A stretch of DNA of 64,000 bases from Clostridium sp. AT4 (GTDB lineage Bacteria; Bacillota; Clostridia; Lachnospirales; Lachnospiraceae), in the NCBI RefSeq assembly GCF_001517625.2, contig NZ_LN999828.1, positions 1,504,303 through 1,568,302 on the forward strand. The letters run 5' to 3'. Numbering within the stretch: position 1 is the first letter of the stretch; each line of letters starts with the position of its first letter. A program made the translations under genes and the position numbers. Below, piece after piece: positions 1 through 64,000 of this stretch. The notes beneath the pieces are model-generated. The model made no database searches and was not told the DNA's origin. It saw only the letters and a list, made by a program, of their open reading frames with translations.

Positions 1-2
1 TT

Positions 3-212
3 ACTTATAAGCCATTCTGGGAAACCCTGAAAAAGTCACCCGAAACCACCTATACCCTAATCCATAAACATCAAATTTCCAGTGCTACCATTGACCGTCT
101 GCGAAAGGATAAACCCTTAAGCACAATCACCATTGACGATCTGTGCCATATTCTGAACTGCCAGGTGGGTGAAATTGCCGCGTACATACCTCCTGAAGAT
201 AAACCACATTAA
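3..212 (+). CDS. C-terminal part of a small Cro/CI-type HTH regulator (5' end outside window)
   Basis: An open frame enters from the left edge and ends at TAA 210-212, giving 69 visible residues. The pattern TLIHKHQISSATIDRLRKDK followed by STITIDDLCHILNCQVGEI is that of the compact XRE/Cro-like family: helix-turn-helix with recognition helix around ATIDRLR and the closing helices typical of YozG-like proteins (about 70-75 aa in all). It is probably a DNA-binding regulator, possibly autoregulatory. Only the first few residues are missing. It is separated from map by 90 bases that hold an apparent separate promoter, so the two need not be co-transcribed. The target is unknown. Confidence 0.75.
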   Translation, partial: TYKPFWETLKKSPETTYTLIHKHQISSATIDRLRKDKPLSTITIDDLCHILNCQVGEIAAYIPPEDKPH

Positions 213-261
213 ACGGTTAAACTCTGAACATTTTACAATAGCCTTCTGTTTTTTCCTGTGC

Positions 262-267
262 TATACT
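262..267 (+). promoter_or_regulatory. Putative extended -10 promoter of map
   Basis: TGCTATACT provides an extended -10 element (TATACT at 262-267) about 36 bases before the map start. No convincing -35 box is seen 17 bases upstream. An AGGAGG ribosome-binding site follows at about 287-292. Confidence 0.4.
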
Positions 268-302
268 TTAAGAAGCTTAACGTATAAGGAGGTTTCTTTG
301 TA

Positions 303-1175
303 ATGCAGAAGATTGGAAGAAATGATCCCTGCTGGTGCGGCAGCGGTAAAAAATACAAAGACTGTCACATGGAGCTGGAAGAAAAGCTGACCCAGTTCCG
401 TCGTCAGGGCGCCATCGTCCCCACCAGAGCCTTATTAAAAACATCCGAACAGATCCACGGCATAAAAGAGAGTGCCCGGATCAATGTAGCAGTTCTTGAT
501 TATGTAGCTGCACATATCGGCCCCGGCATCACTACTGCCCAGATCGATCTGTGGGTCTATGAACAGACCACCCGTTTAGGAGGCATTCCCGCGCCTCTGG
601 GCTATAACGGCTTTCCCAGAAGCGTCTGCACCTCTGTCAATGACCAGGTATGCCACGGCATTCCATCCGAAAATGACATTCTGAAAGAAGGCGATATTAT
701 AAACATAGACGTCTCTACTATCTATAATGGTTATTTTTCTGATTCCTCCCGTATGTTCTGCATCGGAGCGGTTTCTCCGGAGAAAAAACGATTGGTAGAT
801 ACAGCAAAACAATGTCTGGAGATTGGTTTGACAGAAGTACGTCCCTGGGGATTTTTAGGTGATATGGGGCAGGCAATCCATAATTTTGCCAAAGAAAACG
901 GCTGCAGCATTGTCCGTGAAATCGGCGGTCACGGCGTGGGACTGGAATTCCATGAAGAACCCTGGGTAAGCTATGTGTCCAAAAAAGGTACAGAAATGCT
1001 CATGGTTCCCGGAATGTGCTTTACCATTGAACCCATGGTAAATATGGGACGGCCGGATGTATTTGTGGATGCGGACAACGACTGGACGGTATATACGGAT
1101 GACGGACTGCCCTCCGCCCAATGGGAAATCCAGGTGCTGATCACAGAGGATGGATATGAAATACTGGCGTGGTAG
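303..1175 (+). CDS. map: Type I methionine aminopeptidase with N-terminal SEC-C zinc motif
   Basis: This enzyme removes the initiator methionine from nascent proteins in the cytoplasm. Residues 5-22 ([18 protein letters not shown]) form a SEC-C zinc-binding motif, as in type Ic enzymes, which is thought to help ribosome or partner binding. The catalytic pita-bread domain follows from about residue 45. Metal-ligand motifs are visible: the two aspartates in [14 protein letters not shown], the histidine in [13 protein letters not shown], and glutamates in TIEPMV and QWEIQV. The length of 290 aa fits the Ic form. The start follows TAAGGAGG with a suitable spacer. A strong hairpin terminator lies 45 bases after the stop, so the gene appears monocistronic. 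It is a solo copy outside the ribosomal-protein operon, perhaps a second MetAP paralogue of the organism. Confidence 0.93.
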
Positions 1176-1221
1176 ACGATTTTCCGAATGGAGTATGCAG
1201 CACGAAATGCAGCACGCATTA

Positions 1222-1251
1222 AAAAAAGTCCTGTATTACAGGACTTTTTTT
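1222..1251. terminator. Rho-independent terminator after map
   Basis: The stem AGTCCTGTA/TACAGGACT is flanked by an A-run on the left and a T-run on the right, so it can work on either strand: for map (plus) and as a stop behind the minus-strand tRNA gene. Confidence 0.85.
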
Positions 1252-1253
1252 AA

Positions 1254-1326
<73 letters not shown>

Positions 1327-1431
1327 ATTGGAACATATTTATATCAACTGGCGTCGACTCGTTGATAATACCATATCCGGCAGAATAAATCAAGTATTTT
1401 CCAAACTTTTCTCAAAAGGTTTCCAAGACAC

Positions 1432-1467
1432 AAGCTCCCCGAAAGGTTTTCGCCTTCCGGGGAGCTT
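1432..1467 (-). terminator. Hairpin after nifJ, probable terminator
   Basis: A 14-base-pair stem (AAGCTCCCCGGAAGG against CCTTTCGGGGAGCTT on the minus strand) begins 33 bases after the nifJ stop codon. A clear U-run is missing on the minus strand, so termination may be partial or protein-assisted. Confidence 0.55.
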
Positions 1468-1499
1468 CTATCATTTAATATACATTTTCACTGTAGAAA

Positions 1500-4400
1500 T
1501 TATTCATTTCCATACAGAGCAACCAGCTTGGATAAGTGCTCAAAGCGCTCCTTAGCCTCCTGCTCGTTGCGTGCGAACAGCTCTGCTGCTCTCTCAGGAT
1601 TCTTCATGGTCAGAGACAGGTAACGAACCTCGCCCTTTAAGAAGTCCTGATAGCCTTCCATCTTAGGAGCCTTGGAATCCAGAGTGAACTTCTTCTCTGC
1701 TGCAGGATTGTAACGGAAGTTATTCCAGTAGCCACACTCTAATGCCAGCTTCTCCTCAGTCTGAGCCTTGTTCATGCCCTTCTTGATACCATGGTTGATA
1801 CATGGAGCATATGCAATGATCAGAGATGGTCCCGGATATGCCTCAGCCTCAGCCAGTGCCTTAACGGTCTGCTGCATGTCGCCGCCCATACAGATCTGTG
1901 CAACGTATACATAGCCGTAGCTCATAGCGATGCCAGCCAGATCCTTCTTCTTGGTCTCCTTACCGCCAGCTGCGAACTGAGCAACTGCACCGGTCTTGGT
2001 AGCCTTGGAAGCCTGTCCGCCTGTATTGGAGTAAACCTCGGTATCGTATACCATGATGTTAATATCCTTACCGGAAGCCAGAACGTGGTCTACGCCGCCG
2101 AAGCCGATATCGTAAGCCCATCCGTCACCGCCGAAGATCCACTGAGACTTCTTAGCCAGGAAATCCTTGTTAGCTACGATGTCCTTGCAAACCGGGCAGT
2201 CAACGCCGGATAATGCAGCAACCAGACGATCGGTTGCAGAACCGTTCAGAGCGCCGATGCCATAGGTATCTAACCACTCCTTGCAGGCTGCCTTGATATC
2301 GTCAGTTGCGTTCTCATTTGTCATAACGCTCTCAACCTTAGCCTTTAAGCCGTCTCTGATTGCGTTCTGAGCCAGTAACATACCATAACCGAACTCAGCA
2401 TTGTCCTCAAACAGGGAGTTATCCCATGCAGGACCCTGTCCCTTAGCGTTCATGGTGTATGGTGTAGAAGGTGAGGAGTTGCCCCAGATAGAGGAACATC
2501 CTGTTGCGTTTGCAATGTACATTCTATCACCAAACAGCTGGGTGATCAGCTTAGCGTAAGGAGTCTCGCCACAGCCTGCACATGCGCCGGAGAACTCAAG
2601 CAGAGGCTGCTTGAACTGGCTTCCCTTAACAGTGTTCTCTTTGAACTTTGCAACAACCTCATCCTTGATGGATACAGTCTGGCCAAAGTCAAAGATAGCC
2701 TGCTCGCTGAGGCTCTCTTCCAGAGGCTTCATCTCCAGAGCCTTGTTGCCCTTCATGCCTGGGCAGACATTTGCACAGGAGCCACATCCTGTACAGTCAA
2801 GTGCAGAGATGGTCATGGCAAACTTGTAGCCTGGCATACCGGTCATATCCTTCATCTTCATATCTGCAGGAGCGTTAGCAGCTTCATCAGCTGTCATAGC
2901 TACCGGACGGATAACAGCGTGAGGACATACATAGGAACAGAAGTTACACTGGATACAGTTGTCAACATTCCATACAGGAACATTTACTGCAATACCACGC
3001 TTCTCGTATGCGGAAGAACCAGATGGTGTAGTACCGTCTACGTAATCCTTGAATGCAGATACAGGCAGGGAGTTTCCTTCCTGAGCGCTTACCTTGGTCT
3101 GAATGTTGTTTACGAAGTCAACAACTTCCTTGCGGCCCTCGGTAACTACCTTATAATCAAGGCCTTCGTCCTCGCACTGAGACCAGCTTGCAGGAACCTC
3201 TACCTTGTGAACGCCCTTAGCGCCGGCATCGATTGCTGCCCAGTTCTTCATAACAACGTCCTCGCCCTTGCGGCCGTAGGTTGCCTTTGCAGCTGCCTTC
3301 ATCAGTTCATTTGCCTTCTCAGCAGGAATGATGCCTGTCAGCTCGAAGAATGCGGACTGAAGGATAGTATTGATACGGGTCGGGCCCATGCCGGTCTCGA
3401 TACCGATCTTAACACCGTCGATGGTGTAGAAGTTGATCTTATGATCAGCGATGAACTTCTTAACCTGTCCTGGCAGATGCTTCTCAAGACCTTCCATATC
3501 CCATGGGCAGTTTAACAGGAAGGTACCGCCGTCAACCAGCTCCTGAACCATGTTGTACTTGCGTACATAAGAAGGATTGTGGCAGGCAACGAAGTTAGCC
3601 TGACGGATCAGGTAGGTAGACTTGATGCGGCTGTGTCCGAAACGCAGATGAGACATGGTAACACCGCCGGACTTCTTGGAGTCGTAATCAAAGTATGCCT
3701 GAGCGTACATATCAGTGTTATCACCGATGATCTTGATGGAGTTCTTGTTAGCACCTACCGTACCGTCAGCGCCAAGACCCCAGAACTTACAGTTGGTTGT
3801 TCCCTCTGGAGTAGTAACTAAAGGAGCGCCAATCTCCAGAGACAGATTTGTAACGTCATCCACGATACCGATCGTGAATGGGCTCTTTGTCTCATTCTCA
3901 AATACTGCTACGATCTGAGCAGGTGTGGTATCCTTGGAACCTAAGCCGTAACGTCCGGTCTGGATCTTGATCTGGTCAAACTTGCTACCCTTAAGAGCTG
4001 CAACAACATCCAGATACAGAGGCTCGCCCATAGCGCCTGGCTCTTTTGTTCTGTCTAATACAGTGATGGTCTTTACAGACTCAGGAATGGTATCGATCAG
4101 TGCCTGTGCGCAGAATGGTCTGTACAGACGAACTTTAACAACACCAACCTTCTTGCCCTGTGCAACCAGGTAATCAATGGTCTCCTCGATGGTATCATTT
4201 ACAGAACCCATAGCAACGATCACATGCTCTGCATCAGCAGCGCCGTAGTAGTTGAACAGCTTGTAATCTGTACCGATCTTAGCGTTAACCTTGTCCATGT
4301 ACTCCTGAACAATTGCAGGAAGTGCATCGTAGTAGGGGTTACATGCCTCTCTTGCCTGGAAGAAAATATCAGGGTTCTGAGCAGAACCTCTCTGGCATGG

Positions 4401-5036
4401 ATGATTTGGATTCAGAGCGTTCTTACGGAATGCTGCAATCGCATCCATATCAGCCATATCCTTCAGATCCTCGTAATCCCAGGTCTCGATCTTCTGGATC
4501 TCGTGAGATGTACGGAAACCGTCAAAGAAGTTGATGAAAGGAACTTTGCCCTTGATTGCTGCCAGATGAGCAACTGGAGTTAAGTCCATAACTTCCTGTA
4601 CGCTGGACTCACACAGCATAGCGCATCCTGTCTGACGGCAGGCATAAACGTCGGAATGGTCACCGAAAATAGATAATGCATGGCTTGCCAGTGCACGGGC
4701 AGATACGTTAAATACGCCTGGCAGCTGCTCGCCTGCGATCTTGTAAAGGTTAGGGATCATCAGTAACAGACCCTGGGAAGCAGTATAGGTGGTGGTCAGC
4801 GCACCTGCTGCCAGAGAACCGTGTACAGCACCTGCTGCACCAGCCTCAGACTGCATCTCTGTAATCTGAACTTCATGACCGAAGATGTTGGTTCTTCCGT
4901 CTGTTGCCCATTCATCTGTAGCTTCTGCCATAGGTGAGGATGGGGTAATCGGATAAATAGCCGCTACATCAGTAAATGCATAGGAAGCATGAGCTGCTGC
5001 ATGGTTACCATCCATGGTTTTCATTTTTCTTGCCAT
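1500..5036 (-). CDS. nifJ: Pyruvate:ferredoxin (flavodoxin) oxidoreductase, single-subunit
   Basis: This enzyme oxidatively decarboxylates pyruvate to acetyl-CoA and CO2 and passes electrons to ferredoxin, the central step of anaerobic fermentation. From the start used here it has 1178 residues, the usual length of the homodimeric form. The N-terminal pyruvate-binding domain holds YPITPSSPMAE. The two-cluster ferredoxin domain has CIQCNFCSYVC at about 691 and CTGCGSCANVC at about 747. The TPP domain has cluster cysteines CAGCGE at about 815 and GDGWAYDIG at about 969. The start is ATG 5036 (MARKMK), preceded by AGGAGG with an 8-base spacer; a TTG seven codons upstream would place that ribosome-binding site inside the reading frame. 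The gene appears monocistronic, with a strong promoter and a 5' leader hairpin. Confidence 0.97.
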   Translation of the reverse strand: MARKMKTMDGNHAAAHASYAFTDVAAIYPITPSSPMAEATDEWATDGRTNIFGHEVQITEMQSEAGAAGAVHGSLAAGALTTTYTASQGLLLMIPNLYKIAGEQLPGVFNVSARALASHALSIFGDHSDVYACRQTGCAMLCESSVQEVMDLTPVAHLAAIKGKVPFINFFDGFRTSHEIQKIETWDYEDLKDMADMDAIAAFRKNALNPNHPCQRGSAQNPDIFFQAREACNPYYDALPAIVQEYMDKVNAKIGTDYKLFNYYGAADAEHVIVAMGSVNDTIEETIDYLVAQGKKVGVVKVRLYRPFCAQALIDTIPESVKTITVLDRTKEPGAMGEPLYLDVVAALKGSKFDQIKIQTGRYGLGSKDTTPAQIVAVFENETKSPFTIGIVDDVTNLSLEIGAPLVTTPEGTTNCKFWGLGADGTVGANKNSIKIIGDNTDMYAQAYFDYDSKKSGGVTMSHLRFGHSRIKSTYLIRQANFVACHNPSYVRKYNMVQELVDGGTFLLNCPWDMEGLEKHLPGQVKKFIADHKINFYTIDGVKIGIETGMGPTRINTILQSAFFELTGIIPAEKANELMKAAAKATYGRKGEDVVMKNWAAIDAGAKGVHKVEVPASWSQCEDEGLDYKVVTEGRKEVVDFVNNIQTKVSAQEGNSLPVSAFKDYVDGTTPSGSSAYEKRGIAVNVPVWNVDNCIQCNFCSYVCPHAVIRPVAMTADEAANAPADMKMKDMTGMPGYKFAMTISALDCTGCGSCANVCPGMKGNKALEMKPLEESLSEQAIFDFGQTVSIKDEVVAKFKENTVKGSQFKQPLLEFSGACAGCGETPYAKLITQLFGDRMYIANATGCSSIWGNSSPSTPYTMNAKGQGPAWDNSLFEDNAEFGYGMLLAQNAIRDGLKAKVESVMTNENATDDIKAACKEWLDTYGIGALNGSATDRLVAALSGVDCPVCKDIVANKDFLAKKSQWIFGGDGWAYDIGFGGVDHVLASGKDINIMVYDTEVYSNTGGQASKATKTGAVAQFAAGGKETKKKDLAGIAMSYGYVYVAQICMGGDMQQTVKALAEAEAYPGPSLIIAYAPCINHGIKKGMNKAQTEEKLALECGYWNNFRYNPAAEKKFTLDSKAPKMEGYQDFLKGEVRYLSLTMKNPERAAELFARNEQEAKERFEHLSKLVALYGNE

Positions 5037-5087
5037 TTTGATTTCCTCCTGCAATTAGTGAAATATGTATATGATAGTATACATGTA

Positions 5088-5121
5088 AGTCCGCCCGACG
5101 GCACATAGCCTTTAGCGGACT
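5088..5121 (-). promoter_or_regulatory. Hairpin in the 5' leader of nifJ
   Basis: AGTCCGC and GCGGACT (5115-5121 and 5088-5094) form a 7-bp stem in the approximately 90-base untranslated leader between the promoter and the ribosome-binding site. It may stabilise the abundant mRNA; no known riboswitch pattern was recognised. Confidence 0.4.
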
Positions 5122-5133
5122 GACCTGTATATT

Positions 5134-5162
5134 ATTATAAACAATTCTTTAACAAATTGCAA
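5134..5162 (-). promoter_or_regulatory. Promoter of nifJ
   Basis: On the minus strand TTGCAA (5157-5162) is followed after exactly 17 bases by TATAAT (5134-5139), a near-consensus sigma-A promoter. The -35 box lies inside TTGCAAATGC, a 10-base string also found over the -35 box of the Crp/Fnr gene at 48871. Confidence 0.8.
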
Positions 5163-5243
5163 ATGCTTAATTGCTATTACTGCAAAAAATACAATGTATA
5201 CAGTATAATTTATGCATAAATCCTCTGACAGCCAGAAATAGCG

Positions 5244-5296
5244 AAAAAGAAGCAGCCGTAAAATTTCCATTTGGGGATTTTACGCACTGCTTCTTT
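5244..5296 (-). terminator. Rho-independent terminator after the VanW-family gene
   Basis: A long stem (GAAGCAG...GTAAAATCCCC paired with GG.AATTTTAC...CTGCTTC, 5249-5294) is followed on the minus strand by TTTTT. It starts about 27 bases after the stop codon at 5323. Confidence 0.85.
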
Positions 5297-5322
5297 CTTA
5301 AAATTTTTAAAAATTCAAACCG

Positions 5323-7143
5323 CTATTCCGGCTTTACGGGAACAACCACGGCTCCGGCTCCCGGCCCGCCCTGTGAACCGGAAGGCGCGTCCTCTGACGG
5401 AGCAGGGGCCACAGGTACGGAAGACGGCTCTGTAGAAGCTGATCCCGGCCCTTCTGCCGGAGCAGAGGAAGCCGTACCTGACCCAGGCTGGGACTGGGTC
5501 GTCTCAGCAGGGCCGGTATATCCCTCCGGCATTCCGTCCACTGTCGGCGTAACCGTTGTTGCCTGCGTGGTGGTTTCCTCCGGATTTAATACCACACCGC
5601 TGGTATTGCGGTGGACTACCGGCTTGTGGCCCTTATACGTTGTTTTATGATCCAGTTCTCTGGAAATCTCCTTGCCGTCCTTATAGACAACCTTATAGGT
5701 TTCCCAGCGGCTTCCGGAGCTTCCCTTGCTTGTGGTCTTTTCCACTCCCGGATCCAGAGTCTGATCTTCTACATATTCCGGTTCCGGCACACCAAGGTCT
5801 TCTACCTTTTTAGACTCAAGATCCCAGGTGATGCCGTCCTCCAGAATCGGGATACCATATACAGATACCGTCATCTTCTGATCCGCATAGCTTGCCCGCA
5901 GGCCGATCGCTGTGCTTGAGGTATTGATGAATTTAAAATCAGGCTGCTCATAACTTACAGTAGCATCTCGTCCCGGAGTTACATAATTTGGCTCAAAGGT
6001 ATGGGAACGGCGATAGCTGATCTTTAAGCCCGCTTTAAATACTGCATTGTACAGAGTAGTTGAAACCTGGCATACGCCTCCGCCGATTTCCTGAACAACC
6101 TCACCGTTATTATAGGCAGCCGCACCCTTATAACCCTTAGCCTCTGTACGCTGGCCTACAGTTCCGTTAAAGGAGAACTCATGGCCCGGCTTGATAACGG
6201 TGCCGTTAATAGCTTCTGCCGCCAGACGGACATTCGTATTTCTGTTTTTATTGGATGTGGTATTTGTAGTAAAGGAACCAATGGTCTTATACTGCTCCTT
6301 TGCGCTGGCCGCCGTAATCTCAGGTGCCACCGTGCTGCCGGATGCCTCAATTTTGGCATCAAAGTCCTTTGCAGCCAGAGCCTGTGTGATATCATCGATC
6401 AGCTTTTCCTGATCAATGGCAAAGCCATTCTCCTCTCCCGCGAAAACGAACTTCCCTGTTTCTGCATTAAAGCTGTCGATGGAACCATTTTTTGCCTTCT
6501 TATCCCACTTCGCCGCGCAGGCTGCTGCCTCCGCTTTAATCTGCTCTTCTAATCCGGCCGTATCCAGCGTGTAGCTTTCCTGAGGCTCTCCGCTGTAGAT
6601 CTCATTTAAAAGAGAATCGATTTTTCCGGCCATCAGGTCATTTACCTCATAAACTTCAGAATCATAAGAAACGGTCATGCTCCATGGAAATTCTTTTAAC
6701 AGCACCTCTCTGGCCTGAGATTTGGAAAGGCCGGTGATGGAAATGCCGTCTACGGACACCTCTTTTTTCATCTCGGTTTCTGTCACTGCCTCTGTTGTTG
6801 CCTGCACTCCCGTCTCATCAGAGTTCTTTCCATTTAACGCCATAGCAATGCAGGTAATCACTACGATCAGGATCACGCCTCCAATGGCAATCCATTTATA
6901 ATCCGGCCCCTTTCTTCTGTGGCGGCGGCTGTTCCGCCTTACATTCTGCATGGCGTTCATCCTTCCTGCCTGGCCGGAGCGGTAAGAGGAACTGCTGCGT
7001 GAGCCGCCGTGTCCTGTATTTCTGGAAGAGGTACCTCTGGATGATGCTCTCCCGGAAGCACTACGTCCTCTGTCTGCGCCCTTTGCCCGGCTTCTGCCCG
7101 GCGAAGCGCTGCGGTTCCTGCTGTTGTTTTCTAACTGATTCAT
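5323..7143 (-). CDS. Membrane-anchored VanW/G5 domain cell-wall protein
   Basis: A 606-residue surface protein of unknown exact activity. Residues 1-80 are very basic and Ser/Gly/Arg-rich (cytoplasmic), 83-103 form one membrane segment (WIAIGGVILIVVITCIAMAL), and the rest is extracellular. Residues of about 130-290 resemble the peptidoglycan-binding repeat found before VanW domains. The VanW domain spans about 300-420, with FSFNGTVGQRT and GGGVCQVSTTLYNA as its hallmarks. A G5-like domain (about 450-525) and a Pro/Ser/Thr-rich tail follow. VanW proteins occur in some glycopeptide-resistance clusters, but this architecture is common in resistance-free Clostridia and is no evidence of resistance. 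Start chosen at ATG 7143 because AAGGTG lies 8 bases upstream; an ATG at 7176 has no ribosome-binding site. Confidence 0.85.
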   Translation of the reverse strand: MNQLENNSRNRSASPGRSRAKGADRGRSASGRASSRGTSSRNTGHGGSRSSSSYRSGQAGRMNAMQNVRRNSRRHRRKGPDYKWIAIGGVILIVVITCIAMALNGKNSDETGVQATTEAVTETEMKKEVSVDGISITGLSKSQAREVLLKEFPWSMTVSYDSEVYEVNDLMAGKIDSLLNEIYSGEPQESYTLDTAGLEEQIKAEAAACAAKWDKKAKNGSIDSFNAETGKFVFAGEENGFAIDQEKLIDDITQALAAKDFDAKIEASGSTVAPEITAASAKEQYKTIGSFTTNTTSNKNRNTNVRLAAEAINGTVIKPGHEFSFNGTVGQRTEAKGYKGAAAYNNGEVVQEIGGGVCQVSTTLYNAVFKAGLKISYRRSHTFEPNYVTPGRDATVSYEQPDFKFINTSSTAIGLRASYADQKMTVSVYGIPILEDGITWDLESKKVEDLGVPEPEYVEDQTLDPGVEKTTSKGSSGSRWETYKVVYKDGKEISRELDHKTTYKGHKPVVHRNTSGVVLNPEETTTQATTVTPTVDGMPEGYTGPAETTQSQPGSGTASSAPAEGPGSASTEPSSVPVAPAPSEDAPSGSQGGPGAGAVVVPVKPE

Positions 7144-7190
7144 TTTTCTCACACCTTGTTCAAAATACTTTTGCATTAATTACAGCTTGT

Positions 7191-7196
7191 AGTATA
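7191..7196 (-). promoter_or_regulatory. Putative extended -10 promoter of the VanW-family gene
   Basis: The minus strand reads TGCTATACT, an extended -10 element, about 47 bases before the chosen start codon. The -35 region is poor. The intergenic stretch 7200-7313 is AT-rich and holds nothing else that I can identify. Confidence 0.4.
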
Positions 7197-7313
7197 GCAT
7201 ACTTTATTTAAAATGGAACCGCTTTTTATATTTTTTTCCTTTGATTTTTTCTATTTGTGAATTTACTGTTACTTATTATAAATGAAATATTATGGAAGTA
7301 TTACCAAAGTATT

Positions 7314-10300
7314 TCACTGCTCTTTTTTAGAGGCTGTGACCTTTGAAAGCTGCAAAATGATCTCGCTGAAATATCTGGGCGGAACCTGCTCCAGAAGAAG
7401 CGCCTTTTTATCATCTGCCTCATCATAGACATAGCTTCCCCTCTCTATGGTTCCGGCCGGATAGAAACGGACGTCTTCTATTGTTACCTCCTCGTTCTGT
7501 CCTCCGATATAGGTTCCTGAAAAATGAAGCTCCGCTCCCAGCTTCCCGTCTTCCCGGTAAAAGGTATAAAAACAGCCCGCATCCTGAACAGAACCCGTAT
7601 ACCAGCCAAGAGACTGCATTTTTCCGATGAGAGACAGATCGTTAAGGATTACTCCTTCAAAGCGCTCCACTGCCTTCTGCCCCACTTCTTCTTCGGAAAT
7701 GAGGTACGCAGTGCGGTCCAGCTGTTCCACAGGCTGAATGATTTCATAATCCTCCAGCTGCTCCTTCCATGCGTCCCTCTCTTCCTTTGAAAGCTCAATG
7801 GGATGGATCAGGCCGATTACTGCATCCTCAGGCAGCTCCAGCTCCTCTTCATCCACCGTATTAAAGGAGCCGTCCTCCATATACCGGAAGCTGCCTGTAA
7901 GTGTTTCTTCCTTATATATACCCCAGATCAGGCCAATGGCAAAGGGGTGCATCACCGGCTTTTTCGTAAACAGCTCCACCCAGTCCTCCTTCTTCCACAT
8001 ACGTCCGGATGACAGGGCCAGCTCCAGCCTCTGCTTCTGGCTGGCAGCCACGGTTTTTAACTGCTTTTTCATAGCCTTAAACTCCTCGTAAGCCCTTGCC
8101 GCCTTATCTTCCTCATCCCGCTTGCCCGGAGCAGGCATATTTTTAAGCTTTCTGCCCTCCTGGTCCCGAACCTGAATTTCAAGCTCCGGGGTAATGGACA
8201 CGGTAAAGGATCTTGCTCCATAGTCAAAAACACGCTCCATCCGCTCATTAAAACCGAGATCCGGCACAATCCGGTCTGAAAGCTCCTCTCTAGTAATCCC
8301 AAGCTGTCCGGCGGCAAATTCCAGCGCTTTGGCAGCCGCAGCCTTCACCTGACGGAACTTGAATTTTGACGCAATGCCGTCTACCTTTAAAAGCGCCTCT
8401 GAAACAGGGCTTAAGGCCAGTGCGTTGACCGCCTCACAGGCCATGGCGCCTCTGGCATTTGCCGGCCATTCCTGGATCTGACGGTACAGCTTTTTAACCA
8501 TCAGATCGCCTCCGTGGATGGACGCTGCATAAAGAACCCATTTCTTCTTTGCTTCTGCGCCCTGCTCCATAAAACGGTCAAAAAGTTCATTTACATAAAG
8601 AGAAAACTCCTCTTTCTTAAGGTCTCCGGCCAGAAATTCAGCGTCCTTATTTACGCCCGGACTGGTTCCTGCTCCGGCATAGCACAGGAGAATGGCCTGA
8701 AGGTATTCAACGGACGCCTCCTCCCCGTTTTCAAAATGAACCGCCGGGAAAGGAGTCTGAAAGGCCCAGGACAGCGTGCGGCTCTTTCCTCCTTTATGAA
8801 GGGCTTTTACCAGATCCTCCCTCTTTAAAACGCCGGAGGGGCTTTCATTTTCTTCCTCCTTTACCCCCAGCACCTGGGTTAAAAGCCGGCGCACCTTGGC
8901 ATTTTTTTCCTTTTCAAGAGCTGCCTCAAGAGCCGGGCGGTCGGAAACGTCATTCCATGCAGCCAAAACATATACCGCAGCTTCCCTGGGGCCTGCCTTT
9001 TTATCGCTTAAAAGAACAAGTATATCATCCTTCCAGTCCTTCTGCTCCTCTAAAATTTTTAAAAGCTCCTCCCGGACGGATTTAGCCGTATCCTTTGCAT
9101 AGGAAAGAATTTCTTTTTTGTACTCTTTTGCCATCAGAGCCATGGTCATAAGCCCCAGACGGCGGCCTTCTGCCTCAGACTCACGAAATACTTCCATCAC
9201 TGCTTCCGGATTGGCTCTGAGCTTATACAGAAATACTCTTCTGGCTGCCAGCTCAAAGCAGCGTTCCTTATCCGAATCAAGGTATAAGGATTTTACATTC
9301 AGGATAAAGGTCTTTAACAGATGCGCCTCATCCATTCCCGCTTCTTCCATGTCTTTAAAAAATCCTGCAAAGGCTTCTTCCTTCGGCTGGTAGAACGGAT
9401 TTTTTCCCGAGGACATAAAGTACCCCTCCTGCCGAAGAAAGGTACAGGCCTGGCAACGGTTAAAAAATTCCCGGTCCTCATCCTTAGCAGGAAAGCCGTC
9501 CAGCAGATTACGCAGTCTATAGCCCCTGTAAAAATGACTGTTTTTTGCCATCTGTTCCTCATATGGATACAGAGCGCTGAAAGGAACCCGTCCATACAGG
9601 TAATCAATTAACGTCTGGGTTTCCGGGCCTTTTTCCTCTGTCAGTACCTTTATAACCGCATCTCTTCTGCGCATGCCGGCAGAGGACTGAAGGGTTTTAT
9701 AAAGCTTAGGATCTGCGCTGCGAACCACATTCATCATGTAATTCATCTGCTCCAGATCTTCCTCCTTTAGGCATTCCAGATACAGCTCCTTATTCTTTTT
9801 AAGCTGGCTGCAAAGAATCTTCCCCTGCTTTCTGATGGCTGCCCAGGAAATGTAGGACTTGCTGTCCAGATGGAACAGCTCATCAAAGCTTCCTCCCCGT
9901 TCGTGAAGATCCCTGCGGAAATCCAGCTGCTCCATAATAGGAAGGCAGCAGTTCATATCAGAAGCCAGATACAGATCCACTGTGCGCATCAGACAGGGGG
10001 ACAGGGCCATATTCATAAAAGCGGTTCCGCATATGAGCCATGTAATAAGATTATTCTGGGCCAGAGGACCTGCCAGAGAACGGATCTCATCCGTCATGGA
10101 TCCTTCCTTTAGCGCACGGGCGATCTGAAACCGGCTCGCCTTGGAAACAGAGGACGGCAGCGCGTCTTCAATGGTGTTGCATACAATCGTTTCATATTGC
10201 CTCATAAGCTCCGCGTCTTCACCGGAAAGCCCGTTTCCATTTCCAAACGCTGAAACAAGCCGGTTCAAAATACCCTTTGCACCCGCAGCCCCCTCTTTGG

Positions 10301-10862
10301 GTTCTTCCAGCTTTTTATCCGGGTATTTCCGGAGAAAATAGAGGGAAAGAAGGATCAGCCTGCCATTAGCCATATCCCCGATGCAATACTTCATGGCTGA
10401 CAGCAGGTATTCCGGAGTCTTAGTCTGTTTTATCATCTGATCCATCAGATAGCTGAAACGTGTATCATTGTTTCTGCCCGCGATCTCTGCCACAACCGAA
10501 AGCCACTCTTCCGGCTTCAGTCCCCAGAAGTCCTTCCCCTCTCTCATAAAGCTGTAACGCCATGCATAATTCCCCCGTTCCAGCGCGCCGCAGGTTGACT
10601 GTCCCAGTGCAAAAAGCACCCGGAGCATTTTTTTTGCTTCCTCTGGATGCCGGTCGCAGAAATGGCTAAACAGCGCTGCCGCAGCCTCCAGCTGCGTCTC
10701 GGCAAGCTGGTAAAAGTCCCTTGCCGTTAAACCCTGTAAGGCTTCCTCTCCCCGTTCGCCTGATACATAGGAAAAAATCTTCTCCCGTTCCTGTTCAGAC
10801 AGACCGATTTTCTCCAGAGTTTCCATTATTTTATCCCCATATGTTCTCTTTGGCTGTATCAT
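7314..10862 (-). CDS. Giant DUF4132 protein of MolR/YehI type
   Basis: Last gene of the five-gene MoxR/VWA operon. The 1182-residue protein is soluble, mostly alpha-helical and rich in Lys/Glu, with HEAT-like helical pairs in the middle (for example about 600-700). The C-terminal 200-250 residues match the DUF4132 pattern, with LIGKMQSLGWYTGSVQDAG and a following beta-rich segment ending near YIGGQNEEVTIEDVRFYP. E. coli MolR and YehI are the familiar relatives; their activity is not known. The start is ATG 10862, preceded by AAAGGAGG; an in-frame ATG at 10826 is a weaker alternative and the upstream ATG at 10937 lies inside the preceding gene. It starts 43 bases after the SWIM-protein stop, so it is probably co-transcribed. 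A scaffold or effector role is inference only. Confidence 0.75.
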   Translation of the reverse strand: MIQPKRTYGDKIMETLEKIGLSEQEREKIFSYVSGERGEEALQGLTARDFYQLAETQLEAAAALFSHFCDRHPEEAKKMLRVLFALGQSTCGALERGNYAWRYSFMREGKDFWGLKPEEWLSVVAEIAGRNNDTRFSYLMDQMIKQTKTPEYLLSAMKYCIGDMANGRLILLSLYFLRKYPDKKLEEPKEGAAGAKGILNRLVSAFGNGNGLSGEDAELMRQYETIVCNTIEDALPSSVSKASRFQIARALKEGSMTDEIRSLAGPLAQNNLITWLICGTAFMNMALSPCLMRTVDLYLASDMNCCLPIMEQLDFRRDLHERGGSFDELFHLDSKSYISWAAIRKQGKILCSQLKKNKELYLECLKEEDLEQMNYMMNVVRSADPKLYKTLQSSAGMRRRDAVIKVLTEEKGPETQTLIDYLYGRVPFSALYPYEEQMAKNSHFYRGYRLRNLLDGFPAKDEDREFFNRCQACTFLRQEGYFMSSGKNPFYQPKEEAFAGFFKDMEEAGMDEAHLLKTFILNVKSLYLDSDKERCFELAARRVFLYKLRANPEAVMEVFRESEAEGRRLGLMTMALMAKEYKKEILSYAKDTAKSVREELLKILEEQKDWKDDILVLLSDKKAGPREAAVYVLAAWNDVSDRPALEAALEKEKNAKVRRLLTQVLGVKEEENESPSGVLKREDLVKALHKGGKSRTLSWAFQTPFPAVHFENGEEASVEYLQAILLCYAGAGTSPGVNKDAEFLAGDLKKEEFSLYVNELFDRFMEQGAEAKKKWVLYAASIHGGDLMVKKLYRQIQEWPANARGAMACEAVNALALSPVSEALLKVDGIASKFKFRQVKAAAAKALEFAAGQLGITREELSDRIVPDLGFNERMERVFDYGARSFTVSITPELEIQVRDQEGRKLKNMPAPGKRDEEDKAARAYEEFKAMKKQLKTVAASQKQRLELALSSGRMWKKEDWVELFTKKPVMHPFAIGLIWGIYKEETLTGSFRYMEDGSFNTVDEEELELPEDAVIGLIHPIELSKEERDAWKEQLEDYEIIQPVEQLDRTAYLISEEEVGQKAVERFEGVILNDLSLIGKMQSLGWYTGSVQDAGCFYTFYREDGKLGAELHFSGTYIGGQNEEVTIEDVRFYPAGTIERGSYVYDEADDKKALLLEQVPPRYFSEIILQLSKVTASKKEQ

Positions 10863-10905
10863 ACGCCTTCTCCTCCTTTTTACCGGATTTTTGCTGTATC
10901 GTCTA

Positions 10906-12975
10906 TCACTGTGTATAGTAGGCTTCTGCCAGATCAAACTCCGTCTTTCGTCTGGCCAGCCACAGGTATTCCGCTATATTTACATAAATTTCCAGTTCTG
11001 CCCCATGAACGGGATGCAGGCTGTGACGGCAGCCTTCAATCTCCCGGCACAGCTTCCCAAGCTGTATGCCAAGAAAGGCAAGCCCGCTCTCTCCTGCACG
11101 TTCCGCCCATTGCCGAAGCATCCCAAGGGTGCTGTCATGAACGGCGTCAAACCCGCTCTGGTACAGATCCTCGATCTGCTGGCTGACCTCTTCCAGAAGG
11201 CGGTACATCTGCTCCATGGCATTGATTTTAAGTACCCGTTCCCGTTCCTGCGGTGAATCTGAAACCCATTCATCTGCAAACGCTTCCCGTTTGCTGGCTT
11301 CCTGCCCCCACTGAAAAATCTCCAGAGGATGAAGGATCATTTTCCCATCTTTTAAGTACAGCTTGCCTGCAATGGCAGGAATGGGAATTTCTCCCTTTTC
11401 CACCTGATCTGCAATCCGCTCCAGATAGCGGATATTCGCGTCCTCCCGCCTGCTGTATGCCATCTCTGTCAAAAGTTCTTTCCCATTGGAATCAAAAACA
11501 GCCATGGAAAATTTCTGCTCTGCCTGAGAAAAACGGGCCGCATCCCAGGCTGCAGCCTGAACGCACACGATCCGTAGCGTCTCCTCCTCCCGTTTCAACC
11601 AGCTGTTTTTCAAAAAATACTGTTCTTTAAAAAGCGCTCCAAAGTCTTTATAAAGCCATTTTCCCGCGTCCTCCGGGCAGAAGCTGTGTTTTCCTGTTAT
11701 CATGCCTTTTGTATCCTGACTGGATGATAGACGGCCTGTTTTTCCGGCTTTTGCCTGTTTTAAGCAGACCTCTGTTCCGGCCAGTTCCTCTAAGGATACA
11801 TTTAATCCCCAGGGAGCGGCTGCCTTTTCCATCCGCCCCCGTCTTCCCCGGCTGTCATAGTACACCGGACGGGCGCTGGTATATGTATACCATTTCTTTG
11901 TATTCTTTTCCAGAAAATATACCGTTTCTCCCTGATAACCGTTTCTGCTCTGAAAGGCCTCCGCCGTAATGCCGATCAGTTCCATATCTCCTGCCGGTTC
12001 ATAGTCCATGTGAAAGACTCCTCCCAGGTTCCTAAGCTCCCCGTCTGTTTTCACCCGGCTCAAACGGCAGATCTGTTCATAAAGGCGGGCGCTTTCATCC
12101 ATCAGCCCTGCGGCATTTACAGAGGATGAACGGCTAAAATACGCTTCATATCCATTTTGAAGGCTCCGGAACGCATCTTCAAAGGAGGCCAGTCCTTCAT
12201 TGTGGCTGATCACTGCCAGCCGTTCTAAGGTATCGGCACTCTGACTGGCAGTGCGCGAAAGGCCGGAAGCTAATATATCCTCTAATGCAGCCTTCATCTC
12301 ACCGGCCTTTTCCCGTATCCGGTTCAGATCCGCTTTCGGTTCTTCCTCTTCCTTTTCAAATTCCTCCAAACGCAGAGTTCCCGCCTCCATACGGCACCAC
12401 AAAGCCGCAGCAGCCCTGTGAGCGCAAAATTCCTTCTTTTTGCAGGTACAGGAGGAATATTCCAGCGGAAGCAGAAATTTTACCTGCAACTCTGAATCCG
12501 GAAGCTCCACCAAAACCGTGCTGGAACGAGCGATATCTGCCCTTTTCCCCGCCCGGATCTGCCCCAGTACCTCCCCAAGCTTCTTCATCCCTAATGCCCG
12601 TATGATCTTCTGGTTCCCAATCTCCAGAACGGCCTGCCAAAGCTCCTCTGAGGGCAGAGCTTCGGATTTTTCTTTCTTCTCCTCTTTTATCCCGCCTTCT
12701 CCCGCTTCATACATATCCTTAAGAACCAAAATAGCCTGCACAATATGCCTGCATATGGATCTGGACGGACAGCTGCACCGGCTTTCCGCCAGCACCGGAG
12801 CGATCAGAAGCTCTTCCTCTCCAAGCTTTACATTTATGCCCCGATCCCCTGTATCCAAAATCTCACAGGGAGTAGTTTCTCTGTCCTTATGGGCCCGCTT
12901 TACCGTACCCTTATTGCTGAGACCGGCCAGATATTCGTCATCCGCACCGGCCAGTATGGTTTTCCAATCTGTCAT
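10906..12975 (-). CDS. SWIM zinc-finger protein, YehQ-like
   Basis: Fourth gene of the MoxR/VWA operon; 689 residues from ATG 12975. That start makes an ATGA overlap with the stop of the VWA gene, a classic sign of translational coupling (an ATG at 12996 is also possible). Two SWIM-like CxC...CxH clusters are visible: CSCPSRSICRH near residue 67 and CTCKKKEFCAH near residue 170. SWIM domains bind DNA or protein through one zinc. The remainder, about 500 residues, is helical and not recognised. Homologues in E. coli (yehQ) and many bacteria lie beside the same ATPase and VWA protein. The double SWIM arrangement suggests substrate or nucleic-acid recognition for the ATPase module, but that is inference. 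Confidence 0.78.
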   Translation of the reverse strand: MTDWKTILAGADDEYLAGLSNKGTVKRAHKDRETTPCEILDTGDRGINVKLGEEELLIAPVLAESRCSCPSRSICRHIVQAILVLKDMYEAGEGGIKEEKKEKSEALPSEELWQAVLEIGNQKIIRALGMKKLGEVLGQIRAGKRADIARSSTVLVELPDSELQVKFLLPLEYSSCTCKKKEFCAHRAAAALWCRMEAGTLRLEEFEKEEEEPKADLNRIREKAGEMKAALEDILASGLSRTASQSADTLERLAVISHNEGLASFEDAFRSLQNGYEAYFSRSSSVNAAGLMDESARLYEQICRLSRVKTDGELRNLGGVFHMDYEPAGDMELIGITAEAFQSRNGYQGETVYFLEKNTKKWYTYTSARPVYYDSRGRRGRMEKAAAPWGLNVSLEELAGTEVCLKQAKAGKTGRLSSSQDTKGMITGKHSFCPEDAGKWLYKDFGALFKEQYFLKNSWLKREEETLRIVCVQAAAWDAARFSQAEQKFSMAVFDSNGKELLTEMAYSRREDANIRYLERIADQVEKGEIPIPAIAGKLYLKDGKMILHPLEIFQWGQEASKREAFADEWVSDSPQERERVLKINAMEQMYRLLEEVSQQIEDLYQSGFDAVHDSTLGMLRQWAERAGESGLAFLGIQLGKLCREIEGCRHSLHPVHGAELEIYVNIAEYLWLARRKTEFDLAEAYYTQ

Positions 12976-14099
12976 GCTATGATTTTCCCCATCCATTCTG
13001 CCAGCTGCTCCGGAGTCATAGCCCCTACATGAGCCCCCAGCCGCGCCATCTTTTCTGCTGCATTTCTGTCATATACCGGATCTGCCTGACGATCCAGAGC
13101 TGTAAGAGCTACCAGTCTGGCCCCGCTTTCCACAATATCCTTCACAGCGCCGTACATATTTGCCTGGCTTACACCCTCATAAAGATCGGATACCAGCACC
13201 ACAATGGTTCTGGCCGGAGCTTCGATCAGGGTTTCACAATACCTTAAAGCTCCTCCGATGTCCGTGCCGCCGCCCAGCTGGATACTCATAAGCGTTTCGA
13301 CCGGGTCTTCCACATATCCGCTTAAATCCACCACACTGGTATCAAAAATAACCAGCTTCACATCCATCACCGGAAGCCTGGCAAAAATCCCCGCCATCAC
13401 GGCACTGTGGATCACGCTGTCCATCATGGAGCCGCTTTCATCAACACAGATGATTACATTCCATGGGCTGTGGCGTTTCAGCCTGCCGTAAAAATAGACC
13501 TGATCCAGCAGAAGCTGCCTCTTTTCCACATCATAATGCTTTAAATTCATCCGAATGGTCTTCTTTATATCCAGATTCCGCATAGAGCGCACCGGACTGC
13601 CCGAAAAACGGTCCATGCGGCCTATAAGCGCAGGCCGTATCTCCTGCTCCAGCTCCTTTGTAAGCTCTTCTGCGACCTTTTTTACCACCTCACGGGCCAT
13701 TTCAAGAACCGGCCCCTTCATCATGGATTTCAGTTCCAGCACCATTTTTAACAGCTCCCTGTTGGGCTCCATGCGCTTTAATACCTCAGGATCCGTTAAA
13801 AGCTCCGTCATATTGTACTTTTCCAGAGCATGGCGCTCCATGATCTCTGCGGTTGACTTGGGAAACAGGCGGCGCAGTTTCTCAATCCAGGAGGGTACGG
13901 TAAGGCTGGAGGGATCGCCGCTTCCCCCGCGGTCCTTTCGGATCTCCTGTTCTTCCCCATACTCTCTGGAATAAAGGAACTCCAGCACCTGATCCATTTC
14001 ACCATAGGGCAGACTGCCCTCTGAAAAATACACGGGTCCTTCGGCATACCGGCCCAGAGCCAGACGCCAGCGGTTCAGTATCTCTTTTTCATCTCTCAT
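12972..14099 (-). CDS. VWA-domain protein with intact MIDAS, YehP-like
   Basis: Third gene of the operon; 375 residues. The N-terminal half is helical; the C-terminal half is a von Willebrand A domain with a full metal-ion-dependent adhesion site: DESGSM near residue 222, the threonine in GGGTDIGGAL and the aspartate in VLVSDLYEG. Soluble VWA proteins next to MoxR ATPases usually act as adaptors that bring a metal-bridged ligand to the ATPase, as in CoxD/CoxE or RavA/ViaA. There is no signal peptide or membrane segment, so it acts in the cytoplasm. The ATG at 14099 overlaps the preceding gene by 11 bases and is preceded by GGAGGGA. Confidence 0.85.
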   Translation of the reverse strand: MRDEKEILNRWRLALGRYAEGPVYFSEGSLPYGEMDQVLEFLYSREYGEEQEIRKDRGGSGDPSSLTVPSWIEKLRRLFPKSTAEIMERHALEKYNMTELLTDPEVLKRMEPNRELLKMVLELKSMMKGPVLEMAREVVKKVAEELTKELEQEIRPALIGRMDRFSGSPVRSMRNLDIKKTIRMNLKHYDVEKRQLLLDQVYFYGRLKRHSPWNVIICVDESGSMMDSVIHSAVMAGIFARLPVMDVKLVIFDTSVVDLSGYVEDPVETLMSIQLGGGTDIGGALRYCETLIEAPARTIVVLVSDLYEGVSQANMYGAVKDIVESGARLVALTALDRQADPVYDRNAAEKMARLGAHVGAMTPEQLAEWMGKIIA

Positions 14100-16455
14100 C
14101 CGGCTCTCCCTCCATGGATAGTTTTACAAAGTTTTCCAGTTCTTTCCCATAGGCAAACACACCCGGAAACACTGGCGACGTTTCTTTTTCCAGACTTTTT
14201 TCCCGGTGAAGCCCGGCCGCCAGATTTCCAACCCTCTTTAACTCTCCCGGAGTAAATGCGCCAAAGGCCAGACGAAGCTGGGGCAGAAGTTCTAAAAATT
14301 CCCCATCCTCCACCTGGGAGAAAAACGCATCCAGCATGGGAATCATGCCCTGCCCCATAAAAATGAGATCTCTAGCTGTGAAAAAAAGGCCTCTGAGAAA
14401 AACAGCCGTTTTAAGAAGCTGCTCTCTGGTTCCGGTAATGTATCCCCGGCCCGCAGCCTCCGCTTCATACGCCTCTTCCCTGCCGCAGCCAAACAGGATC
14501 CCGTGAATACATCCCTCCAGGCCCGGATGGAGCTTTCCATCCTCCCGCATCCGCTCTAAAGCCTCAAAATACGCCTCCCTGCTGCAGCCTGTCTGCCCTC
14601 CGGTCTGATAGAGAAGCTTCATGGCCTTCATGGCGCTTTCCAGATCCTCATCCTTAATCCGGGCCATGGAGGGAAGAAGGATCACCAGCTTTTCATAACA
14701 GCCTGCGATCAGCCATTCAAAAGGAAGATTTACCCGGTAAAGCCCCTGAAGCTCTTTCAGCATCCGCAGGCGTGACAATGCCTCTGCCACTGCAAAAAAC
14801 CGGGTATCCTCCAGAATGATCCGGCTGACCGCTTCATAAACAGGCTCCATCTCCTGATCCAGTCCCATTTCAAACACAGAGGTAAGCAAAAGGGCGGCTT
14901 TCCCGGCATCACTTTCCGTCTTAAGTTCCTCTCTTACAAGGCTTGTCACTGCCTCCTCAATCACTGCCCCCCGGACCGATACGTCCATAAGGGCTGCTGC
15001 TACGGAGGGTCTGAAGCGGCAGATCCAGGTTTCCCGCATCATATTCCGGTCTCTTCCCAGACGCAGATCCGGTCCCTTTGTCTTTCTGGCAAACTCTGTC
15101 TGAAGAAATACCATCCTGTTTAAAAATTTGCTCTCTTCCCTGTGTTTTTCGTTGGAAAATGGGGTGAGTACCCGCTTGATCTCCATAGCAGACCGGCTTC
15201 GGATGCCGAACCTGGCGCACTGCCTTTCAAAATCCTGAATCAGAGGCGGTACCTCAGCCTGCTTGCAGAGCTTTCCCAACCGGGTTCCTGTCATATGCTT
15301 TTTGAGAATCCGAAGTGGCTTATCCGATGATAAGGAGCACTCACCCTTAATAAAGGAGGAAAGCACCGCATCCTTTAATTCCCAGGCTCCGGGCTCTCTC
15401 TTATCCCGAAGGGATGCAAGCCCTCTTGCCTGATCCAGAGCACAGATCTCATCATAGGTGGTGGGAACGCCGTCCTTTTTTCTCCCGTCCCTTCCGGTCT
15501 CAATCAGGAAATCAAGGACTGCTCCTTCATACACTCCCTTCTGCGGCTGTTCCTTCTCTTTATTTTCTTCCAGTTTTTCCCATATTCTCTGGTAAAAGCC
15601 GGGAAAAGGCATACCGCTGGCATAACCGCCCCAGGCGTCTGTCTCCTCCATGGAATAGGGCATCAGGAAAATGCCCTCCTCCCCCTTTTTTGCCTGTTCC
15701 TTCCATTCTTTAAGCTTTGTCTGTTCCCTGAGATACTCTGCCAGCGCCGGAGTATGAAATCCGCCTGTGATTCCAAGCACCAGCCCTTCTTCTCCCACCT
15801 CGGCCGCCTTTTTCTTAAGCCTTCCTGCCATAAACTGCTCTCTGGCCTCGCAGCCCTCTGAACAGATCTGCTCCGACGGGGTATCCTCCCGGATCATCCG
15901 GCAGTAGCCAAGAAGCATTTCAAACCAGGTTTCGCTCTCCATGCACAGGCCCTGGATTTCAAAGTACTTCTCCCAAAATTCATCAAAGGAGCGCAGACCG
16001 GTTTTCTGGCAGAGCTTCTGAAAAAAACGGCCGTCCGACAGCAGCCGGTCCCCTGTAAGGCCTTCGCTGCGGCTCTTTTCACAGGCAGCCAGAATCTCCC
16101 TGTAAGGCAGATCCATAAAATTACCTGGGATTCCCAGATCTCTGCACGTCCTCAGGGCTGCCAGCTCCGGCGAATAATCCAGAAAGGGATAATAACACTT
16201 ATAGTATTCTTCACCGCCGCCAATCTCTCCTGCCTGATCCTGATAGGAATAATATACGGCAAAGGGCGCCTTGGTCTCCTCATGGATCATGGCCGAGATC
16301 AGGGAGCCTGCGTTTTCAGGCCCTTCGATCAGAACCGCATCAGGCTTTAATTTTTCTATCATCCGCACAATATGCCAGGCGCAGGCCGGGCTGTGATGGC
16401 GCACGGGAAGAAGGATTATTTCAGCCATTTCCTTGCGTCGTAGTATCTGCTCCAT
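14089..16455 (-). CDS. DUF5682-family protein, YehM-like
   Basis: Second gene of the operon; 788 residues with no membrane segment. The N-terminus LLPVRHHSPACAWH followed by LKPDAVLIEGPEN is the hallmark of the DUF5682 family, whose fold recalls the TraB/EreA-like group (conserved RHH and EGP near the start, and GITGGFHTPAL near residue 230). Those conserved His and Glu residues suggest a metal-dependent active site, but no reaction is established. The rest is helical. It overlaps the MoxR gene by 40 bases with ATG 16455 (GAGGG upstream); ATG 16428 is an alternative but has its AAGGA too close. The E. coli counterpart is yehM. Confidence 0.8.
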   Translation of the reverse strand: MEQILRRKEMAEIILLPVRHHSPACAWHIVRMIEKLKPDAVLIEGPENAGSLISAMIHEETKAPFAVYYSYQDQAGEIGGGEEYYKCYYPFLDYSPELAALRTCRDLGIPGNFMDLPYREILAACEKSRSEGLTGDRLLSDGRFFQKLCQKTGLRSFDEFWEKYFEIQGLCMESETWFEMLLGYCRMIREDTPSEQICSEGCEAREQFMAGRLKKKAAEVGEEGLVLGITGGFHTPALAEYLREQTKLKEWKEQAKKGEEGIFLMPYSMEETDAWGGYASGMPFPGFYQRIWEKLEENKEKEQPQKGVYEGAVLDFLIETGRDGRKKDGVPTTYDEICALDQARGLASLRDKREPGAWELKDAVLSSFIKGECSLSSDKPLRILKKHMTGTRLGKLCKQAEVPPLIQDFERQCARFGIRSRSAMEIKRVLTPFSNEKHREESKFLNRMVFLQTEFARKTKGPDLRLGRDRNMMRETWICRFRPSVAAALMDVSVRGAVIEEAVTSLVREELKTESDAGKAALLLTSVFEMGLDQEMEPVYEAVSRIILEDTRFFAVAEALSRLRMLKELQGLYRVNLPFEWLIAGCYEKLVILLPSMARIKDEDLESAMKAMKLLYQTGGQTGCSREAYFEALERMREDGKLHPGLEGCIHGILFGCGREEAYEAEAAGRGYITGTREQLLKTAVFLRGLFFTARDLIFMGQGMIPMLDAFFSQVEDGEFLELLPQLRLAFGAFTPGELKRVGNLAAGLHREKSLEKETSPVFPGVFAYGKELENFVKLSMEGEPDER

Positions 16456-17531
16456 ATTCCGCCCTCTCTGCTGCTCTTGTCACGGATCACTGTTCCGAAA
16501 TAGGCCTTTACCTTTTCCAGATCATCCCTGTTTTCCTTTGAAATTGCTCCGGTAAGATTTTGTACCAGGCAGTCAATATCCATGGTTTTATTTCCATAGT
16601 AATAACCTGAAATCATGGTCTGATAGTACACAGATACAGCCTCTGCCGTACTCATAACCGCTCCCGGCCGGTCAATCCGGTGTCCCAGGGAAGATACTCC
16701 CTCCCGCAGTTCATGGTAGGTAGAAGCCAGCAGCTCTGCCGCACTCTCATCCAGCTCCATTTCCATATGGCTTTCTTTTGCCAGGCTTTCCACCTCATTT
16801 AGAATGATCTGCTTTTCCATGGAAACCTCACGCACCGGCTGAACCGTTTCAAAGTTAAAACGGCGTTTTAAGGCGCTGCTCATCTCATTTACGCCCTTAT
16901 CCCGTGTATTGGCCGTTCCGATTACATTAAATCCGGGAGCGGCAAAGAGAAAACCCTCATCGCCCAGCTCCGGAATATTTAAAAGCTTATCGCTCAAAAC
17001 GCTGATCAGGCTGTCCTGAATCTCTGCCGGAGTACGGGTGATCTCCTCAAAGCGGGTAAGGATTCCCTTTTCCATGCCCGTATACAAAGGCGACGGCACC
17101 AGAGCCTCGCGCACCGGCCCCTTTGCCAGCAGCAGCGCATAATTCCATGAATACTTGATCATATCTTCTGTGGTTCCGGCTGTTCCCTGGATCGTATTGG
17201 TGCTGACGCCGCTGATAGCCGCAGAGAGAAGCTCCGACAGCATGGTTTTGGCCGTTCCCGGCTCTCCCACCAGCATCAGCCCCCTGTTTCCCGCCAGCGT
17301 AACGATGCTGCGCTCCACCAGGGCATCATTTCCAAAATATTTCTTCCGGATCCGGCACGCGCCGCCCGAATAGGGAATCTCCTTTGAACTTCCCAGAATA
17401 AAGGTGCGCACAGCCTTTGGTGAAAGCTGCCAGTTTAGGGGTCTGGGGCCTGTATCATTTTCTTTTAATGCCTTTAGTTCCTCTACATACCGGATTTCCA
17501 CCGGCGGTTTAATCCACTGCTGCTCCGTCAT
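16416..17531 (-). CDS. MoxR-type AAA+ ATPase, YehL-like
   Basis: First gene of the five-gene operon. This 371-residue AAA+ protein has Walker A GEPGTAKT at 89-96, a Walker B region ending in RFEEITR near 165, sensor-1 NVIGTANTRD near 215 and an arginine-rich FNFE segment after it, all typical of the MoxR branch. MoxR ATPases act as chaperones that remodel a partner, often through a VWA adaptor, and the neighbouring genes provide such an adaptor. The start is ATG 17531 with AAAGGAGG eight bases upstream; the longer in-frame ATG at 17654 would extend into the divergent gene. A promoter with an extended -10 lies just upstream, and all five genes overlap or are within 45 bases. Confidence 0.88.
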   Translation of the reverse strand: MTEQQWIKPPVEIRYVEELKALKENDTGPRPLNWQLSPKAVRTFILGSSKEIPYSGGACRIRKKYFGNDALVERSIVTLAGNRGLMLVGEPGTAKTMLSELLSAAISGVSTNTIQGTAGTTEDMIKYSWNYALLLAKGPVREALVPSPLYTGMEKGILTRFEEITRTPAEIQDSLISVLSDKLLNIPELGDEGFLFAAPGFNVIGTANTRDKGVNEMSSALKRRFNFETVQPVREVSMEKQIILNEVESLAKESHMEMELDESAAELLASTYHELREGVSSLGHRIDRPGAVMSTAEAVSVYYQTMISGYYYGNKTMDIDCLVQNLTGAISKENRDDLEKVKAYFGTVIRDKSSREGGIWSRYYDARKWLK

Positions 17532-17567
17532 CTGTATGTCCTCCTTTATATCAGGAAAATATATATC

Positions 17568-17573
17568 AGTATA
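17568..17573 (-). promoter_or_regulatory. Promoter of the MoxR/VWA operon (extended -10)
   Basis: The minus strand reads TTTTGCTATACTG, giving an extended -10 (TGCTATACT), 37 bases before the ATPase start codon. The -35 region (TAGCAC at 17 bases) is poor. The 96-base intergenic region also holds the start signals of the divergent PHP gene. Confidence 0.5.
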
Positions 17574-17627
17574 GCAAAATTCCGTCTGCTGTGCTACTAT
17601 ATATACAAAAAAAGGAAGTGAATATCC

Positions 17628-18491
17628 ATGGGTTTTGTTGATCTGCATACACACTCTGATGCATCAGACGGCAGCTTCACTCCGGCCCAGCTTGTGCATC
17701 TGGCAAAGGAGGCCGGTCTTTGCGCCATCGCCCTTACCGACCATGATACAACTGCCGGGATTGTCGATGCCGTTGATGCCGGAAAAGAGCTGGGAGTAGA
17801 GGTTATCCCCGGCATTGAAGTATCCGGTAATTACGAAGGCCATGAAATCCATATTTTAGGACTTTTTATCAATCCGGACGATCCGGAGCTTAAAGCATTT
17901 CTCAAAGACATGAGAAGCCGCCGGAACCGGCGCAATGAGGAGATGTTCCGCCGTCTGGCAGCAGACGGAATCTCATTTACAGATGAAGAGCTGTTCGGTT
18001 CCAATCCCCAGACCGTTATCACAAGAGCCCATGTGGCCCGTGCCATGGTTCAGAAGGGGTTCTGTTCTTCTGCGAATCAGGCCTTTAAAAAATATCTGGA
18101 ATACGGTGGCCGCTACTGCCCGCCCAAGGAGGAGACCGAGCCGGAATCCATTGTAAAAATCCTGCTTAAAAACGGGGCTTTTGCAGCTTTGGCCCATCCC
18201 TTTTTATACAAGCTCGGAGACAAACAGACGAAAGCCCTCATTACCCGGCTGGCTGAGGCCGGAATGCAGGGATTAGAGGTCTACCATTCTTCTAATTACC
18301 CTCTGGAAAGCCGCAAGCTACAGAAAATGGCTGCCGGCCTTAAGCTTCTTCCTACAGGAGGCTCTGATTTCCACGGCTCATGCAAGCCGGATATTTCAAT
18401 CGGCACAGGCCGGGGCGGACTGAGGGTATCAGAGCTTCTTTTAGAGGATATCCGGCGCTGTGTCTGCCCCAAATCCCAAAAGGAAACCTGA
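17628..18491 (+). CDS. PHP-domain phosphoesterase (RNase AM/YciV family)
   Basis: A 287-residue PHP hydrolase. The four metal-binding motifs are present: DLHTHSDASDG at 4-14, LTDHD near 38, GIEVSG/GHEIHILG in the centre, AHPFLYK and GGSDFHG at the end. E. coli YciV (RNase AM) of this family trims 5'-3' RNA ends and dephosphorylates 3',5'-bisphosphonucleotides; the same activity is plausible but not shown here. It reads divergently from the MoxR operon, with AAGGAAG before ATG 17628, and the next small gene follows 32 bases after its stop, so the two are probably co-transcribed. Confidence 0.85.
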   Translation: MGFVDLHTHSDASDGSFTPAQLVHLAKEAGLCAIALTDHDTTAGIVDAVDAGKELGVEVIPGIEVSGNYEGHEIHILGLFINPDDPELKAFLKDMRSRRNRRNEEMFRRLAADGISFTDEELFGSNPQTVITRAHVARAMVQKGFCSSANQAFKKYLEYGGRYCPPKEETEPESIVKILLKNGAFAALAHPFLYKLGDKQTKALITRLAEAGMQGLEVYHSSNYPLESRKLQKMAAGLKLLPTGGSDFHGSCKPDISIGTGRGGLRVSELLLEDIRRCVCPKSQKET

Positions 18492-18523
18492 ATCTGTCAA
18501 CAAATAAAAGGAGGATGTTGAAT

Positions 18524-18760
18524 ATGAAAATCCAGAATGTCACAGATGTAGACAAATTTTTTAAGGTGATTGATGAATGTAAAGGAACGGTAGAGCTGGT
18601 ATCCCCTGACGGCGACCGTATCAATTTAAAGTCCAAGCTGGCCCAGTATGTGTCCATTGCCTCTATCTTCGCAAACGGCTATATCCGGGAACTGGATCTG
18701 ATGGCCCATGAGAAGGAGGATATTGAACGGCTGATACGGTTTATGTATCAGGGGGAATAA
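18524..18760 (+). CDS. Small conserved protein of unknown function
   Basis: A 78-residue soluble protein starting at ATG 18524, with AAAAGGAGG nine bases upstream. The sequence is acidic and has the look of a small alpha/beta fold: NVTDVDKFFKVIDECKGTVE, then a strand-like region and a helical end (EKEDIERLIRFMYQ). I believe similar proteins are widespread in Lachnospiraceae, sometimes mislabelled as polyA polymerase; nothing in this sequence supports that label. It follows the PHP gene by 32 bases and likely shares its transcript. Confidence 0.7.
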   Translation: MKIQNVTDVDKFFKVIDECKGTVELVSPDGDRINLKSKLAQYVSIASIFANGYIRELDLMAHEKEDIERLIRFMYQGE

Positions 18761-18847
18761 AAATATTTAATCCACATATTTCAGGGTTCAGAAGCCATGC
18801 TCTTACGGCATGATTTCCGGCCCTGTTTTTATATATATTGTTGTCAT

Positions 18848-18866
18848 ATTCCAATAAATATATCAC
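18848..18866 (+). promoter_or_regulatory. Candidate regulator site upstream of the two-component operon
   Basis: ATTCCAATAAATATATCAC matches ATTCCAATACAAATATCAC at 29867-29885 in 17 of 19 positions; the second copy lies upstream of the divergent-orientation ABC operon. Here it ends 28 bases before the -35 box of the response-regulator gene and runs into a short direct repeat (TATCACA, 18861-18867, and again at 18874-18879 in TTATCACA). Confidence 0.5.
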
Positions 18867-18893
18867 ACTTCTTATCACATTCGTCCAACTCCA

Positions 18894-18922
18894 TTGAATC
18901 CCCATATAGCCTATGGTATAAT
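18894..18922 (+). promoter_or_regulatory. Promoter of the two-component/DUF3604 operon
   Basis: TTGAAT (18894-18899) is followed after 17 bases by TATAAT (18917-18922), which also carries an upstream TGG resembling an extended -10. It lies 48 bases before the response-regulator start codon. Confidence 0.75.
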
Positions 18923-18969
18923 TTTTTAGAATTGAAAGATATTTGAATCGATTGAAAGGAGCCATTTTC

Positions 18970-20571
18970 ATGACTGCCAATTTCCCTGTTTCTGTTATCA
19001 TCGCTGATGATGAAGCTTCAATCCGCAACGGACTCCGATCTGCTGTGGAATCCATGAATCTGAATATACGCGTTCTTGGAACTGCCAGAAACGGGCTGGA
19101 AGCTTGGAATCTAATCCAGACCTATATGCCGGATATTATAATCACGGATATACGTATGCCTCTCTGTGATGGGCTGAACCTGATGAAAAAATGTAAAGAA
19201 GCCCGCTTTCACATTGACTTTGTCATTCTCAGCGGATTTGATGACTTTACTTACGCCCAATCAGCAATCCGCTATGGTGCCAAATCCTATCTTTTAAAAC
19301 CTTTTAAAAATGAAGAATTAAAAGAAGAGCTTAAGATACTATTGGATGAAATCCGTCAAAAGCGTGGTCTTTCTTCCTCTTCTGCCGCACCCAGCGAAGA
19401 GACCATGACCGCTCTATCCAGAAAGTTGTTTTTAAATCAACTGATCCATAATGAATTCCATTATGAACATGATCTGGAAACAGCTGTAAAAGAATCCGGT
19501 CTCTCTTTTCCTTCCGGCTTCTGTCAGGTTCTTATCTTTTCTCTGGGAACAGGATCTCCCATTGATCCTCAGTCCCTTATTGCTCTGAAGCATACAATTG
19601 AACGCCATATGACCGGCTTTTATGCTCAAGTATGGGATAACGAAACCTTCCAGCTAACAGCGCTTATTTTCCCAGCACTTTCAGAAAATTTGTCGGCAAT
19701 TCATGTTCTTGCGCATAAAATTATAGAAATCTGGACCTCAGAGCATGGTATGCGTCTGACCATCGGTATCGGAACACCGGAAAAATCCCTGCTCCAGGCA
19801 GGGCACTCCTATGCTATGGCTGTCACAGCCCTATCCTATCAGATGTATGAAACAGAACACCTTATCTTTGATCCTTCTGTTATCTGTACCATACCACCAT
19901 CTGTCTCTGCCAATCACATTGATCCGGCTCCTCTTTTAGATGCCATTTGGAACAACGACACAGATGCTATTGTTTTCTGGTATTCAGAATATATCCGAAC
20001 GCTGTTTTATGTTCCCATGCCGTCTCCCAGCTTTATCAGAGGAATGTGCATTTATCTGGTAACGGATATCCAAAATACACTGAAAAAGCAAACAGAAGAC
20101 TGGCCTGAACTGGTTTTTGAACCTCCCTACATCCGAATCAATGAATTTTCTTTTTTCCGACAGATTAAAGACTGGTGTCTTTCCCAGTTTCTTCAATATG
20201 GGAAGGTTCTTTCTGAATATAAATCATTTGGAAAAGACCGCATCATTGCAAAAGCTAAACGCTTCATAGAAAACAATATAAATCGTAAGATTTCTGCAGA
20301 ACTTATAGCGGAGGCCGTAAATTTAAGCCCTTCATATTTTACCATTTATTTTAAATCCAAAACAGGAATCAATTTCCGGGATTACCTGTTAAGCCGCAAA
20401 ATGGAACAGGCCAAACACCTGCTGATGGCCGCTGACGCTAATATCAGCGAAATATCCTGCGCTGTAGGCTATGACGATTACCGCTCATTTTACCGCGCTT
20501 TTAAAAATTATACCGGCCAGACTCCATCTGAATATCAGACAAAATGCCGGGGAGGAGATTCTGTTCACTGA
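18970..20571 (+). CDS. AraC-type response regulator (YesN family)
   Basis: A 533-residue transcription regulator. Residues 1-125 are a receiver domain, with acidic pocket DDE at the start, phosphoacceptor aspartate in IIITDIRMP and the conserved Lys in YLLKPFK. The middle (about 140-420) is a linker seen in YesN-type proteins. The last 100 residues hold a double helix-turn-helix of the AraC/XylS type (ISAELIAEAVNLSPSYF and ISEISCAVGYDDYRSFYRAF). YesN-type regulators control neighbouring carbohydrate transport genes in response to extracellular sugars. The start ATG 18970 follows AAAGGAG; an upstream ATG at 18943 lacks such a site. Its stop overlaps the kinase start (TGATG). Confidence 0.92.
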   Translation: MTANFPVSVIIADDEASIRNGLRSAVESMNLNIRVLGTARNGLEAWNLIQTYMPDIIITDIRMPLCDGLNLMKKCKEARFHIDFVILSGFDDFTYAQSAIRYGAKSYLLKPFKNEELKEELKILLDEIRQKRGLSSSSAAPSEETMTALSRKLFLNQLIHNEFHYEHDLETAVKESGLSFPSGFCQVLIFSLGTGSPIDPQSLIALKHTIERHMTGFYAQVWDNETFQLTALIFPALSENLSAIHVLAHKIIEIWTSEHGMRLTIGIGTPEKSLLQAGHSYAMAVTALSYQMYETEHLIFDPSVICTIPPSVSANHIDPAPLLDAIWNNDTDAIVFWYSEYIRTLFYVPMPSPSFIRGMCIYLVTDIQNTLKKQTEDWPELVFEPPYIRINEFSFFRQIKDWCLSQFLQYGKVLSEYKSFGKDRIIAKAKRFIENNINRKISAELIAEAVNLSPSYFTIYFKSKTGINFRDYLLSRKMEQAKHLLMAADANISEISCAVGYDDYRSFYRAFKNYTGQTPSEYQTKCRGGDSVH

Positions 20572-22415
20572 TGAAAAAAATCCTTACTTTGATTGCCAAC
20601 CTGAATATTTCGCATAAAATATGGTTATGTATGATTACCATTTCACTCACACTGTCTGCCTTCCTTATTTCTTTCAGCAGCCACTATTTCTCCCAGCTGT
20701 ATCGGGAAGATGCCTACAATCAGGCCGCTGATTCTCTCCATATCGGAGCTCAGTCACTGACGGACTCTTATAATCTTCTTTTAAAAAATGTGATCGATAC
20801 TGCTTCTACTGCAGATTTTTCTGCTTTAGTACGGGATGTACATATGAATCGTCATGAAAAGGATGTCATGCACAAAGCAGCCTTGCAGGCACCTCTGAGC
20901 AATTTAACTGATTCCATCCCCATCCTGGACAGTCTGGCTATCCTTGGCAAAAACGGAGAATATTATTCCCTGTATACCAACACCTTAAAAAAGGGATATA
21001 CTCCATGGGACGCTTTTAACTGGAACTTTTTTTCCATAAATGATATTACCTGGCTCCCCATCCGTTCCAGCCCTTTTATAAAAAACAATCAGATCATCCC
21101 TGTAGTTCTTCCCATTTCTCTGGTTCCCTCTACGCACTATCTCCATATCTGCCGAAATCCAGAGAATACGGATATTTACATTGTCCTTTTGCTTGATTCC
21201 AAAAAAATAGAAGAACGTTTGGCTTTAGCTGCATCCTCCCACTCAGAACGTACCCTTTACATAGCTGATGCTTTCGGAACTCCTTTAAGTCTTTCTCCGA
21301 ATTCCTCCTGGTATGAGACGGTTTCTGATGAATGTGTACAAAACAGTCTCCGTTCCTGTACAAAATCAGAAGGTTTCAAACAGGTTCTGGATGAAAACCA
21401 GTACAGCCTTTATTCCATTCCGTTAGATTTCTGCGGTCTTAACCTTGTCAGCATCGTGCCAAAAACATCGCTTCACACCAGACTTGCCCGCATGAGCACC
21501 TTTCTCCTCCTTATATCATTAGCAGGATTGATGCTGACCGCTTTTCTTTCTCTGATTCTTTCCCGTTTTCTCACCCGGCCTCTGGCCCGGCTGATCCAAA
21601 ACGTACACAGAATAGAAAATAACACCTATGATACTCCTGACCAGATGAAATATAAGGATGAAATAGGCCAGTTGAATATGGCTATCAATTCCATGTACAA
21701 AACGATACAAGAACAGATACAGCAGATACGCGAAAATGAAAGAGATAAATATCAGGCAGAAATACAGCTTTTATCTGCCCAGATCAGCCCCCATTTTCTG
21801 TATAATACTCTGGAATGCATCAACATGGAAATCCTGAGCGACCGAAAACAAACAGCCTCTGCCATGATTACAAGCCTGGGAGATTTTATGCGCATCGGAC
21901 TGAATTACGGAAATGAACTGATTCCTTTATCCAGAGAACTGCTCCATGTCAAATCATATATAGATATTATGAATTATCGTTTCAGTCAGAAAATTGAATT
22001 GATCAGTACCATTCCTCCAGAGCTTACAGACTGTCTGATCTTAAAATCCATTCTGCAGCCTCTGGCCGAAAATTCCATACGGCACGGATTCAGTCTGGAT
22101 GAATCTGGCTGTATTCCGGTTCCCATGCCGGAAATTTCTGTAAATGTTTTTGAAAATAACGGAATCCTCACAATTGAGGTGATCGATAACGGTCATGGTA
22201 TTGATATTTCACGGGCAAATGAAGCCCTGTCTCGAGATGGGCGTCAGCCCTGTTCTAAGCATGTAGGCCTGAATAACGTCTACGCCCGCTTAAAAGCCTG
22301 CTACGGAACTGCTCAAATTCACTTTGAAACCATTCCTTATTTCAGGAATGTCGTCCGCATTACCATTCCTTATAAAATTGCCAAAAATAATCAAAAGGAG
22401 ATAAAAACACTATGA
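20571..22415 (+). CDS. Sensor histidine kinase (YesM family)
   Basis: A 614-residue membrane kinase paired with the preceding regulator. Membrane segment 1 is at about 15-35, followed by an extracytoplasmic sensing region of about 260 residues, membrane segment 2 at about 305-327 (LLLISLAGLMLTAFLSLI), a HAMP linker, and the YesM-type kinase core: QISPHFLYNTLECI with the phosphoacceptor His near residue 410, and an ATPase domain with ILQPLAENSIRHG and VIDNGHGID. The start is inferred from the TGATG overlap with the regulator gene, which suggests translational coupling. Its ligand is likely an extracellular carbohydrate or binding-protein complex, by analogy. Its stop overlaps the next gene as ATGA. 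Confidence 0.92.
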   Translation: MKKILTLIANLNISHKIWLCMITISLTLSAFLISFSSHYFSQLYREDAYNQAADSLHIGAQSLTDSYNLLLKNVIDTASTADFSALVRDVHMNRHEKDVMHKAALQAPLSNLTDSIPILDSLAILGKNGEYYSLYTNTLKKGYTPWDAFNWNFFSINDITWLPIRSSPFIKNNQIIPVVLPISLVPSTHYLHICRNPENTDIYIVLLLDSKKIEERLALAASSHSERTLYIADAFGTPLSLSPNSSWYETVSDECVQNSLRSCTKSEGFKQVLDENQYSLYSIPLDFCGLNLVSIVPKTSLHTRLARMSTFLLLISLAGLMLTAFLSLILSRFLTRPLARLIQNVHRIENNTYDTPDQMKYKDEIGQLNMAINSMYKTIQEQIQQIRENERDKYQAEIQLLSAQISPHFLYNTLECINMEILSDRKQTASAMITSLGDFMRIGLNYGNELIPLSRELLHVKSYIDIMNYRFSQKIELISTIPPELTDCLILKSILQPLAENSIRHGFSLDESGCIPVPMPEISVNVFENNGILTIEVIDNGHGIDISRANEALSRDGRQPCSKHVGLNNVYARLKACYGTAQIHFETIPYFRNVVRITIPYKIAKNNQKEIKTL

Positions 22416-23899
22416 ACAGATATTGGGGAGACCTTCACAACCACTGCGGCATCACTTATGGCTACGGTTCTCTAAAACACGCCTTAGACCGTGCGAAAAG
22501 CCATCTTGATTTCTGCGCTGTCACCGGACATGCCATGTGGCCGGATATACCGGAGCGAAATGAAGAAACCGCTTTTGTGGTGGACTTTCACCGCAGAGGC
22601 TTCCAAAAATTGTATGACCACTGGGAAGAAGTACGGCACACCATCGCAGAGGCTAATACAGAGGACTTTATCACCTTTCAGGCTTATGAAATGCATTCCT
22701 CTCTGTACGGGGACCATCATATTGTCACTCCTGACGACAGCCTTCCTCTGATTTACCGTGACTCTCCTGCGCAGCTGCTGCATGACAGCGGCTGTGACGG
22801 TATTACGGTTGCACATCATATTGGTTATACGCCCGGCTATCGCGGAATCAACTGGGATCTTTACGATCCTGCAGTAACGCCTTTAATCGAAGTTTGTTCC
22901 AAACATGGCTGCGGTATGAGTGAAACAGCCCCCTATCCGTATTATCACAATATGGGCCCCCGAGACAGCCGCTGCACCGTATACGAGGGTTTGAAGAGAG
23001 GATTTCATTTTGGTTTTGTAGGTTCTACCGATCATCACGCCGGCTATCCCGGATCTTATGGCGATGGAAAATTGGCTGTTCTGGCAGAATCAAAGACCAG
23101 ATCTGCAATCTGGGATGGACTGAAAAACAGAAGAACCTATGCAGTAACAGGTGACCGGATTAAATGCGATTTTTCAGTGGACGGACATCTGATGGGCAGT
23201 ATTGTTCCACTGACCTCACCCCGTCATCAAATTTCCTATCGGGTAGAAGGCTGTGCTAATATAGATAAAATTGTCATTTACCGTAATCTAAATCCCATTC
23301 ATATTGCAGAAGGTTTAACCATGATGCCAAAATCAGAAGATAACCGTTATAAAATTCGGATTGAAATGGGATGGGGAAATAATGAGCAGGAACTTTTCCC
23401 ATGGAAGGGAAGGATCAGAGTATCCGACGGACAAATTTTAGAAGCAGAGCCCTGTTTCCGCGGCAGAAGCGTTCTGGCTCCCAGTGCTTCCCAGGACGTA
23501 TCCCAGGATAATATAAATGAAATTGATAATCGTATCCTGTCCATCAGCGATGATTCTGTTTCCTGGCAGTGCTTTACAGTCAAAAATCCATCTCCCGTTC
23601 AGCCCCAGACATGCGCTGTAATCGCCGAAATACAGGGCAGCAGAGATACTGTGGTAGAAATCGAAGTTAACGGCCACTGCCGCCGGACATCAATCGGTGA
23701 ATTATGCAGATATGGATACAGTGAACATATGAAGCCATATCATTCACAGGCATACAAAGTTCATACTGCCGTTTCCTGCTCCCAGTATACTGCGGAAAAC
23801 TCTTTTACTGACGAATGGGAGGAACCTGCATTCTATCATACGGAAGTGGCTCAAACCAATCAGCAGTGGGCATTTGTAAGCCCCATATTTTTCGAATAA
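22412..23899 (+). CDS. DUF3604-family PHP metallo-phosphoesterase-like protein
   Basis: A 495-residue protein of the DUF3604 group of the PHP superfamily. Metal-binding motifs visible are GDLHNHCGITYG at 6-17, DFCAVTGHAMWPD near 33-45, FQAYEMH near 90, VAHHIGYTPG near 133 and STDHHAG near 209. Residues from about 250 onward form a beta-rich C-terminal region with WGNNEQELFPWKG. There is no signal peptide, so it acts inside the cell. DUF3604 proteins often lie beside carbohydrate or sulfatase genes and are presumed hydrolases; the substrate is unknown. It is the third gene of the operon, joined to the kinase by an ATGA overlap, an unusual place for an enzyme and a hint that the locus senses and processes one compound. 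Confidence 0.85.
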   Translation: MNRYWGDLHNHCGITYGYGSLKHALDRAKSHLDFCAVTGHAMWPDIPERNEETAFVVDFHRRGFQKLYDHWEEVRHTIAEANTEDFITFQAYEMHSSLYGDHHIVTPDDSLPLIYRDSPAQLLHDSGCDGITVAHHIGYTPGYRGINWDLYDPAVTPLIEVCSKHGCGMSETAPYPYYHNMGPRDSRCTVYEGLKRGFHFGFVGSTDHHAGYPGSYGDGKLAVLAESKTRSAIWDGLKNRRTYAVTGDRIKCDFSVDGHLMGSIVPLTSPRHQISYRVEGCANIDKIVIYRNLNPIHIAEGLTMMPKSEDNRYKIRIEMGWGNNEQELFPWKGRIRVSDGQILEAEPCFRGRSVLAPSASQDVSQDNINEIDNRILSISDDSVSWQCFTVKNPSPVQPQTCAVIAEIQGSRDTVVEIEVNGHCRRTSIGELCRYGYSEHMKPYHSQAYKVHTAVSCSQYTAENSFTDEWEEPAFYHTEVAQTNQQWAFVSPIFFE

Positions 23900-23911
23900 T
23901 TGTCTGCACAA

Positions 23912-23950
23912 AAAATGCCGCCGAAGCAATCAAGCCTGCGGCGGCATTTT
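23912..23950. terminator. Bidirectional terminator between convergent operons
   Basis: AAAATGCCGCCG and CGGCGGCATTTT form a 12-bp stem around a 15-base loop, with A-run and T-run flanks. It serves both the DUF3604 gene (plus) and the 811-residue gene (minus). Confidence 0.9.
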
Positions 23951-23961
23951 ACTGTTAATTT

Positions 23962-26397
23962 TTAAATATACTGTGTTTCGTCCCTGTATTTTTTATACAT
24001 TACTTCAAATGCCCCTGTTCTCAGTTCTCCATCTGCATAAACCGGAGTTCTCTTTTTGCAGTTCTCAATAAAGGCTTCCATTGTATTATATTCCTTCTGA
24101 TCCCCACAGAAAACACAGTACGCAATCTCATCTCCATAACTGCGGTATTCACAGTTAAAGACCTGATCCTGATAGAGCTTCAGTTTTTTGCTGCACCACA
24201 TTCCTATATAACCATTTCCCTTTTTTCCAAACAACCAGTGATCTTCCACCTTGTTCTGATCAAACTTTACACCAGGCCAGTATACATGAGTGAAGTGAAT
24301 CGGATGCTCTTTTGGAATCTGATACACAGCTCCCAGTATTCCCTTTTCCTGACGCACAGCCGGCATTACACCATTTCCATACCAGTATCCCGGCCGCATC
24401 TGGCTAGAATCACAGGTGCCGCCTGGATGATTGGCAAAAATCTGTGTTTCACTGTCCAAAGCACAGCTCCACATATGCTGCTGATACCCATAAACCCCAG
24501 GTTCAAAACAGGTTGTCCCATGGAACCGCTCATTCAAGGACTTTGTGTAAGCGTGGGAGGTTTTATCTACATTCTGTCTTTCTTCCAAAAGTGTCAAATT
24601 AACCCATCGGTCATAATCTGTATCTTTTCTTGGAGACTGAACAGATGTGATACAGTATGCCTCATTCTTCTCCAGCCGAATCACCGCATTTCCCGTATTA
24701 TACTCTGTCAGAACAGGATCTCTCATAAGTTTTTTGAGGCCTTCCGGAATTTCGTAACGGCTGGTAGCGTAAAAGGCCAGCCATCCTTCCCCATAAGAGT
24801 ATGGAACATCCGGATCAATCAGATTCATCAGAGCCTGCGCTCCCTGAAGGAACGGATAAATAACCTGACGATACACACGTCCCATAGGCGCAATCACGGA
24901 ACCTTTATAGGTATGAAGAGCCAGCATTTCAAGCAGACGGTCTGTAACTTTGACTGCTCTGTCTGAAATTTCCTTCGGGGTATAGTCAATCACATTTAAG
25001 AGCCCGGCAAATGTCACACACATATATACTGTGCTGAGGAATTCTTCAAACCCTCTCTCCTCTACATCATCCAGCCATTGTTCTACTCTTTTTTTTCCTG
25101 CTTCCCACAGCTGACGGCCTGTCATGTGCGCACGGGTAAAATACTCTTCCGGATAAAATTCTCCTGCATTCATTGCAGATACATAGAACATCAGGGAGTG
25201 ATTTTCACTCCAGAAACACATGGCATCTGATCCTTCCTGATCCATCCAATATCTGTAATTAAGTAGTACCTCCTTTACCCTATTCTTTAATTCATCATCT
25301 AACTCATAATTTTTAAGATACCTTACCAGACCGCAGACCAGAAAATCGGAACAGTCAAACCGTTTTTCAATCTGCGAAAGAGTTTCCAAAAACAGCTCTC
25401 TGTCTTTTGCTGTAATTCTTCCTGTTGCCTTTCGTGCCAGAATGTTAGAAATGGAAAATCCGAATTTTCCTCCCCGGCTTAAGGACTCTACATCGGAAAT
25501 CCTATGATATATCGCTTCTTTATTTTTCTCATAGTCCATTACTTTCAGGAATGACGGCACAATCATCGCCGTATCTTCCATCCGTCTTGCAAGCTTCTGG
25601 CCCTCTGCCGTACATTCTACAACAATATACGGTCTGCCAGCTTCAAGAACCGCCTCTGTTGCCCCACCGATATCATGGCGTTCTACCTTTGTCTCTGCCT
25701 TAGCAAAATCAGGACTCATGGAATCATATCCCAACGTTGTTCCCTTTGGAGCAGGGGTGTGGCAGAAAAGTTTTCCGTCCTGTATGATCAGCTGATCCAG
25801 CCATTTAGCGCAGTTTAAAACGCAGTTTGTATGCTCCTCGTCCGGTAAAACCACACGAATTTCATCTTTATGATCAATAACCTGAATTCCAAAAAGTGTA
25901 CGCGTATCCCTGACGCCCAGGGTCTGCAAACGAATATACAATCTGTTTATTCCCTTTTTCAGGTTAAACATAACATTCTGCTTCTGAATGGGTTTGTAAA
26001 CCGGAGGAGCCATAGCGCAGACATGCTCACCATTGCACCAAAGATCAACCGATGCATAAGACCAGACCACAGCTCTCACCTGCATATCCTCCTCTGCTTC
26101 AAGCTGCGTGCAGGCATCCATCTCCACCCGGGTAAGTACAGAATAAAATGTGCTTAGGTCTACAAACCAGTTTCCATAGTTATAGTAATATCTCCACGGA
26201 AGACCCAGGCTTCCCGTTTCATTCAGTTTAACCCGATCCTGCGGCTCCTTTGTCTGAGGTCTGGTAAGAATCGATCGAAGGTATTTTTCATAACGAAGTT
26301 GATTTTCATCTGCTGTATGGTCAATAAACGGCTCTTCCCGCAGTCCCGATATCAGATACTGCATAATAAAACCTTCCTCATTCAGTCTGTTTTCCAT
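23962..26397 (-). CDS. Large protein of unknown activity in an ABC sugar-transport operon; probable carbohydrate-active enzyme
   Basis: An 811-residue soluble protein without signal peptide, which I cannot place in a named family. Residues of about 60-190 look like a jelly-roll carbohydrate-binding domain (VDLWCNGEHVCAMAPPVYKP, then FNLKKGINRLYIRL and LGVRDTRTLFGI). The centre, about 330-560, is helical and resembles an alpha/alpha toroid; FWSENHSLMFY around residue 400 recalls the catalytic His/Asn region of polysaccharide lyases and related toroid enzymes. The C-terminal third is beta-rich. The final position in the operon after two permeases suggests it acts on the imported compound in the cytoplasm. 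GAGAGGAG precedes ATG 26397. Lyase versus hydrolase cannot be decided from the sequence. Confidence 0.6.
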   Translation of the reverse strand: MENRLNEEGFIMQYLISGLREEPFIDHTADENQLRYEKYLRSILTRPQTKEPQDRVKLNETGSLGLPWRYYYNYGNWFVDLSTFYSVLTRVEMDACTQLEAEEDMQVRAVVWSYASVDLWCNGEHVCAMAPPVYKPIQKQNVMFNLKKGINRLYIRLQTLGVRDTRTLFGIQVIDHKDEIRVVLPDEEHTNCVLNCAKWLDQLIIQDGKLFCHTPAPKGTTLGYDSMSPDFAKAETKVERHDIGGATEAVLEAGRPYIVVECTAEGQKLARRMEDTAMIVPSFLKVMDYEKNKEAIYHRISDVESLSRGGKFGFSISNILARKATGRITAKDRELFLETLSQIEKRFDCSDFLVCGLVRYLKNYELDDELKNRVKEVLLNYRYWMDQEGSDAMCFWSENHSLMFYVSAMNAGEFYPEEYFTRAHMTGRQLWEAGKKRVEQWLDDVEERGFEEFLSTVYMCVTFAGLLNVIDYTPKEISDRAVKVTDRLLEMLALHTYKGSVIAPMGRVYRQVIYPFLQGAQALMNLIDPDVPYSYGEGWLAFYATSRYEIPEGLKKLMRDPVLTEYNTGNAVIRLEKNEAYCITSVQSPRKDTDYDRWVNLTLLEERQNVDKTSHAYTKSLNERFHGTTCFEPGVYGYQQHMWSCALDSETQIFANHPGGTCDSSQMRPGYWYGNGVMPAVRQEKGILGAVYQIPKEHPIHFTHVYWPGVKFDQNKVEDHWLFGKKGNGYIGMWCSKKLKLYQDQVFNCEYRSYGDEIAYCVFCGDQKEYNTMEAFIENCKKRTPVYADGELRTGAFEVMYKKYRDETQYI

Positions 26398-26420
26398 CCT
26401 GATTTTCTCCTCTCTTTTGC

Positions 26421-27287
26421 TTATCCTTTTACAGCTCCCGCTGTCATTCCGCTCATAAAATGTTTACTGGAAAAAATATAAATTACCACAATCGGCACAA
26501 TGGAAATAGTAGCTCCTGCAAACATCAGATTCCAGGCAGCCGTTCCGTCTCCGCTGTTTTTGAGCATGGTAACGCCTACTGTCAGGGGACGCATTTTTTC
26601 ATTAGACATCGTAAATACCAGCGGCATAATATATTCATTCCAGCCTCCTCTGAATGACAAAAGTGCTATGGTAGCTAAAATAGGTTTTAACAGAGGCAGA
26701 ATTACCATATGGTAGATCTGGAAAAATGTACATCCGTCAATCATGGCCGCTTCATCTAATTCCTTTGGAATTGTATTTACAAAGCCTCTTACCAGAAAAA
26801 TATAGGTTGTCTGCGCAGTTCCCGCCGCAATCAGTATAACACTTAAAAGTGACTGATTCATCTTTAATTTTACCGCCAATTCAAACAGTGGACGCAGTGT
26901 AACGCTTCCTACATTTACAAACATAAATGCTACAAACAAACTGTACAGAAGTTCTTTTCCACGGAAATTTTTCCTGGCAAATACATAACCGGACATACTG
27001 GTTGCAAACAGGGTTACCAGCATGACGCCCAAACTTATAATTACACTGTTTAATGTATAGCGTGCAAAATTTGCCTTTTCCCAGGCTTCCTTATAATTAT
27101 CCAGGACAAATTTTTCAGGAAGAAGCTTTGTTCCTCCCCGAAGAAGCTCTGCGTTTTCTTTAAAGGAACCAAAGACAATATAGATCAATGGATACAGCGT
27201 AAATCCTGCTACAATAATGAGAAATATCGTCAAAATCAGACGGATACATTTTGTTTTTGTAGAGTACACACTATGATTCTTTTCCAT
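26421..27287 (-). CDS. ABC sugar transporter permease (MalG/LplC type)
   Basis: A 288-residue inner-membrane permease with six predicted segments, the first at about 14-35 (ILTIFLIIVAGFTLYPLIYI). The EAA loop that contacts the ATPase is ELDEAAMIDGCTFFQIYHMVILPLL, near residue 175. It belongs to the CUT1 family that imports oligosaccharides. AGAGAGGAAC precedes the start; the gene starts 14 bases after the other permease and ends 23 bases before the 811-residue gene. No ATP-binding subunit is encoded nearby, so a shared MsmX-type ATPase elsewhere is expected, as is usual for YesMN-linked transporters. Confidence 0.92.
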   Translation of the reverse strand: MEKNHSVYSTKTKCIRLILTIFLIIVAGFTLYPLIYIVFGSFKENAELLRGGTKLLPEKFVLDNYKEAWEKANFARYTLNSVIISLGVMLVTLFATSMSGYVFARKNFRGKELLYSLFVAFMFVNVGSVTLRPLFELAVKLKMNQSLLSVILIAAGTAQTTYIFLVRGFVNTIPKELDEAAMIDGCTFFQIYHMVILPLLKPILATIALLSFRGGWNEYIMPLVFTMSNEKMRPLTVGVTMLKNSGDGTAAWNLMFAGATISIVPIVVIYIFSSKHFMSGMTAGAVKG

Positions 27288-27301
27288 GTTCCTCTCCTTT
27301 C

Positions 27302-28228
27302 TTAAACTACATCATCCAGTTTTCTTGCCACAAACATATAAATCGCAGTGACAATACCTATAATAAGGGCAGCAACAACACTTAACATTGTAGCGTATCC
27401 AATTTGAGGCGTTGTACTGGAACTGAATATAAGCTTATAAATATAAGAAAACATAACATGAGAACGATTGTTTGGACCTCCGTCTGTAAGTACCAGAATT
27501 GACTGATAGTCCTTAAATGCAGTGGTGATCGCCAGCATTAAAATAACCTTCAGAACCGAGCTCAGCATAGGCAGTGTAATATGGAAAAAGGTCTGTACTC
27601 CGTTGGCTCCGTCAATTCGGCTGCTCTCATAAATTTCCTCCGGAATACTGCTCATACCAGATATAAAATAAATCATGTAATTGCCAAAACCACCCCATAC
27701 TGCTACAATCACAATCGAAAGCATAACAATAGAAGGATCCCCCAACCAGTCAATAGGAGCCTGGATGAGCCCCATTTTCTGCAGGGATGCATTTAAAACA
27801 CCATTATACACCGCAAAAATAAATCCAAAAATCAAACTGTAGATTGCAGAGCTGATAACAGTAGGCATAAAATAAATTCCCCTGTATATCGAGGATCCTG
27901 TCAGCTTCTGGTTTAAAAGCACTGCCAGAAGAAGGGATAGCGGAATTACAAATAAAAGCTTCAGTCCTGCATACTCAAAGGTATGGAGTACGCTCCGCCA
28001 GAAGGTTTCATCCTCCAGCATACGCATGAAATTTCTTGCCCCTGTAAAATAAGCATTAAATCCATTATAGTCATAACAAATATATCGAAACAGCCAGAAG
28101 AACGGATAAATCGACATTACCACTAACAGGATTACAGCCGGAAGCATCATGAATACAGCTGCAAAATCTCCCCTGGAGTTAGCCCTAGCAATTCGATCCC
28201 GAAACGATAATTTATTACTGCTTTTCAT
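27302..28228 (-). CDS. ABC sugar transporter permease (MalF/UgpA type)
   Basis: A 308-residue permease, partner of the preceding one. The first membrane segment is at about 24-45 (AVFMMLPAVILLVVMSIYPF), and the EAA loop near residue 205 reads EEIYESSRIDGANGVQTFF followed by HITLPML. It forms the translocation channel with the MalG-type subunit. A hairpin between the binding-protein gene and this gene (28265-28313) should lower permease expression relative to binding protein. Confidence 0.92.
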   Translation of the reverse strand: MKSSNKLSFRDRIARANSRGDFAAVFMMLPAVILLVVMSIYPFFWLFRYICYDYNGFNAYFTGARNFMRMLEDETFWRSVLHTFEYAGLKLLFVIPLSLLLAVLLNQKLTGSSIYRGIYFMPTVISSAIYSLIFGFIFAVYNGVLNASLQKMGLIQAPIDWLGDPSIVMLSIVIVAVWGGFGNYMIYFISGMSSIPEEIYESSRIDGANGVQTFFHITLPMLSSVLKVILMLAITTAFKDYQSILVLTDGGPNNRSHVMFSYIYKLIFSSSTTPQIGYATMLSVVAALIIGIVTAIYMFVARKLDDVV

Positions 28229-28264
28229 AGCCAGCCTCCTTTTTCTTTTATTAAAGTGTTATAA

Positions 28265-28313
28265 AACAGTAAGAAGGTGCTGCAAGACCTGTGACAGTCA
28301 CCTTACAGCACCT
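28265..28313 (-). terminator. Attenuator-like hairpin between binding-protein and permease genes
   Basis: AGGTGCTGTAAG pairs with CTTGCAGCACCT (one C-A mismatch) around a 15-base loop, and the minus strand continues TTCTTACTGTTTT. Such a weak intra-operon terminator would set binding protein well above permeases, as in many sugar ABC operons. Confidence 0.6.
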
Positions 28314-28349
28314 CCTGCATTAACCATATCCGATCGTTACACCCAGCAC

Positions 28350-29795
28350 CTATTCTGTATATTCTACCGTTCCCTCACCCGGATGCAGGGGATCAAAATC
28401 TTTGATGACAATACGTTTTGTTTTTCCTATCTTGATATCATTTTCCAAAGCCTCATTGTAGCGCTTATTCAAATCCGCAATGGCTTCATCTGCACTGATA
28501 TCACCCATAATTGCTCTCCAGATTACAGTTCCATAAGGATCTCCTTCCAGCGTTACAGAAGGAACTGCCGGATATACGCTTTCATAATCAGTCAGCGCGA
28601 AATCTGCAAGACGTCCTGTCTTAGATTTATCTATAATGCCATCCATATAATCGGAAATCGGAAGATATAATCCAGCCTCCAGATAACCCTTTAAGAATTC
28701 TTCACTGCTGAAAAATTTGATTACTTCCCAAGCTTTATCCTTATGAGGACAGGAGGAAAACATCATATATCCCTTCTGAGGTTTAATTGCCTGGGCTCCC
28801 TTTCTGGTTCCGTCTAAAGACGGTACCTCTGCAACGCCCCACTCAAACTTATCAATGGGGAACTGAGAAGTAAATACTCCCGCCTCCTGAGAAGCATTTC
28901 CCCAGATACCAAACGTGCCCTCTACAAACTGTGCTCTCATCGCATCTACTCCCTGAGACATGGATCCCGGGAATACACTGTTATTTGTAAAGAATTTGGA
29001 TGCTGTTTCAATCAAAGGTTTATATCCGCCAAAATTAAACTTTCCTTCTTTAAAGTCATAACGGTAAATACCGCTTGTCTCAGCGACTCCTTCCAGCCAT
29101 CGTTCAAACGGTACAGACTGGGTAAAACCTACGCCATAAGTGGTTCCTTCTCCCTGCTGTGTGATCTTGTCAGCCAGTTCCACTACACCTTCCAGTGTGT
29201 CAGGAAATTCCGTATATCCTGCTTTTTCCACCAGTTCTTTATTATATTCGATTCTAGTACCGCTTCTCATTCCTGTCGGAATCCAGTATACATTACCATC
29301 AATTACATTTATTCCCTCAAACTGCAGCTTGCTGGCTTCTGTAACCTTTTCATATTCAGTATCCTTTATGTACTCATTTAAGGGCTCCAGTATACCAGCT
29401 TCAGCAAATGTCTTCAGATCAAATCCACTGGTTGCTGCTCCCACACCTGCAATATCCGGCGCGGTCCCTGAGGAATACGCTAATGACATCATATTTGCAT
29501 AATCATCTGTAATTACATTTAATGCAATTTCGATTCCCTTATCATTCGTATTATTAAATTCCTCGATTTTTGACTCCACATACTCAGAATCATGTCGATC
29601 CTGTGTCCATACTGTGACAACTGTCTTTTCTCCGGAGTCTGCTGCCTCCTCCTTTTTTTCGGACCCAGCCTCTGCACTCTTTTCTGTCTTTGCCGGCTCC
29701 TGATCCTTGGCAGCATCACTGCTGCCTGAACATCCTGCTAATGATGCTGCCATTGTCCCTGCCAACATCAGACTCACCCATTTTCTCCTTCTCAT
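28350..29795 (-). CDS. Extracellular sugar-binding lipoprotein of an ABC transporter
   Basis: A 481-residue family-1 solute-binding protein, the capture component of the transporter. The signal sequence ends in a lipobox (LAGC, acylated Cys at residue 22), followed by a Ser/Glu/Lys-rich spacer. The mature part reads TVVTVWTQDRHDSEYVESKI, a typical start of the first lobe, and WGNASQE and KAWEVIKFFSSEEFLKGYL fit the fold. First gene of the minus-strand operon, with AAAGGAGG before ATG 29795. The candidate site at 29867-29885 just upstream of its promoter is shared with the two-component operon, which suggests control by that regulator. The ligand is unknown, probably an oligosaccharide. Confidence 0.92.
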   Translation of the reverse strand: MRRRKWVSLMLAGTMAASLAGCSGSSDAAKDQEPAKTEKSAEAGSEKKEEAADSGEKTVVTVWTQDRHDSEYVESKIEEFNNTNDKGIEIALNVITDDYANMMSLAYSSGTAPDIAGVGAATSGFDLKTFAEAGILEPLNEYIKDTEYEKVTEASKLQFEGINVIDGNVYWIPTGMRSGTRIEYNKELVEKAGYTEFPDTLEGVVELADKITQQGEGTTYGVGFTQSVPFERWLEGVAETSGIYRYDFKEGKFNFGGYKPLIETASKFFTNNSVFPGSMSQGVDAMRAQFVEGTFGIWGNASQEAGVFTSQFPIDKFEWGVAEVPSLDGTRKGAQAIKPQKGYMMFSSCPHKDKAWEVIKFFSSEEFLKGYLEAGLYLPISDYMDGIIDKSKTGRLADFALTDYESVYPAVPSVTLEGDPYGTVIWRAIMGDISADEAIADLNKRYNEALENDIKIGKTKRIVIKDFDPLHPGEGTVEYTE

Positions 29796-29831
29796 AATAA
29801 CCTCCTTTGTTACTTTTAACTTGTTATCCTG

Positions 29832-29860
29832 ATTTTACCATTTAAAACTATATATTTTGA
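29832..29860 (-). promoter_or_regulatory. Weak promoter of the ABC operon
   Basis: The minus strand has TGGTAAAAT (-10 TAAAAT at 29832-29837, preceded by TGG) and TCAAAA (29855-29860) 17 bases upstream. The poor -35 box is what one expects of an activator-dependent promoter. Confidence 0.4.
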
Positions 29861-29866
29861 TGACTT

Positions 29867-29885
29867 ATTCCAATACAAATATCAC
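29867..29885 (-). promoter_or_regulatory. Candidate regulator site upstream of the ABC operon
   Basis: The plus strand reads ATTCCAATACAAATATCAC, 17/19 identical to 18848-18866. It begins 7 bases upstream of the -35 box of the ABC operon, a position normal for AraC-type activators. Relative to transcription it is inverted compared with the other copy. Confidence 0.5.
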
Positions 29886-29913
29886 TTTTTTAATTATAAT
29901 GCACTATATTTAC

Positions 29914-29963
29914 AAAAAAAGACATTCTGTATCAGTGTTTATGCTGTAGCAGAATGTCTTTTT
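29914..29963. terminator. Terminator after the AI-2E-family exporter gene
   Basis: AAAAAGACATTCTG pairs with CAGAATGTCTTTTT around a 20-base loop, with A and T runs on both sides, 10 bases from the stop at 29974. Confidence 0.85.
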
Positions 29964-29973
29964 ACAATACTTT

Positions 29974-31143
29974 TTAATTTTCAGCACTGTCTCTTTTTAA
30001 ATCATCTGGCTTTACGCTCAACTTTCTCCTTTTTAACCGTTCATTCACCGTATCCCGCAAAAGTGTATACAGCACGGAGCACAACGGAATAAAAATCAGC
30101 ATTCCTACCACGCCCATCATACTGCCACCCAGAGTTACAGCGACCAAAACCCAGATAGACGGTAGGCCCACAGAATTGCCTACCACATGGGGATAGATCA
30201 TATTCCCCTCAATCTGCTGGAGAGTGAAAAATACCACACTGAACAGCAGCGCATCCATAGGGGAAATGATCAGCATGAGAAAAGCTCCTACCGCCCAGCC
30301 GATAAAGGCCCCAAATACGGGAATCAGCGCTGTAAATGCGATCAGAACACCGATGAGCAGCGCATAGGGCAGACGCAGCACCACAAGCACAATAAAAAAC
30401 ATAGAGCCCAGGATTACAGCTTCCATACACTGGCCGGTAAAGAAATTAGAAAATGTCCTTGAAGTAAGCGCTGCGATCCTCACAATCCCTTCAACGGTTC
30501 TCTCCGGAAGAAAAGCCGCCAGAAGCTTTTTTATCTGCCTGATAAGATTTTCTTTCTGAAGAAGAATATAAATTGAAAAAATAAAGCCGATCAGGAAAGT
30601 AGACATTCCATTCACAATGGATATAGCCGCAGAGAAGGTCGTATCCAGCATGGAGCCAGCTCCATTTTTCAAAAATTTCAAAGAGTCATTGAAAAGCTGC
30701 TGCCAGTCAATCTGGATCTGTTCCATATTGGTAAGAATCTGGGGATTTTCTGCAAACAGCTGCTCAAGCCACTGACGGACTTCTCCGAAAAATACGGGGA
30801 TACTGCTTTGAAGGCCTAATAGTGTGCGCACCAGCTGGGGAGCCACTACAAACATAACAAGAAACAGCACACCTGCCACCAGGAGGATGGACAGTGCCAT
30901 ACTCACAGGGCGCAGCAGACGGCTGCCCTTTTTCAGCACGTGGCTTAAGCTGCTCTCGATCCTGCGCATAGGTACATTTAGTACAAAAGCGATGGCTGCT
31001 CCCAGGATAAATGGGGCAGCCATATTAACAGCTGCCGCCAGCAGTCCCAGCACCTTTATATAATTGATGCCTACAATGACCGTAATCACGGTAAAGAGAA
31101 TCAAGCCCCTTATTTTATTGATGGTATCGCGATTCAGTTCCAT
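29974..31143 (-). CDS. AI-2E family membrane transporter
   Basis: A 389-residue polytopic protein with about eight membrane segments, of the AI-2E/PerM/TqsA superfamily. Relatives export autoinducer-2 (TqsA) or act as Na+/H+ antiporters, so the substrate is open. Visible landmarks are the N-terminal helical pair, a soluble loop at about 105-165 (SSIPVFFGEVRQWLEQL), and the C-terminal TALIPVFGAFIGW and VALFTLQQIEGN-like region with the conserved PxVVGNSVGLPSIWVL. The start is ATG 31143, correctly spaced after AAAAGGA; an ATG two codons upstream is too close to it. It lies 16 bases downstream of the AlaX gene and appears co-transcribed with it. Confidence 0.88.
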   Translation of the reverse strand: MELNRDTINKIRGLILFTVITVIVGINYIKVLGLLAAAVNMAAPFILGAAIAFVLNVPMRRIESSLSHVLKKGSRLLRPVSMALSILLVAGVLFLVMFVVAPQLVRTLLGLQSSIPVFFGEVRQWLEQLFAENPQILTNMEQIQIDWQQLFNDSLKFLKNGAGSMLDTTFSAAISIVNGMSTFLIGFIFSIYILLQKENLIRQIKKLLAAFLPERTVEGIVRIAALTSRTFSNFFTGQCMEAVILGSMFFIVLVVLRLPYALLIGVLIAFTALIPVFGAFIGWAVGAFLMLIISPMDALLFSVVFFTLQQIEGNMIYPHVVGNSVGLPSIWVLVAVTLGGSMMGVVGMLIFIPLCSVLYTLLRDTVNERLKRRKLSVKPDDLKRDSAEN

Positions 31144-31159
31144 TTTCATTTCCTTTTCT

Positions 31160-32335
31160 TTACAATTTTCCTGCTTCTTCTAAAAATACAAGCCGGATTT
31201 CTTCCCTGGTTCCCTTAAGGGTTCCCTGAGCCATCATCGTACTTCCGCCGCCTCTTCCCTCAAGGCGATCATTCATGGCCTTGCTTAAAGTCCTCATATC
31301 TGCCTGGCTGCTGCCAAGAGCATACTGATACAGACCAGCTTCATCATTTCCGGAAAATACACCTGTAATCCTTCCCTTGTTCTGTTCATAAAGCAGGGTA
31401 GCAAACTGGCGGAGCTGAAGCGGCTCCATGCCTTCCTCAAAAAATTCTTCCGGTCCATGGCTTTCAGGACATACTGCAAGCTTCAACTGAAAGATCTGAC
31501 GCCACATTTCCCCGATATGCCCGTCTTTTTGCTGGCTTTCCTGCTTAAGCTTTTCTACTGCCTCAGGAACCTGAGCTACTTTGGCGGAAAGAAAATTGGA
31601 AATGCGGATTTCATCCTTTAAACGGTTTCTGTAATCCAAAAGAGCCAGACGGCCGCAAAGCATGGAAATACGCACTCCGCCCTTATAATGGATCATCGTC
31701 CTTGTTTTGATTATACCCACTTCTCCCGTACGTTCTACATGGGTTCCGCAGCAGGCGCACACATCCGCGCCGGGGATTTCCACAATACGCACCTGCCCGG
31801 TAAGCTCTTTTTTACTCCTGTATTCCAGATTTTTTAATTCCTCATCTGATGGATAAAGCACCTTTACCGGCACATTGGCATATACAATTTCATTTGCCTC
31901 ATCCTCCAGCATCTCAAGCTGTTCCTGGGTGAGAACACCGTTAAAATCAATCGTTACTTCATCCGCTCCCATGTGAAAGCCCACATTGTCATAGCCGAAA
32001 TGGCGGTGCACCAGTCCGGATAAAATGTGTTCTCCGGTATGCTGCTGCATCAGGTCATACCGTCTGTTCCAGTCTATGATTCCCTCGGCCCGGATTCCTG
32101 CTTCAATGGGCTCTGCCAGCTCATGAACAATCTCCCCCGCTCTCTCATGGACGCTTAATACAGAAATCCCGTTGATTGTTCCTGTATCATAGGGCTGTCC
32201 GCCGCCCTCAGGATAAAAGCCGGTCTGATCAAAGACAGCCTCCCATGTTCCTTTTTTTGATGGTGTACATGACAAAACGGTACACATAAAGCTTTTTACA
32301 TAAGGTGTTCCGTAATATAAACGATTCTGATCCAT
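31160..32335 (-). CDS. Alanyl-tRNA editing protein (AlaX-L) with DHHA1 domain
   Basis: A 391-residue free-standing editing enzyme that hydrolyses Ser-tRNA-Ala or Gly-tRNA-Ala. The N-terminal part matches the AlaRS editing core (GFYPEGGGQPYDTG near 36-49). The zinc ligands are visible: HTGEHILSG (HxxxH, near 98) and CACCGTH (CxxxH, near 196). The C-terminal DHHA1-like domain ends with GRGGGSTMMAQGTLKG. The length corresponds to the large AlaX-L type. ACCGGAGGAG precedes the start. A hairpin CTGTCCG/CGGACAG is present in the 5' leader (32368-32390). Confidence 0.9.
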   Translation of the reverse strand: MDQNRLYYGTPYVKSFMCTVLSCTPSKKGTWEAVFDQTGFYPEGGGQPYDTGTINGISVLSVHERAGEIVHELAEPIEAGIRAEGIIDWNRRYDLMQQHTGEHILSGLVHRHFGYDNVGFHMGADEVTIDFNGVLTQEQLEMLEDEANEIVYANVPVKVLYPSDEELKNLEYRSKKELTGQVRIVEIPGADVCACCGTHVERTGEVGIIKTRTMIHYKGGVRISMLCGRLALLDYRNRLKDEIRISNFLSAKVAQVPEAVEKLKQESQQKDGHIGEMWRQIFQLKLAVCPESHGPEEFFEEGMEPLQLRQFATLLYEQNKGRITGVFSGNDEAGLYQYALGSSQADMRTLSKAMNDRLEGRGGGSTMMAQGTLKGTREEIRLVFLEEAGKL

Positions 32336-32367
32336 TTTTTCTCCTCCGGTCCCATACGCATAATCTG

Positions 32368-32390
32368 CTGTCCGTTTTATACACGGACAG
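32368..32390 (-). promoter_or_regulatory. Leader hairpin upstream of the AlaX gene
   Basis: A perfect 7-bp stem CTGTCCG/CGGACAG with a 9-base loop lies 33 bases before the start codon. A TATAAT-like box (minus strand TAGTATAATC) is just upstream, so the hairpin would be near the 5' end of the mRNA. No known riboswitch was recognised. Confidence 0.35.
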
Positions 32391-32525
32391 GACTGTAACA
32401 GATTATACTACATTTTGTCAGGCTCTTCCATTTAATTTTTCTAAAATTTTTTCGTATTTTCAGAAACATGAGCAAGCTTCCCTTCATATGATACATTGTA
32501 ATCAAACAGTTCTGGAGGAACAAAA

Positions 32526-32759
32526 ATGAGTGATGTAGCAGCAACAAATTGCGGATGCGGATGTGACTGCGGGTGCGGATGCCAGTCAGGAGGCGGCTTT
32601 AATATCATCTGGCTGATCCTGATCCTGTGCTGCTGCGGCGGAGGCAGCTTCGGCGGCGGATGCTGTGAACATAACCACGGCGGCGGATTCGGATGCGGAT
32701 GCGATATCATCTGGATCCTTCTGATCCTGTGCTGCTGCGGCGGAAACAGCTTCTGCTGA
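32526..32759 (+). CDS. Small Cys/Gly-rich protein with an internal duplication
   Basis: A 77-residue peptide with 17 cysteines and many glycines. Two near-identical units, each a hydrophobic stretch followed by CCCGG (FNIIWLILILCCCGGGSF and CDIIWILLILCCCGGNSF), are separated by a GGCCEHNHGGG linker; the N-terminus is CGCGCDCGCGCQ. The hydrophobic strands could insert in membranes or pack in a crust, and the cysteines could bind metal or crosslink. Similar peptides in Lachnospiraceae carry the uninformative database name chorion class high-cysteine protein; a spore-coat or envelope role is only a guess. GGAGGAAC precedes the ATG, and a GC-rich hairpin follows, so expression looks real. Confidence 0.75.
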   Translation: MSDVAATNCGCGCDCGCGCQSGGGFNIIWLILILCCCGGGSFGGGCCEHNHGGGFGCGCDIIWILLILCCCGGNSFC

Positions 32760-32804
32760 TTCCCCTGCGCACAGACTTAACGCTTTAACCCCCTTATCTT
32801 CCTC

Positions 32805-32862
32805 ACAGGGCCGCAGACCGACAGGCGCAGACAGCGTCCGAAGGGCTGCGGCCCTGTCCTTT
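32805..32862 (+). terminator. Terminator after the Cys-rich gene
   Basis: ACAGGGCCGCAG and CTGCGGCCCTGT form a perfect 12-bp stem around a 29-base loop, followed by CCTTT. Confidence 0.7.
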
Positions 32863-32877
32863 AAAAAATAAGCCGAA

Positions 32878-32899
32878 GAAAAAGCGGCCCTCAGCCGCC
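32878..32899 (-). terminator. Terminator after the 55-aa gene
   Basis: On the minus strand GCGGC-TGAGG-GCCGC is followed by TTTTTCTTC, 20 bases after the stop codon of the small gene at 32919. Confidence 0.7.
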
Positions 32900-32918
32900 C
32901 TTTCTCAATCCGTCCATC

Positions 32919-33086
32919 TTATCCCCGTTCGCCCGGTTTGTGAACTGCTTCCGGAGAAGATTTCAATGGACATCCCATTCCCTGGCAGCCGTTTTGACCG
33001 CCCATTTTTTCGTCCCTTTTTCTCAAAAGACAGGCTTCATCTATTTCATATACAGCATTTCCATCTATAACAAGCTTTCCATACAT
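32919..33086 (-). CDS. Small conserved-looking protein, 55 aa
   Basis: The minus strand encodes MYGKLVIDGNAVYEIDEACL followed by a basic stretch and GGQNGCQGMGCPLKS. The first 20 residues look like a tight beta-hairpin plus acidic helix start, and the C-terminus holds three cysteines and ends PGERG. The start ATG 33086 has AGAGG nine bases upstream and a hairpin terminator follows the stop, so this is a complete small transcription unit. It would be missed by a length cut-off. I do not know its function; it fills what would otherwise be a 460-base gap between two plus-strand genes. Confidence 0.65.
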   Translation of the reverse strand: MYGKLVIDGNAVYEIDEACLLRKRDEKMGGQNGCQGMGCPLKSSPEAVHKPGERG

Positions 33087-33222
33087 ATACATTAACCTCT
33101 TTTTCCATACTTTGCGTTTTTGAAAATGGGGAATATCAATCCTTCCCTTATTTTATATATATGCATGAGATTCCCAAAAACAGCATATGTTTAGACCAAA
33201 GCATGAAAGCTGGTGAAGCAGT

Positions 33223-33651
33223 ATGGCGAACCCTTCAGGGGAAAGCAGTGATTATAAACTCACCGATCTGGACTATCTCATTGGTGACCACCACCTTCAG
33301 ATGATCAAGGCTGCCCTGCCTTTTTTAGAAGTACCGGAACAAAAAGCTGTATCTGTATTTGTAAAAGCTCAGGAATTAAAAAATACATTGGAGCTTTTTG
33401 AAACAGAAGAAATAGCTTCCATGGGAATCTGTTCTCTGGAAGAACCTCAGTCCCGCGGCTCTGTCAAAGAGCTTTTAAAGGCGATACGGCCTTATGGAAC
33501 CCCACAGGAACAGGATCTAATCGATCTGGCAAAAGCCTTTATCGAAGGGCAGACCCCCATGGAACAGCTGTGCCGTCTCCTGTCTCCGGAACAGCAGGCC
33601 CGTTTTGAAACACTTCAAATGATGGTCACGGCTTTCCAGGCCATGGCATAG
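33223..33651 (+). CDS. Hypothetical helical protein, 142 aa
   Basis: A soluble, mostly helical protein that I do not recognise. It has a hydrophilic N-terminus (residues 1-15), then helices such as YLIGDHHLQMIKAALPFLEV and VKAQELKNTLELFETEEI, and a C-terminal pair rich in Gln and Leu. The composition is that of a real protein, with normal codon use. The Shine-Dalgarno region is weak (GGTGA). The next small gene follows after 67 bases in the same direction, so the two may form an operon of partner proteins. Confidence 0.7.
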   Translation: MANPSGESSDYKLTDLDYLIGDHHLQMIKAALPFLEVPEQKAVSVFVKAQELKNTLELFETEEIASMGICSLEEPQSRGSVKELLKAIRPYGTPQEQDLIDLAKAFIEGQTPMEQLCRLLSPEQQARFETLQMMVTAFQAMA

Positions 33652-33718
33652 TGCTTCGTACAAACATTCATTCTAAAAGGGAATCGTACATGCAGATCCC
33701 GGAAAGGATTACATAATT

Positions 33719-34000
33719 ATGGACGACAGCTGGAAAAATGATCCCCGTCTTAAGACTATGGACAAAGAAAAACTGGAGCTTCTGACCCGCTTTGCCGAAC
33801 AGGCAGGCCGATCCAAAAAGGAAGAGCTTCCCCAGACCCTTATGGCGATTCACTTAGAATCCCAAAAACAGGGAATCCATTTTAATGACAAAGAGACCGC
33901 TCTCCTTATAAATATCCTCAGCGCCCATATGACGCCCAAGGAAAAAAAGAAGGTCGATCTCTTAAAAATGATCTCTCAAAAACTTATGGCTGGAAAATAG
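33719..34000 (+). CDS. Hypothetical helical protein, 93 aa
   Basis: A small, basic, helical protein: two helical hairpins, the second beginning FNDKETALLINILSAHMTPK. It carries no cysteine, signal or membrane segment. It lies 67 bases after the 142-aa gene and ends convergently 41 bases from the L,D-transpeptidase-like gene. The pairing of these two small proteins is, I believe, conserved in relatives, but I do not know their role. GGAAAGG lies about 12 bases before the ATG. Confidence 0.65.
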   Translation: MDDSWKNDPRLKTMDKEKLELLTRFAEQAGRSKKEELPQTLMAIHLESQKQGIHFNDKETALLINILSAHMTPKEKKKVDLLKMISQKLMAGK

Positions 34001-34041
34001 CCCCAAATCACACAGATATTTTGTCAGCAGAGGCGGACTCG

Positions 34042-34770
34042 TCATCCGTCACTGCCGACAATAACAATCTTCGTATCCGATGTTACGTTCTTTATCAGCT
34101 CCTCCATCCGTTCCTGAGGCAGACAAATGCAGCCTGAAGAACCTTTATAGGAGGAATCCATAAAACAGTGAAGAAAGATAGCAGAACCCTCTCCCGGCAC
34201 ACAATCTGCATTGTAGGTCAGATTCAGAGCATAATTATAATAGGGCGAGGCCTGAATGAGGTTTTCGCCCGAAACCCAGTCCTTTGATACAGAAGATGTA
34301 TTTACAAGGCGGTTATAATATGCACTGGCAGGATCATCCACCCAGGTATCTCCCTGGACAATCTGGTGATAAGGCAGCACACTTCCCGGATCCTCCAAAA
34401 GGCCGAATGCCAGATCAAAGCTGTAAACTCCAGCCGGTGTGGCCTTATCTCCTTCCTTTTTATCTTCTGTGATCCCTTTGCTTCCCACATAGCCCGGCTC
34501 TGTCCACATATGCTGCCAGCCATTCTGCATATGAACATAGTAGGAAATATCAGCCTCACAGCCGACTGTTCCTTTAACAAGGAGCAACTGATCTGTATTC
34601 TGAAACTGATCCTGCGTTTTTTTCTCGTCATGAGTTTTTATCTCACCGGGTCCGCCGCTCATTGCCCCTGTCTCAGCCTGTCCTGCTGCAAAAGCCGTTG
34701 CCGTCCCAAACATCAATGCTGCACAGATGCATACTCCAACAGCAGTGCCCATCCTTTTTCTTTTGTACAT
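34042..34770 (-). CDS. Secreted L,D-transpeptidase-like (YkuD-type) protein
   Basis: A 242-residue exported protein with a signal sequence at 1-30 (AVGVCICAALMFGTATAFA, cleavage near AFA-AG). The catalytic YkuD pattern is near the C-terminus: His in IFLHCF (about 203) and SSGCICLP (about 216-223), where Ser-x-Gly-Cys carries the active cysteine. Such enzymes make 3-3 crosslinks in peptidoglycan or attach proteins to it. The domain is of the shorter type with TPAGVYSFDLAFG upstream, typical of family members in Clostridia. It sits 5 bases after a small gene, in one operon with it. GGAGGTAGGAG precedes ATG 34770. Confidence 0.85.
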   Translation of the reverse strand: MYKRKRMGTAVGVCICAALMFGTATAFAAGQAETGAMSGGPGEIKTHDEKKTQDQFQNTDQLLLVKGTVGCEADISYYVHMQNGWQHMWTEPGYVGSKGITEDKKEGDKATPAGVYSFDLAFGLLEDPGSVLPYHQIVQGDTWVDDPASAYYNRLVNTSSVSKDWVSGENLIQASPYYNYALNLTYNADCVPGEGSAIFLHCFMDSSYKGSSGCICLPQERMEELIKNVTSDTKIVIVGSDG

Positions 34771-34775
34771 ATCTC

Positions 34776-35033
34776 CTACCTCCGCTCCAGCGCCTTTTTC
34801 ACAATATAGGCAGCTTCTTCCGCATCCTTTTTATCCACATAGGCATAGTACGAGGTCTGGCGTCTGAGAGTTTCTCCCACAGAAGCCGCAGTACCAGTCA
34901 TCCAATTTACAGTAGTACCGTTTACATGTTTTGTTTCATATCTTATTCCATGTTCCTTAAGCGCTGCTGTTATCCGAAAGAAAAGCTCCGGATCCGTATT
35001 CATAAATATTTCTTTCTTTGAAAAACCAAACAT
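34776..35033 (-). CDS. Small conserved protein, 85 aa
   Basis: A small alpha/beta protein: PELFFRITAALKEHGIRYET, then a Trp-containing strand and TSYYAYVDKKDAEEAAYIV at the end. The layout recalls small signal-transducing-like (DUF2007-type) ferredoxin-fold proteins, but I cannot confirm the family. The start ATG 35033 is preceded by GAGAGGAG; a GTG four codons upstream would lie on the ribosome-binding site. It is 5 bases upstream of the YkuD-type gene and likely co-transcribed. Confidence 0.65.
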   Translation of the reverse strand: MFGFSKKEIFMNTDPELFFRITAALKEHGIRYETKHVNGTTVNWMTGTAASVGETLRRQTSYYAYVDKKDAEEAAYIVKKALERR

Positions 35034-35141
35034 AGAAGCACACACTCCTCTCTGATGATTTCATTCTACCATAGATTGATCCGAAAATCTCTTACAGTTT
35101 CCTGAATGTATGCCTCTGTTTTGACGATCTGTTTCTGTTTT

Positions 35142-35723
35142 CTATGTTTCTTCTGATCCATCTGTATCTGCCTGAGAATCCTGATATGTTTTATCACTGA
35201 TACGCAGAACAATTTCCTCCGGATCCACCCGCAGTTCAATCGTATCACTCATAAGCTCAGGAATATCCTTCACCATTACCACTGTGCCTACCGCCATTCC
35301 ATCCAGGTCAATGGTAATCGTATCGATCATGTCCGCCGGGAGAGATGCATATGGGATCTCCATCATCATCTTCTCCAGCTGGTTCCCAGCCTTTTCTTCA
35401 TTCTCAAGCAGAATGTGGATTACACTGTTTACCTTCTCATCTGCAACCAGCGCCTGAAAGCTGAGGTGAAGGATTTCGTTATTCAGCGTGTTCAGGCTTT
35501 TTTCCTTAATCTGCGCCGGAATAGCCTGTCCCTCCAAGTCAATGGCAATCTTACTTCCCTCTCTTAACTGCCGCACCAGCCTGCGGGCCTCTGCCTCCTC
35601 CATCTGAATAGAAATGGACTCAGGAAGGGACTTTCCAATAATATTACCCGGAACCATCCCCAACTGTCTCAACCGCTTTGCCTTTATTCCAGTATCTCTC
35701 TTTTTTACATGAATCTGATCCAT
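35142..35723 (-). CDS. rplY: Ribosomal protein bL25, Ctc/TL5 type
   Basis: A 193-residue, two-domain 5S-rRNA-binding protein of the large subunit. The N-terminal L25 domain (about 1-90) has KRDTGIKAKRLRQLGMVPG and ends near the strand HLSFQAL; the C-terminal TL5 beta domain follows with VPL-like IPYASLPADMIDTITIDLDG and an acidic tail (ADTDGSEET). The long form is also known as general stress protein Ctc. AAGGAGG lies before ATG 35723. It is downstream of a terminator behind leuS in the opposite reading order, so it has its own transcript. Confidence 0.88.
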   Translation of the reverse strand: MDQIHVKKRDTGIKAKRLRQLGMVPGNIIGKSLPESISIQMEEAEARRLVRQLREGSKIAIDLEGQAIPAQIKEKSLNTLNNEILHLSFQALVADEKVNSVIHILLENEEKAGNQLEKMMMEIPYASLPADMIDTITIDLDGMAVGTVVMVKDIPELMSDTIELRVDPEEIVLRISDKTYQDSQADTDGSEET

Positions 35724-35772
35724 AATTTCGCCTCCTTATAGACTATATATGCCGTGTGCGGCGAAATATGCC

Positions 35773-35820
35773 TAAAAAAGAGGAGACATTTCGCAACATA
35801 CGAAAATCTCCTCTCTTTTT
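35773..35820 (-). terminator. Terminator after leuS
   Basis: AGAGAGGAGATTTTCG and CGAAATGTCTCCTCT form a 15-bp stem with two mismatches, followed on the minus strand by TTTTTTAGG. It begins 7 bases after the leuS stop. Confidence 0.88.
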
Positions 35821-35826
35821 CTCAAA

Positions 35827-38241
35827 TTATTTGCAGACAATATTTACAATTCTTCCAGGAACGTAAATCTCTTTTACGATATTTCCTGCCAGCTTGTCCT
35901 TTACCGCTTCTCTTCCCTGAGCGATCACATCATCCTTTGCAATATCAGCAGGTACGTTGATGACTGCGCGGGTCTTGCCGTTTACCTGAACAGCGATCTC
36001 AATCTCGTCGTCCTTCATGGCTTCCTCATCGCACTCCGGCCACTGGGAATGGAATACGCTGTCTGTGCCGCCCAGCTGGCTCCACAGCTCTTCGCCGATA
36101 TGAGGTGCAAATGGAGCAAGGAGAGTAACGAAGGTCTTTAAGGTTTCTTTATCGATTCCGCCTTCCTTCTTTGCAAGCTCGATAAACTTGTTGTTGTACT
36201 CCATAAAGCCGGAAATAACGGTATTTAAGCTGAACTGGTTGAATCTCTGCTCAATATCATATACCAGCTTATGGCGGAGCTTGATCATTTCCTTTGTCGG
36301 CTGGATATCCTTATCCTTGCTGTCCATGACCAGGTTCCAGAAGCGATTTAAGAAACGGGAAACGCCCTCGATCCCTCGGTCATCCCACTCTGCATCCAGC
36401 TCCGGCGGTCCTACGAACAGCTCGTACAGACGCAGGGAATCACAGCCGTAATCTCTTACCAGGTCATCCGGGGAAACGACATTTCCCTTGGACTTGCTCA
36501 TCTTGATGCCGTTCTTTCCGGTGATCATACCCTGGTTAAAGAGCTTCTTAAAGGGCTCATCAAAATCGACAACACCGATATCGCAAAGGAATTTGGTGTA
36601 GAAACGGGAATACAGAAGGTGAAGCACCGCATGCTCTACGCCGCCGATATACATATCTACAGGAAGGTATTTATCTGCCTTTTCTCTGGAAACAAGGGCC
36701 TCACTGTTGTGGCTGTCCACATAGCGCAGGAAGTACCAGGAGGAACCGGCCCACTGAGGCATGGTATTGGTCTCTCTCTTTGCAGCAGCTCCGCAGACTG
36801 GACAGGTAGTATTGACCCACTCGTCAATGGCAGCCAGAGGAGATTCACCGGTACCGGTAGGCTGATAGCTCTCTACCTCAGGCAGACGCAGCGGAAGCTG
36901 ATCCTCCGGAACAGGCACGCAGCCGCACTTTGGACAGTGGATGATCGGAATGGGCTCGCCCCAGTATCTCTGACGGGAGAATACCCAGTCGCGCAGCTTG
37001 TAGTTGACTGTCTTGCGTCCAAAGCCCTTTTCTTCGATCATCTGAGGAGCTTCTTTTTTCAGAACAGAGGACTCCATGCCGTTCCATTCGCCGGAATTGA
37101 TCATGGTTCCACTTGCCTCTGTATAGGCTTCAGTCATATTTTCAATTTCCTTGCCGTCCTTTGCGATTACCTGAACGATAGGAAGGCCGAATTTCTTAGC
37201 AAATTCAAAGTCTCTGTCATCATGGGCAGGTACACACATGATGGCACCTGTGCCGTAATCAGCCAGTACATAATCGGACAGCCAGATTGGCGTCTTTGCT
37301 CCATTTAAGGGGTTGATGGCATAGCTGCCTGTAAAAACGCCAGTCTTTTCCTTTGCCTGCATACGGTCTACGTTAGAACGCATGGAGGAATCGAAAATAT
37401 ATTTTTCAACGGCTTCTCTTGTCTCATCGGTAGCCAGGCTCTTTGCCAGCTTGTGCTCCGGAGCCAGCACCATAAAGGTTGCGCCGTGAAGGGTATCAGG
37501 TCTTGTAGTATAAACGGTAATCTTTTCCTCTCTGCCGTCAATGGGGAATTCCACCTCGGCGCCATAGGATTTGCCGATCCAGTCTGCCTGCATCTTCTTA
37601 ACCTTTTCCGGCCAGTCTAATTTGTCAAGATCATTTAACAGGCGCTCTGCGTAGGCCGTGATCTTTAACATCCACTGACGGAGGTTCTTCTTTGTAACAG
37701 GGGTTCCGCATCGCTCGCAGCAGCCGTTTACCACCTCTTCGTTTGCAAGGCCGGTCTTACAGGAAGGGCACCAGTTGATAGGGGATTCCTTCTCATAGGC
37801 AAGTCCCTTTTTAAACATCTGCACAAAAATCCATTGCGTCCACTTGTAAAACTCAGGATCTGTGGTATTTACTTCCATATCCCAGTCATAGATTGCAGCA
37901 ATCTGCTTGATCTGGCGCTTGATATTGGTAATGTTGGCCTCTGTGGACTTTGCAGGATGAACGCCCATCTTGATGGCATAGTTTTCTGCCGGAAGTCCAA
38001 ATGCATCCCATCCCATAGGATGGATCACATATTTGCCTCTTAACAGCTGATACCGGCTCCATACATCAGAGATTACATAGCCTCTCCAGTGACCTACATG
38101 AAGGCCGCTTCCAGATGGATACGGGAACATATCCAGGCAGTAGTATTTTTCTTTCGTTCCGTCATTTACATTGATCGGATTTTTTTCCCAGTTCTCACGC
38201 CACTTCTTTTCAATGGCGCTGTGATTGTACTGTGATGCCAT
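35827..38241 (-). CDS. leuS: Leucyl-tRNA synthetase
   Basis: This class I synthetase of 804 residues charges tRNA-Leu. The HIGH-type motif is PYPSGSGLHVGHW (about 41-53), the KMSKS loop is GIKMSKSKGN (about 575-584), and the editing domain inserted in the catalytic core holds TTRPDTLHGATF (about 245-256) with the threonine-rich site needed to clear misacylated tRNA. The two zinc-type CxxC clusters (CPSCKTG and CCERC) are in the zinc-1 domain near 155-180. The start follows CGGAGGAATGAATT. It is preceded by a leucine T-box leader and promoter, so expression responds to uncharged tRNA-Leu. Confidence 0.97.
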   Translation of the reverse strand: MASQYNHSAIEKKWRENWEKNPINVNDGTKEKYYCLDMFPYPSGSGLHVGHWRGYVISDVWSRYQLLRGKYVIHPMGWDAFGLPAENYAIKMGVHPAKSTEANITNIKRQIKQIAAIYDWDMEVNTTDPEFYKWTQWIFVQMFKKGLAYEKESPINWCPSCKTGLANEEVVNGCCERCGTPVTKKNLRQWMLKITAYAERLLNDLDKLDWPEKVKKMQADWIGKSYGAEVEFPIDGREEKITVYTTRPDTLHGATFMVLAPEHKLAKSLATDETREAVEKYIFDSSMRSNVDRMQAKEKTGVFTGSYAINPLNGAKTPIWLSDYVLADYGTGAIMCVPAHDDRDFEFAKKFGLPIVQVIAKDGKEIENMTEAYTEASGTMINSGEWNGMESSVLKKEAPQMIEEKGFGRKTVNYKLRDWVFSRQRYWGEPIPIIHCPKCGCVPVPEDQLPLRLPEVESYQPTGTGESPLAAIDEWVNTTCPVCGAAAKRETNTMPQWAGSSWYFLRYVDSHNSEALVSREKADKYLPVDMYIGGVEHAVLHLLYSRFYTKFLCDIGVVDFDEPFKKLFNQGMITGKNGIKMSKSKGNVVSPDDLVRDYGCDSLRLYELFVGPPELDAEWDDRGIEGVSRFLNRFWNLVMDSKDKDIQPTKEMIKLRHKLVYDIEQRFNQFSLNTVISGFMEYNNKFIELAKKEGGIDKETLKTFVTLLAPFAPHIGEELWSQLGGTDSVFHSQWPECDEEAMKDDEIEIAVQVNGKTRAVINVPADIAKDDVIAQGREAVKDKLAGNIVKEIYVPGRIVNIVCK

Positions 38242-38259
38242 AATTCATTCCTCCGTTAA

Positions 38260-38562
38260 TATTAGTGCTCAGAGCTGGACACACTTTCCTGTAAAACAAA
38301 AAACCACATCTCTTAAATTGCTTCAAGAGACGCGGTCATAGTTCCACGCGGTACCACTCTGATTCGCATGGTAAGCCCATGCGCACTCATCTGCCCCTGT
38401 AACGGTGGGCACTCCGGCTTTTCCTACTCAGACTGGCAAATGCCCTTCAGAAAGGCTGCTCCAGGACCAGTTCAGTATCCTCCTGCCGCCGGCTCTCAGC
38501 CTCTACCGGCTCTCTGTGAGACAAAATAAATACGTACTACTTCCTGTCAATGCATTTATACT
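38260..38562 (-). ncRNA. T-box leader (tRNA-Leu-sensing) of leuS
   Basis: The minus strand carries the conserved T-box sequence AGTGGTACCGCG at 38347-38358, followed by a terminator stem (ACCGCGTCTCTT with AAGAGATGTGGT, then TTTTTTG) at about 38290-38340. Upstream lies the large stem I region with GGCTGAGAGCC and several CTG leucine triplets as specifier candidates. When tRNA-Leu is uncharged its NCCA end would pair with TGGT and prevent termination, allowing leuS transcription. The exact specifier needs folding. Confidence 0.9.
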
Positions 38563-38569
38563 GAATCTT

Positions 38570-38598
38570 AATTTAACACATTTGACAATGGCTGTCAA
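38570..38598 (-). promoter_or_regulatory. Promoter of the leuS T-box transcript
   Basis: TTGACA (38593-38598) and TAAATT (38570-38575) are separated by exactly 17 bases on the minus strand. Transcription would begin near 38563. Confidence 0.8.
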
Positions 38599-38641
38599 TA
38601 TACTGTCAAAAAAAGCCGTGGCTGTTTATACCGCCAAAAAC

Positions 38642-39643
38642 TTACAGGCGTTCGATAATTGCCTTTGTATATGCTTCCGTTCCAGCGCATCCGCCCAGAT
38701 CCGGCGTTAGAATCGTTCCATCCTTTAATACCTCATCCACTGCTCTTCGGATTTTTGCAGAAATCTCCTGCTTTCCCAGATGCTCTAACATCATGCAGGC
38801 GGACCACAAAAATGCAGTGGGATTGGCAATTCCCTTTCCTGCGATATCGGGGGCGCTGCCGTGAACTGCCTCAAACATGGCAAAGTCCGTTCCCATATTG
38901 CTGGAGGGCAGAAGACCCAGTCCGCCGATGAGCCCGCTGGTAAGATCCGACAGAATATCTCCATACAGATTTTCTGTCACTATTACGTCAAAGGTTTCCG
39001 GATGCATTACCAGCTGCATGGCTACATTATCAACGATCTTATCCTCTGCTTCAATTCCAGGATATTCCCGGCTGATCTCGTAAAAAACATCACGGAACAG
39101 GCCGTCGGAAAGCTTCATGATATTAGCCTTATGGACGCAGGTTACTTTTTTTCTTTTGTTCTTTACCGCATAGTCAAAGGCGGATCGGACAATGCGCTCA
39201 CTGCATTTTCTGGTAATGATTTTAATGGAATGGGCCGTATTCTCATCAATCTTTTCTTCCACGCCAGCATAGAGATCCTCTGTGTTTTCTCTGAACATTA
39301 CAATATCCACATGTTCAAAGGGCGTCTTAACTGCAGCGTTAGACTTTGCAGGGCGCATATTGGCGTAAAGATCGTATTTTTTGCGCAACGTTACATTCAG
39401 CGAACGGAAGCCGGTTCCTAATGGAGTCGTGATCGGAGATTTTAAAAGCACATGGGTCTTTTCAAAGGAAGCAAAGCCTGCTTCCGGTATCAGAGCACCA
39501 TTTTCCTCATACTCTGCCGCTCCTACACGGAAAATCTCATAATCCAGATCTGCACCTGCCGCATCCAGGATTGCAAGCACTGCATCTGTAATCTCCGGTC
39601 CAATGCCGTCTCCCTTAAATACTGTGATTGTATTCGTTTCCAT
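38642..39643 (-). CDS. icd: NAD-type isocitrate/isopropylmalate family dehydrogenase, probably isocitrate dehydrogenase
   Basis: A 333-residue dehydrogenase that oxidatively decarboxylates isocitrate to 2-oxoglutarate. Motifs are GDGIGPEITD at 10-19, the substrate Arg/Asn region LNVTLRKKYDLYANMRPAKS near 82-101, active-site Tyr in ENTEDLYAG near 118, Lys in HKANIMKLSDG, Asp residues in DNVAMQL, and EAVHGSAPDIAGKG near 265. The S-x-N-x-x-L-R type motif and the citrate synthase/aconitase operon favour isocitrate over isopropylmalate as substrate. The length is that of NAD-dependent bacterial enzymes. It starts 3 bases after the citrate synthase gene, with AGGAGAG inside that gene. It is the last gene of the operon. 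Confidence 0.88.
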   Translation of the reverse strand: METNTITVFKGDGIGPEITDAVLAILDAAGADLDYEIFRVGAAEYEENGALIPEAGFASFEKTHVLLKSPITTPLGTGFRSLNVTLRKKYDLYANMRPAKSNAAVKTPFEHVDIVMFRENTEDLYAGVEEKIDENTAHSIKIITRKCSERIVRSAFDYAVKNKRKKVTCVHKANIMKLSDGLFRDVFYEISREYPGIEAEDKIVDNVAMQLVMHPETFDVIVTENLYGDILSDLTSGLIGGLGLLPSSNMGTDFAMFEAVHGSAPDIAGKGIANPTAFLWSACMMLEHLGKQEISAKIRRAVDEVLKDGTILTPDLGGCAGTEAYTKAIIERL

Positions 39644-39646
39644 GAC

Positions 39647-40990
39647 TTATCTCTCCTCCATTGGCATATAGCCCTTATTGTCCCCTACATACTTGGTAGC
39701 AGGACGCATGATCCGTCCGTCATACAGCTTGTTTTCGATATTGTGGGCCACCCAGCCTACCATACGGCTGCACATAAATAATGGTGTATACAGGTCTCTG
39801 GGAATATTTAACATTCCATAAGCAAAACCACTGTAATAGTCTACATTGGTAGGCAGAGCCACACCCTTTCTCTCCTTCATAACCTCCAGGGCAGCATTTT
39901 CAAACCTCTGGCGGAAGTCAAATTCCGTCATCTGCTTTTTCTCCTTAGCCACCTCTGCACAGCAGGCTCTGAGCATATCTGCACGGGGATCGGAAACCGT
40001 ATAAACCGCATGGCCGAAACCGTATACCAGACCAGAACCGTCATACAGCTTTCCATCCATCAGCTTATGGACTGCAGCCCGCAGCTTTTTATCATCTGCC
40101 GTATAGCCTCCGACTTCATCCAAAACTGCATCCATCATTTCTGCCACCTTGATATTGGCGCCTCCGTGTCTGGGGCCTTTTAAAGAACCGATGCTGGCAG
40201 ATACGGTCGAATAAATATCTGTCCCTGTAGAGGAAATTACCACGTTGGTAAAAGTAGAGTTATTTCCGCCGCCATGATCCGCATGAAGCATCAGGATCGT
40301 ATCTAAGAGGCTGGCTTCCTTATCCGTAAACTTCTGATCTTTTCTCAGAACACTCAGGAAATTTTCTGCAATGGAATATTCCGGATTGGCATAATGGATA
40401 AAGAGGCTGTCTCTGTTATAATAATGAACCTTACTCTGATAGGCATAGCAGGCAATGGACGGCAGCTTTGCCACCAGGTTGATTCCTTTTACCAGCGTTT
40501 CATATACATCTGTATTGTCTGGATCGTCATCATAATTATACAGGGTAAGAACCGCATCCTGCAGCTTGTTCATCAGGTTCTTTCCCGGCATCCGCAGCAG
40601 GTTCATTTCCACAAATTCATCTGGTATCTCATAACAATCTCTTAAGATTGCACAGAACTGATCCAGCTCCTTTCTTTTTGGAAGATACCCAAAAAGCAGA
40701 AGGAAGCATACCTCCTCATAGCCGAAATGGCTGTTCAGCTTTCCCTTTACCAGATCGACCACATTGTAGCCTCTGTAATAAAGCTCTCCGGGAATCGCCA
40801 CGATCTGTCCGTCCGCTCCCTCACTGTATCCTACAACATCTGCAACCCGTGTAAGCCCAACACGGACACCTGTGCCATCCTCATTTCTCAGACCTTTCTT
40901 TACATTGTATTCCTTATACCATTTATTAGGAATATCTGTATAATTCTGAGACTTTCCATAAAACTGTGCAAGATAGCTTTCTCTTGTCAT
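39647..40990 (-). CDS. gltA: Citrate synthase
   Basis: This 447-residue enzyme condenses acetyl-CoA with oxaloacetate. Active-site histidines are in LHADHGGGNNSTF (about 235-247) and FGHAVYTVSDPR (about 322-333), and the substrate segment SIGSLKGPRHGGANIK and the Asp in LPTNVDYYSGFAYG (about 385-398) are present. It is the middle gene of the acn-gltA-icd operon. AGAAAGGAGAACC precedes ATG 40990, 20 bases after the aconitase stop. In fermenters this short branch supplies 2-oxoglutarate for glutamate; nothing in this window makes the later TCA steps. Confidence 0.95.
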   Translation of the reverse strand: MTRESYLAQFYGKSQNYTDIPNKWYKEYNVKKGLRNEDGTGVRVGLTRVADVVGYSEGADGQIVAIPGELYYRGYNVVDLVKGKLNSHFGYEEVCFLLLFGYLPKRKELDQFCAILRDCYEIPDEFVEMNLLRMPGKNLMNKLQDAVLTLYNYDDDPDNTDVYETLVKGINLVAKLPSIACYAYQSKVHYYNRDSLFIHYANPEYSIAENFLSVLRKDQKFTDKEASLLDTILMLHADHGGGNNSTFTNVVISSTGTDIYSTVSASIGSLKGPRHGGANIKVAEMMDAVLDEVGGYTADDKKLRAAVHKLMDGKLYDGSGLVYGFGHAVYTVSDPRADMLRACCAEVAKEKKQMTEFDFRQRFENAALEVMKERKGVALPTNVDYYSGFAYGMLNIPRDLYTPLFMCSRMVGWVAHNIENKLYDGRIMRPATKYVGDNKGYMPMEER

Positions 40991-41010
40991 GGCGGTTCTC
41001 CTTTCTGATT

Positions 41011-43317
41011 TTAATGACGGTTTCTGTTATAGTTGATCAGACATCCGGCCTTTACGATCTGCCGTTCTTCAGCCGTCATGTCTGCCATATAAAGCCTGAT
41101 TTCTTTTATCGGTGCAGTTCCGTCTTTTCCCAGAACATACGCCGGGATTTCCTTTAAATCTCCTTCCAGGGCAGCTTTTATTCCGGGTACATAAATGTAA
41201 TCACCCACTTCAAAATCCGGCTCCTCCTCCATCTGGAAGGGAAGCATACCCCAGTTAATTACATTGGAGCGGTAGCGCTTGGTCGCATACTCCTTACAGA
41301 TATTTGCAAGACCGCCCAGCACTCTCTGGCAGCTGGCCGCCTGCTCTCTGGCAGATCCGTCGCCTGGTTTTACAGCATAAACCATGCTTCCAAGCTCTGT
41401 ATCATCCATTTTTACCATTTCATTTCCGGAAATGGTACGGATGGCTGCAAAGATACCTTCAAGAGCCGGTTCTGCTTCCAACTGCGCTCCGGTGCCCCTG
41501 GTTCTTCTGGCTGTTTCCAGAACTCCCGCCTCCTTGGCGCGGCCCACATACTCCGGATCCCTTCTGGATAAAGTAAACTCTGCCAGCCCCAGAGGATTGG
41601 AGCGGTAGGATGAGGTCTCGCCGGAGGGGATCAGCTCATCCGTAGTCGTCACAGGATCCAGAATCTTTGAACATACCTTTAATAAAATATTGTCTGTCAG
41701 CGGGCTCATCTCCGGCCAGTCTTTGATATTCGGCCCGTATACCAGATCTGCAGACGCATCACCTGCTCCAAAGCCTGTGTATACCCGGTTTCGATAAGAA
41801 GTATCGTCATATTCATACTCAGGCACCTGATCCCAGCCGTCCATCTCCCAGGCAGAAGTCAGTCTGCCCCCGTTTGCCGCTGTTGCCGCAATGGAACGGG
41901 CATCCATCAGCGCTACTGCTGCCATCTGTCCGTTTCCAGGCTTGGAGCCTTCCCGGTTAGGGAAATTCCTGGTAGTGTGGCGGATACTTAAGCCATTATT
42001 GCAGGGCGTATCACCTGCGCCAAAGCAGGGGCCGCAGAAGGCGGTGCGGACAATGGCTCCCGCGTTCATCAGATCCGAAACAGCTCCCTTCTTTACCAGA
42101 TCTGCAAATACAGGCTGAGAAGAAGGATAGACTGCCAGGGAGAACTCGCCGCAGCCGCAGTTTCTTCCCCGAAGGGCCTGAGCCGCTTCCATTACATTTG
42201 TATAATTTCCGCCGGCGCAGCCTGCAATCACTGCCTGCTGTACCATCAAATCTTTTCCCTGTACCTTATCAAGCAGGGTAAAGGATGCACGGCCGCCTGA
42301 AATCCTTGCAGCTTCCTTTTCCACCAGAGCCAAAATATCCGTCAGATTTTCCTTCAGCTCGTCAATCTCATATGTATTGCTGGGATGGAACGGCAGAGCG
42401 ATCATGGGCTTTACCGTAGAGAGATCCACATACACACAGCCGTCATAGTAAGCCACATCAGCGGGATCCAGCTGTCTGTAATCCTCTTCTCTGTGATGCT
42501 TTGCCAGATAGTCCCTGGTGTCCTCATCGGTGCGCCAGATGGAGCTTAAACAGGTGGTTTCTGTGGTCATCACATCTACGCCGTTTCTGAAATCCGTTGT
42601 CATGGAAGAAACGCCGGGGCCTACAAATTCCATCACCTTATTTTTCACGTATCCATTTTTAAATACAGCCCCGATAATCGCAAGGGCAATATCCTGAGGC
42701 CCGGTTCCCGGTCTTGGCGCTCCGTCCAGATATACGGCAACTACGCCGGGATAAGACACATCATAGGTATCCTTAAGAAGCTGCTTTACCAGCTCTCCGC
42801 CGCCCTCTCCTACTGCCATGGTGCCGAGAGCGCCATAGCGGGTATGGCTGTCGGAGCCTAAAATCATCTTTCCGCAGCCTGCCATCCGCTCTCTCATGTA
42901 CTGATGGATCACCGCAATGTGCGGAGGTACATAGATACCGCCGTATTTCTTTGCCGCAGAAAGCCCAAACATATGATCATCCTCATTGATGGTGCCGCCT
43001 ACTGCGCAGAGCGTGTTGTGACAGTTCGTCAATACATAGGGAATAGGAAACTGCTCCATCCCAGAGGCTTTGGCTGTCTGAACGATCCCCACAAAGGTAA
43101 TATCATGGGAAGCCATACTGTCAAAGCGAAGTTTTAAGTGCTCCATGTCCTCCGTTGTGTTGTGCGCCTTTAAAATAGAATAGGCAATCGTACCCTTTTT
43201 GGCAGTCTCACGGTCTGCCGCTTTTCCAGTTAGTGCCTCTACCTTTCCTGCTTCCTTTTCCGGAACCAGCTCTGTTCCATTTACCAGATAAACGCCGCCT
43301 TCATATAATGATACCAT
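41011..43317 (-). CDS. acn: Aconitate hydratase (aconitase family)
   Basis: A 768-residue 4Fe-4S hydratase isomerising citrate to isocitrate. The iron-sulfur cysteines are in CAGGNYTN near 380 and in the CGPCFGAGD segment near 450; [12 protein letters not shown] near 152 is the substrate loop, and an arginine-containing [12 protein letters not shown] lies near the C-terminus in the swivel domain. Start chosen at ATG 43317 (MVSLYEGG), since GGGAGG lies eight bases upstream; the longer frame from 43389 overlaps the promoter. First gene of the acn-gltA-icd operon, with a strong promoter. Confidence 0.9.
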
Positions 43318-43377
43318 GCTCTCTACCTCCCGGATTCTCCTGTCTGTTTCCAAATCTGTGAATTCGTTGTTTTTTAT

Positions 43378-43406
43378 ACTATAAAACACAGATGCTTATT
43401 TGTCCA
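43378..43406 (-). promoter_or_regulatory. Promoter of the acn-gltA-icd operon
   Basis: TGGACA (43401-43406) and TATAGT (43378-43383) are separated by 17 bases on the minus strand, 60 bases before the start codon. Confidence 0.75.
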
Positions 43407-43488
43407 GTTGAAAAGTTGTAATTGATACAGCTTTTTAGTTGTGGCAAAACCGAATCTCCTGTACTCATCACTGTTATTTACTATCACT

Positions 43489-43683
43489 TCACACCGTTAA
43501 AATATCTGTTTTTGCTTTTTGACAGTGTATGCGGCGGCTGTTATCCTCATGCCGGAATATGAAAAAGGTGGATCCATCTGTAAATTTGGGGATGTATTGA
43601 GGACGTTCAGCCGGATTCTTATATGTATCTTTGAGCTTTTCATAATAGAATTGTATCGTTTCTTCTATAATATTTGCGAATAA
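43489..43683 (-). pseudogene. Open remnant of an unidentified gene, no start codon
   Basis: A 60-codon open stretch on the minus strand ends in TGA 43489-43491 and translates to a well-composed segment containing TIQFYYEKLKDTYKNPAERP and FTDGSTFFIFRHEDN. No ATG, GTG or TTG with a ribosome-binding site starts it, and it begins at the stop codon of the truncated MFS gene. It looks like the 3' end of a gene whose front was lost. The other intergenic bases (43407-43488) show only the acn promoter region. Confidence 0.35.
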
Positions 43684-43685
43684 GG

Positions 43686-44390
43686 TTATAAAGACTGCTT
43701 TGTATAACTTACCTGCGGTGATATTGCATTAGCGCAACCGCAGTATTTATCCTTTCTTGCCATTTTTCGCATTGCAATCAAAGCGGCCAACATGATCAAA
43801 GGAAATATGCATCCCATCAATAAACCTGTCTGAAGATTATCTCCTGCCTGCTGCGAAAAATATCCCACCATACTCGGACCCAAAGCACCACCCATATCTC
43901 CGGCTACAGCCAGCAGTGCAAACAAGGCTGTACCTCCTTTTGGAATCCTCGGAACAGTAATGCTGATACTTCCGGGCCACATAATACCAACTGAGAAGCC
44001 ACATATGATACATCCAATCAACCCCAAAATCGGCATTGCAGACAGACCAACAAAAAGATAGCTCAATACACAAAGAACTCCCGATACCTGCATGAACTTT
44101 GTCAAATCTATCTTATCACCAAATTTGCCGTACAGCACACGGGCAATTCCCATTGTGATCGCAAACAAACACGGCCCCGCCAAATCGCCAACGGATTTTG
44201 TTAATCCTAATGCAGATTCTGCAAAAGCTGATGCCCACTGAGCCATTGACATTTCAGAAGCTCCGGCGCAAATCATCAGGATAATTGCAACTCCGAAAAA
44301 ATGATTCGGGATACAAAATCCTATTTTCATAACCAGCAATGACAACCCCAGCCCCAAGCCCCAAACAACCATTTTTGTACCTTGCTTCAT
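43686..44390 (-). pseudogene. C-terminal half of an MFS transporter
   Basis: A 234-residue membrane protein equal to about the last six of the twelve segments of a major facilitator. The conserved mid-protein pattern ASEMSMAQWASAFAESALGL and the loop YGKFGDKIDL, normally found after residue 200, occur near residues 45 and 90. No N-terminal half is present upstream: the 44391-44478 stretch holds only an inverted repeat. A reasonable ribosome-binding site (GGGGGTGAT) does precede the ATG, so a short protein could be made, but a working transporter is not expected. It is followed directly by another gene remnant, marking this as a site of past deletion. Confidence 0.65.
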
Positions 44391-44438
44391 TTAAAATCAC
44401 CCCCAGTACAACCGTTCCTGTTTATGCAATACATATCC

Positions 44439-44498
44439 TCTGCCGGATAAGGCCGGAAATCAGTATAGCCGCTGCTCCTCACGTATCCATCCGGCAGA
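44439..44498. repeat. Inverted repeat TCTGCCGGAT / ATCCGGCAGA
   Basis: A perfect 10-bp inverted repeat (44439-44448 and 44489-44498) around 40 bases lies between the MFS fragment and the 83-aa gene, overlapping the latter's stop codon. It may be a terminator stem, though no U-run follows, or a recombination scar. Confidence 0.5.
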
Positions 44499-44730
44499 AA
44501 TACAGCGTATTGGTATCCGCATCATATAACCCCAGATCAAAATTAAAAGAATTTCTATGAAGAATATCCGCTCCGGATGCTTCACCCATTTTTATCTGCC
44601 TGTCGATTAACCGATAGTAACCGTTCCGGATTTCCGGAATCAATGGATTACCATCCTGATCGGTCAAATATGGCCCATATTTTCCTCCCCCATCCTTTCC
44701 GATGGCTGTCCAAATTGCTTCTATATCCAT
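44479..44730 (-). CDS. Hypothetical protein, 83 aa
   Basis: A small soluble protein reading GKDGGGKYGPYLTDQDGNPL near 10-30 and ending with DADTNTLYFCRMDT. TGGAGGAAG precedes ATG 44730. I do not recognise its family. It sits 38 bases after the zinc-ribbon gene in the same direction, among small accessory genes. Confidence 0.55.
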   Translation of the reverse strand: MDIEAIWTAIGKDGGGKYGPYLTDQDGNPLIPEIRNGYYRLIDRQIKMGEASGADILHRNSFNFDLGLYDADTNTLYFCRMDT

Positions 44731-44768
44731 CCGGCTTCCTCCATAAAGTGAACTGTAAACCTTGGATT

Positions 44769-44984
44769 TTATCTATTTGCATAATCAATCATAATTTTTT
44801 TACAGCTGCTGCACTGATAAGCTTCGCAATGAGGTATCCCCCCTGAGCCTTTGCTTAATTCCAGATCACCATGTTTTTTAATTCGGAAAATATTACCATC
44901 CGGGTTGTCAATTGCAAACGTAATATCTCTAGAACTCATTAAAAATCCTTTTTTCATTTCTTCACCACAATATGGGCACTTCAT
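44769..44984 (-). CDS. Small zinc-ribbon protein (PF20097/DUF6487-like)
   Basis: A 71-residue protein with two CxxC pairs, CPYC at 3-6 and CSSC near 60, forming a zinc ribbon around a beta-rich middle (KKGFLMSSRDITFA and FRIKKHGDLEL). Such proteins are common, uncharacterised and often duplicated in Lachnospiraceae. GCGGAGGTG precedes the ATG. A truncated second copy of the same N-terminus lies upstream at 45117-45248. Confidence 0.75.
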   Translation of the reverse strand: MKCPYCGEEMKKGFLMSSRDITFAIDNPDGNIFRIKKHGDLELSKGSGGIPHCEAYQCSSCKKIMIDYANR

Positions 44985-44985
44985 A

Positions 44986-45123
44986 TTATTTCACCTCCGC
45001 AAATTTGATTGTTCCTACAATCTTTATGTTTCCTCCGTTTTGAAATATATCTGAGCAATTATACTGCCATTTTCCCTTTTCCAATGGTATCTCTTTAGTA
45101 AAATTGGTCGAACCAATTAATTT
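44986..45123 (-). pseudogene. Short C-terminal gene remnant without start
   Basis: A 45-residue open stretch ends at TAA 44986 and reads protein-like (NFTKEIPLEKGKWQYNCSDI, then GGNIKIVGTIKFAEVK), but an in-frame stop at 45124 and the lack of any start codon leave it headless. Its stop overlaps the ribosome-binding region of the zinc-ribbon gene. Confidence 0.3.
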
Positions 45124-45248
45124 TTATATAACCCTTTCCATCTTGGCAAACTGAACATTATGTTTATAAAAGTTTTATTAAAAGCAATAATATTTCCAGT
45201 TTGCAAAAAACCGGAGCCCATTTCTTTTCCACACTTAGGACAGTTCAT
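45117..45248 (-). pseudogene. Truncated paralogue of the zinc-ribbon protein
   Basis: ATG 45248, after GGGAGGTG, starts a 43-residue frame MNCPKCGKEMGSGFLQTGNI that resembles the neighbour MKCPYCGEEMKKGFLMSS. After about residue 24 the resemblance ends and the frame stops before the second CxxC pair, so no complete ribbon can form. It appears to be a decayed duplicate. Confidence 0.55.
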
Positions 45249-45280
45249 CTGCCGGCACCTCCCTATTAAGCCAGACTTCC

Positions 45281-45607
45281 TTAGATTACCGATTTATTTT
45301 TTCTTAATGGTAATGCTATTAAATTCCCCAATAGTGCGATAACTGCGTATCCAACTACATATACCCATGCACTTGAGTTATAAAACATAAATATAGATGG
45401 GGTAAACATAATTGCTGCAATCAAAATATACCAAAAATCAAAGCCATTCCTGATTCCATAAAAAACAGATGTTATTAAACATATCAGAGGAATAATCATT
45501 AACATCACAATCACTGCACTTCCTGTATCTTTTATAAACCGGGGAATGATATAAAAATCTATAAACAATAAAATGTAAAAAATAATGTTCTTTTTTAATC
45601 CAGCCAT
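45281..45607 (-). CDS. Small membrane protein, 108 aa
   Basis: Four predicted membrane segments (starting IIFYILLFIDFYII, then SAVIVMLMIIPLICLITSVF, then WYILIAAIMFTPSIFMF, then VGYAVIALLGNLIALPL) with a basic C-terminus (LRKNKSVI). CGGAGGAAATT precedes the ATG. The family is not recognised. It is encoded 19 bases after the MBL-fold gene in the same direction. Confidence 0.6.
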   Translation of the reverse strand: MAGLKKNIIFYILLFIDFYIIPRFIKDTGSAVIVMLMIIPLICLITSVFYGIRNGFDFWYILIAAIMFTPSIFMFYNSSAWVYVVGYAVIALLGNLIALPLRKNKSVI

Positions 45608-45626
45608 AATTTCCTCCGTTGAACGC

Positions 45627-46319
45627 TTATGCTTCTAATGAATACAAATACGCAAGCAGTTCTTCCTTACCAAGCGGCTCACAGTGGCTTAATATACAGT
45701 ATTCACAATCAACCGACTGAATTGTCTGTATCAAAGAATGCAGCTTATTCTTATCCATATATCCGTCATTAAAAAAATCCTCACTTGTGGAATCTCCTAA
45801 AAACAATACTCCTTCTTCCGGCACATAAACACAGACCGTATCCTCTGAATGCGGTGAAACTGTATGAAAGATTCGGGCCGTAAGCCCTCCTAAATCCAGC
45901 GTCATTTTATCTGAAAATGCTATATCTGACAGCACAATATTTAATTTCTCCTGTCCGTAATACTCTTTTCTAAAATGTTCATCTTCTTTTTTCAGATCTT
46001 CCATATACCCGGAGTCCCTCGCCTGTTCCTGCTGATCTTTGAGAAACTCATTTGTTTTGTCATGGGCAATGCTTATTCCGCTGATGGCATGCATACCAAA
46101 CGTATGGTCATAATGCCAGTGTGTAATTACAGTAAAATCAGGTTTTCTAAAATGCTCTGATTCGACAGCCTCATAAAAATCCTGAACATGAGCAGCGGAA
46201 TACCCGGCGTCAACCGCCAGAGATAATTTATCCCCTTTAAGATAAGCTAACATAGGCCGGTCTGCTTCAGGGTCATGTTCTAAAAAATAAATTCTGTTCG
46301 TTAATTTGTTTAATTTCAT
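45627..46319 (-). CDS. Metallo-beta-lactamase-fold hydrolase
   Basis: A 230-residue MBL-superfamily protein. The zinc motif HWHYDH (near 80-85) is complete, and further ligands appear as FHTVSPHSEDTV (near 150) and FLGDSTSEDF (near 170); the last histidine is in ILSHCEPL. The family includes many hydrolases; MBL-fold membership is no evidence of beta-lactam resistance. The start is ATG 46319, 12 bases after AAGGAGG. No signal peptide, so intracellular. Confidence 0.85.
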   Translation of the reverse strand: MKLNKLTNRIYFLEHDPEADRPMLAYLKGDKLSLAVDAGYSAAHVQDFYEAVESEHFRKPDFTVITHWHYDHTFGMHAISGISIAHDKTNEFLKDQQEQARDSGYMEDLKKEDEHFRKEYYGQEKLNIVLSDIAFSDKMTLDLGGLTARIFHTVSPHSEDTVCVYVPEEGVLFLGDSTSEDFFNDGYMDKNKLHSLIQTIQSVDCEYCILSHCEPLGKEELLAYLYSLEA

Positions 46320-46551
46320 TTTCAATCTTCTCCTCCTTCGTCAATCTTCTCTCCTGAGAGAGAAAACCGGCAAACTCCTCCGTCGAAACCTCGCCCCAGT
46401 TTCTATAGGAAATGACGCTTCTTTTTCTTACCGCATGCTCCGGAAGCTTTATGGCATAAACCGATATCCAGCATAAAACCAAGACAGATTACCTCCCTGT
46501 TCTTTGCGGCTTTCATGGAAGCCGCTTCACTCTCTCCAAATAATACCTTTA

Positions 46552-47103
46552 TCATTTATCCTGTCCACATCCCCTGTGATCCAATTTTGCTTTTTCCGTG
46601 CACTCCTTAACAAATTCGCTCTTGGCGTCGGTATAAGCCTCCCTGTTGTGTTCGTATTTCTTCCACAATGACAGCTTTAACGCCTCGTACTCTTTAGCGG
46701 CAGCAGGGTTTCCCTTCAAATAATCGCGAAAATACAGCTCATCATGATCCCCATAATACCGCAAATGCAAATGAAATACCTTTTCCGCAAATCCATTCTC
46801 TGTATAGCCCTTATTGAATGATTTTCTGTTATCCCTTTCCGACATACAGATATATCCATGGCAGGTTAACACCTCTTTTACATATTCCATAGAAGCTGTC
46901 TTCGGTATTTCCACCAGAATATCAATAATGGGCTTTGCCCAGATACCAGAAACCGCGGTGCTTCCCACATGACTGATCCGCACCTCGGGCATCTGCAGAA
47001 ATGTTTCGATCCGTCTTTTCTCCTGTGCATACCAATCGCTCCAATCCGTCTTATGCTCAGAAAGAATAACCGGAAACAATTCCCACAATTCATTTAATGT
47101 CAT
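46552..47103 (-). CDS. GrpB/UPF0157 family protein
   Basis: A 183-residue protein of the GrpB family, which is a nucleotidyltransferase-fold group of unknown function. Diagnostic residues are HVGSTAVSGIWAKPIIDI (about 45-62) and FHLHLRYYGD (about 109-118). It does not act as the GrpE/GrpB chaperone partner in spite of the name. It precedes a stretch (46320-46551) with no convincing gene: it holds an overlapping low-quality 69-codon frame and a 7-bp hairpin at 46506-46525. Confidence 0.85.
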   Translation of the reverse strand: MTLNELWELFPVILSEHKTDWSDWYAQEKRRIETFLQMPEVRISHVGSTAVSGIWAKPIIDILVEIPKTASMEYVKEVLTCHGYICMSERDNRKSFNKGYTENGFAEKVFHLHLRYYGDHDELYFRDYLKGNPAAAKEYEALKLSLWKKYEHNREAYTDAKSEFVKECTEKAKLDHRGCGQDK

Positions 47104-47133
47104 TTATGATAATGATTTATTCACAGACCCTCC

Positions 47134-47520
47134 TCATTTTAACTGCGCAAAATCATACGCCTGAGTAATCCAGCCAAACAGCTCCTCATCCAGATCAGAG
47201 GGCTTACTGATCACAAAATGAGTGGTCCATCTGCCCGGATATGGCTCTGTCTTTACAGCCACACGATCCGAATTTAAAGGCTCTGCCAGTCCCAGAGTCA
47301 GTACAAAATAGCTTTCTGGAAGCTCTGCCTTCTTTTTCACTCTCAGAAATGACACACAGTCGTAGAGGTGTCTGTTATAAAAAGAAATCTGTGATTTCTG
47401 CACCTTTATTCTGGTTTCCGGAAAACGTGAAACCAGCATTTGAACAAAACATTCATACAGCGGATATGTATCCGGGCAGGAATCAAAAAACGGTCTGGCG
47501 TCCTGTACCGTATGATCCAT
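47134..47520 (-). CDS. DUF5655-like protein
   Basis: A 128-residue protein starting at ATG 47520 (AGGGAG upstream). The C-terminal half, with ISFYNRHLYDCVSFLR and YPGRWTTHFVISKPSDLDEE, matches the DUF5655 pattern, a small domain of unknown activity that sometimes ends restriction or transport proteins. The longer frame starting at 47589 runs back into the membrane-protein gene and is not favoured. A second gene overlaps none of it in this reading. Confidence 0.65.
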   Translation of the reverse strand: MDHTVQDARPFFDSCPDTYPLYECFVQMLVSRFPETRIKVQKSQISFYNRHLYDCVSFLRVKKKAELPESYFVLTLGLAEPLNSDRVAVKTEPYPGRWTTHFVISKPSDLDEELFGWITQAYDFAQLK

Positions 47521-47545
47521 AAAAGCACTCCCTTCTGCCAGCGTT

Positions 47546-48040
47546 TCATATTTTTTCGGATTTATGTGTCGTACGCCCGAATAGCACAAACAGAAACGGG
47601 ACCAAGCATCTCAGCCAACCGATCAACGGGAGGGAAAAACCAAAGCGTTCCCTCAAATAGAAAGAAAAATCCACGAAAAAGCCCGTCCATTCCAGCGGCT
47701 TCCACAGGTACATAAACACAATAGCTCCAGGTCCCGTTACCGCACCAAGAAGTGATTGAACCAGAAGCAGAAGTATTCCATAGGCAGAAAGCACAAATGC
47801 AGAAATAAATATCTCCTTTTTTGACAGTCCCCGGAGGAGAAGCATTCCGCCCAATATCAAAACTGCCATAGTAATTCCCGCGTCCGCAAACAGCGATACC
47901 CTTTTGTCAATCACCCCTGGTTGGATTATGCCAAAACCAAGCACGATTCTTGTATAAATCGGGGCATAGAGAAAGTCTGCAATTACCGCGATCAGCGGAA
48001 CTCTCCAGATACTGTTTCCGTATTTTTTTAATTTTTCCAT
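47546..48040 (-). CDS. Membrane protein, 164 aa
   Basis: About four membrane segments are seen (VPLIAVIADFLYAPIYT, ITMAVLILGGMLLLRGL, IFISAFVLSAYGILLLLV and LIGWLRCLVPFLFVLF), with Gly-rich turns. The family is not recognised. GAGGTGGGGGTG lies before ATG 48040. It is upstream of the DUF5655 gene and may share a transcript with it. Confidence 0.6.
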   Translation of the reverse strand: MEKLKKYGNSIWRVPLIAVIADFLYAPIYTRIVLGFGIIQPGVIDKRVSLFADAGITMAVLILGGMLLLRGLSKKEIFISAFVLSAYGILLLLVQSLLGAVTGPGAIVFMYLWKPLEWTGFFVDFSFYLRERFGFSLPLIGWLRCLVPFLFVLFGRTTHKSEKI

Positions 48041-48069
48041 AAAAGCACACCCCCACCTCTTTAAAAAAA

Positions 48070-48762
48070 TTATCTCCCGGCCTTATAAAATGGACAAGCT
48101 TTCTGAATACATTGGTTGTTCCGGTCGGAACGCGTACAGGAAAACTCTTTTATTTCCATATGGACTCCAAGCTTTTCCTCAGTGAACCTTACCGCCTCTA
48201 TGATCGACAGGTAGGAATCCCGTTTACAGCAGCGAGGGCCTCCCGCTTCACCAATCTTTTGAAGCGCCCTTGCTGTCATCTGATTGGACAGTCCCCATTC
48301 TGTTTCTGCCAGAGGAGTGGATTTTGTAACAATCGACAGATACATCCCCGTACTGATCCCTGCTCCGCAGGCTCCCCAGAAACCACAGGCTCCTCCGGGA
48401 ACCTCCTTTCCGCGGCGGTACATCTCCGGCAGGGCCTTCCCAAGCTCCACCTTTCCCCCTGCATTATGATAGGCAGTAAGCAGCGCAGCTCCGACCATTA
48501 CATGGTGCTCCGGTCCATGCATATGGCAAAAAGGCATCGCCATCATTTTGTCAATTATCTTAATAGGATTTTTGCTGTGTTCATGCAGACACAGCCCGAT
48601 TATACTGTCCATCCCCTGGGTATGACACTCACTGCACACATAATGCCCCTGAATACAGCGTGTTTTACTGCTTTCTTTTTTATGGCAGACCGCACATTCC
48701 ATCAAAACATCCTCCTCCAGATATTCTAATGGCTGACGGCAGATCAGACATTCCTCTTTCAT
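48070..48762 (-). CDS. DUF5714 cysteine-rich protein
   Basis: A 230-residue cytoplasmic protein with many paired cysteines: CLICRQPL and CAVCHKKE at the N-terminus, CIQGHYVCSECH near 40 (zinc-finger-like), and GGACGFWGACGAG near 130, GGPRCCKRDSY near 185 and a cysteine-rich end. This pattern is that of DUF5714, a family often found in methanogens and anaerobes next to redox genes; a metal- or sulfur-linked role is likely, the reaction unknown. It is divergent from a Crp/Fnr regulator gene, with a shared control region. AAAGGAG lies 9 bases before ATG 48762. Confidence 0.75.
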   Translation of the reverse strand: MKEECLICRQPLEYLEEDVLMECAVCHKKESSKTRCIQGHYVCSECHTQGMDSIIGLCLHEHSKNPIKIIDKMMAMPFCHMHGPEHHVMVGAALLTAYHNAGGKVELGKALPEMYRRGKEVPGGACGFWGACGAGISTGMYLSIVTKSTPLAETEWGLSNQMTARALQKIGEAGGPRCCKRDSYLSIIEAVRFTEEKLGVHMEIKEFSCTRSDRNNQCIQKACPFYKAGR

Positions 48763-48868
48763 TGTATAGTTCTCCTTTATCACTCATTTCTATAATTATA
48801 AGATACAGGAAATATGCATAAAAGCAAAGGGATTTTTCTTTACAATCTCTTTACAGACCCCCGCTTTA

Positions 48869-48884
48869 TGTTGCAAATGCAACA
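48869..48884. promoter_or_regulatory. Palindromic operator over the Crp/Fnr promoter
   Basis: TGTTGCA-AA-TGCAACA is a perfect 7+2+7 inverted repeat that covers the -35 box of the Crp/Fnr gene, an arrangement typical of autoregulation. Related strings lie upstream of the rubredoxin gene (49899) and over the nifJ -35 box (5155). Confidence 0.65.
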
Positions 48885-48899
48885 GATATGTTTTATAAT
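48871..48899 (+). promoter_or_regulatory. Promoter of the Crp/Fnr regulator gene
   Basis: TTGCAA (48871-48876) and TATAAT (48894-48899) separated by 17 bases, 44 bases before the start codon. Confidence 0.8.
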
Positions 48900-48942
48900 A
48901 ACAACAGTTTACATCTAAACTACTAAAAGAAGGGATTCCCAT

Positions 48943-49593
48943 ATGACAGACTTTTTTCAGAAAAACCTATTTAAAAACATCTCATTAGATGAGTACAAAC
49001 ATCTGATCTCCTGCATGGAGGGGCGGATAAAAACCTTCCGGCCGGATGAAACCATCTGCTGCTATGACTCAGGCTCTCAGGAAATCGGCATTATAGGCCG
49101 GGGAAGAGCTTCTGTAGTACGTTTCGAATACAACGGGGCCAGGACCATTTTGGAACAACTGGTTCCCCAGAGCATCTTCGGCTCCATGCTCTCCTACGAA
49201 AGCAGCGACCAGACCGGCGTGAGTGTCATCTGCGATACGGAATGTGATGTCCTTTTTATTAAATACGACCGCATCTGTGCTTCCTGCACAAATGCCTGCG
49301 CCTTTCACCACCAGCTTACAAGAAACCTTATGGATCTGATCTCCTGCCGGGTCAGAGATCTAAGCCGCAGGGTAGAGGTTCTTTCCCAGCGTACTATCCG
49401 TGACAAGCTCATGTGCTTTTTTTCCCAACAGGCTGTCCATTTTGGCTCTTCTGCCTTCCAGCTTCCCTTTACCATGGTAGATCTGGCTGATTATCTTTCT
49501 ATTGACCGCAGCGCCATGACGCGGGAACTGAAAAAGATGAAGGATGAAAAACTGGTGGAAATTGACCGGAAATCAATCCGGCTGCTGGTATAG
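48943..49593 (+). CDS. Crp/Fnr-family transcription regulator
   Basis: A 216-residue regulator. Residues 1-130 form the cyclic-nucleotide-type sensory barrel (RPDETICCYDSGS, then GIIGRGRASVVRF), followed by the dimer helix and a C-terminal winged helix (FTMVDLADYLSIDRSAMTRELKKMKDEKLV), in which SIDRSAMTREL is the recognition helix. Cysteines CASCTNAC near 111-118 (CxxCxxxC) could bind an iron-sulfur cluster or sense redox state, unlike cAMP-binding Crp. The neighbours (DUF5714, rubredoxin) suggest control of anaerobic redox or stress genes. Start ATG 48943 has AAGAAGGG upstream. It probably represses or activates its own promoter. Confidence 0.88.
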   Translation: MTDFFQKNLFKNISLDEYKHLISCMEGRIKTFRPDETICCYDSGSQEIGIIGRGRASVVRFEYNGARTILEQLVPQSIFGSMLSYESSDQTGVSVICDTECDVLFIKYDRICASCTNACAFHHQLTRNLMDLISCRVRDLSRRVEVLSQRTIRDKLMCFFSQQAVHFGSSAFQLPFTMVDLADYLSIDRSAMTRELKKMKDEKLVEIDRKSIRLLV

Positions 49594-49614
49594 GTATTTT
49601 ACGGGCACAACGAA

Positions 49615-49655
49615 AGACAGCGCCTGGGAAAATTTCCTCAGACGCTGTCTTTTTA
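49615..49655. terminator. Terminator after the Crp/Fnr gene, shared with rubredoxin
   Basis: AGACAGCG and CGCTGTCT form an 8-bp stem around a 20-base loop, followed by TTTTTATT on the plus strand. Only CTTTCG follows on the minus strand. Confidence 0.75.
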
Positions 49656-49674
49656 TTCAGAGATCAAAACAATC

Positions 49675-49839
49675 CTATTCTTCTACTACAGAAAACAGAT
49701 CCTTGCCAACTCCGCAGATCGGGCATACCCAATCCTCAGGAATATCCTCAAACGCTGTACCGGGAGCAATACCGCTGTCCGGATCTCCTAACTCAGGGTC
49801 ATAAATATATCCACATGGATCACATACATATTTCTTCAT
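49675..49839 (-). CDS. Rubredoxin
   Basis: A 54-residue iron-only electron carrier. The four ligands are in two CxxC motifs: [10 protein letters not shown] (6-15) and [11 protein letters not shown] (39-49); between them is the typical acidic helix-turn segment ending in IPEDWVC. Rubredoxins pass electrons to superoxide reductases or other scavengers in anaerobes. AAAGGAG lies before ATG 49839. It follows the EF-G gene by 88 bases. A candidate Crp/Fnr site lies upstream at 49899-49914. Confidence 0.95.
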
Positions 49840-49898
49840 AATTTAAAATCTCCTTTCGTAAATCTAGAGTTATCTTACCACAAGTATCTGCTGTTTTC

Positions 49899-49914
49899 TG
49901 TGATATATGCAACA
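49899..49914 (-). promoter_or_regulatory. Candidate Crp/Fnr-type site upstream of rubredoxin
   Basis: TGTGATATATGCAACA on the plus strand has one perfect half-site (TGCAACA) and one degraded half (TGTGATA) of the palindrome at 48869. It lies 60-75 bases before the rubredoxin start. Confidence is low because a half-site of 7 bases occurs by chance. Confidence 0.35.
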
Positions 49915-49927
49915 TTTATCATTTTAT

Positions 49928-52021
49928 TTATTCTTCTTTTGCTGCGGCTCTTGCTTCGATTTCACGCTTCTGAACATCGCCGGGAGCCTGCTCATAACGA
50001 CTGAATTCATAGGAGTAGTCTCCCAGACCACCGGTCATGGAACGAAGATCGGTATTGTAACCAAACAGCTCAGACATTGGGATATCTGCCTCAATGACCT
50101 GTTTGCCATGGTGATCGGATTCCATGCCAAGAACACGGCCTCTTCTGCGGTTTAAGTCACCCATAACATCACCGGTGAAACGATCCGGAACGGTTACCTT
50201 CAGAGAAGCAATCGGCTCCAGAAGAACCGGATTGGCATCCACGAAGCCCTGCTTAAAAGCCAGAATAGTAGCCATCTTAAATGCCATCTCAGAGGAATCT
50301 ACCGGATGGTAGGAACCGTCTAACAGAGTCGCCTTTAAGCCGACTACCGGATAACCGGCCAGAGGCCCCTTCTGTACGCACTCCTGAAGACCCTTCTCAA
50401 CTGCGGGGAAGTAATTCTTCGGTACGGAACCGCCGAATACCTTCTCCTCAAATACATACGGTGTCTCCAGATCGCCGGAGGGCTCAAACTCCATGATAAC
50501 ATCGCCGTACTGTCCATGGCCGCCGGACTGCTTTTTGTGCTTGCCCTGTACCTTTACCTTCTTTCGCAAGGTCTCGCGGAAGGCAAATTTCGGCTTGGAA
50601 AGCTCAACTGCCACCTTATAACGAGACTGCAGCTTGCTTACCACTACATCCAGCTGCTGGTCGCCGATTCCATAGATCAGAGACTGGCGGTTTTCTGCGT
50701 CATTTTTAACGATCAGGGTCAGATCCTCTTCCATCATACGTGCCAGAGCGGTGGATACCTTGTCATCCTCGCCCTTATTTACTGCCTTGTAGGCCATATA
50801 TGTATATGGAGTGGAAATCTGAGGCTTGTGGTATACGATCGGTGCGGTGCGCACTGCCATGGTGTCTCCAGTCTGAGTCACTGTAAGCTTTGCCACTGCT
50901 CCGATATCACCGGCCTTTAACTCGGAAACCTCGATCACGTCCTTACCGCGGAGCACATAAAGCTTTCCGATCTTCTCCTCAGCATCCTTATTTACATTAT
51001 ATACCGTTGTGTCTCCCTTTAACGTACCGGTACAGATCTTCATCAGAGAATATTTTCCAATAAATGGATCTACAATGGTCTTAAATACTCTTGCAGACAG
51101 GGATACATCATCATTGTACTTTGCAGTAAAGCGTTCGCCTGTGGATACGTCTACTCCAATACACTCAAAATGATCCGGTGACGGGAAGTATTTGTCCATG
51201 GCCTGCAAAAGCACCTTAAATCCCTGGCAGTTAATGCCGGAACCCATCATAACAGGAACGATATCGCCCTCGATTACATGAGTTCTGAGTGCCTGTGAAA
51301 TTTCTTCCTGCGTAAACTCTTCGCCCAGGAAGTAGCGTTCCATATATTCCTCACTGGTCTCTGCAACGGCCTCGATGAGAGCGTCCCTTGCGATGGTCAG
51401 GTTCTTCCGAACATAGTCGGGAATCTCGCACTCCTCATAATCGCTTAAAGTAGTAAAACGGCGTCCTGCCATCTTAACCACGTTGACAAAGCCCACGAAT
51501 TTTTCATTTTCACGAATAGGCAGCTGGAACGGAGCGATCTTACGTCCGAACTTCTTTTCCAGCTTTACCACCAGCTCACGATAGCTGGCATGATCATCAT
51601 CCATATTGGTGACGAAAATCAGTCTGGGCAGATTGTACTTTTCGCACATCTCCCATGCTCTCTCTGTGCCGGGTTCAATGCCGGCCTTGCAGTTTACAAC
51701 GATAATGGCAGCGTCTGCTACGCTGATAGCTTCCTCTGCTTCTCCCACGAAATCAAAAAATCCGGGAGTATCCAGGAGATTGATCTTAACAGGCCCGTTT
51801 TCGCCTTCATATTCCAGAGGAATGAGGGTGGTGGAAATGGAGAACTGCCTCTTGATCTCTTCTTTGTCATAATCACTGATGGTGTTGCCGTCGGGCACCT
51901 TACCCATACGCTTTGTTACACCTGTAATAAATGCCAGAGCCTCCGCAACGGTCGTCTTACCGGCGCCTCCGTGTCCAAGTAATACAACGTTGCGGATTTG
52001 TTCAGTACCATATACGTTCAT
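49928..52021 (-). CDS. Elongation factor G-like GTPase (EF-G paralogue)
   Basis: A 697-residue translational GTPase with the five EF-G domains. G1 is GHGGAGKTT at 16-24 (instead of the usual AHIDAGKTT), G3 is DTPGFFDFVG, and the guanine-specificity motif reads TNMD instead of NKMD. These changes, and the loop near 150 (KKFGRKIAPFQLPIRENEKF), place it in the EF-G-like subfamily, whose members can differ from canonical EF-G in function. Canonical fusA normally lies in the str operon with rpsL; this gene stands alone, so a second fusA elsewhere is expected. Roles in stress or specialised translation are possible but not shown. A good promoter precedes it. Confidence 0.88.
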   Translation of the reverse strand: MNVYGTEQIRNVVLLGHGGAGKTTVAEALAFITGVTKRMGKVPDGNTISDYDKEEIKRQFSISTTLIPLEYEGENGPVKINLLDTPGFFDFVGEAEEAISVADAAIIVVNCKAGIEPGTERAWEMCEKYNLPRLIFVTNMDDDHASYRELVVKLEKKFGRKIAPFQLPIRENEKFVGFVNVVKMAGRRFTTLSDYEECEIPDYVRKNLTIARDALIEAVAETSEEYMERYFLGEEFTQEEISQALRTHVIEGDIVPVMMGSGINCQGFKVLLQAMDKYFPSPDHFECIGVDVSTGERFTAKYNDDVSLSARVFKTIVDPFIGKYSLMKICTGTLKGDTTVYNVNKDAEEKIGKLYVLRGKDVIEVSELKAGDIGAVAKLTVTQTGDTMAVRTAPIVYHKPQISTPYTYMAYKAVNKGEDDKVSTALARMMEEDLTLIVKNDAENRQSLIYGIGDQQLDVVVSKLQSRYKVAVELSKPKFAFRETLRKKVKVQGKHKKQSGGHGQYGDVIMEFEPSGDLETPYVFEEKVFGGSVPKNYFPAVEKGLQECVQKGPLAGYPVVGLKATLLDGSYHPVDSSEMAFKMATILAFKQGFVDANPVLLEPIASLKVTVPDRFTGDVMGDLNRRRGRVLGMESDHHGKQVIEADIPMSELFGYNTDLRSMTGGLGDYSYEFSRYEQAPGDVQKREIEARAAAKEE

Positions 52022-52061
52022 AAACTTCCCTCCTGTGCATATTTATTTAAGCCATGTGTCT

Positions 52062-52090
52062 ATTCTACTAAATTTTTCAGAATTTTTCAA
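52062..52090 (-). promoter_or_regulatory. Promoter of the EF-G-like gene
   Basis: TTGAAA (52085-52090) and TAGAAT (52062-52067) with a 17-base spacer on the minus strand. The 330 bases between the divergent genes are otherwise AT-rich with no gene seen. Confidence 0.75.
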
Positions 52091-52258
52091 GCTTTTTGAC
52101 TTATTTGCACAATGAAATTTTTATTTTTATTTTAATGTCCGTGAAAGATCATAAAACTAAACTGGCTTTTCCAATTCTTTGACATTTTTTGCTTACACAC
52201 CTTTGCGCCGCATGATGATTTTGTACATAAAAGTGTGAAACTTTAAAGTAATAAAGTG

Positions 52259-52287
52259 TTGACATTTTCAGACACAGGCTTTAAACT
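52259..52287 (+). promoter_or_regulatory. Promoter of the aroF operon
   Basis: TTGACA (52259-52264) and TAAACT (52282-52287) with a 17-base spacer. The leader of about 55 bases before the start has no clear attenuator. Confidence 0.75.
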
Positions 52288-52350
52288 GAAGGATATCAGA
52301 AAAAAGAGGTTAGGGCAGACAGCAGTGTCCCTACGAAAAGGAGAAGACAA

Positions 52351-53370
52351 ATGATCATTATCATGAAGCCAGACGCCTCCAAAGAGGCTGTAAAAAAAGT
52401 AACCGATCTGATTGAAGCAAAAGGACTTCAGCCCCATCTTTCCGAGGGCTCCCAGGTAACCATCGTAGGCGTGGTAGGCGATAAGACAAAGCTGATGGGA
52501 AGCAACATCGAAATGAGCGAAGGCGTAGACAAGGTTGTTTCCGTCACTGAATCCTATAAGCTTGTAAATAAGAAATTCCATCCGGATGATTCTGTGATCT
52601 CGGTAGGCAATACCCATATCGGCCCTGGCACGCTCACCGTTATGGCCGGCCCCTGTGCCATTGAGTCAAGAGAACAGTTAATGGAAACCGCCTTTGCAGT
52701 AAAGAAAGCCGGAGCTACCTTCCTCCGGGGCGGCGCTTACAAGCCCCGTACTTCTCCCTACTCCTTCCAGGGCTTAGAGGAAGAGGGCTTAAAATATATG
52801 AAGGAAGCCAGAGAAGCCACCGGTTTAAATGTGATCTGCGAGGTCACCAGCGCCCACGCCATCGAGGCTGCCTCCAAGTATGTGGATATGCTCCAGATCG
52901 GCGCCAGAAATATGCAGAATTTTGAGCTTTTAAAGGAGGCAGGAAAATCCGGTATGCCCGTTCTCTTAAAGAGAGGCCTGTGCGCTACCATTGATGAATG
53001 GCTCAATGCAGCAGAGTACATCATTTCTGAGGGGAATCCAAATATCGTACTCTGCGAGCGCGGTATCCGCACCTATGAGACCTCTACCCGCAACACTCTG
53101 GACATCAGCGCCGTGCCTGTGATCCGCCAGAAGAGCCATCTCCCTATTATCGTAGACCCCAGCCATGCCACCGGTGTAAGAGCCTATGTAGAGCCTCTGG
53201 CAAAGGCTGCGATCGCCGTAGGAGCAGACGGATTGATGATCGAGGTTCACCCAAATCCGGCCTGCGCCCTGTCTGACGGCCCCCAGTCTCTGACCTTTGA
53301 CGCCTTTGAAAAGCTCATGGCCGACTTAAAGCCATACTGTGATCTGGCAGGCAGAACGGTCACACGGTAA
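52351..53370 (+). CDS. aroF: 3-deoxy-7-phosphoheptulonate (DAHP) synthase, type Ibeta
   Basis: First step of the shikimate pathway: PEP plus erythrose 4-phosphate to DAHP. The 339 residues comprise an N-terminal ferredoxin-like regulatory domain (1-70) and a TIM barrel. Catalytic motifs are GPCAIESREQ near 95, RGGAYKPRTSPYSFQG near 125-140, VLLKRG near 210, and DPSHATG near 268. The N-terminal domain gives feedback inhibition in relatives, by tyrosine in some, phenylalanine or prephenate in others. It leads the aroF-tyrA-aroA operon, with AAAGGAG before ATG 52351. Confidence 0.95.
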   Translation: MIIIMKPDASKEAVKKVTDLIEAKGLQPHLSEGSQVTIVGVVGDKTKLMGSNIEMSEGVDKVVSVTESYKLVNKKFHPDDSVISVGNTHIGPGTLTVMAGPCAIESREQLMETAFAVKKAGATFLRGGAYKPRTSPYSFQGLEEEGLKYMKEAREATGLNVICEVTSAHAIEAASKYVDMLQIGARNMQNFELLKEAGKSGMPVLLKRGLCATIDEWLNAAEYIISEGNPNIVLCERGIRTYETSTRNTLDISAVPVIRQKSHLPIIVDPSHATGVRAYVEPLAKAAIAVGADGLMIEVHPNPACALSDGPQSLTFDAFEKLMADLKPYCDLAGRTVTR

Positions 53371-53404
53371 AAGGGAAATCTTAAGATAAAGGGGGCTGCA
53401 TCTT

Positions 53405-54535
53405 ATGGAACAATTTACAATCAAGGACTCCACTATAGCCTTTATCGGTCTGGGACTGATCGGCGGTTCCCTTGCAAGGGGGCTCAAGCGGGCCCGTCCA
53501 GATATCCGCATTATGGCCTATATGCGGACCCGCTCCAAATTAGAGCAGGCCAAAAAAGACGGTATTATAGACGTGATCTTAAATGGGATCGGGGAAGAGC
53601 TCCTGGAATGTGATATCATTTTCCTATGTACTCCTGTGGAGTATAATGCCCAGTATCTCTCTGCCATCCGCCCCTATTTAAAACCGGGAGCATTGATCAC
53701 AGATGTAGGGAGCACCAAAACAGATATCCATAAAGAAATCCTGCGCCAGGGCCTTTCCCACTGTTTTGTGGGAGGCCATCCCATGGCCGGATCCGAAAAA
53801 ACAGGCTATGAACATTCTACAGATCATCTTTTGGAAAATGCCTATTATATTGTGACCCCGCCAGAAGGCCTGACAGAGCCCTCTGCATCCTATTCGGACA
53901 ACGTCTGCCGTCTGCTGGCAGTGGCTCAGGCTGTGGGAGCAATCCCTCTGGTGCTGGATTACAGGGAGCATGACCGGGTAACGGCTGCCATCAGCCATCT
54001 GCCCCATCTGGTGGCCTCCAGCCTGGTAAACCTGGTAAAGGACAGCGATTCCCCGGAAGGCATCATGCGCAGGGTCGCAGCAGGCGGCTTTAAGGACATT
54101 ACCCGCATCGCCTCCTGCTCTCCTGAAATGTGGGAGCAGATCTGCATGACAAACGCCGGGCCCATCGGAGATATGCTGGAGCAGTATATCGGCTCCCTTC
54201 AGGATATTCTGGATCAGATCCGCGGACACAAGGACAAAGAGATTTACCGGCTGTTTGAAAAATCACGCACCTACCGAGATTCCATTACAGACCGGGCAAA
54301 AGGCCCTATCGAACCCTCCTATGAATTTTCAGTTGATGTGGTGGACGAGGTGGGATCCATTTCTACTATTGCCGTTATTTTAGCCGCAAAGGGCATCAGT
54401 ATTAAAAATATCGGCATCAACAACAACAGAGAACACGGCGAAGGCGCTTTAAAAATTGCCTTTTATGACGAGGCTTCCATGAAGGAGGCCTGGGAACGGC
54501 TTGAAAAATACAAGTTTGAGCTGGTGCGGCTGTAA
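53405..54535 (+). CDS. tyrA: Prephenate dehydrogenase with C-terminal ACT domain
   Basis: Converts prephenate to 4-hydroxyphenylpyruvate for tyrosine synthesis using NAD. The 376 residues have an N-terminal Rossmann motif GLGLIGGSLARGLKR (16-30), the conserved GGHPMAGSEKTGYEH segment near 125-139 (His is a catalytic residue), a helical dimer domain, and from about 300 an ACT domain (VVDEVGSISTIAVILAAKGI) likely to bind tyrosine for feedback control. It lies 34 bases after aroF; AAAGGGGG precedes the ATG. Confidence 0.93.
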   Translation: MEQFTIKDSTIAFIGLGLIGGSLARGLKRARPDIRIMAYMRTRSKLEQAKKDGIIDVILNGIGEELLECDIIFLCTPVEYNAQYLSAIRPYLKPGALITDVGSTKTDIHKEILRQGLSHCFVGGHPMAGSEKTGYEHSTDHLLENAYYIVTPPEGLTEPSASYSDNVCRLLAVAQAVGAIPLVLDYREHDRVTAAISHLPHLVASSLVNLVKDSDSPEGIMRRVAAGGFKDITRIASCSPEMWEQICMTNAGPIGDMLEQYIGSLQDILDQIRGHKDKEIYRLFEKSRTYRDSITDRAKGPIEPSYEFSVDVVDEVGSISTIAVILAAKGISIKNIGINNNREHGEGALKIAFYDEASMKEAWERLEKYKFELVRL

Positions 54536-54556
54536 AACAGAAAGGAATCATATTTT

Positions 54557-55849
54557 ATGGAACTGAAAAAATGGGGTCCCCTCCGGGGCGAAATCACAGT
54601 TCCCGGTGATAAATCCATTTCCCACCGGGCGGTTATGTTCGGCTCTCTTGCAAAGGGAACCACGGAAATCCACGGCTTTCTTCAGGGCGCCGACTGTCTT
54701 TCTACCATCTCCTGTTTTGAAAAAATGGGCGTTTCCATTGAAAATAAAGGGGATGTGGTTCTGGTACATGGAAACGGCCTTCACGGCCTAAAAAAACCGG
54801 AAACTATATTGGACTGCGGAAACAGCGGCACCACCACCCGCCTGATCTCAGGCATCCTCAGCGCACAGGATTTTGACGTTACTCTCACAGGAGATGCTTC
54901 TATCCAGAAACGGCCCATGAAGCGGATTATGGAGCCCCTTTCCCGGATGGGAGCCGATATCACAAGCATCCTGGGAAATGACTGTGCTCCACTCCTGATC
55001 CGTGGCACAAAGCTTCATGGGATTCATTACACCTCAAAGGTAGCCTCTGCCCAGGTAAAATCCGCCATTCTGCTGGCTGGCCTTTATGCAGACGGCATGA
55101 CCCAGGTCACAGAGCCCTTTGTATCGAGAAATCATTCCGAACGGATGCTAAAGCTATTTGGAGCCTCTGTTTCCACCGAAAAGACAACCGCCTCCATCTC
55201 CCCTGCTTCCCAGCTCTACGGTCAAAAGGTCATGGTACCGGGAGATATTTCCTCTGCCGCCTACTTTATTGCAGCCGGCCTGATGGTTCCCGGCTCTGAA
55301 ATCCTGATCAAAAATGTAGGCATCAACCCTACCAGAGACGGGCTTCTCCATGTATGCCGCGCCATGGGAGCCGATCTGACCCTTTTAAATGTACGGGGCC
55401 AGGAGGGAGAACCAACGGCAGATATCCTGGTCCGCCACAGCGCCCTTCACGGAACCACCGTCGGCGGTGCCATCATTCCTACCCTCATTGACGAGCTTCC
55501 CATGATCGCTGCCATGGCGGCTGCGGCAGAAGGGGAAACAAGGATCTGTGATGCAGGGGAATTAAAAGTCAAGGAATCCAACCGCATTGCCGTCATGGTT
55601 GAAAACCTCACTGCCATGGGCGCTGATGTGACTGAAACAGAGGACGGCATGATCATCCGCGGCGGAAAGCCCCTCCATGGAGCTGTGATCAACAGCCACT
55701 TAGATCACCGGATCGCCATGACCTTTGCTGTGACCGCCCAATGTGCGGAAGGACTCACAACCATACAGGGCGCGGACTGTGTCAATATCTCCTATCCCCG
55801 CTTCTATGAGGAGTTGATGGGACTGATTCAAAAGGGAGGCGTTTGTTAA
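54557..55849 (+). CDS. aroA: 3-phosphoshikimate 1-carboxyvinyltransferase (EPSP synthase)
   Basis: Makes 5-enolpyruvylshikimate 3-phosphate, the sixth shikimate step. The 430-residue two-domain enzyme shows KSISHRAVMFGSLAKG (17-32), DCGNSGTTTRLI near 90-101, KRPMKRIMEPL near 120, and LDHRIAMTFAV near 375-385. The Gly in GNSGTTTRLI places it in the class I/II range; the sequence alone does not settle which. It starts 21 bases after tyrA, and its stop overlaps the next gene's ATG. Confidence 0.96.
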   Translation: MELKKWGPLRGEITVPGDKSISHRAVMFGSLAKGTTEIHGFLQGADCLSTISCFEKMGVSIENKGDVVLVHGNGLHGLKKPETILDCGNSGTTTRLISGILSAQDFDVTLTGDASIQKRPMKRIMEPLSRMGADITSILGNDCAPLLIRGTKLHGIHYTSKVASAQVKSAILLAGLYADGMTQVTEPFVSRNHSERMLKLFGASVSTEKTTASISPASQLYGQKVMVPGDISSAAYFIAAGLMVPGSEILIKNVGINPTRDGLLHVCRAMGADLTLLNVRGQEGEPTADILVRHSALHGTTVGGAIIPTLIDELPMIAAMAAAAEGETRICDAGELKVKESNRIAVMVENLTAMGADVTETEDGMIIRGGKPLHGAVINSHLDHRIAMTFAVTAQCAEGLTTIQGADCVNISYPRFYEELMGLIQKGGVC

Positions 55850-56361
55850 TGGATTTACAGTTAGTAAAAATGGGGCCTGAATACCGGGAAATGGCCGAGG
55901 ATATGCTCCGTGAATGGAAGGCCTCCGGTGAAGCCATCATCCCAAGTGCTATTGATCAGGCAGACATTCATGATTTCCCAGCCTATTTAGACAGCCTGGA
56001 GCTTACGGAGGCGGTTCCCGGCCTGGTGCCCGATTCTACCTTTTTCTGTCTGGATAAAGAGAGAAATATCCTGGTGGGAGCCATCAATATCCGTCATTAT
56101 TTAAATGACCATCTTTTAAAATTCGGCGGCCACATCGGAGACGGGGTACGTCCTTCTGAACGCCGGAAGGGAATTGCTACCCGGATGATTGCCCTGGGAC
56201 TTGAGGAATGTAAAAAACTGGGTATCACCCGCGTCCTTATGACCTGCAAAAAGGAAAATACTGGATCTGCCAAAAGCATTATGAACAACGGCGGCATCCT
56301 TGAAAATGAAATTGAAAAAGAAGACGGAACCGTGATGCAGCGGTACTGGATCACGCTGTAA
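55849..56361 (+). CDS. GNAT-family acetyltransferase
   Basis: A 170-residue N-acetyltransferase. The acetyl-CoA-binding motif is VRPSERRKGIATRMIALGL (about 101-119), followed by the usual Asn-containing segment (CKKENTGSAKSIMNNGG). Its start is ATG 55849, overlapping the aroA stop (TAATG) with GGGAGG upstream; a TTG two codons earlier is less likely. It is coupled to aroA, but has no known role in aromatic amino acid synthesis; the substrate is unknown. The operon ends in a strong terminator 10 bases after its stop. Confidence 0.85.
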   Translation: MDLQLVKMGPEYREMAEDMLREWKASGEAIIPSAIDQADIHDFPAYLDSLELTEAVPGLVPDSTFFCLDKERNILVGAINIRHYLNDHLLKFGGHIGDGVRPSERRKGIATRMIALGLEECKKLGITRVLMTCKKENTGSAKSIMNNGGILENEIEKEDGTVMQRYWITL

Positions 56362-56370
56362 CCAAAAGAA

Positions 56371-56434
56371 ATCCCCTGTAACCGGCCAGCCGGAATGTAT
56401 CATTCTGACCGCCTGATTACAGGGGATGTTTTTT
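56371..56434. terminator. Bidirectional terminator between the aro operon and the aldehyde dehydrogenase gene
   Basis: ATCCCCTGTAA and TTACAGGGGAT form an 11-bp stem; TGTTTTTTAT follows on the plus strand and TTTCTTTT on the minus strand. Confidence 0.88.
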
Positions 56435-56439
56435 ATATT

Positions 56440-57927
56440 TTATTTTGCAGGATAAAATCCGGTGGGAACCTCTGCCAGATTGATCATGATATTCTTCATC
56501 TGGGTATAGTGATCCAGGATTACCTTGTGGGTTTCACGTCCAATGCCGGACTGCTTATATCCGCCAAAGGGGGCTCCCTCAGGGATTGCATTATAGGTAT
56601 TTACCCACATGCGGCCTGTTTCCACGCCTCTTGCCACGCGCAGGGCACGATTGATATCTCTGGTCCATACAGCACCGCCCAGTCCGTACTCACTGTCATT
56701 TGCCATGGCAATGACCTCTTCCTCTGTCTTAAACTTCAGGATGCAGGCCACCGGTCCGAAAATTTCCTCCTGAGCCACTCTCATGTGGTTGGTAACATCA
56801 CCTAAGAGGGTAGGACGAAGGAAACAGCCCTTTTCCAGCTCGCCCTCTTTGGCCTGAACACCGCCGCAGAGCAGCTTTGCGCCCTCTTCTTTACCGATTT
56901 CCACATATTTTAAGATCTTCTCCATCTGACGGCGGTCGATCTGGCTGCCCATCTGGGTATCCTCTTCCCATGGAAGCCCAACCTTCACCTGGTTAAAGCG
57001 CTTGACAGCCTCCTCTACGAAGCGGTCGTAAATGCTCTCCTGGACGAACACGCGGGAGCCTGCGCAGCAGACCTGGCCCTGGTTGAACAGGATACCCATC
57101 TGCAGGCCGTCCATAGCCATCTCCCAGTCACAGTCCTCAAAGAAGATATTGGCAGATTTTCCGCCCAGTTCCAGCGTGGATGGGATCAGTTTTTCAGCCG
57201 CTGCCATAGCTACGCTGCGTCCTACCTCGGTAGAACCGGTAAATGCCAGCTTTCTAAAGCCCTTGTGCTCCAGCATATACTGGCCGGAACGGGAGCCGGA
57301 GCCTGTAATTACATTGAATACGCCTGCCGGGATTACATCCTGCACCAGTCTTGCAAATTCCAGTACGCTTAAGGAAGTGGTGCTGGATGGCTTAAATACA
57401 CTGCAGCAGCCGCTTGCCAGCACAGGAGCCAGCTTCCAGGCAGCCATAAGGAAGGGGAAGTTCCATGGGACAATCTGGCCTACCACGCCGATGGGTTCTC
57501 TTAAGATCAGGCTTAAGGTCGTATTTCCCAGCATATTGGCGCTTCCCTCTTCCGCCAGGATACAGCCTGCGAAATAGCGGAAATGATCTGCCGCCATAGG
57601 CACGTCAACGGCCAGTGTCTCACGGATGGGCTTTCCGTTGTCCATAGACTCTACCATAGCCAGATGCTCCTTATTGGCGTCAATGATATCTGCAATCTTA
57701 TTTAAGACAGCGGCCCGCTCTGCCACGGTTGTATTCTTCCAGCTTTCAAATGCTTTCCAGGCTGCAGCTACCGCCTCATCTACATCCTCTCTTGTAGCCT
57801 CGGCGCACTCTGCCAGAAAGCTCCCGTCTGCAGGACAGGTGGTCTTAAAAAGCTTCCCGTCTGAAGCGTCCTTCCACTGTCCTCCGATCAATAACTGATA
57901 TTTACTCTGAAGCTCTGCCTTCTTCAT
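56440..57927 (-). CDS. Aldehyde dehydrogenase
   Basis: An NAD(P)-dependent enzyme of 495 residues oxidising an aldehyde to an acid. The catalytic cysteine is in GQVCCAGSR (near 297), the glutamate in LELGGKSAN (near 262), the cofactor loop is FTGSTEVGR (near 240), and the proton-relay VPWNFPF is near 160. The sequence resembles the betaine/gamma-aminobutyraldehyde-type group, but the substrate cannot be assigned. Start chosen at ATG 57927 (AAGGAGG with a suitable spacer); the upstream frame reads into the alcohol dehydrogenase gene. Second gene after the iron alcohol dehydrogenase, 16 bases behind it, so the pair may turn an alcohol into an acid through an aldehyde. Confidence 0.9.
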   Translation of the reverse strand: MKKAELQSKYQLLIGGQWKDASDGKLFKTTCPADGSFLAECAEATREDVDEAVAAAWKAFESWKNTTVAERAAVLNKIADIIDANKEHLAMVESMDNGKPIRETLAVDVPMAADHFRYFAGCILAEEGSANMLGNTTLSLILREPIGVVGQIVPWNFPFLMAAWKLAPVLASGCCSVFKPSSTTSLSVLEFARLVQDVIPAGVFNVITGSGSRSGQYMLEHKGFRKLAFTGSTEVGRSVAMAAAEKLIPSTLELGGKSANIFFEDCDWEMAMDGLQMGILFNQGQVCCAGSRVFVQESIYDRFVEEAVKRFNQVKVGLPWEEDTQMGSQIDRRQMEKILKYVEIGKEEGAKLLCGGVQAKEGELEKGCFLRPTLLGDVTNHMRVAQEEIFGPVACILKFKTEEEVIAMANDSEYGLGGAVWTRDINRALRVARGVETGRMWVNTYNAIPEGAPFGGYKQSGIGRETHKVILDHYTQMKNIMINLAEVPTGFYPAK

Positions 57928-57943
57928 AATGATTTCCTCCTTT

Positions 57944-59020
57944 TTAATACGCAGCTTTATAAATTCCAATTACCTGCTCCTTGGTTGCCTTGCGCGGATT
58001 GGTTAACTGGCATACATCCTTCATTGCATTCTCTGCCATGATCTCAAAATCTTCTTCCTTTACGCCCAGACTTCTTAAATCCTTCGGGATTCCTACCTGC
58101 TCGCTGATCTGGCGGATTGCATGAATCGCTTTCTTTGCAGCCTCTGTGGCGGAAAGCCCTTCAATATTTTCGCCCATTGCCTTGGCAATATCGCGGAAAC
58201 GGTTCATATTTCCGATCAGGTTAAATTCTTCTACATGAGGAAGCAGGATCGCGTTGCAGACGCCGTGAGGCAGATTATAAAAGCCGCCCAGCTGATGGGC
58301 CATGGCGTGTACATAGCCAAGTGACGCATTGTTAAAAGCAATACCTGCCAGATACTGACCGTAAGCCATCTTATTTCTGGCCTTCATATAGGTACCGTTT
58401 GCTACTGCCTTTGGCAGATACTGGGTAATCATGGTAATGGCCATCAGAGCCGCCGCATCGGTCAGCGGGTTAGCATTGGTTGATACATAAGCCTCGATAG
58501 CGTGTGTCAACGCATCCATCCCCGTTGCAGCAGTCAGTGACGGAGGCATTCCCACCATAAGCTTCGGATCGTTGATTGCGATCTGAGGCGTCACTCTCCA
58601 GTCAACGATTGCCATCTTTACATGGCGGCTGGTATCTGTAATAATACAGAAGCGTGTGATCTCAGACGCCGTTCCTGCGGTTGTATTGATTGCGACCATG
58701 GGACACATATTCTTTGTGGAACGGTCGATTCCTTCATAATCCCGTATATTTCCTCCGTTGGAAGCTACAAGGCCGATCCCCTTTGCACAGTCATGGGAAG
58801 AGCCGCCGCCTAAAGAGATAATGGAATCACAGCCGTTTTCCTTAAATACCCTTAATCCGGCTTCTACATTGGTATCCTTGGGGTTTGGCTCTGCGCCCCC
58901 AAATACTACGCTCTCTACTCCAGCTTCGGATAAAATTCCCTGGATCATGGCTGCCATTCCCCGTTTCTCCAGGAATGCATCCGTAACGATCAGTGTCTTT
59001 TTGCCTCCCAGGCTCTTCAT
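57944..59020 (-). CDS. Iron-containing alcohol dehydrogenase, apparently short at the N-terminus
   Basis: A 358-residue group III alcohol dehydrogenase. The NAD-binding motif is [13 protein letters not shown] (near 69-81), the iron ligands lie in [12 protein letters not shown] (Asp, His; near 167) and [15 protein letters not shown] (His residues near 240-254). The family is usually about 380-390 residues with about 25 residues before [13 protein letters not shown], which this frame lacks: an in-frame TAG sits 19 codons upstream of the first ATG. A single extra G in the run at 59059-59063 would join ATGATG (59071-59076) to the frame. So the gene may be frameshifted, or an error is present. Followed by the aldehyde dehydrogenase gene. 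Confidence 0.85.
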
Positions 59021-59122
59021 CAGACCGCCTGTTTCATAACCCCTGTTTCGGTCCGTTACCCCCGTGACACCATCATCCTACCACCCATCTGCGCTCTTTA
59101 AAACAGCCAAAACAAAATAATA

Positions 59123-59147
59123 AAAGGATGCCAGTTTAGCATCCTTT
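59123..59147 (-). terminator. Terminator after the MocR gene
   Basis: AAAGGATGC and GCATCCTTT form a 9-bp stem around a 7-base loop; the minus strand continues TTTTATTATTTTG. It overlaps the MocR stop codon. Confidence 0.8.
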
Positions 59148-60543
59148 ACCATTGCATAAATACATTTCCAAGTCTTCGGACCGCTTCACGAAGCCGTCCC
59201 TCATCCATATCGCTGTAATTGAGCACCAGTACCCTTTCATACTCCGGACGCACCCTGGTACAAAACTGGGACAGACAGGCTACTAAAATCCCCTGCTGCT
59301 TCGCTTTCTCACGAATCTGTCCGTCTGTGAGAGACGTATCCAGCTTTACCAGCAAATGGGTTCCGCTCTCTCCGCCCCGTACATCTGCTACCGGGAGCAG
59401 GGAGGACTGGCGGATGATCCGGATCAGCCGTTCCCCCTCTGTGTGATAATATTTCTTAAGGCGGCTCAGATGACGCTCAAAATACCCTTTCTCCATAAAC
59501 TTTGCCAGAGCATACTGCTCACATGCAGAGGCTGTGTTGGAATAGAAATTGGCATTATCAATATACCGGCTGATCAGCGCTTCCGGCAGTACCATGTAAC
59601 TGATCCGGATCGCAGGAGCCAGAGTTTTGCTGAAAGTATTCATATAGATCACCCTCCCATTCCGATCCATGCTCTTTAGGGCAGGGATTGAGCGGGAACG
59701 GTAGCGGAACTCGCAGTCATAATCATCCTCGATCACATATCTGCCTTCCTTTTCTACGGCCCAATTTAAAAGCTCCTGTCTTCTTGCGGCAGACATGACT
59801 GTCCCCAGAGGATAATGATGCTCCGGTGACACATGGATCACATCTGCCCCGCTTTCTCTTAAGCTTTCCATACTGATCCCATTTTCATCCATTTCCGTAT
59901 ATCTCCAGGATAGACCATATTCCTCGTAGATCCTGGGAATCTTTTTGTATCCCGGATTTTCCACCCCATAAACAGAGTCTCCGGGAAGCAGCTTTACAAG
60001 CTTTCCATAAAGATATTCAATTCCTGCTCCTATGACAATACATTCCGGAGATACCACAATCCCTCTCAGCCTGTATAAATAGTCTGCAATAACCTCTCTC
60101 AGCTGCCTGACTCCCAGAAAATGGGCTCTCTGCACCAGCTCCATATCGTACTCGGAAAGCACCTCCCGCATGACCTTTCGCCACATGGAAAAGGGGAATT
60201 TTTCATATATGGTATTGTTAGCCGTAAAATCTGCAAACCACTTCTCCTCCCGGTACAGCTGGGGATATTCTGCTTTCTCAGGATGATACTGATCCATGGT
60301 CTCTACGTCTGCTACAAAATAGCCCTTTTTCTCCTTTGCGATCAGATAACCCTCCACCAGGAGCTGTTCATAGGCATTCACCACGGTTTTCACACTGATC
60401 CCATTATCTCTGGCAAGCTCTCTTCTGGAAGGCAGCTTTGTTCCCGGCAGGAGACGGCCTCTGAGAATGTCCTCCCTCAGACATTCATAAAGACATTCAT
60501 AGAGGGGACACCCCCTTTTTTTCACTAATTCATAATGCAGCAT
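59146..60543 (-). CDS. MocR-family (GntR/aminotransferase) regulator
   Basis: A 465-residue PLP-binding transcription regulator. Residues 1-75 are a GntR-type winged helix (GTKLPSRRELARDNGISVKT), and the rest is a fold-type I aminotransferase-like domain with the PLP lysine in NTFSKTLAPAIRISY (near 310) and DDYDCEFRYR near 275. PdxR-type members activate PLP synthesis genes, others regulate GABA or taurine use. It is divergent from the SDR gene with a shared 100-base region, so that is its likely target along with itself. A ligand is not known. Confidence 0.88.
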   Translation of the reverse strand: MLHYELVKKRGCPLYECLYECLREDILRGRLLPGTKLPSRRELARDNGISVKTVVNAYEQLLVEGYLIAKEKKGYFVADVETMDQYHPEKAEYPQLYREEKWFADFTANNTIYEKFPFSMWRKVMREVLSEYDMELVQRAHFLGVRQLREVIADYLYRLRGIVVSPECIVIGAGIEYLYGKLVKLLPGDSVYGVENPGYKKIPRIYEEYGLSWRYTEMDENGISMESLRESGADVIHVSPEHHYPLGTVMSAARRQELLNWAVEKEGRYVIEDDYDCEFRYRSRSIPALKSMDRNGRVIYMNTFSKTLAPAIRISYMVLPEALISRYIDNANFYSNTASACEQYALAKFMEKGYFERHLSRLKKYYHTEGERLIRIIRQSSLLPVADVRGGESGTHLLVKLDTSLTDGQIREKAKQQGILVACLSQFCTRVRPEYERVLVLNYSDMDEGRLREAVRRLGNVFMQW

Positions 60544-60549
60544 TTTTAT

Positions 60550-60581
60550 CTGGTATCCTTTTTTTTATTAAAACTGGGTAT
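60550..60581. promoter_or_regulatory. Direct repeat in the MocR/SDR intergenic region
   Basis: CTGGTAT (60550-60556) and CTGGGTAT (60574-60581) lie 24 bases apart in the shared region. MocR regulators bind spaced direct repeats, so this is a candidate operator. A TATAAT box for the SDR gene follows at 60603-60608 with no good -35 box. Confidence 0.4.
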
Positions 60582-60642
60582 TAAATAGAGTTCAATTTCG
60601 ATTATAATAGGGGTAATGCCATTTGTAAAGGGAGGAAATCGT

Positions 60643-61434
60643 ATGGGAGTCTATGCAGTAACCGGAGGTTCTAACGGAATCGGAGCAAAAACCATTTCCA
60701 TTTTAAAGCAAAAAGGCCATGAAACCATCAATATAGACTGGAAGCGTGGAGATATTGAAGCAGATCTGTCTCTTCCCGAAGGGAGGCAGAAGGCCATTGA
60801 CGAGCTTTTCAGCCTCTGCCCTCAGGGACTGGACGGCCTGATCCTCTGTGCCGGCATCCCCGGCTCCCGAAAAGACCTGCGTCTAATCCTTTCCGTCAAC
60901 TATTTCGGAACCATTTCCATTATAAAAGGCGCCTATGATCTTCTGAAGCAGAAAAACGGCGCCTGTGTCATCTCTGCCTCCAGCGCCATTTCCAGGGAAG
61001 ATATGAAAACCGATCTGGTAGACCTTTTAAACAACAACAGAGACGATGAATATCGGATCCTTGAGGTGATCGGCCGGATGGATGGAGCAGACTTAAGTAC
61101 CGGAGATCAGATCTACACTGCCTCCAAGTATGCACTCTGCCGCTGGATGCGCCGCCACTCTGCCTCCTATGCTGCAAACGGTGTCCGGATCAATGCCGTG
61201 GCTCCTGGGAATGTAAACACCCCTATGACAGCTACCGGGTCAAAGGATACGGCAGCGGCCTTAAATGCCCTTCCGATCCCCACAAAGTACGGCACAAAAA
61301 AGCAGATGGATCCGGAAGAAATTGCTTCTGTGATCACATTTCTCATCTCTCCTGAGGCCAGAGGCGTCAATGGAATCGTCATGTTTGTGGACGGTGGCAC
61401 AGATGCGCTGTTGAATACGGAAAAGGTTTATTAG
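60643..61434 (+). CDS. Short-chain dehydrogenase similar to 3-alpha-hydroxysteroid dehydrogenase
   Basis: A 263-residue SDR. The cofactor loop is TGGSNGIG (7-14), the catalytic Ser is in SASSAIS (near 115-121) and the Tyr-x-x-x-Lys is YTASK (near 157). The whole pattern, with IDWKRGDIEADLSLPEGRQ near 33, LDGLILCAGI near 72 and NYFGTISIIKGAYDLL, follows the 3-alpha-HSD/carbonyl reductase of Comamonas more closely than generic SDRs. This suggests a steroid, bile-acid or related carbonyl substrate, but only as a hypothesis. ATG 60643 follows AAAGGGAGG. It is divergent from the MocR gene and probably co-transcribed with the next gene (35 bases). Confidence 0.85.
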   Translation: MGVYAVTGGSNGIGAKTISILKQKGHETINIDWKRGDIEADLSLPEGRQKAIDELFSLCPQGLDGLILCAGIPGSRKDLRLILSVNYFGTISIIKGAYDLLKQKNGACVISASSAISREDMKTDLVDLLNNNRDDEYRILEVIGRMDGADLSTGDQIYTASKYALCRWMRRHSASYAANGVRINAVAPGNVNTPMTATGSKDTAAALNALPIPTKYGTKKQMDPEEIASVITFLISPEARGVNGIVMFVDGGTDALLNTEKVY

Positions 61435-61469
61435 AAATTCAGATATAAAAGAAAGAAGGATCAGACACC

Positions 61470-61811
61470 ATGACGGAACATTCTGCCATTGAACGATATA
61501 TAGAAGCACTTGAAACGAAGGATTTTAAAGCACTGGGGGATTTATTCACTTCAGACGGGCATTACTGCGACTACTGCCCCAACGGAACGTCCCAGCACGA
61601 ATACCATCTCTACGGAAAAGAAGCAATCACTATGTTTTTTCAGAATAAGTTTCTGTTCCGCCAGTATTCCATCCTAAGCCCGGTCATCTTAAATGACCGC
61701 CAGGCAGAGTTCATTGCTTCCTTTGGAGGCTGCTATGTGATGGCGATCGCAAACCTCCAGCAGCTCTCTGCTGACGGCCATATCAGACGGCTTACGGTGC
61801 GGCCGCGGTGA
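61470..61811 (+). CDS. SnoaL-like/NTF2-fold small protein
   Basis: A 113-residue protein with the opening helix pattern SAIERYIEALETKDFKALGD and an alpha/beta barrel sequence as in SnoaL-like polyketide cyclases and ketosteroid isomerases. The aspartate-rich centre DGHYCDYCPNG is consistent. No active-site assignment is safe. It is 35 bases after the SDR gene and, with it, makes a small enzyme pair. AAAGAAAGAAGGAT is a weak ribosome-binding site before ATG 61470. The 199 bases after it hold no gene that I can support, only the promoter of the next unit. Confidence 0.75.
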   Translation: MTEHSAIERYIEALETKDFKALGDLFTSDGHYCDYCPNGTSQHEYHLYGKEAITMFFQNKFLFRQYSILSPVILNDRQAEFIASFGGCYVMAIANLQQLSADGHIRRLTVRPR

Positions 61812-61949
61812 ACTTCTCCATGGAAATCCTCTGTCCCATGCAATTATATCCCATCCGTACCGGATGACCGCTCTCCTCCTCATTCCCATCCTGAGTCGGT
61901 AAGTCATCTGGATTTCATCCTTAAATTAAGAAGTGCTTACATTCTGTCA

Positions 61950-61978
61950 TTGCTATAAACCGAAAAAAACGCTATACT
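61950..61978 (+). promoter_or_regulatory. Promoter of the DUF3791/DUF3990 locus
   Basis: TTGCTA (61950-61955) and TATACT (61973-61978) with a 17-base spacer, 33 bases before the first gene. Confidence 0.65.
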
Positions 61979-62010
61979 TAAATTGAAAATTGTAGTAGGA
62001 GGTATGCTCT

Positions 62011-62232
62011 ATGAGTGAAAGGCAGCTAGACATCGCTGATATGCAGTGCTGGGTATTTCGTATGGCTCAATCAAAATGGAACATGTCATCCAGTGACTGC
62101 GCTGAACTATTCAAAACGTACGATATCCTTGGATTCATCTCTGAATGTTACGATATTCTTCATTTAAATAGTTATTCCTGCGTGCTTCATGATTTAGAGA
62201 CATTGTTAAAAAATCGAGGTGTAACCGTATGA
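62011..62232 (+). CDS. DUF3791 protein, probable antitoxin partner of DUF3990
   Basis: A 73-residue helical protein with the DUF3791 pattern: MQCWVFRMAQSK, ELFKTYDILGFISECYDILH and DLETLLKNRG. DUF3791 proteins lie next to DUF3990 proteins and are thought to be antitoxin-like partners. Its stop overlaps the next ATG by a few bases, and AGTAGGAGG precedes the start. Since the following DUF3990 gene is broken, the antitoxin may be a survivor with no toxin. Confidence 0.75.
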   Translation: MSERQLDIADMQCWVFRMAQSKWNMSSSDCAELFKTYDILGFISECYDILHLNSYSCVLHDLETLLKNRGVTV

Positions 62233-62700
62233 TAGAACTACAAGATGGAATGTTTCTCTACCACGGCAGCTACATTGACATATCGGAGATTGACCTAAAT
62301 TGCTGCTTTGAGGGACTTGAATGTTCAACTTTCCGTTAGAAAAGCTATGCGCATCGGCAGTGTTCCAGAAGATTTCAATCCTGCAGATGGCCAGGTATCT
62401 GTTTACAAGTTTCACTATGATCCGAATATACTGGCATACTGCTTTCAGGGAGCGACGGTTGAATGGCTTCATTTCGTATCAGCAAACCGAAAAAAGAACC
62501 TGTTCCCACAGCTGTTAAAAAAATACGGTACCATTGATATCATTAGCGGAAAAATCGCGGATGACCAGACAGCCCGCACCTTACAGCGTTATATCGGCGG
62601 TGTTGATTTCGGTATTCCCGGAACTCCGGAAGCCGACAAAATAACCATTGAGCATCTTGAATTTATAAGGAGTGACCGCTATGGAGACATCAAACTATAA
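62229..62700 (+). pseudogene. Broken DUF3990 (ADP-ribosyltransferase-like toxin) gene
   Basis: The gene begins at ATG 62229 with the DUF3990 N-terminus (MIELQDGMFLYHGSYIDISE) and stops at TAG 62337. The rest of the family sequence resumes in another frame from about 62310: LSVRKAMRIGSV, then FHYDPNILAYCFQGATVEWLHFVSANR and DFGIPGTPEADKI, to TAA at 62700. The usual Asp-Phe-Gly-x-Gly-Phe-Tyr-x-Thr segment between the two parts is absent, so a short deletion removed the part that should hold NAD-binding residues and also shifted the frame. The protein should be inactive. Confidence 0.7.
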
Positions 62701-62935
62701 TTTCACGGATCCGCAAAAAGAAAGCTGTGCTGTTAATCTTATGCGTGATACAATTGAAGTACTCTCTTTACGTGATGGTATTTCCTATGAAGATGCACTA
62801 CTTCGCTTTACCAGTTCAAAGGTATATGAAGCCCTTTTCGACTATGCCACCGGCATTTGGAGAGAAAGCCCAGATTATCTTTTGAATCTTTACGACTACT
62901 GCAATTCCAAAAGCAAAAACTCAAATTTTGGATAA
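62681..62935 (+). CDS. Small helical protein downstream of DUF3990
   Basis: An 84-residue protein starting at ATG 62681 (AAGGAG upstream) within the end of the DUF3990 remnant. It reads LMRDTIEVLSLRDGISYEDA followed by SSKVYEALFDYATGIWRE. Similar small helical proteins are found in the third position of DUF3791-DUF3990 loci, I believe, but I know no function. The frame is intact. The 170 bases after it hold an imperfect hairpin (63016-63057) and no gene. Confidence 0.6.
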   Translation: METSNYNFTDPQKESCAVNLMRDTIEVLSLRDGISYEDALLRFTSSKVYEALFDYATGIWRESPDYLLNLYDYCNSKSKNSNFG

Positions 62936-63109
62936 CTATAGAGCCGGATCATACATCATAAATGCTTACGAAAGACAACACACTGTATGTAAAATAACAA
63001 ATTATAAATTAAAAGGCAGAAACGGCAGGTCCCATGATGGGTGTCTTCCGCTTCTGCAGATAGCATATTTTGTTAGATTTTCTTACCACTTCTTCTCAAG
63101 TTTTAAATC

Positions 63110-64000
63110 CTAATCAATCTGATATACATCTGTCTGATCCCTTATACATTGGTATAAGGTTAGCCATCCCTCATATGCATATGGGGGGGTATCATATTCA
63201 GCTCCTCGACAGAAACTTTCCATTAATTCATCCCAAGAATTAAATTTTCCTTGTAGAAACTTTCCAATTTCAAGCATCTGATCTAACACTGCATATTCCG
63301 CTCTGTAATATATCCGGCATAATAAGATTCTCTCACAAGACGCATGGCTGCGCAATAATCAAAAGCATCTATTGTTCCATCCCCGTTTTCTTTGTACGCC
63401 ACAATGAGATCATAGATTTCCCTTTCATCTTTTGTTTTTTCAGCCAGCTTTTCCAAACTCAGTTCCATATATCCTTTCGCTTTGTACTCACATATCAATT
63501 TTTGAAATGGTATCCGGAATTTACCATTCAGCAGTTCTCCAATGGTTTCTATTGCTGATTTTCTATCTGTAATCATCCATTCCGTTTCTAACCGTATCTG
63601 GGCTTCTTTTTGATATGTTCCAAAGGAACTATTAAAATATTCCAGTTCCCAATCAGAATGGTATACCTCCGGTCCATATACAGCGTAAAACCATTTTTCA
63701 AGTTGTTCTCTGGACTCTGATGAAACAATTTGCTCAATAATTGTAATTGGAAAAAATATAAAAAAATAGCCTGAGCAAACCATGGGTTATGCAATAAATC
63801 TCTTTTTTATCTGCCGGAATTACTGTCTTAATTCCCAATATCTTTTTCCCAATAGATACGCCATTATACTCCCTGTCAGTGATATAATTGTATACCAGAA
63901 ATACCATCATGGCACTTAGCCTGTATAAAAGCTGTCCCACCACGGATGGAGATGGTGTCATAAAGAACGTAAATAAAGAAAAAATAATTTGGGCAATAAT
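63110..64000 (-). pseudogene. RDD-DUF1266 protein gene with two frameshifts (runs off the window)
   Basis: Three overlapping minus-strand frames together spell one protein. From the window edge an RDD-type membrane domain (FLVYNYITDREYNGVSIGKK) ends as NYNY-stop at 63734; loss of one T in the T7 run (about 63751-63757) would carry it into the next frame. That frame, to 63283, holds helical DUF1266-like sequence (AAMRLVRESYYAGYIT); a missing G near 63304 separates it from the third frame, which continues LDQMLEIGKFLQGKFNSWDE to TAA 63110. Both shifts are single bases in otherwise well-preserved coding sequence, so the gene is recently dead or the assembly has errors. The 5' end is beyond 64000. 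Confidence 0.7.

Follow-up and report, generated by a model that had tools for sequence, protein, structure and literature searches.

A conserved YehL-type MoxR-DUF5682-VWA operon with a TraB/TIKI-like protein in Clostridium sp. AT4, a candidate ATP-gated hydrolase system

The five adjacent minus-strand genes described here were found in a window of 64,000 nucleotides from the contig NZ_LN999828.1 of Clostridium sp. AT4, a gut bacterium. As originally predicted, they almost certainly constitute a single MoxR-VWA-type system homologous to yehLMPQ of E. coli, and comparison of related loci shows that the genes for the MoxR ATPase, the DUF5682 protein and the VWA protein are the fixed core of this unit. 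The N-terminal domain of the DUF5682 protein very likely adopts the TraB/TIKI fold. The reading we prefer, to which we give slightly less than an even chance, is that a MoxR-VWA motor of YehL type gates a hydrolase of TraB/TIKI fold mounted on a HEAT scaffold, and that the SWIM zinc protein is responsible for recognition.

ORF calling and Pfam searches place the genes at 17531-7314 and agree with the predicted families and junctions, the coordinates giving overlaps of 40, 11 and 4 bases and one gap of 43 bases. The features are as follows:

16416..17531, minus strand: MoxR AAA+ ATPase, YehL-like (371 aa from ATG; AAA_5, E 9e-33)
14089..16455, minus strand: DUF5682 protein (788 aa)
16416..16455, minus strand: 40-base overlap of the MoxR and DUF5682 genes, conserved in the relative loci compared
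12972..14099, minus strand: VWA_CoxE protein with MIDAS (375 aa; VWA_CoxE, E 6.4e-50)
10906..12975, minus strand: zinc protein with two SWIM stretches (689 aa, or longer from an ATG at 12996; SWIM, E 5e-07)
7314..10862, minus strand: HEAT-repeat-like protein with a C-terminal DUF4132 domain (1182 aa; HEAT_2 below cut-off)
7177..7313, no strand: stretch left of the insertion, remnant of the former intergenic sequence between VanW and PHP (by-eye likeness to the stretch in congeners)
17532..17627, no strand: stretch right of the insertion, short spacer between the operon and the divergent PHP gene

A divergent PHP gene (17628-18491) lies upstream of the operon and a VanW-G5 gene (5323-7176) downstream. 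The promoter is probably located in 17532-17627, a stretch in which a sigma-70 consensus scan gave no site. An alternative GTG start of the MoxR gene, 123 bases upstream, would enter the PHP gene, and the DUF5682 start at 16455 is supported by an N-terminus conserved among relatives. No transposase or integrase was seen in the ORF list and Pfam results among the genes at the operon edges. Elsewhere, the window carries a gene for an M24 peptidase whose N-terminus bears a SEC-C zinc motif (303-1175) and a T-box leader on the minus strand (38323-38559, 130.9 bits).

A scan of 84,980 species genomes with the window MoxR returned 344 relatives, of which the best 80 loci, mostly from Lachnospiraceae, were kept. 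Counting only those of the best 80 whose contig reached far enough, MoxR is followed downstream by DUF5682 in 75/76, VWA in 67/69, SWIM in 58/63 and DUF4132 in 47/58, and the order is the same in all 50 loci showing all four downstream genes. The MoxR and DUF5682 genes overlap by exactly 40 bases in 73 of the 78 loci of this set in which both ORFs were called, the other five showing two different overlaps (157 and 37 bases) and three gaps (19, 3866 and 4547 bases); because of this exact recurrence the overlap is not due to chance, and it would fit translational coupling. In Streptomyces atratus DUF5682 and VWA are fused into one 1255-aa protein. Upstream of that fusion (L132:2866-8651) there are a 288-aa protein annotated as DUF4132 and a 1,640-aa protein annotated as DNA-binding, which has no Pfam family at E 0.05. 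Some loci contain extra ORFs between the operon genes, mutually unlike by their first residues.

Trees of MoxR, DUF5682 and VWA, built for 48 of the 89 loci having all three, share a common deep split, and in each of them the loci with SWIM upstream group as a single clan (support 1.0) that also includes L113 and L131, where SWIM is out of view. The core is constant, and SWIM and the large protein shift around it. In the window layout (type 1) VWA is followed by SWIM and then DUF4132; DUF4132 precedes SWIM in two Bacillota loci (L109, L110) and stands before MoxR in E. coli, Iodobacter, Proteus and Nonomuraea. The order SWIM, large protein, MoxR, DUF5682, VWA is found in Rhizobium, Deinococcus, Methylosinus, Fusobacterium and further Bacillota, the large protein being DUF5691 in the scanned Rhizobium and Deinococcus cases and, by annotation, in Methylosinus, giving a HEAT_2 signal below the cut-off in Bacillota L107 and L119, and belonging to no clear family by Pfam scan in Fusobacterium. 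Since the tree clan and the layouts agree, DUF5682 remains with the motor when the scaffold is exchanged. For 46 type-1 loci the median identity to the window, a rough value taken from the best local segment, is 80% for MoxR, 66% for VWA, 48% for DUF5682, 39% for DUF4132 and 36% for SWIM; identity ranks correlate among MoxR, DUF5682, VWA and SWIM (Spearman 0.66-0.86), and those of DUF4132 do not follow the other four (0.11-0.24).

The yehI-yehL-yehM-yehP-yehQ region of E. coli contains the same five families, with the yehL-M-P-Q order identical to that of the window. The predicted correspondence thus holds for the families and not for the whole order, as E. coli has two DUF4132 genes upstream of yehL, one of them with WGR, and none directly after yehQ. 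MoxR (46% identity, 364 aligned columns, YehL being the sole subfamily compared), VWA (43%) and DUF5682 (24%) align with their E. coli counterparts over nearly the full length, SWIM over 191 aa only and DUF4132 over only about 400 aa in its C-terminal part. The yeh neighbourhood had already been noted earlier for the YehL subfamily, and neighbours of the yehM-yehP-yehQ type are present here as expected for it. According to the excerpted text of PMC3893208, YehL is one of seven MoxR subfamilies. The Walker A motif G-x4-[AG]-K-[ST] is present in 104/104 MoxR relatives of 340-450 aa and DxSxS in 96/96 VWA relatives over 250 aa; the complete MIDAS claimed for the window VWA was located as DESGS at residue 220, GGT at 277 and SD at 304. 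The Methylosinus VWA gene (L133:12214-13382) is split over several frames.

Like the operon, the ternary systems of Kaur et al. 2020 combine MoxR and a CoxE-like VWA with a third component, which there is VMAP, iSTAND, FtsH or a beta-propeller and here is TraB/TIKI-like; none of these four was detected by Pfam scan in the five proteins, and the window MoxR, at 19.8 bits, does not reach the 27 bits required by bpMoxR. SWIM, DUF4132, DUF5682 and yehL are absent from the main text of that paper (PMC7159879). RavA-ViaA likewise pairs a MoxR ATPase with a VWA partner, and the excerpt of PMC3893208 mentions no DUF5682, SWIM or HEAT partner for it. No function of yehL or yehM was found in the literature searched; among the listed papers with yeh or molR names, the titles and abstract beginnings point to reports on genomes and to letter strings used in another sense.

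The DUF5682 protein consists of a TraB/TIKI-like N-terminal domain (about residues 1-240) and a helical C-terminal part. In local hhalign comparisons TraB scored 74.4%, and the controls (four partner families, a reversed profile and 20 column shuffles) reached at most 1.2%; the N-terminal domain very probably has the alpha/beta core of the TIKI fold. Profile alignments pair H11, E35, R196 and H225 of DUF5682 with H19, E45, R221 and H249 of TraB, and these H/E/R/H residues are invariant in 101/101 sequences. The original prediction had seen a hint of an enzyme in the RHH and EGP at the start of the protein, and indeed these motifs hold two of the four signature residues. TraB/PrgY/GumN of the TIKI superfamily have the same fold and H/E/R/H pattern. 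Compared with them, DUF5682 adds the long helical part and mostly lacks the glycine of the first GxxH motif, which is G in only 19/101 sequences and is replaced by P in 80/101, the window's included. It also scores below the Pfam TraB model (PF01963), which had no match over its cut-off in the Pfam scan of the window or in its own genome, so DUF5682 is regarded as a distant TraB relative and not a Pfam member. The proposed fold search gave a divided result: Foldseek found no match for DUF5682 at E<=0.001, and four for the DUF4132 protein, all solenoids. PDB sequence searches with DUF5682 gave no convincing relative, and the family was not found in the literature searched. RRSP, an endopeptidase of the TIKI superfamily, has a 2His/2Glu site with a basic residue nearby, as given in the excerpt of PMC6254334. 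The chances that DUF5682 is an active hydrolase appear evenly balanced.

Two CxC...CxH motifs were located in the SWIM protein, at residues 74 and 183 of its 696-aa form, as the predicted double SWIM demands; in relatives over 250 aa one motif is present in 85/85 and two in 67/85. In many relatives (L032, L036, L042 and others) the last 100-odd residues of this protein form a separate small ORF. The DUF4132 protein is strongly suggested to be a HEAT scaffold: about residues 1-680 gave matches of HEAT type only, and for this part its candidacy as an enzyme was rejected. The idea that it is the effector is not supported either, in that a longer DUF4132 family exists without DUF5682 and that DUF5691 or another large protein takes its place in a second lineage. 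The expected co-occurrence of all five families was borne out as conserved order in relatives and not as strict linkage of DUF4132, since DUF5682 is present in 7/15 family genomes with DUF4132 and no DUF4132 match was obtained in 10/17 family genomes with DUF5682.

Counting the window's own genome each time, DUF5682 is over the cut-off in 5/299 phylum genomes (8/299 at E<=0.001), in 17/150 family genomes and in 8/17 genus genomes. PHP and VanW adjoin each other, with 154-206 bases between them, in 12 of the 17 genus genomes, and a thirteenth (G456) has broken pieces of both about 256 bases apart. The operon lies between them only in the window genome and in G417; for G450 and G458 no judgement was possible. 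With the old intergenic sequence still readable by eye left of the operon (7177-7313), the operon is, on this comparison of sites, a block inserted into the intergenic gap. Among genomes with an empty site, G448, G462 and G455 (the last on a short contig) have a type-1 operon elsewhere and G461 a type-2 operon. The type-2 operon of two congeners (L238:3980-12168, L239:1767-10014) lies at one shared site and is flanked on both sides by the same genes, which by eye we take to be spoIIIA-like and then asp23/nusB/xseA-like. In E. coli a yehM match covering at least 80% is found in 5166/5426 genomes, on chromosomes in 5289/5291 places, and yehL likewise in 5160 of 5426. IMG/VR pattern scans found no relative, and a phage-labelled record considered as a phage-borne relative was rejected, being marked UNVERIFIED and having bacterial-looking genes by eye.

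In the mechanism we propose, the MoxR ring would dock through the Mg-dependent VWA adaptor and use ATP to remodel or open DUF5682 or a client bound to it. The SWIM protein and the HEAT scaffold would recruit the target, and only then would hydrolysis of TraB/TIKI type, probably of a peptide bond, take place, making the whole a scaffolded hydrolase that is gated by ATP and serves regulated processing or quality control. The hydrolase activity, the gating by MoxR-VWA and the scaffold and recognition roles are inferred. A role in regulated processing or quality control is put forward only tentatively, and it is somewhat more doubtful still that the system represents a bacterial protease or hydrolase machine gated by ATP and of a design other than Clp, Lon or FtsH, in which HEAT scaffolds can be exchanged and a SWIM protein provides recognition. 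In E. coli this candidate machine is near-core; in other bacteria it is mobile. With yehL and yehM each present in roughly 95% of the complete genomes of E. coli, the question of the system becomes approachable in E. coli K-12, and the TraB/TIKI-like assignment provides four named DUF5682 residues and ties a MoxR-VWA motor to a putative hydrolase.

Other readings of the same core were weighed. It is rather unlikely that the system is a cofactor-insertion chaperone like CoxD-CoxE or Mg-chelatase, in which MoxR-VWA would load a metal or cofactor and DUF5682 would bind and not cut. The VWA is of CoxE type, and ChaN is presumably a haem binder. MoxR-MoxC/L, CoxD-CoxE and Mg-chelatase are listed as metal-insertion systems in the excerpted part of Kaur et al. 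(PMC7159879), and the excerpt of PMC6254334 groups ChaN with the TIKI superfamily. However, the scanned window neighbours include no obvious client save pyruvate:ferredoxin oxidoreductase (1500-5054), an iron-sulphur enzyme separated from the operon by VanW, no cofactor-enzyme family is prominent among the first 25 of the 109 flanking-protein families, and the nearest profile match of DUF5682 among the families compared is TraB, one Ere sequence giving none. Less probable again is a pure assembly chaperone maturing one complex, in which the TraB/TIKI fold of DUF5682 would only bind: RavA-ViaA was proposed to mature complex I (PMC3893208, excerpt) and PMT retains the TIKI fold with the catalytic set absent (PMC6254334, excerpt), but the invariance of all four signature residues is unlike a degenerated fold.

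About equally improbable is a role in phage defence or conflict, in which DUF5682 would be the third component of a system resembling the MoxR-vWA ternary ones. The patchy distribution in family and genus, the movement of the operon as a block, the faster divergence of DUF5682, SWIM and DUF4132 than of MoxR, and an R-M-like cluster adjoining the operon on an Iodobacter plasmid would fit it, as would matches of single flanking proteins to PADLOC models, e.g. RTasHel and GajB. The 104 flanking proteins concerned were taken from L028-L086, with one or two per locus (the nearest ORFs of 180 aa or more), most later loci being left out; at 1e-10 they match 57 models (25 of the 57 listed). Against this, each model is matched at that threshold by at most 3/104 of them, a count made without a control set, the five proteins fit no PADLOC 2.0.0 family (best E 0.035), no hypervariable effector was seen, yehM is near-core and chromosomal in E. 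coli, and the four MoxR-vWA subsystem headings in the excerpt of Kaur et al. (PMC7159879) do not name the present system. The conflict role first suggested thus finds weak support: the system is patchy and mobile outside E. coli, and the flanking genes are mostly ordinary. Of ten window neighbours, two gave PADLOC matches, namely the M24 peptidase through its SEC-C motif and, weakly, the PHP protein.

Some observations concern DUF4132 itself. DUF5691, PF18934, DUF5724 and PF13569 were not found in the literature searched, and DUF4132 does occur there: DRA0166, a DUF4132 protein of Deinococcus radiodurans, goes up on DdrO depletion, as stated in the excerpt of PMC8533742. The G311 operon (L120) shows no DUF4132 within the fetched stretch, and two DUF4132 proteins of the operon kind, of 1211 and 1218 aa, are encoded elsewhere in that genome (L174, L175). 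A protein of about 140 aa (138-182), with no Pfam family over its cut-off, adjoins the DUF4132 giant or its pieces in 5 of the 12 DUF4132 neighbourhoods fetched (L164, L165, L166, L168, L170), and the two perhaps form a separate two-gene module; a similar small protein was recognized by eye in a sixth neighbourhood, L172.
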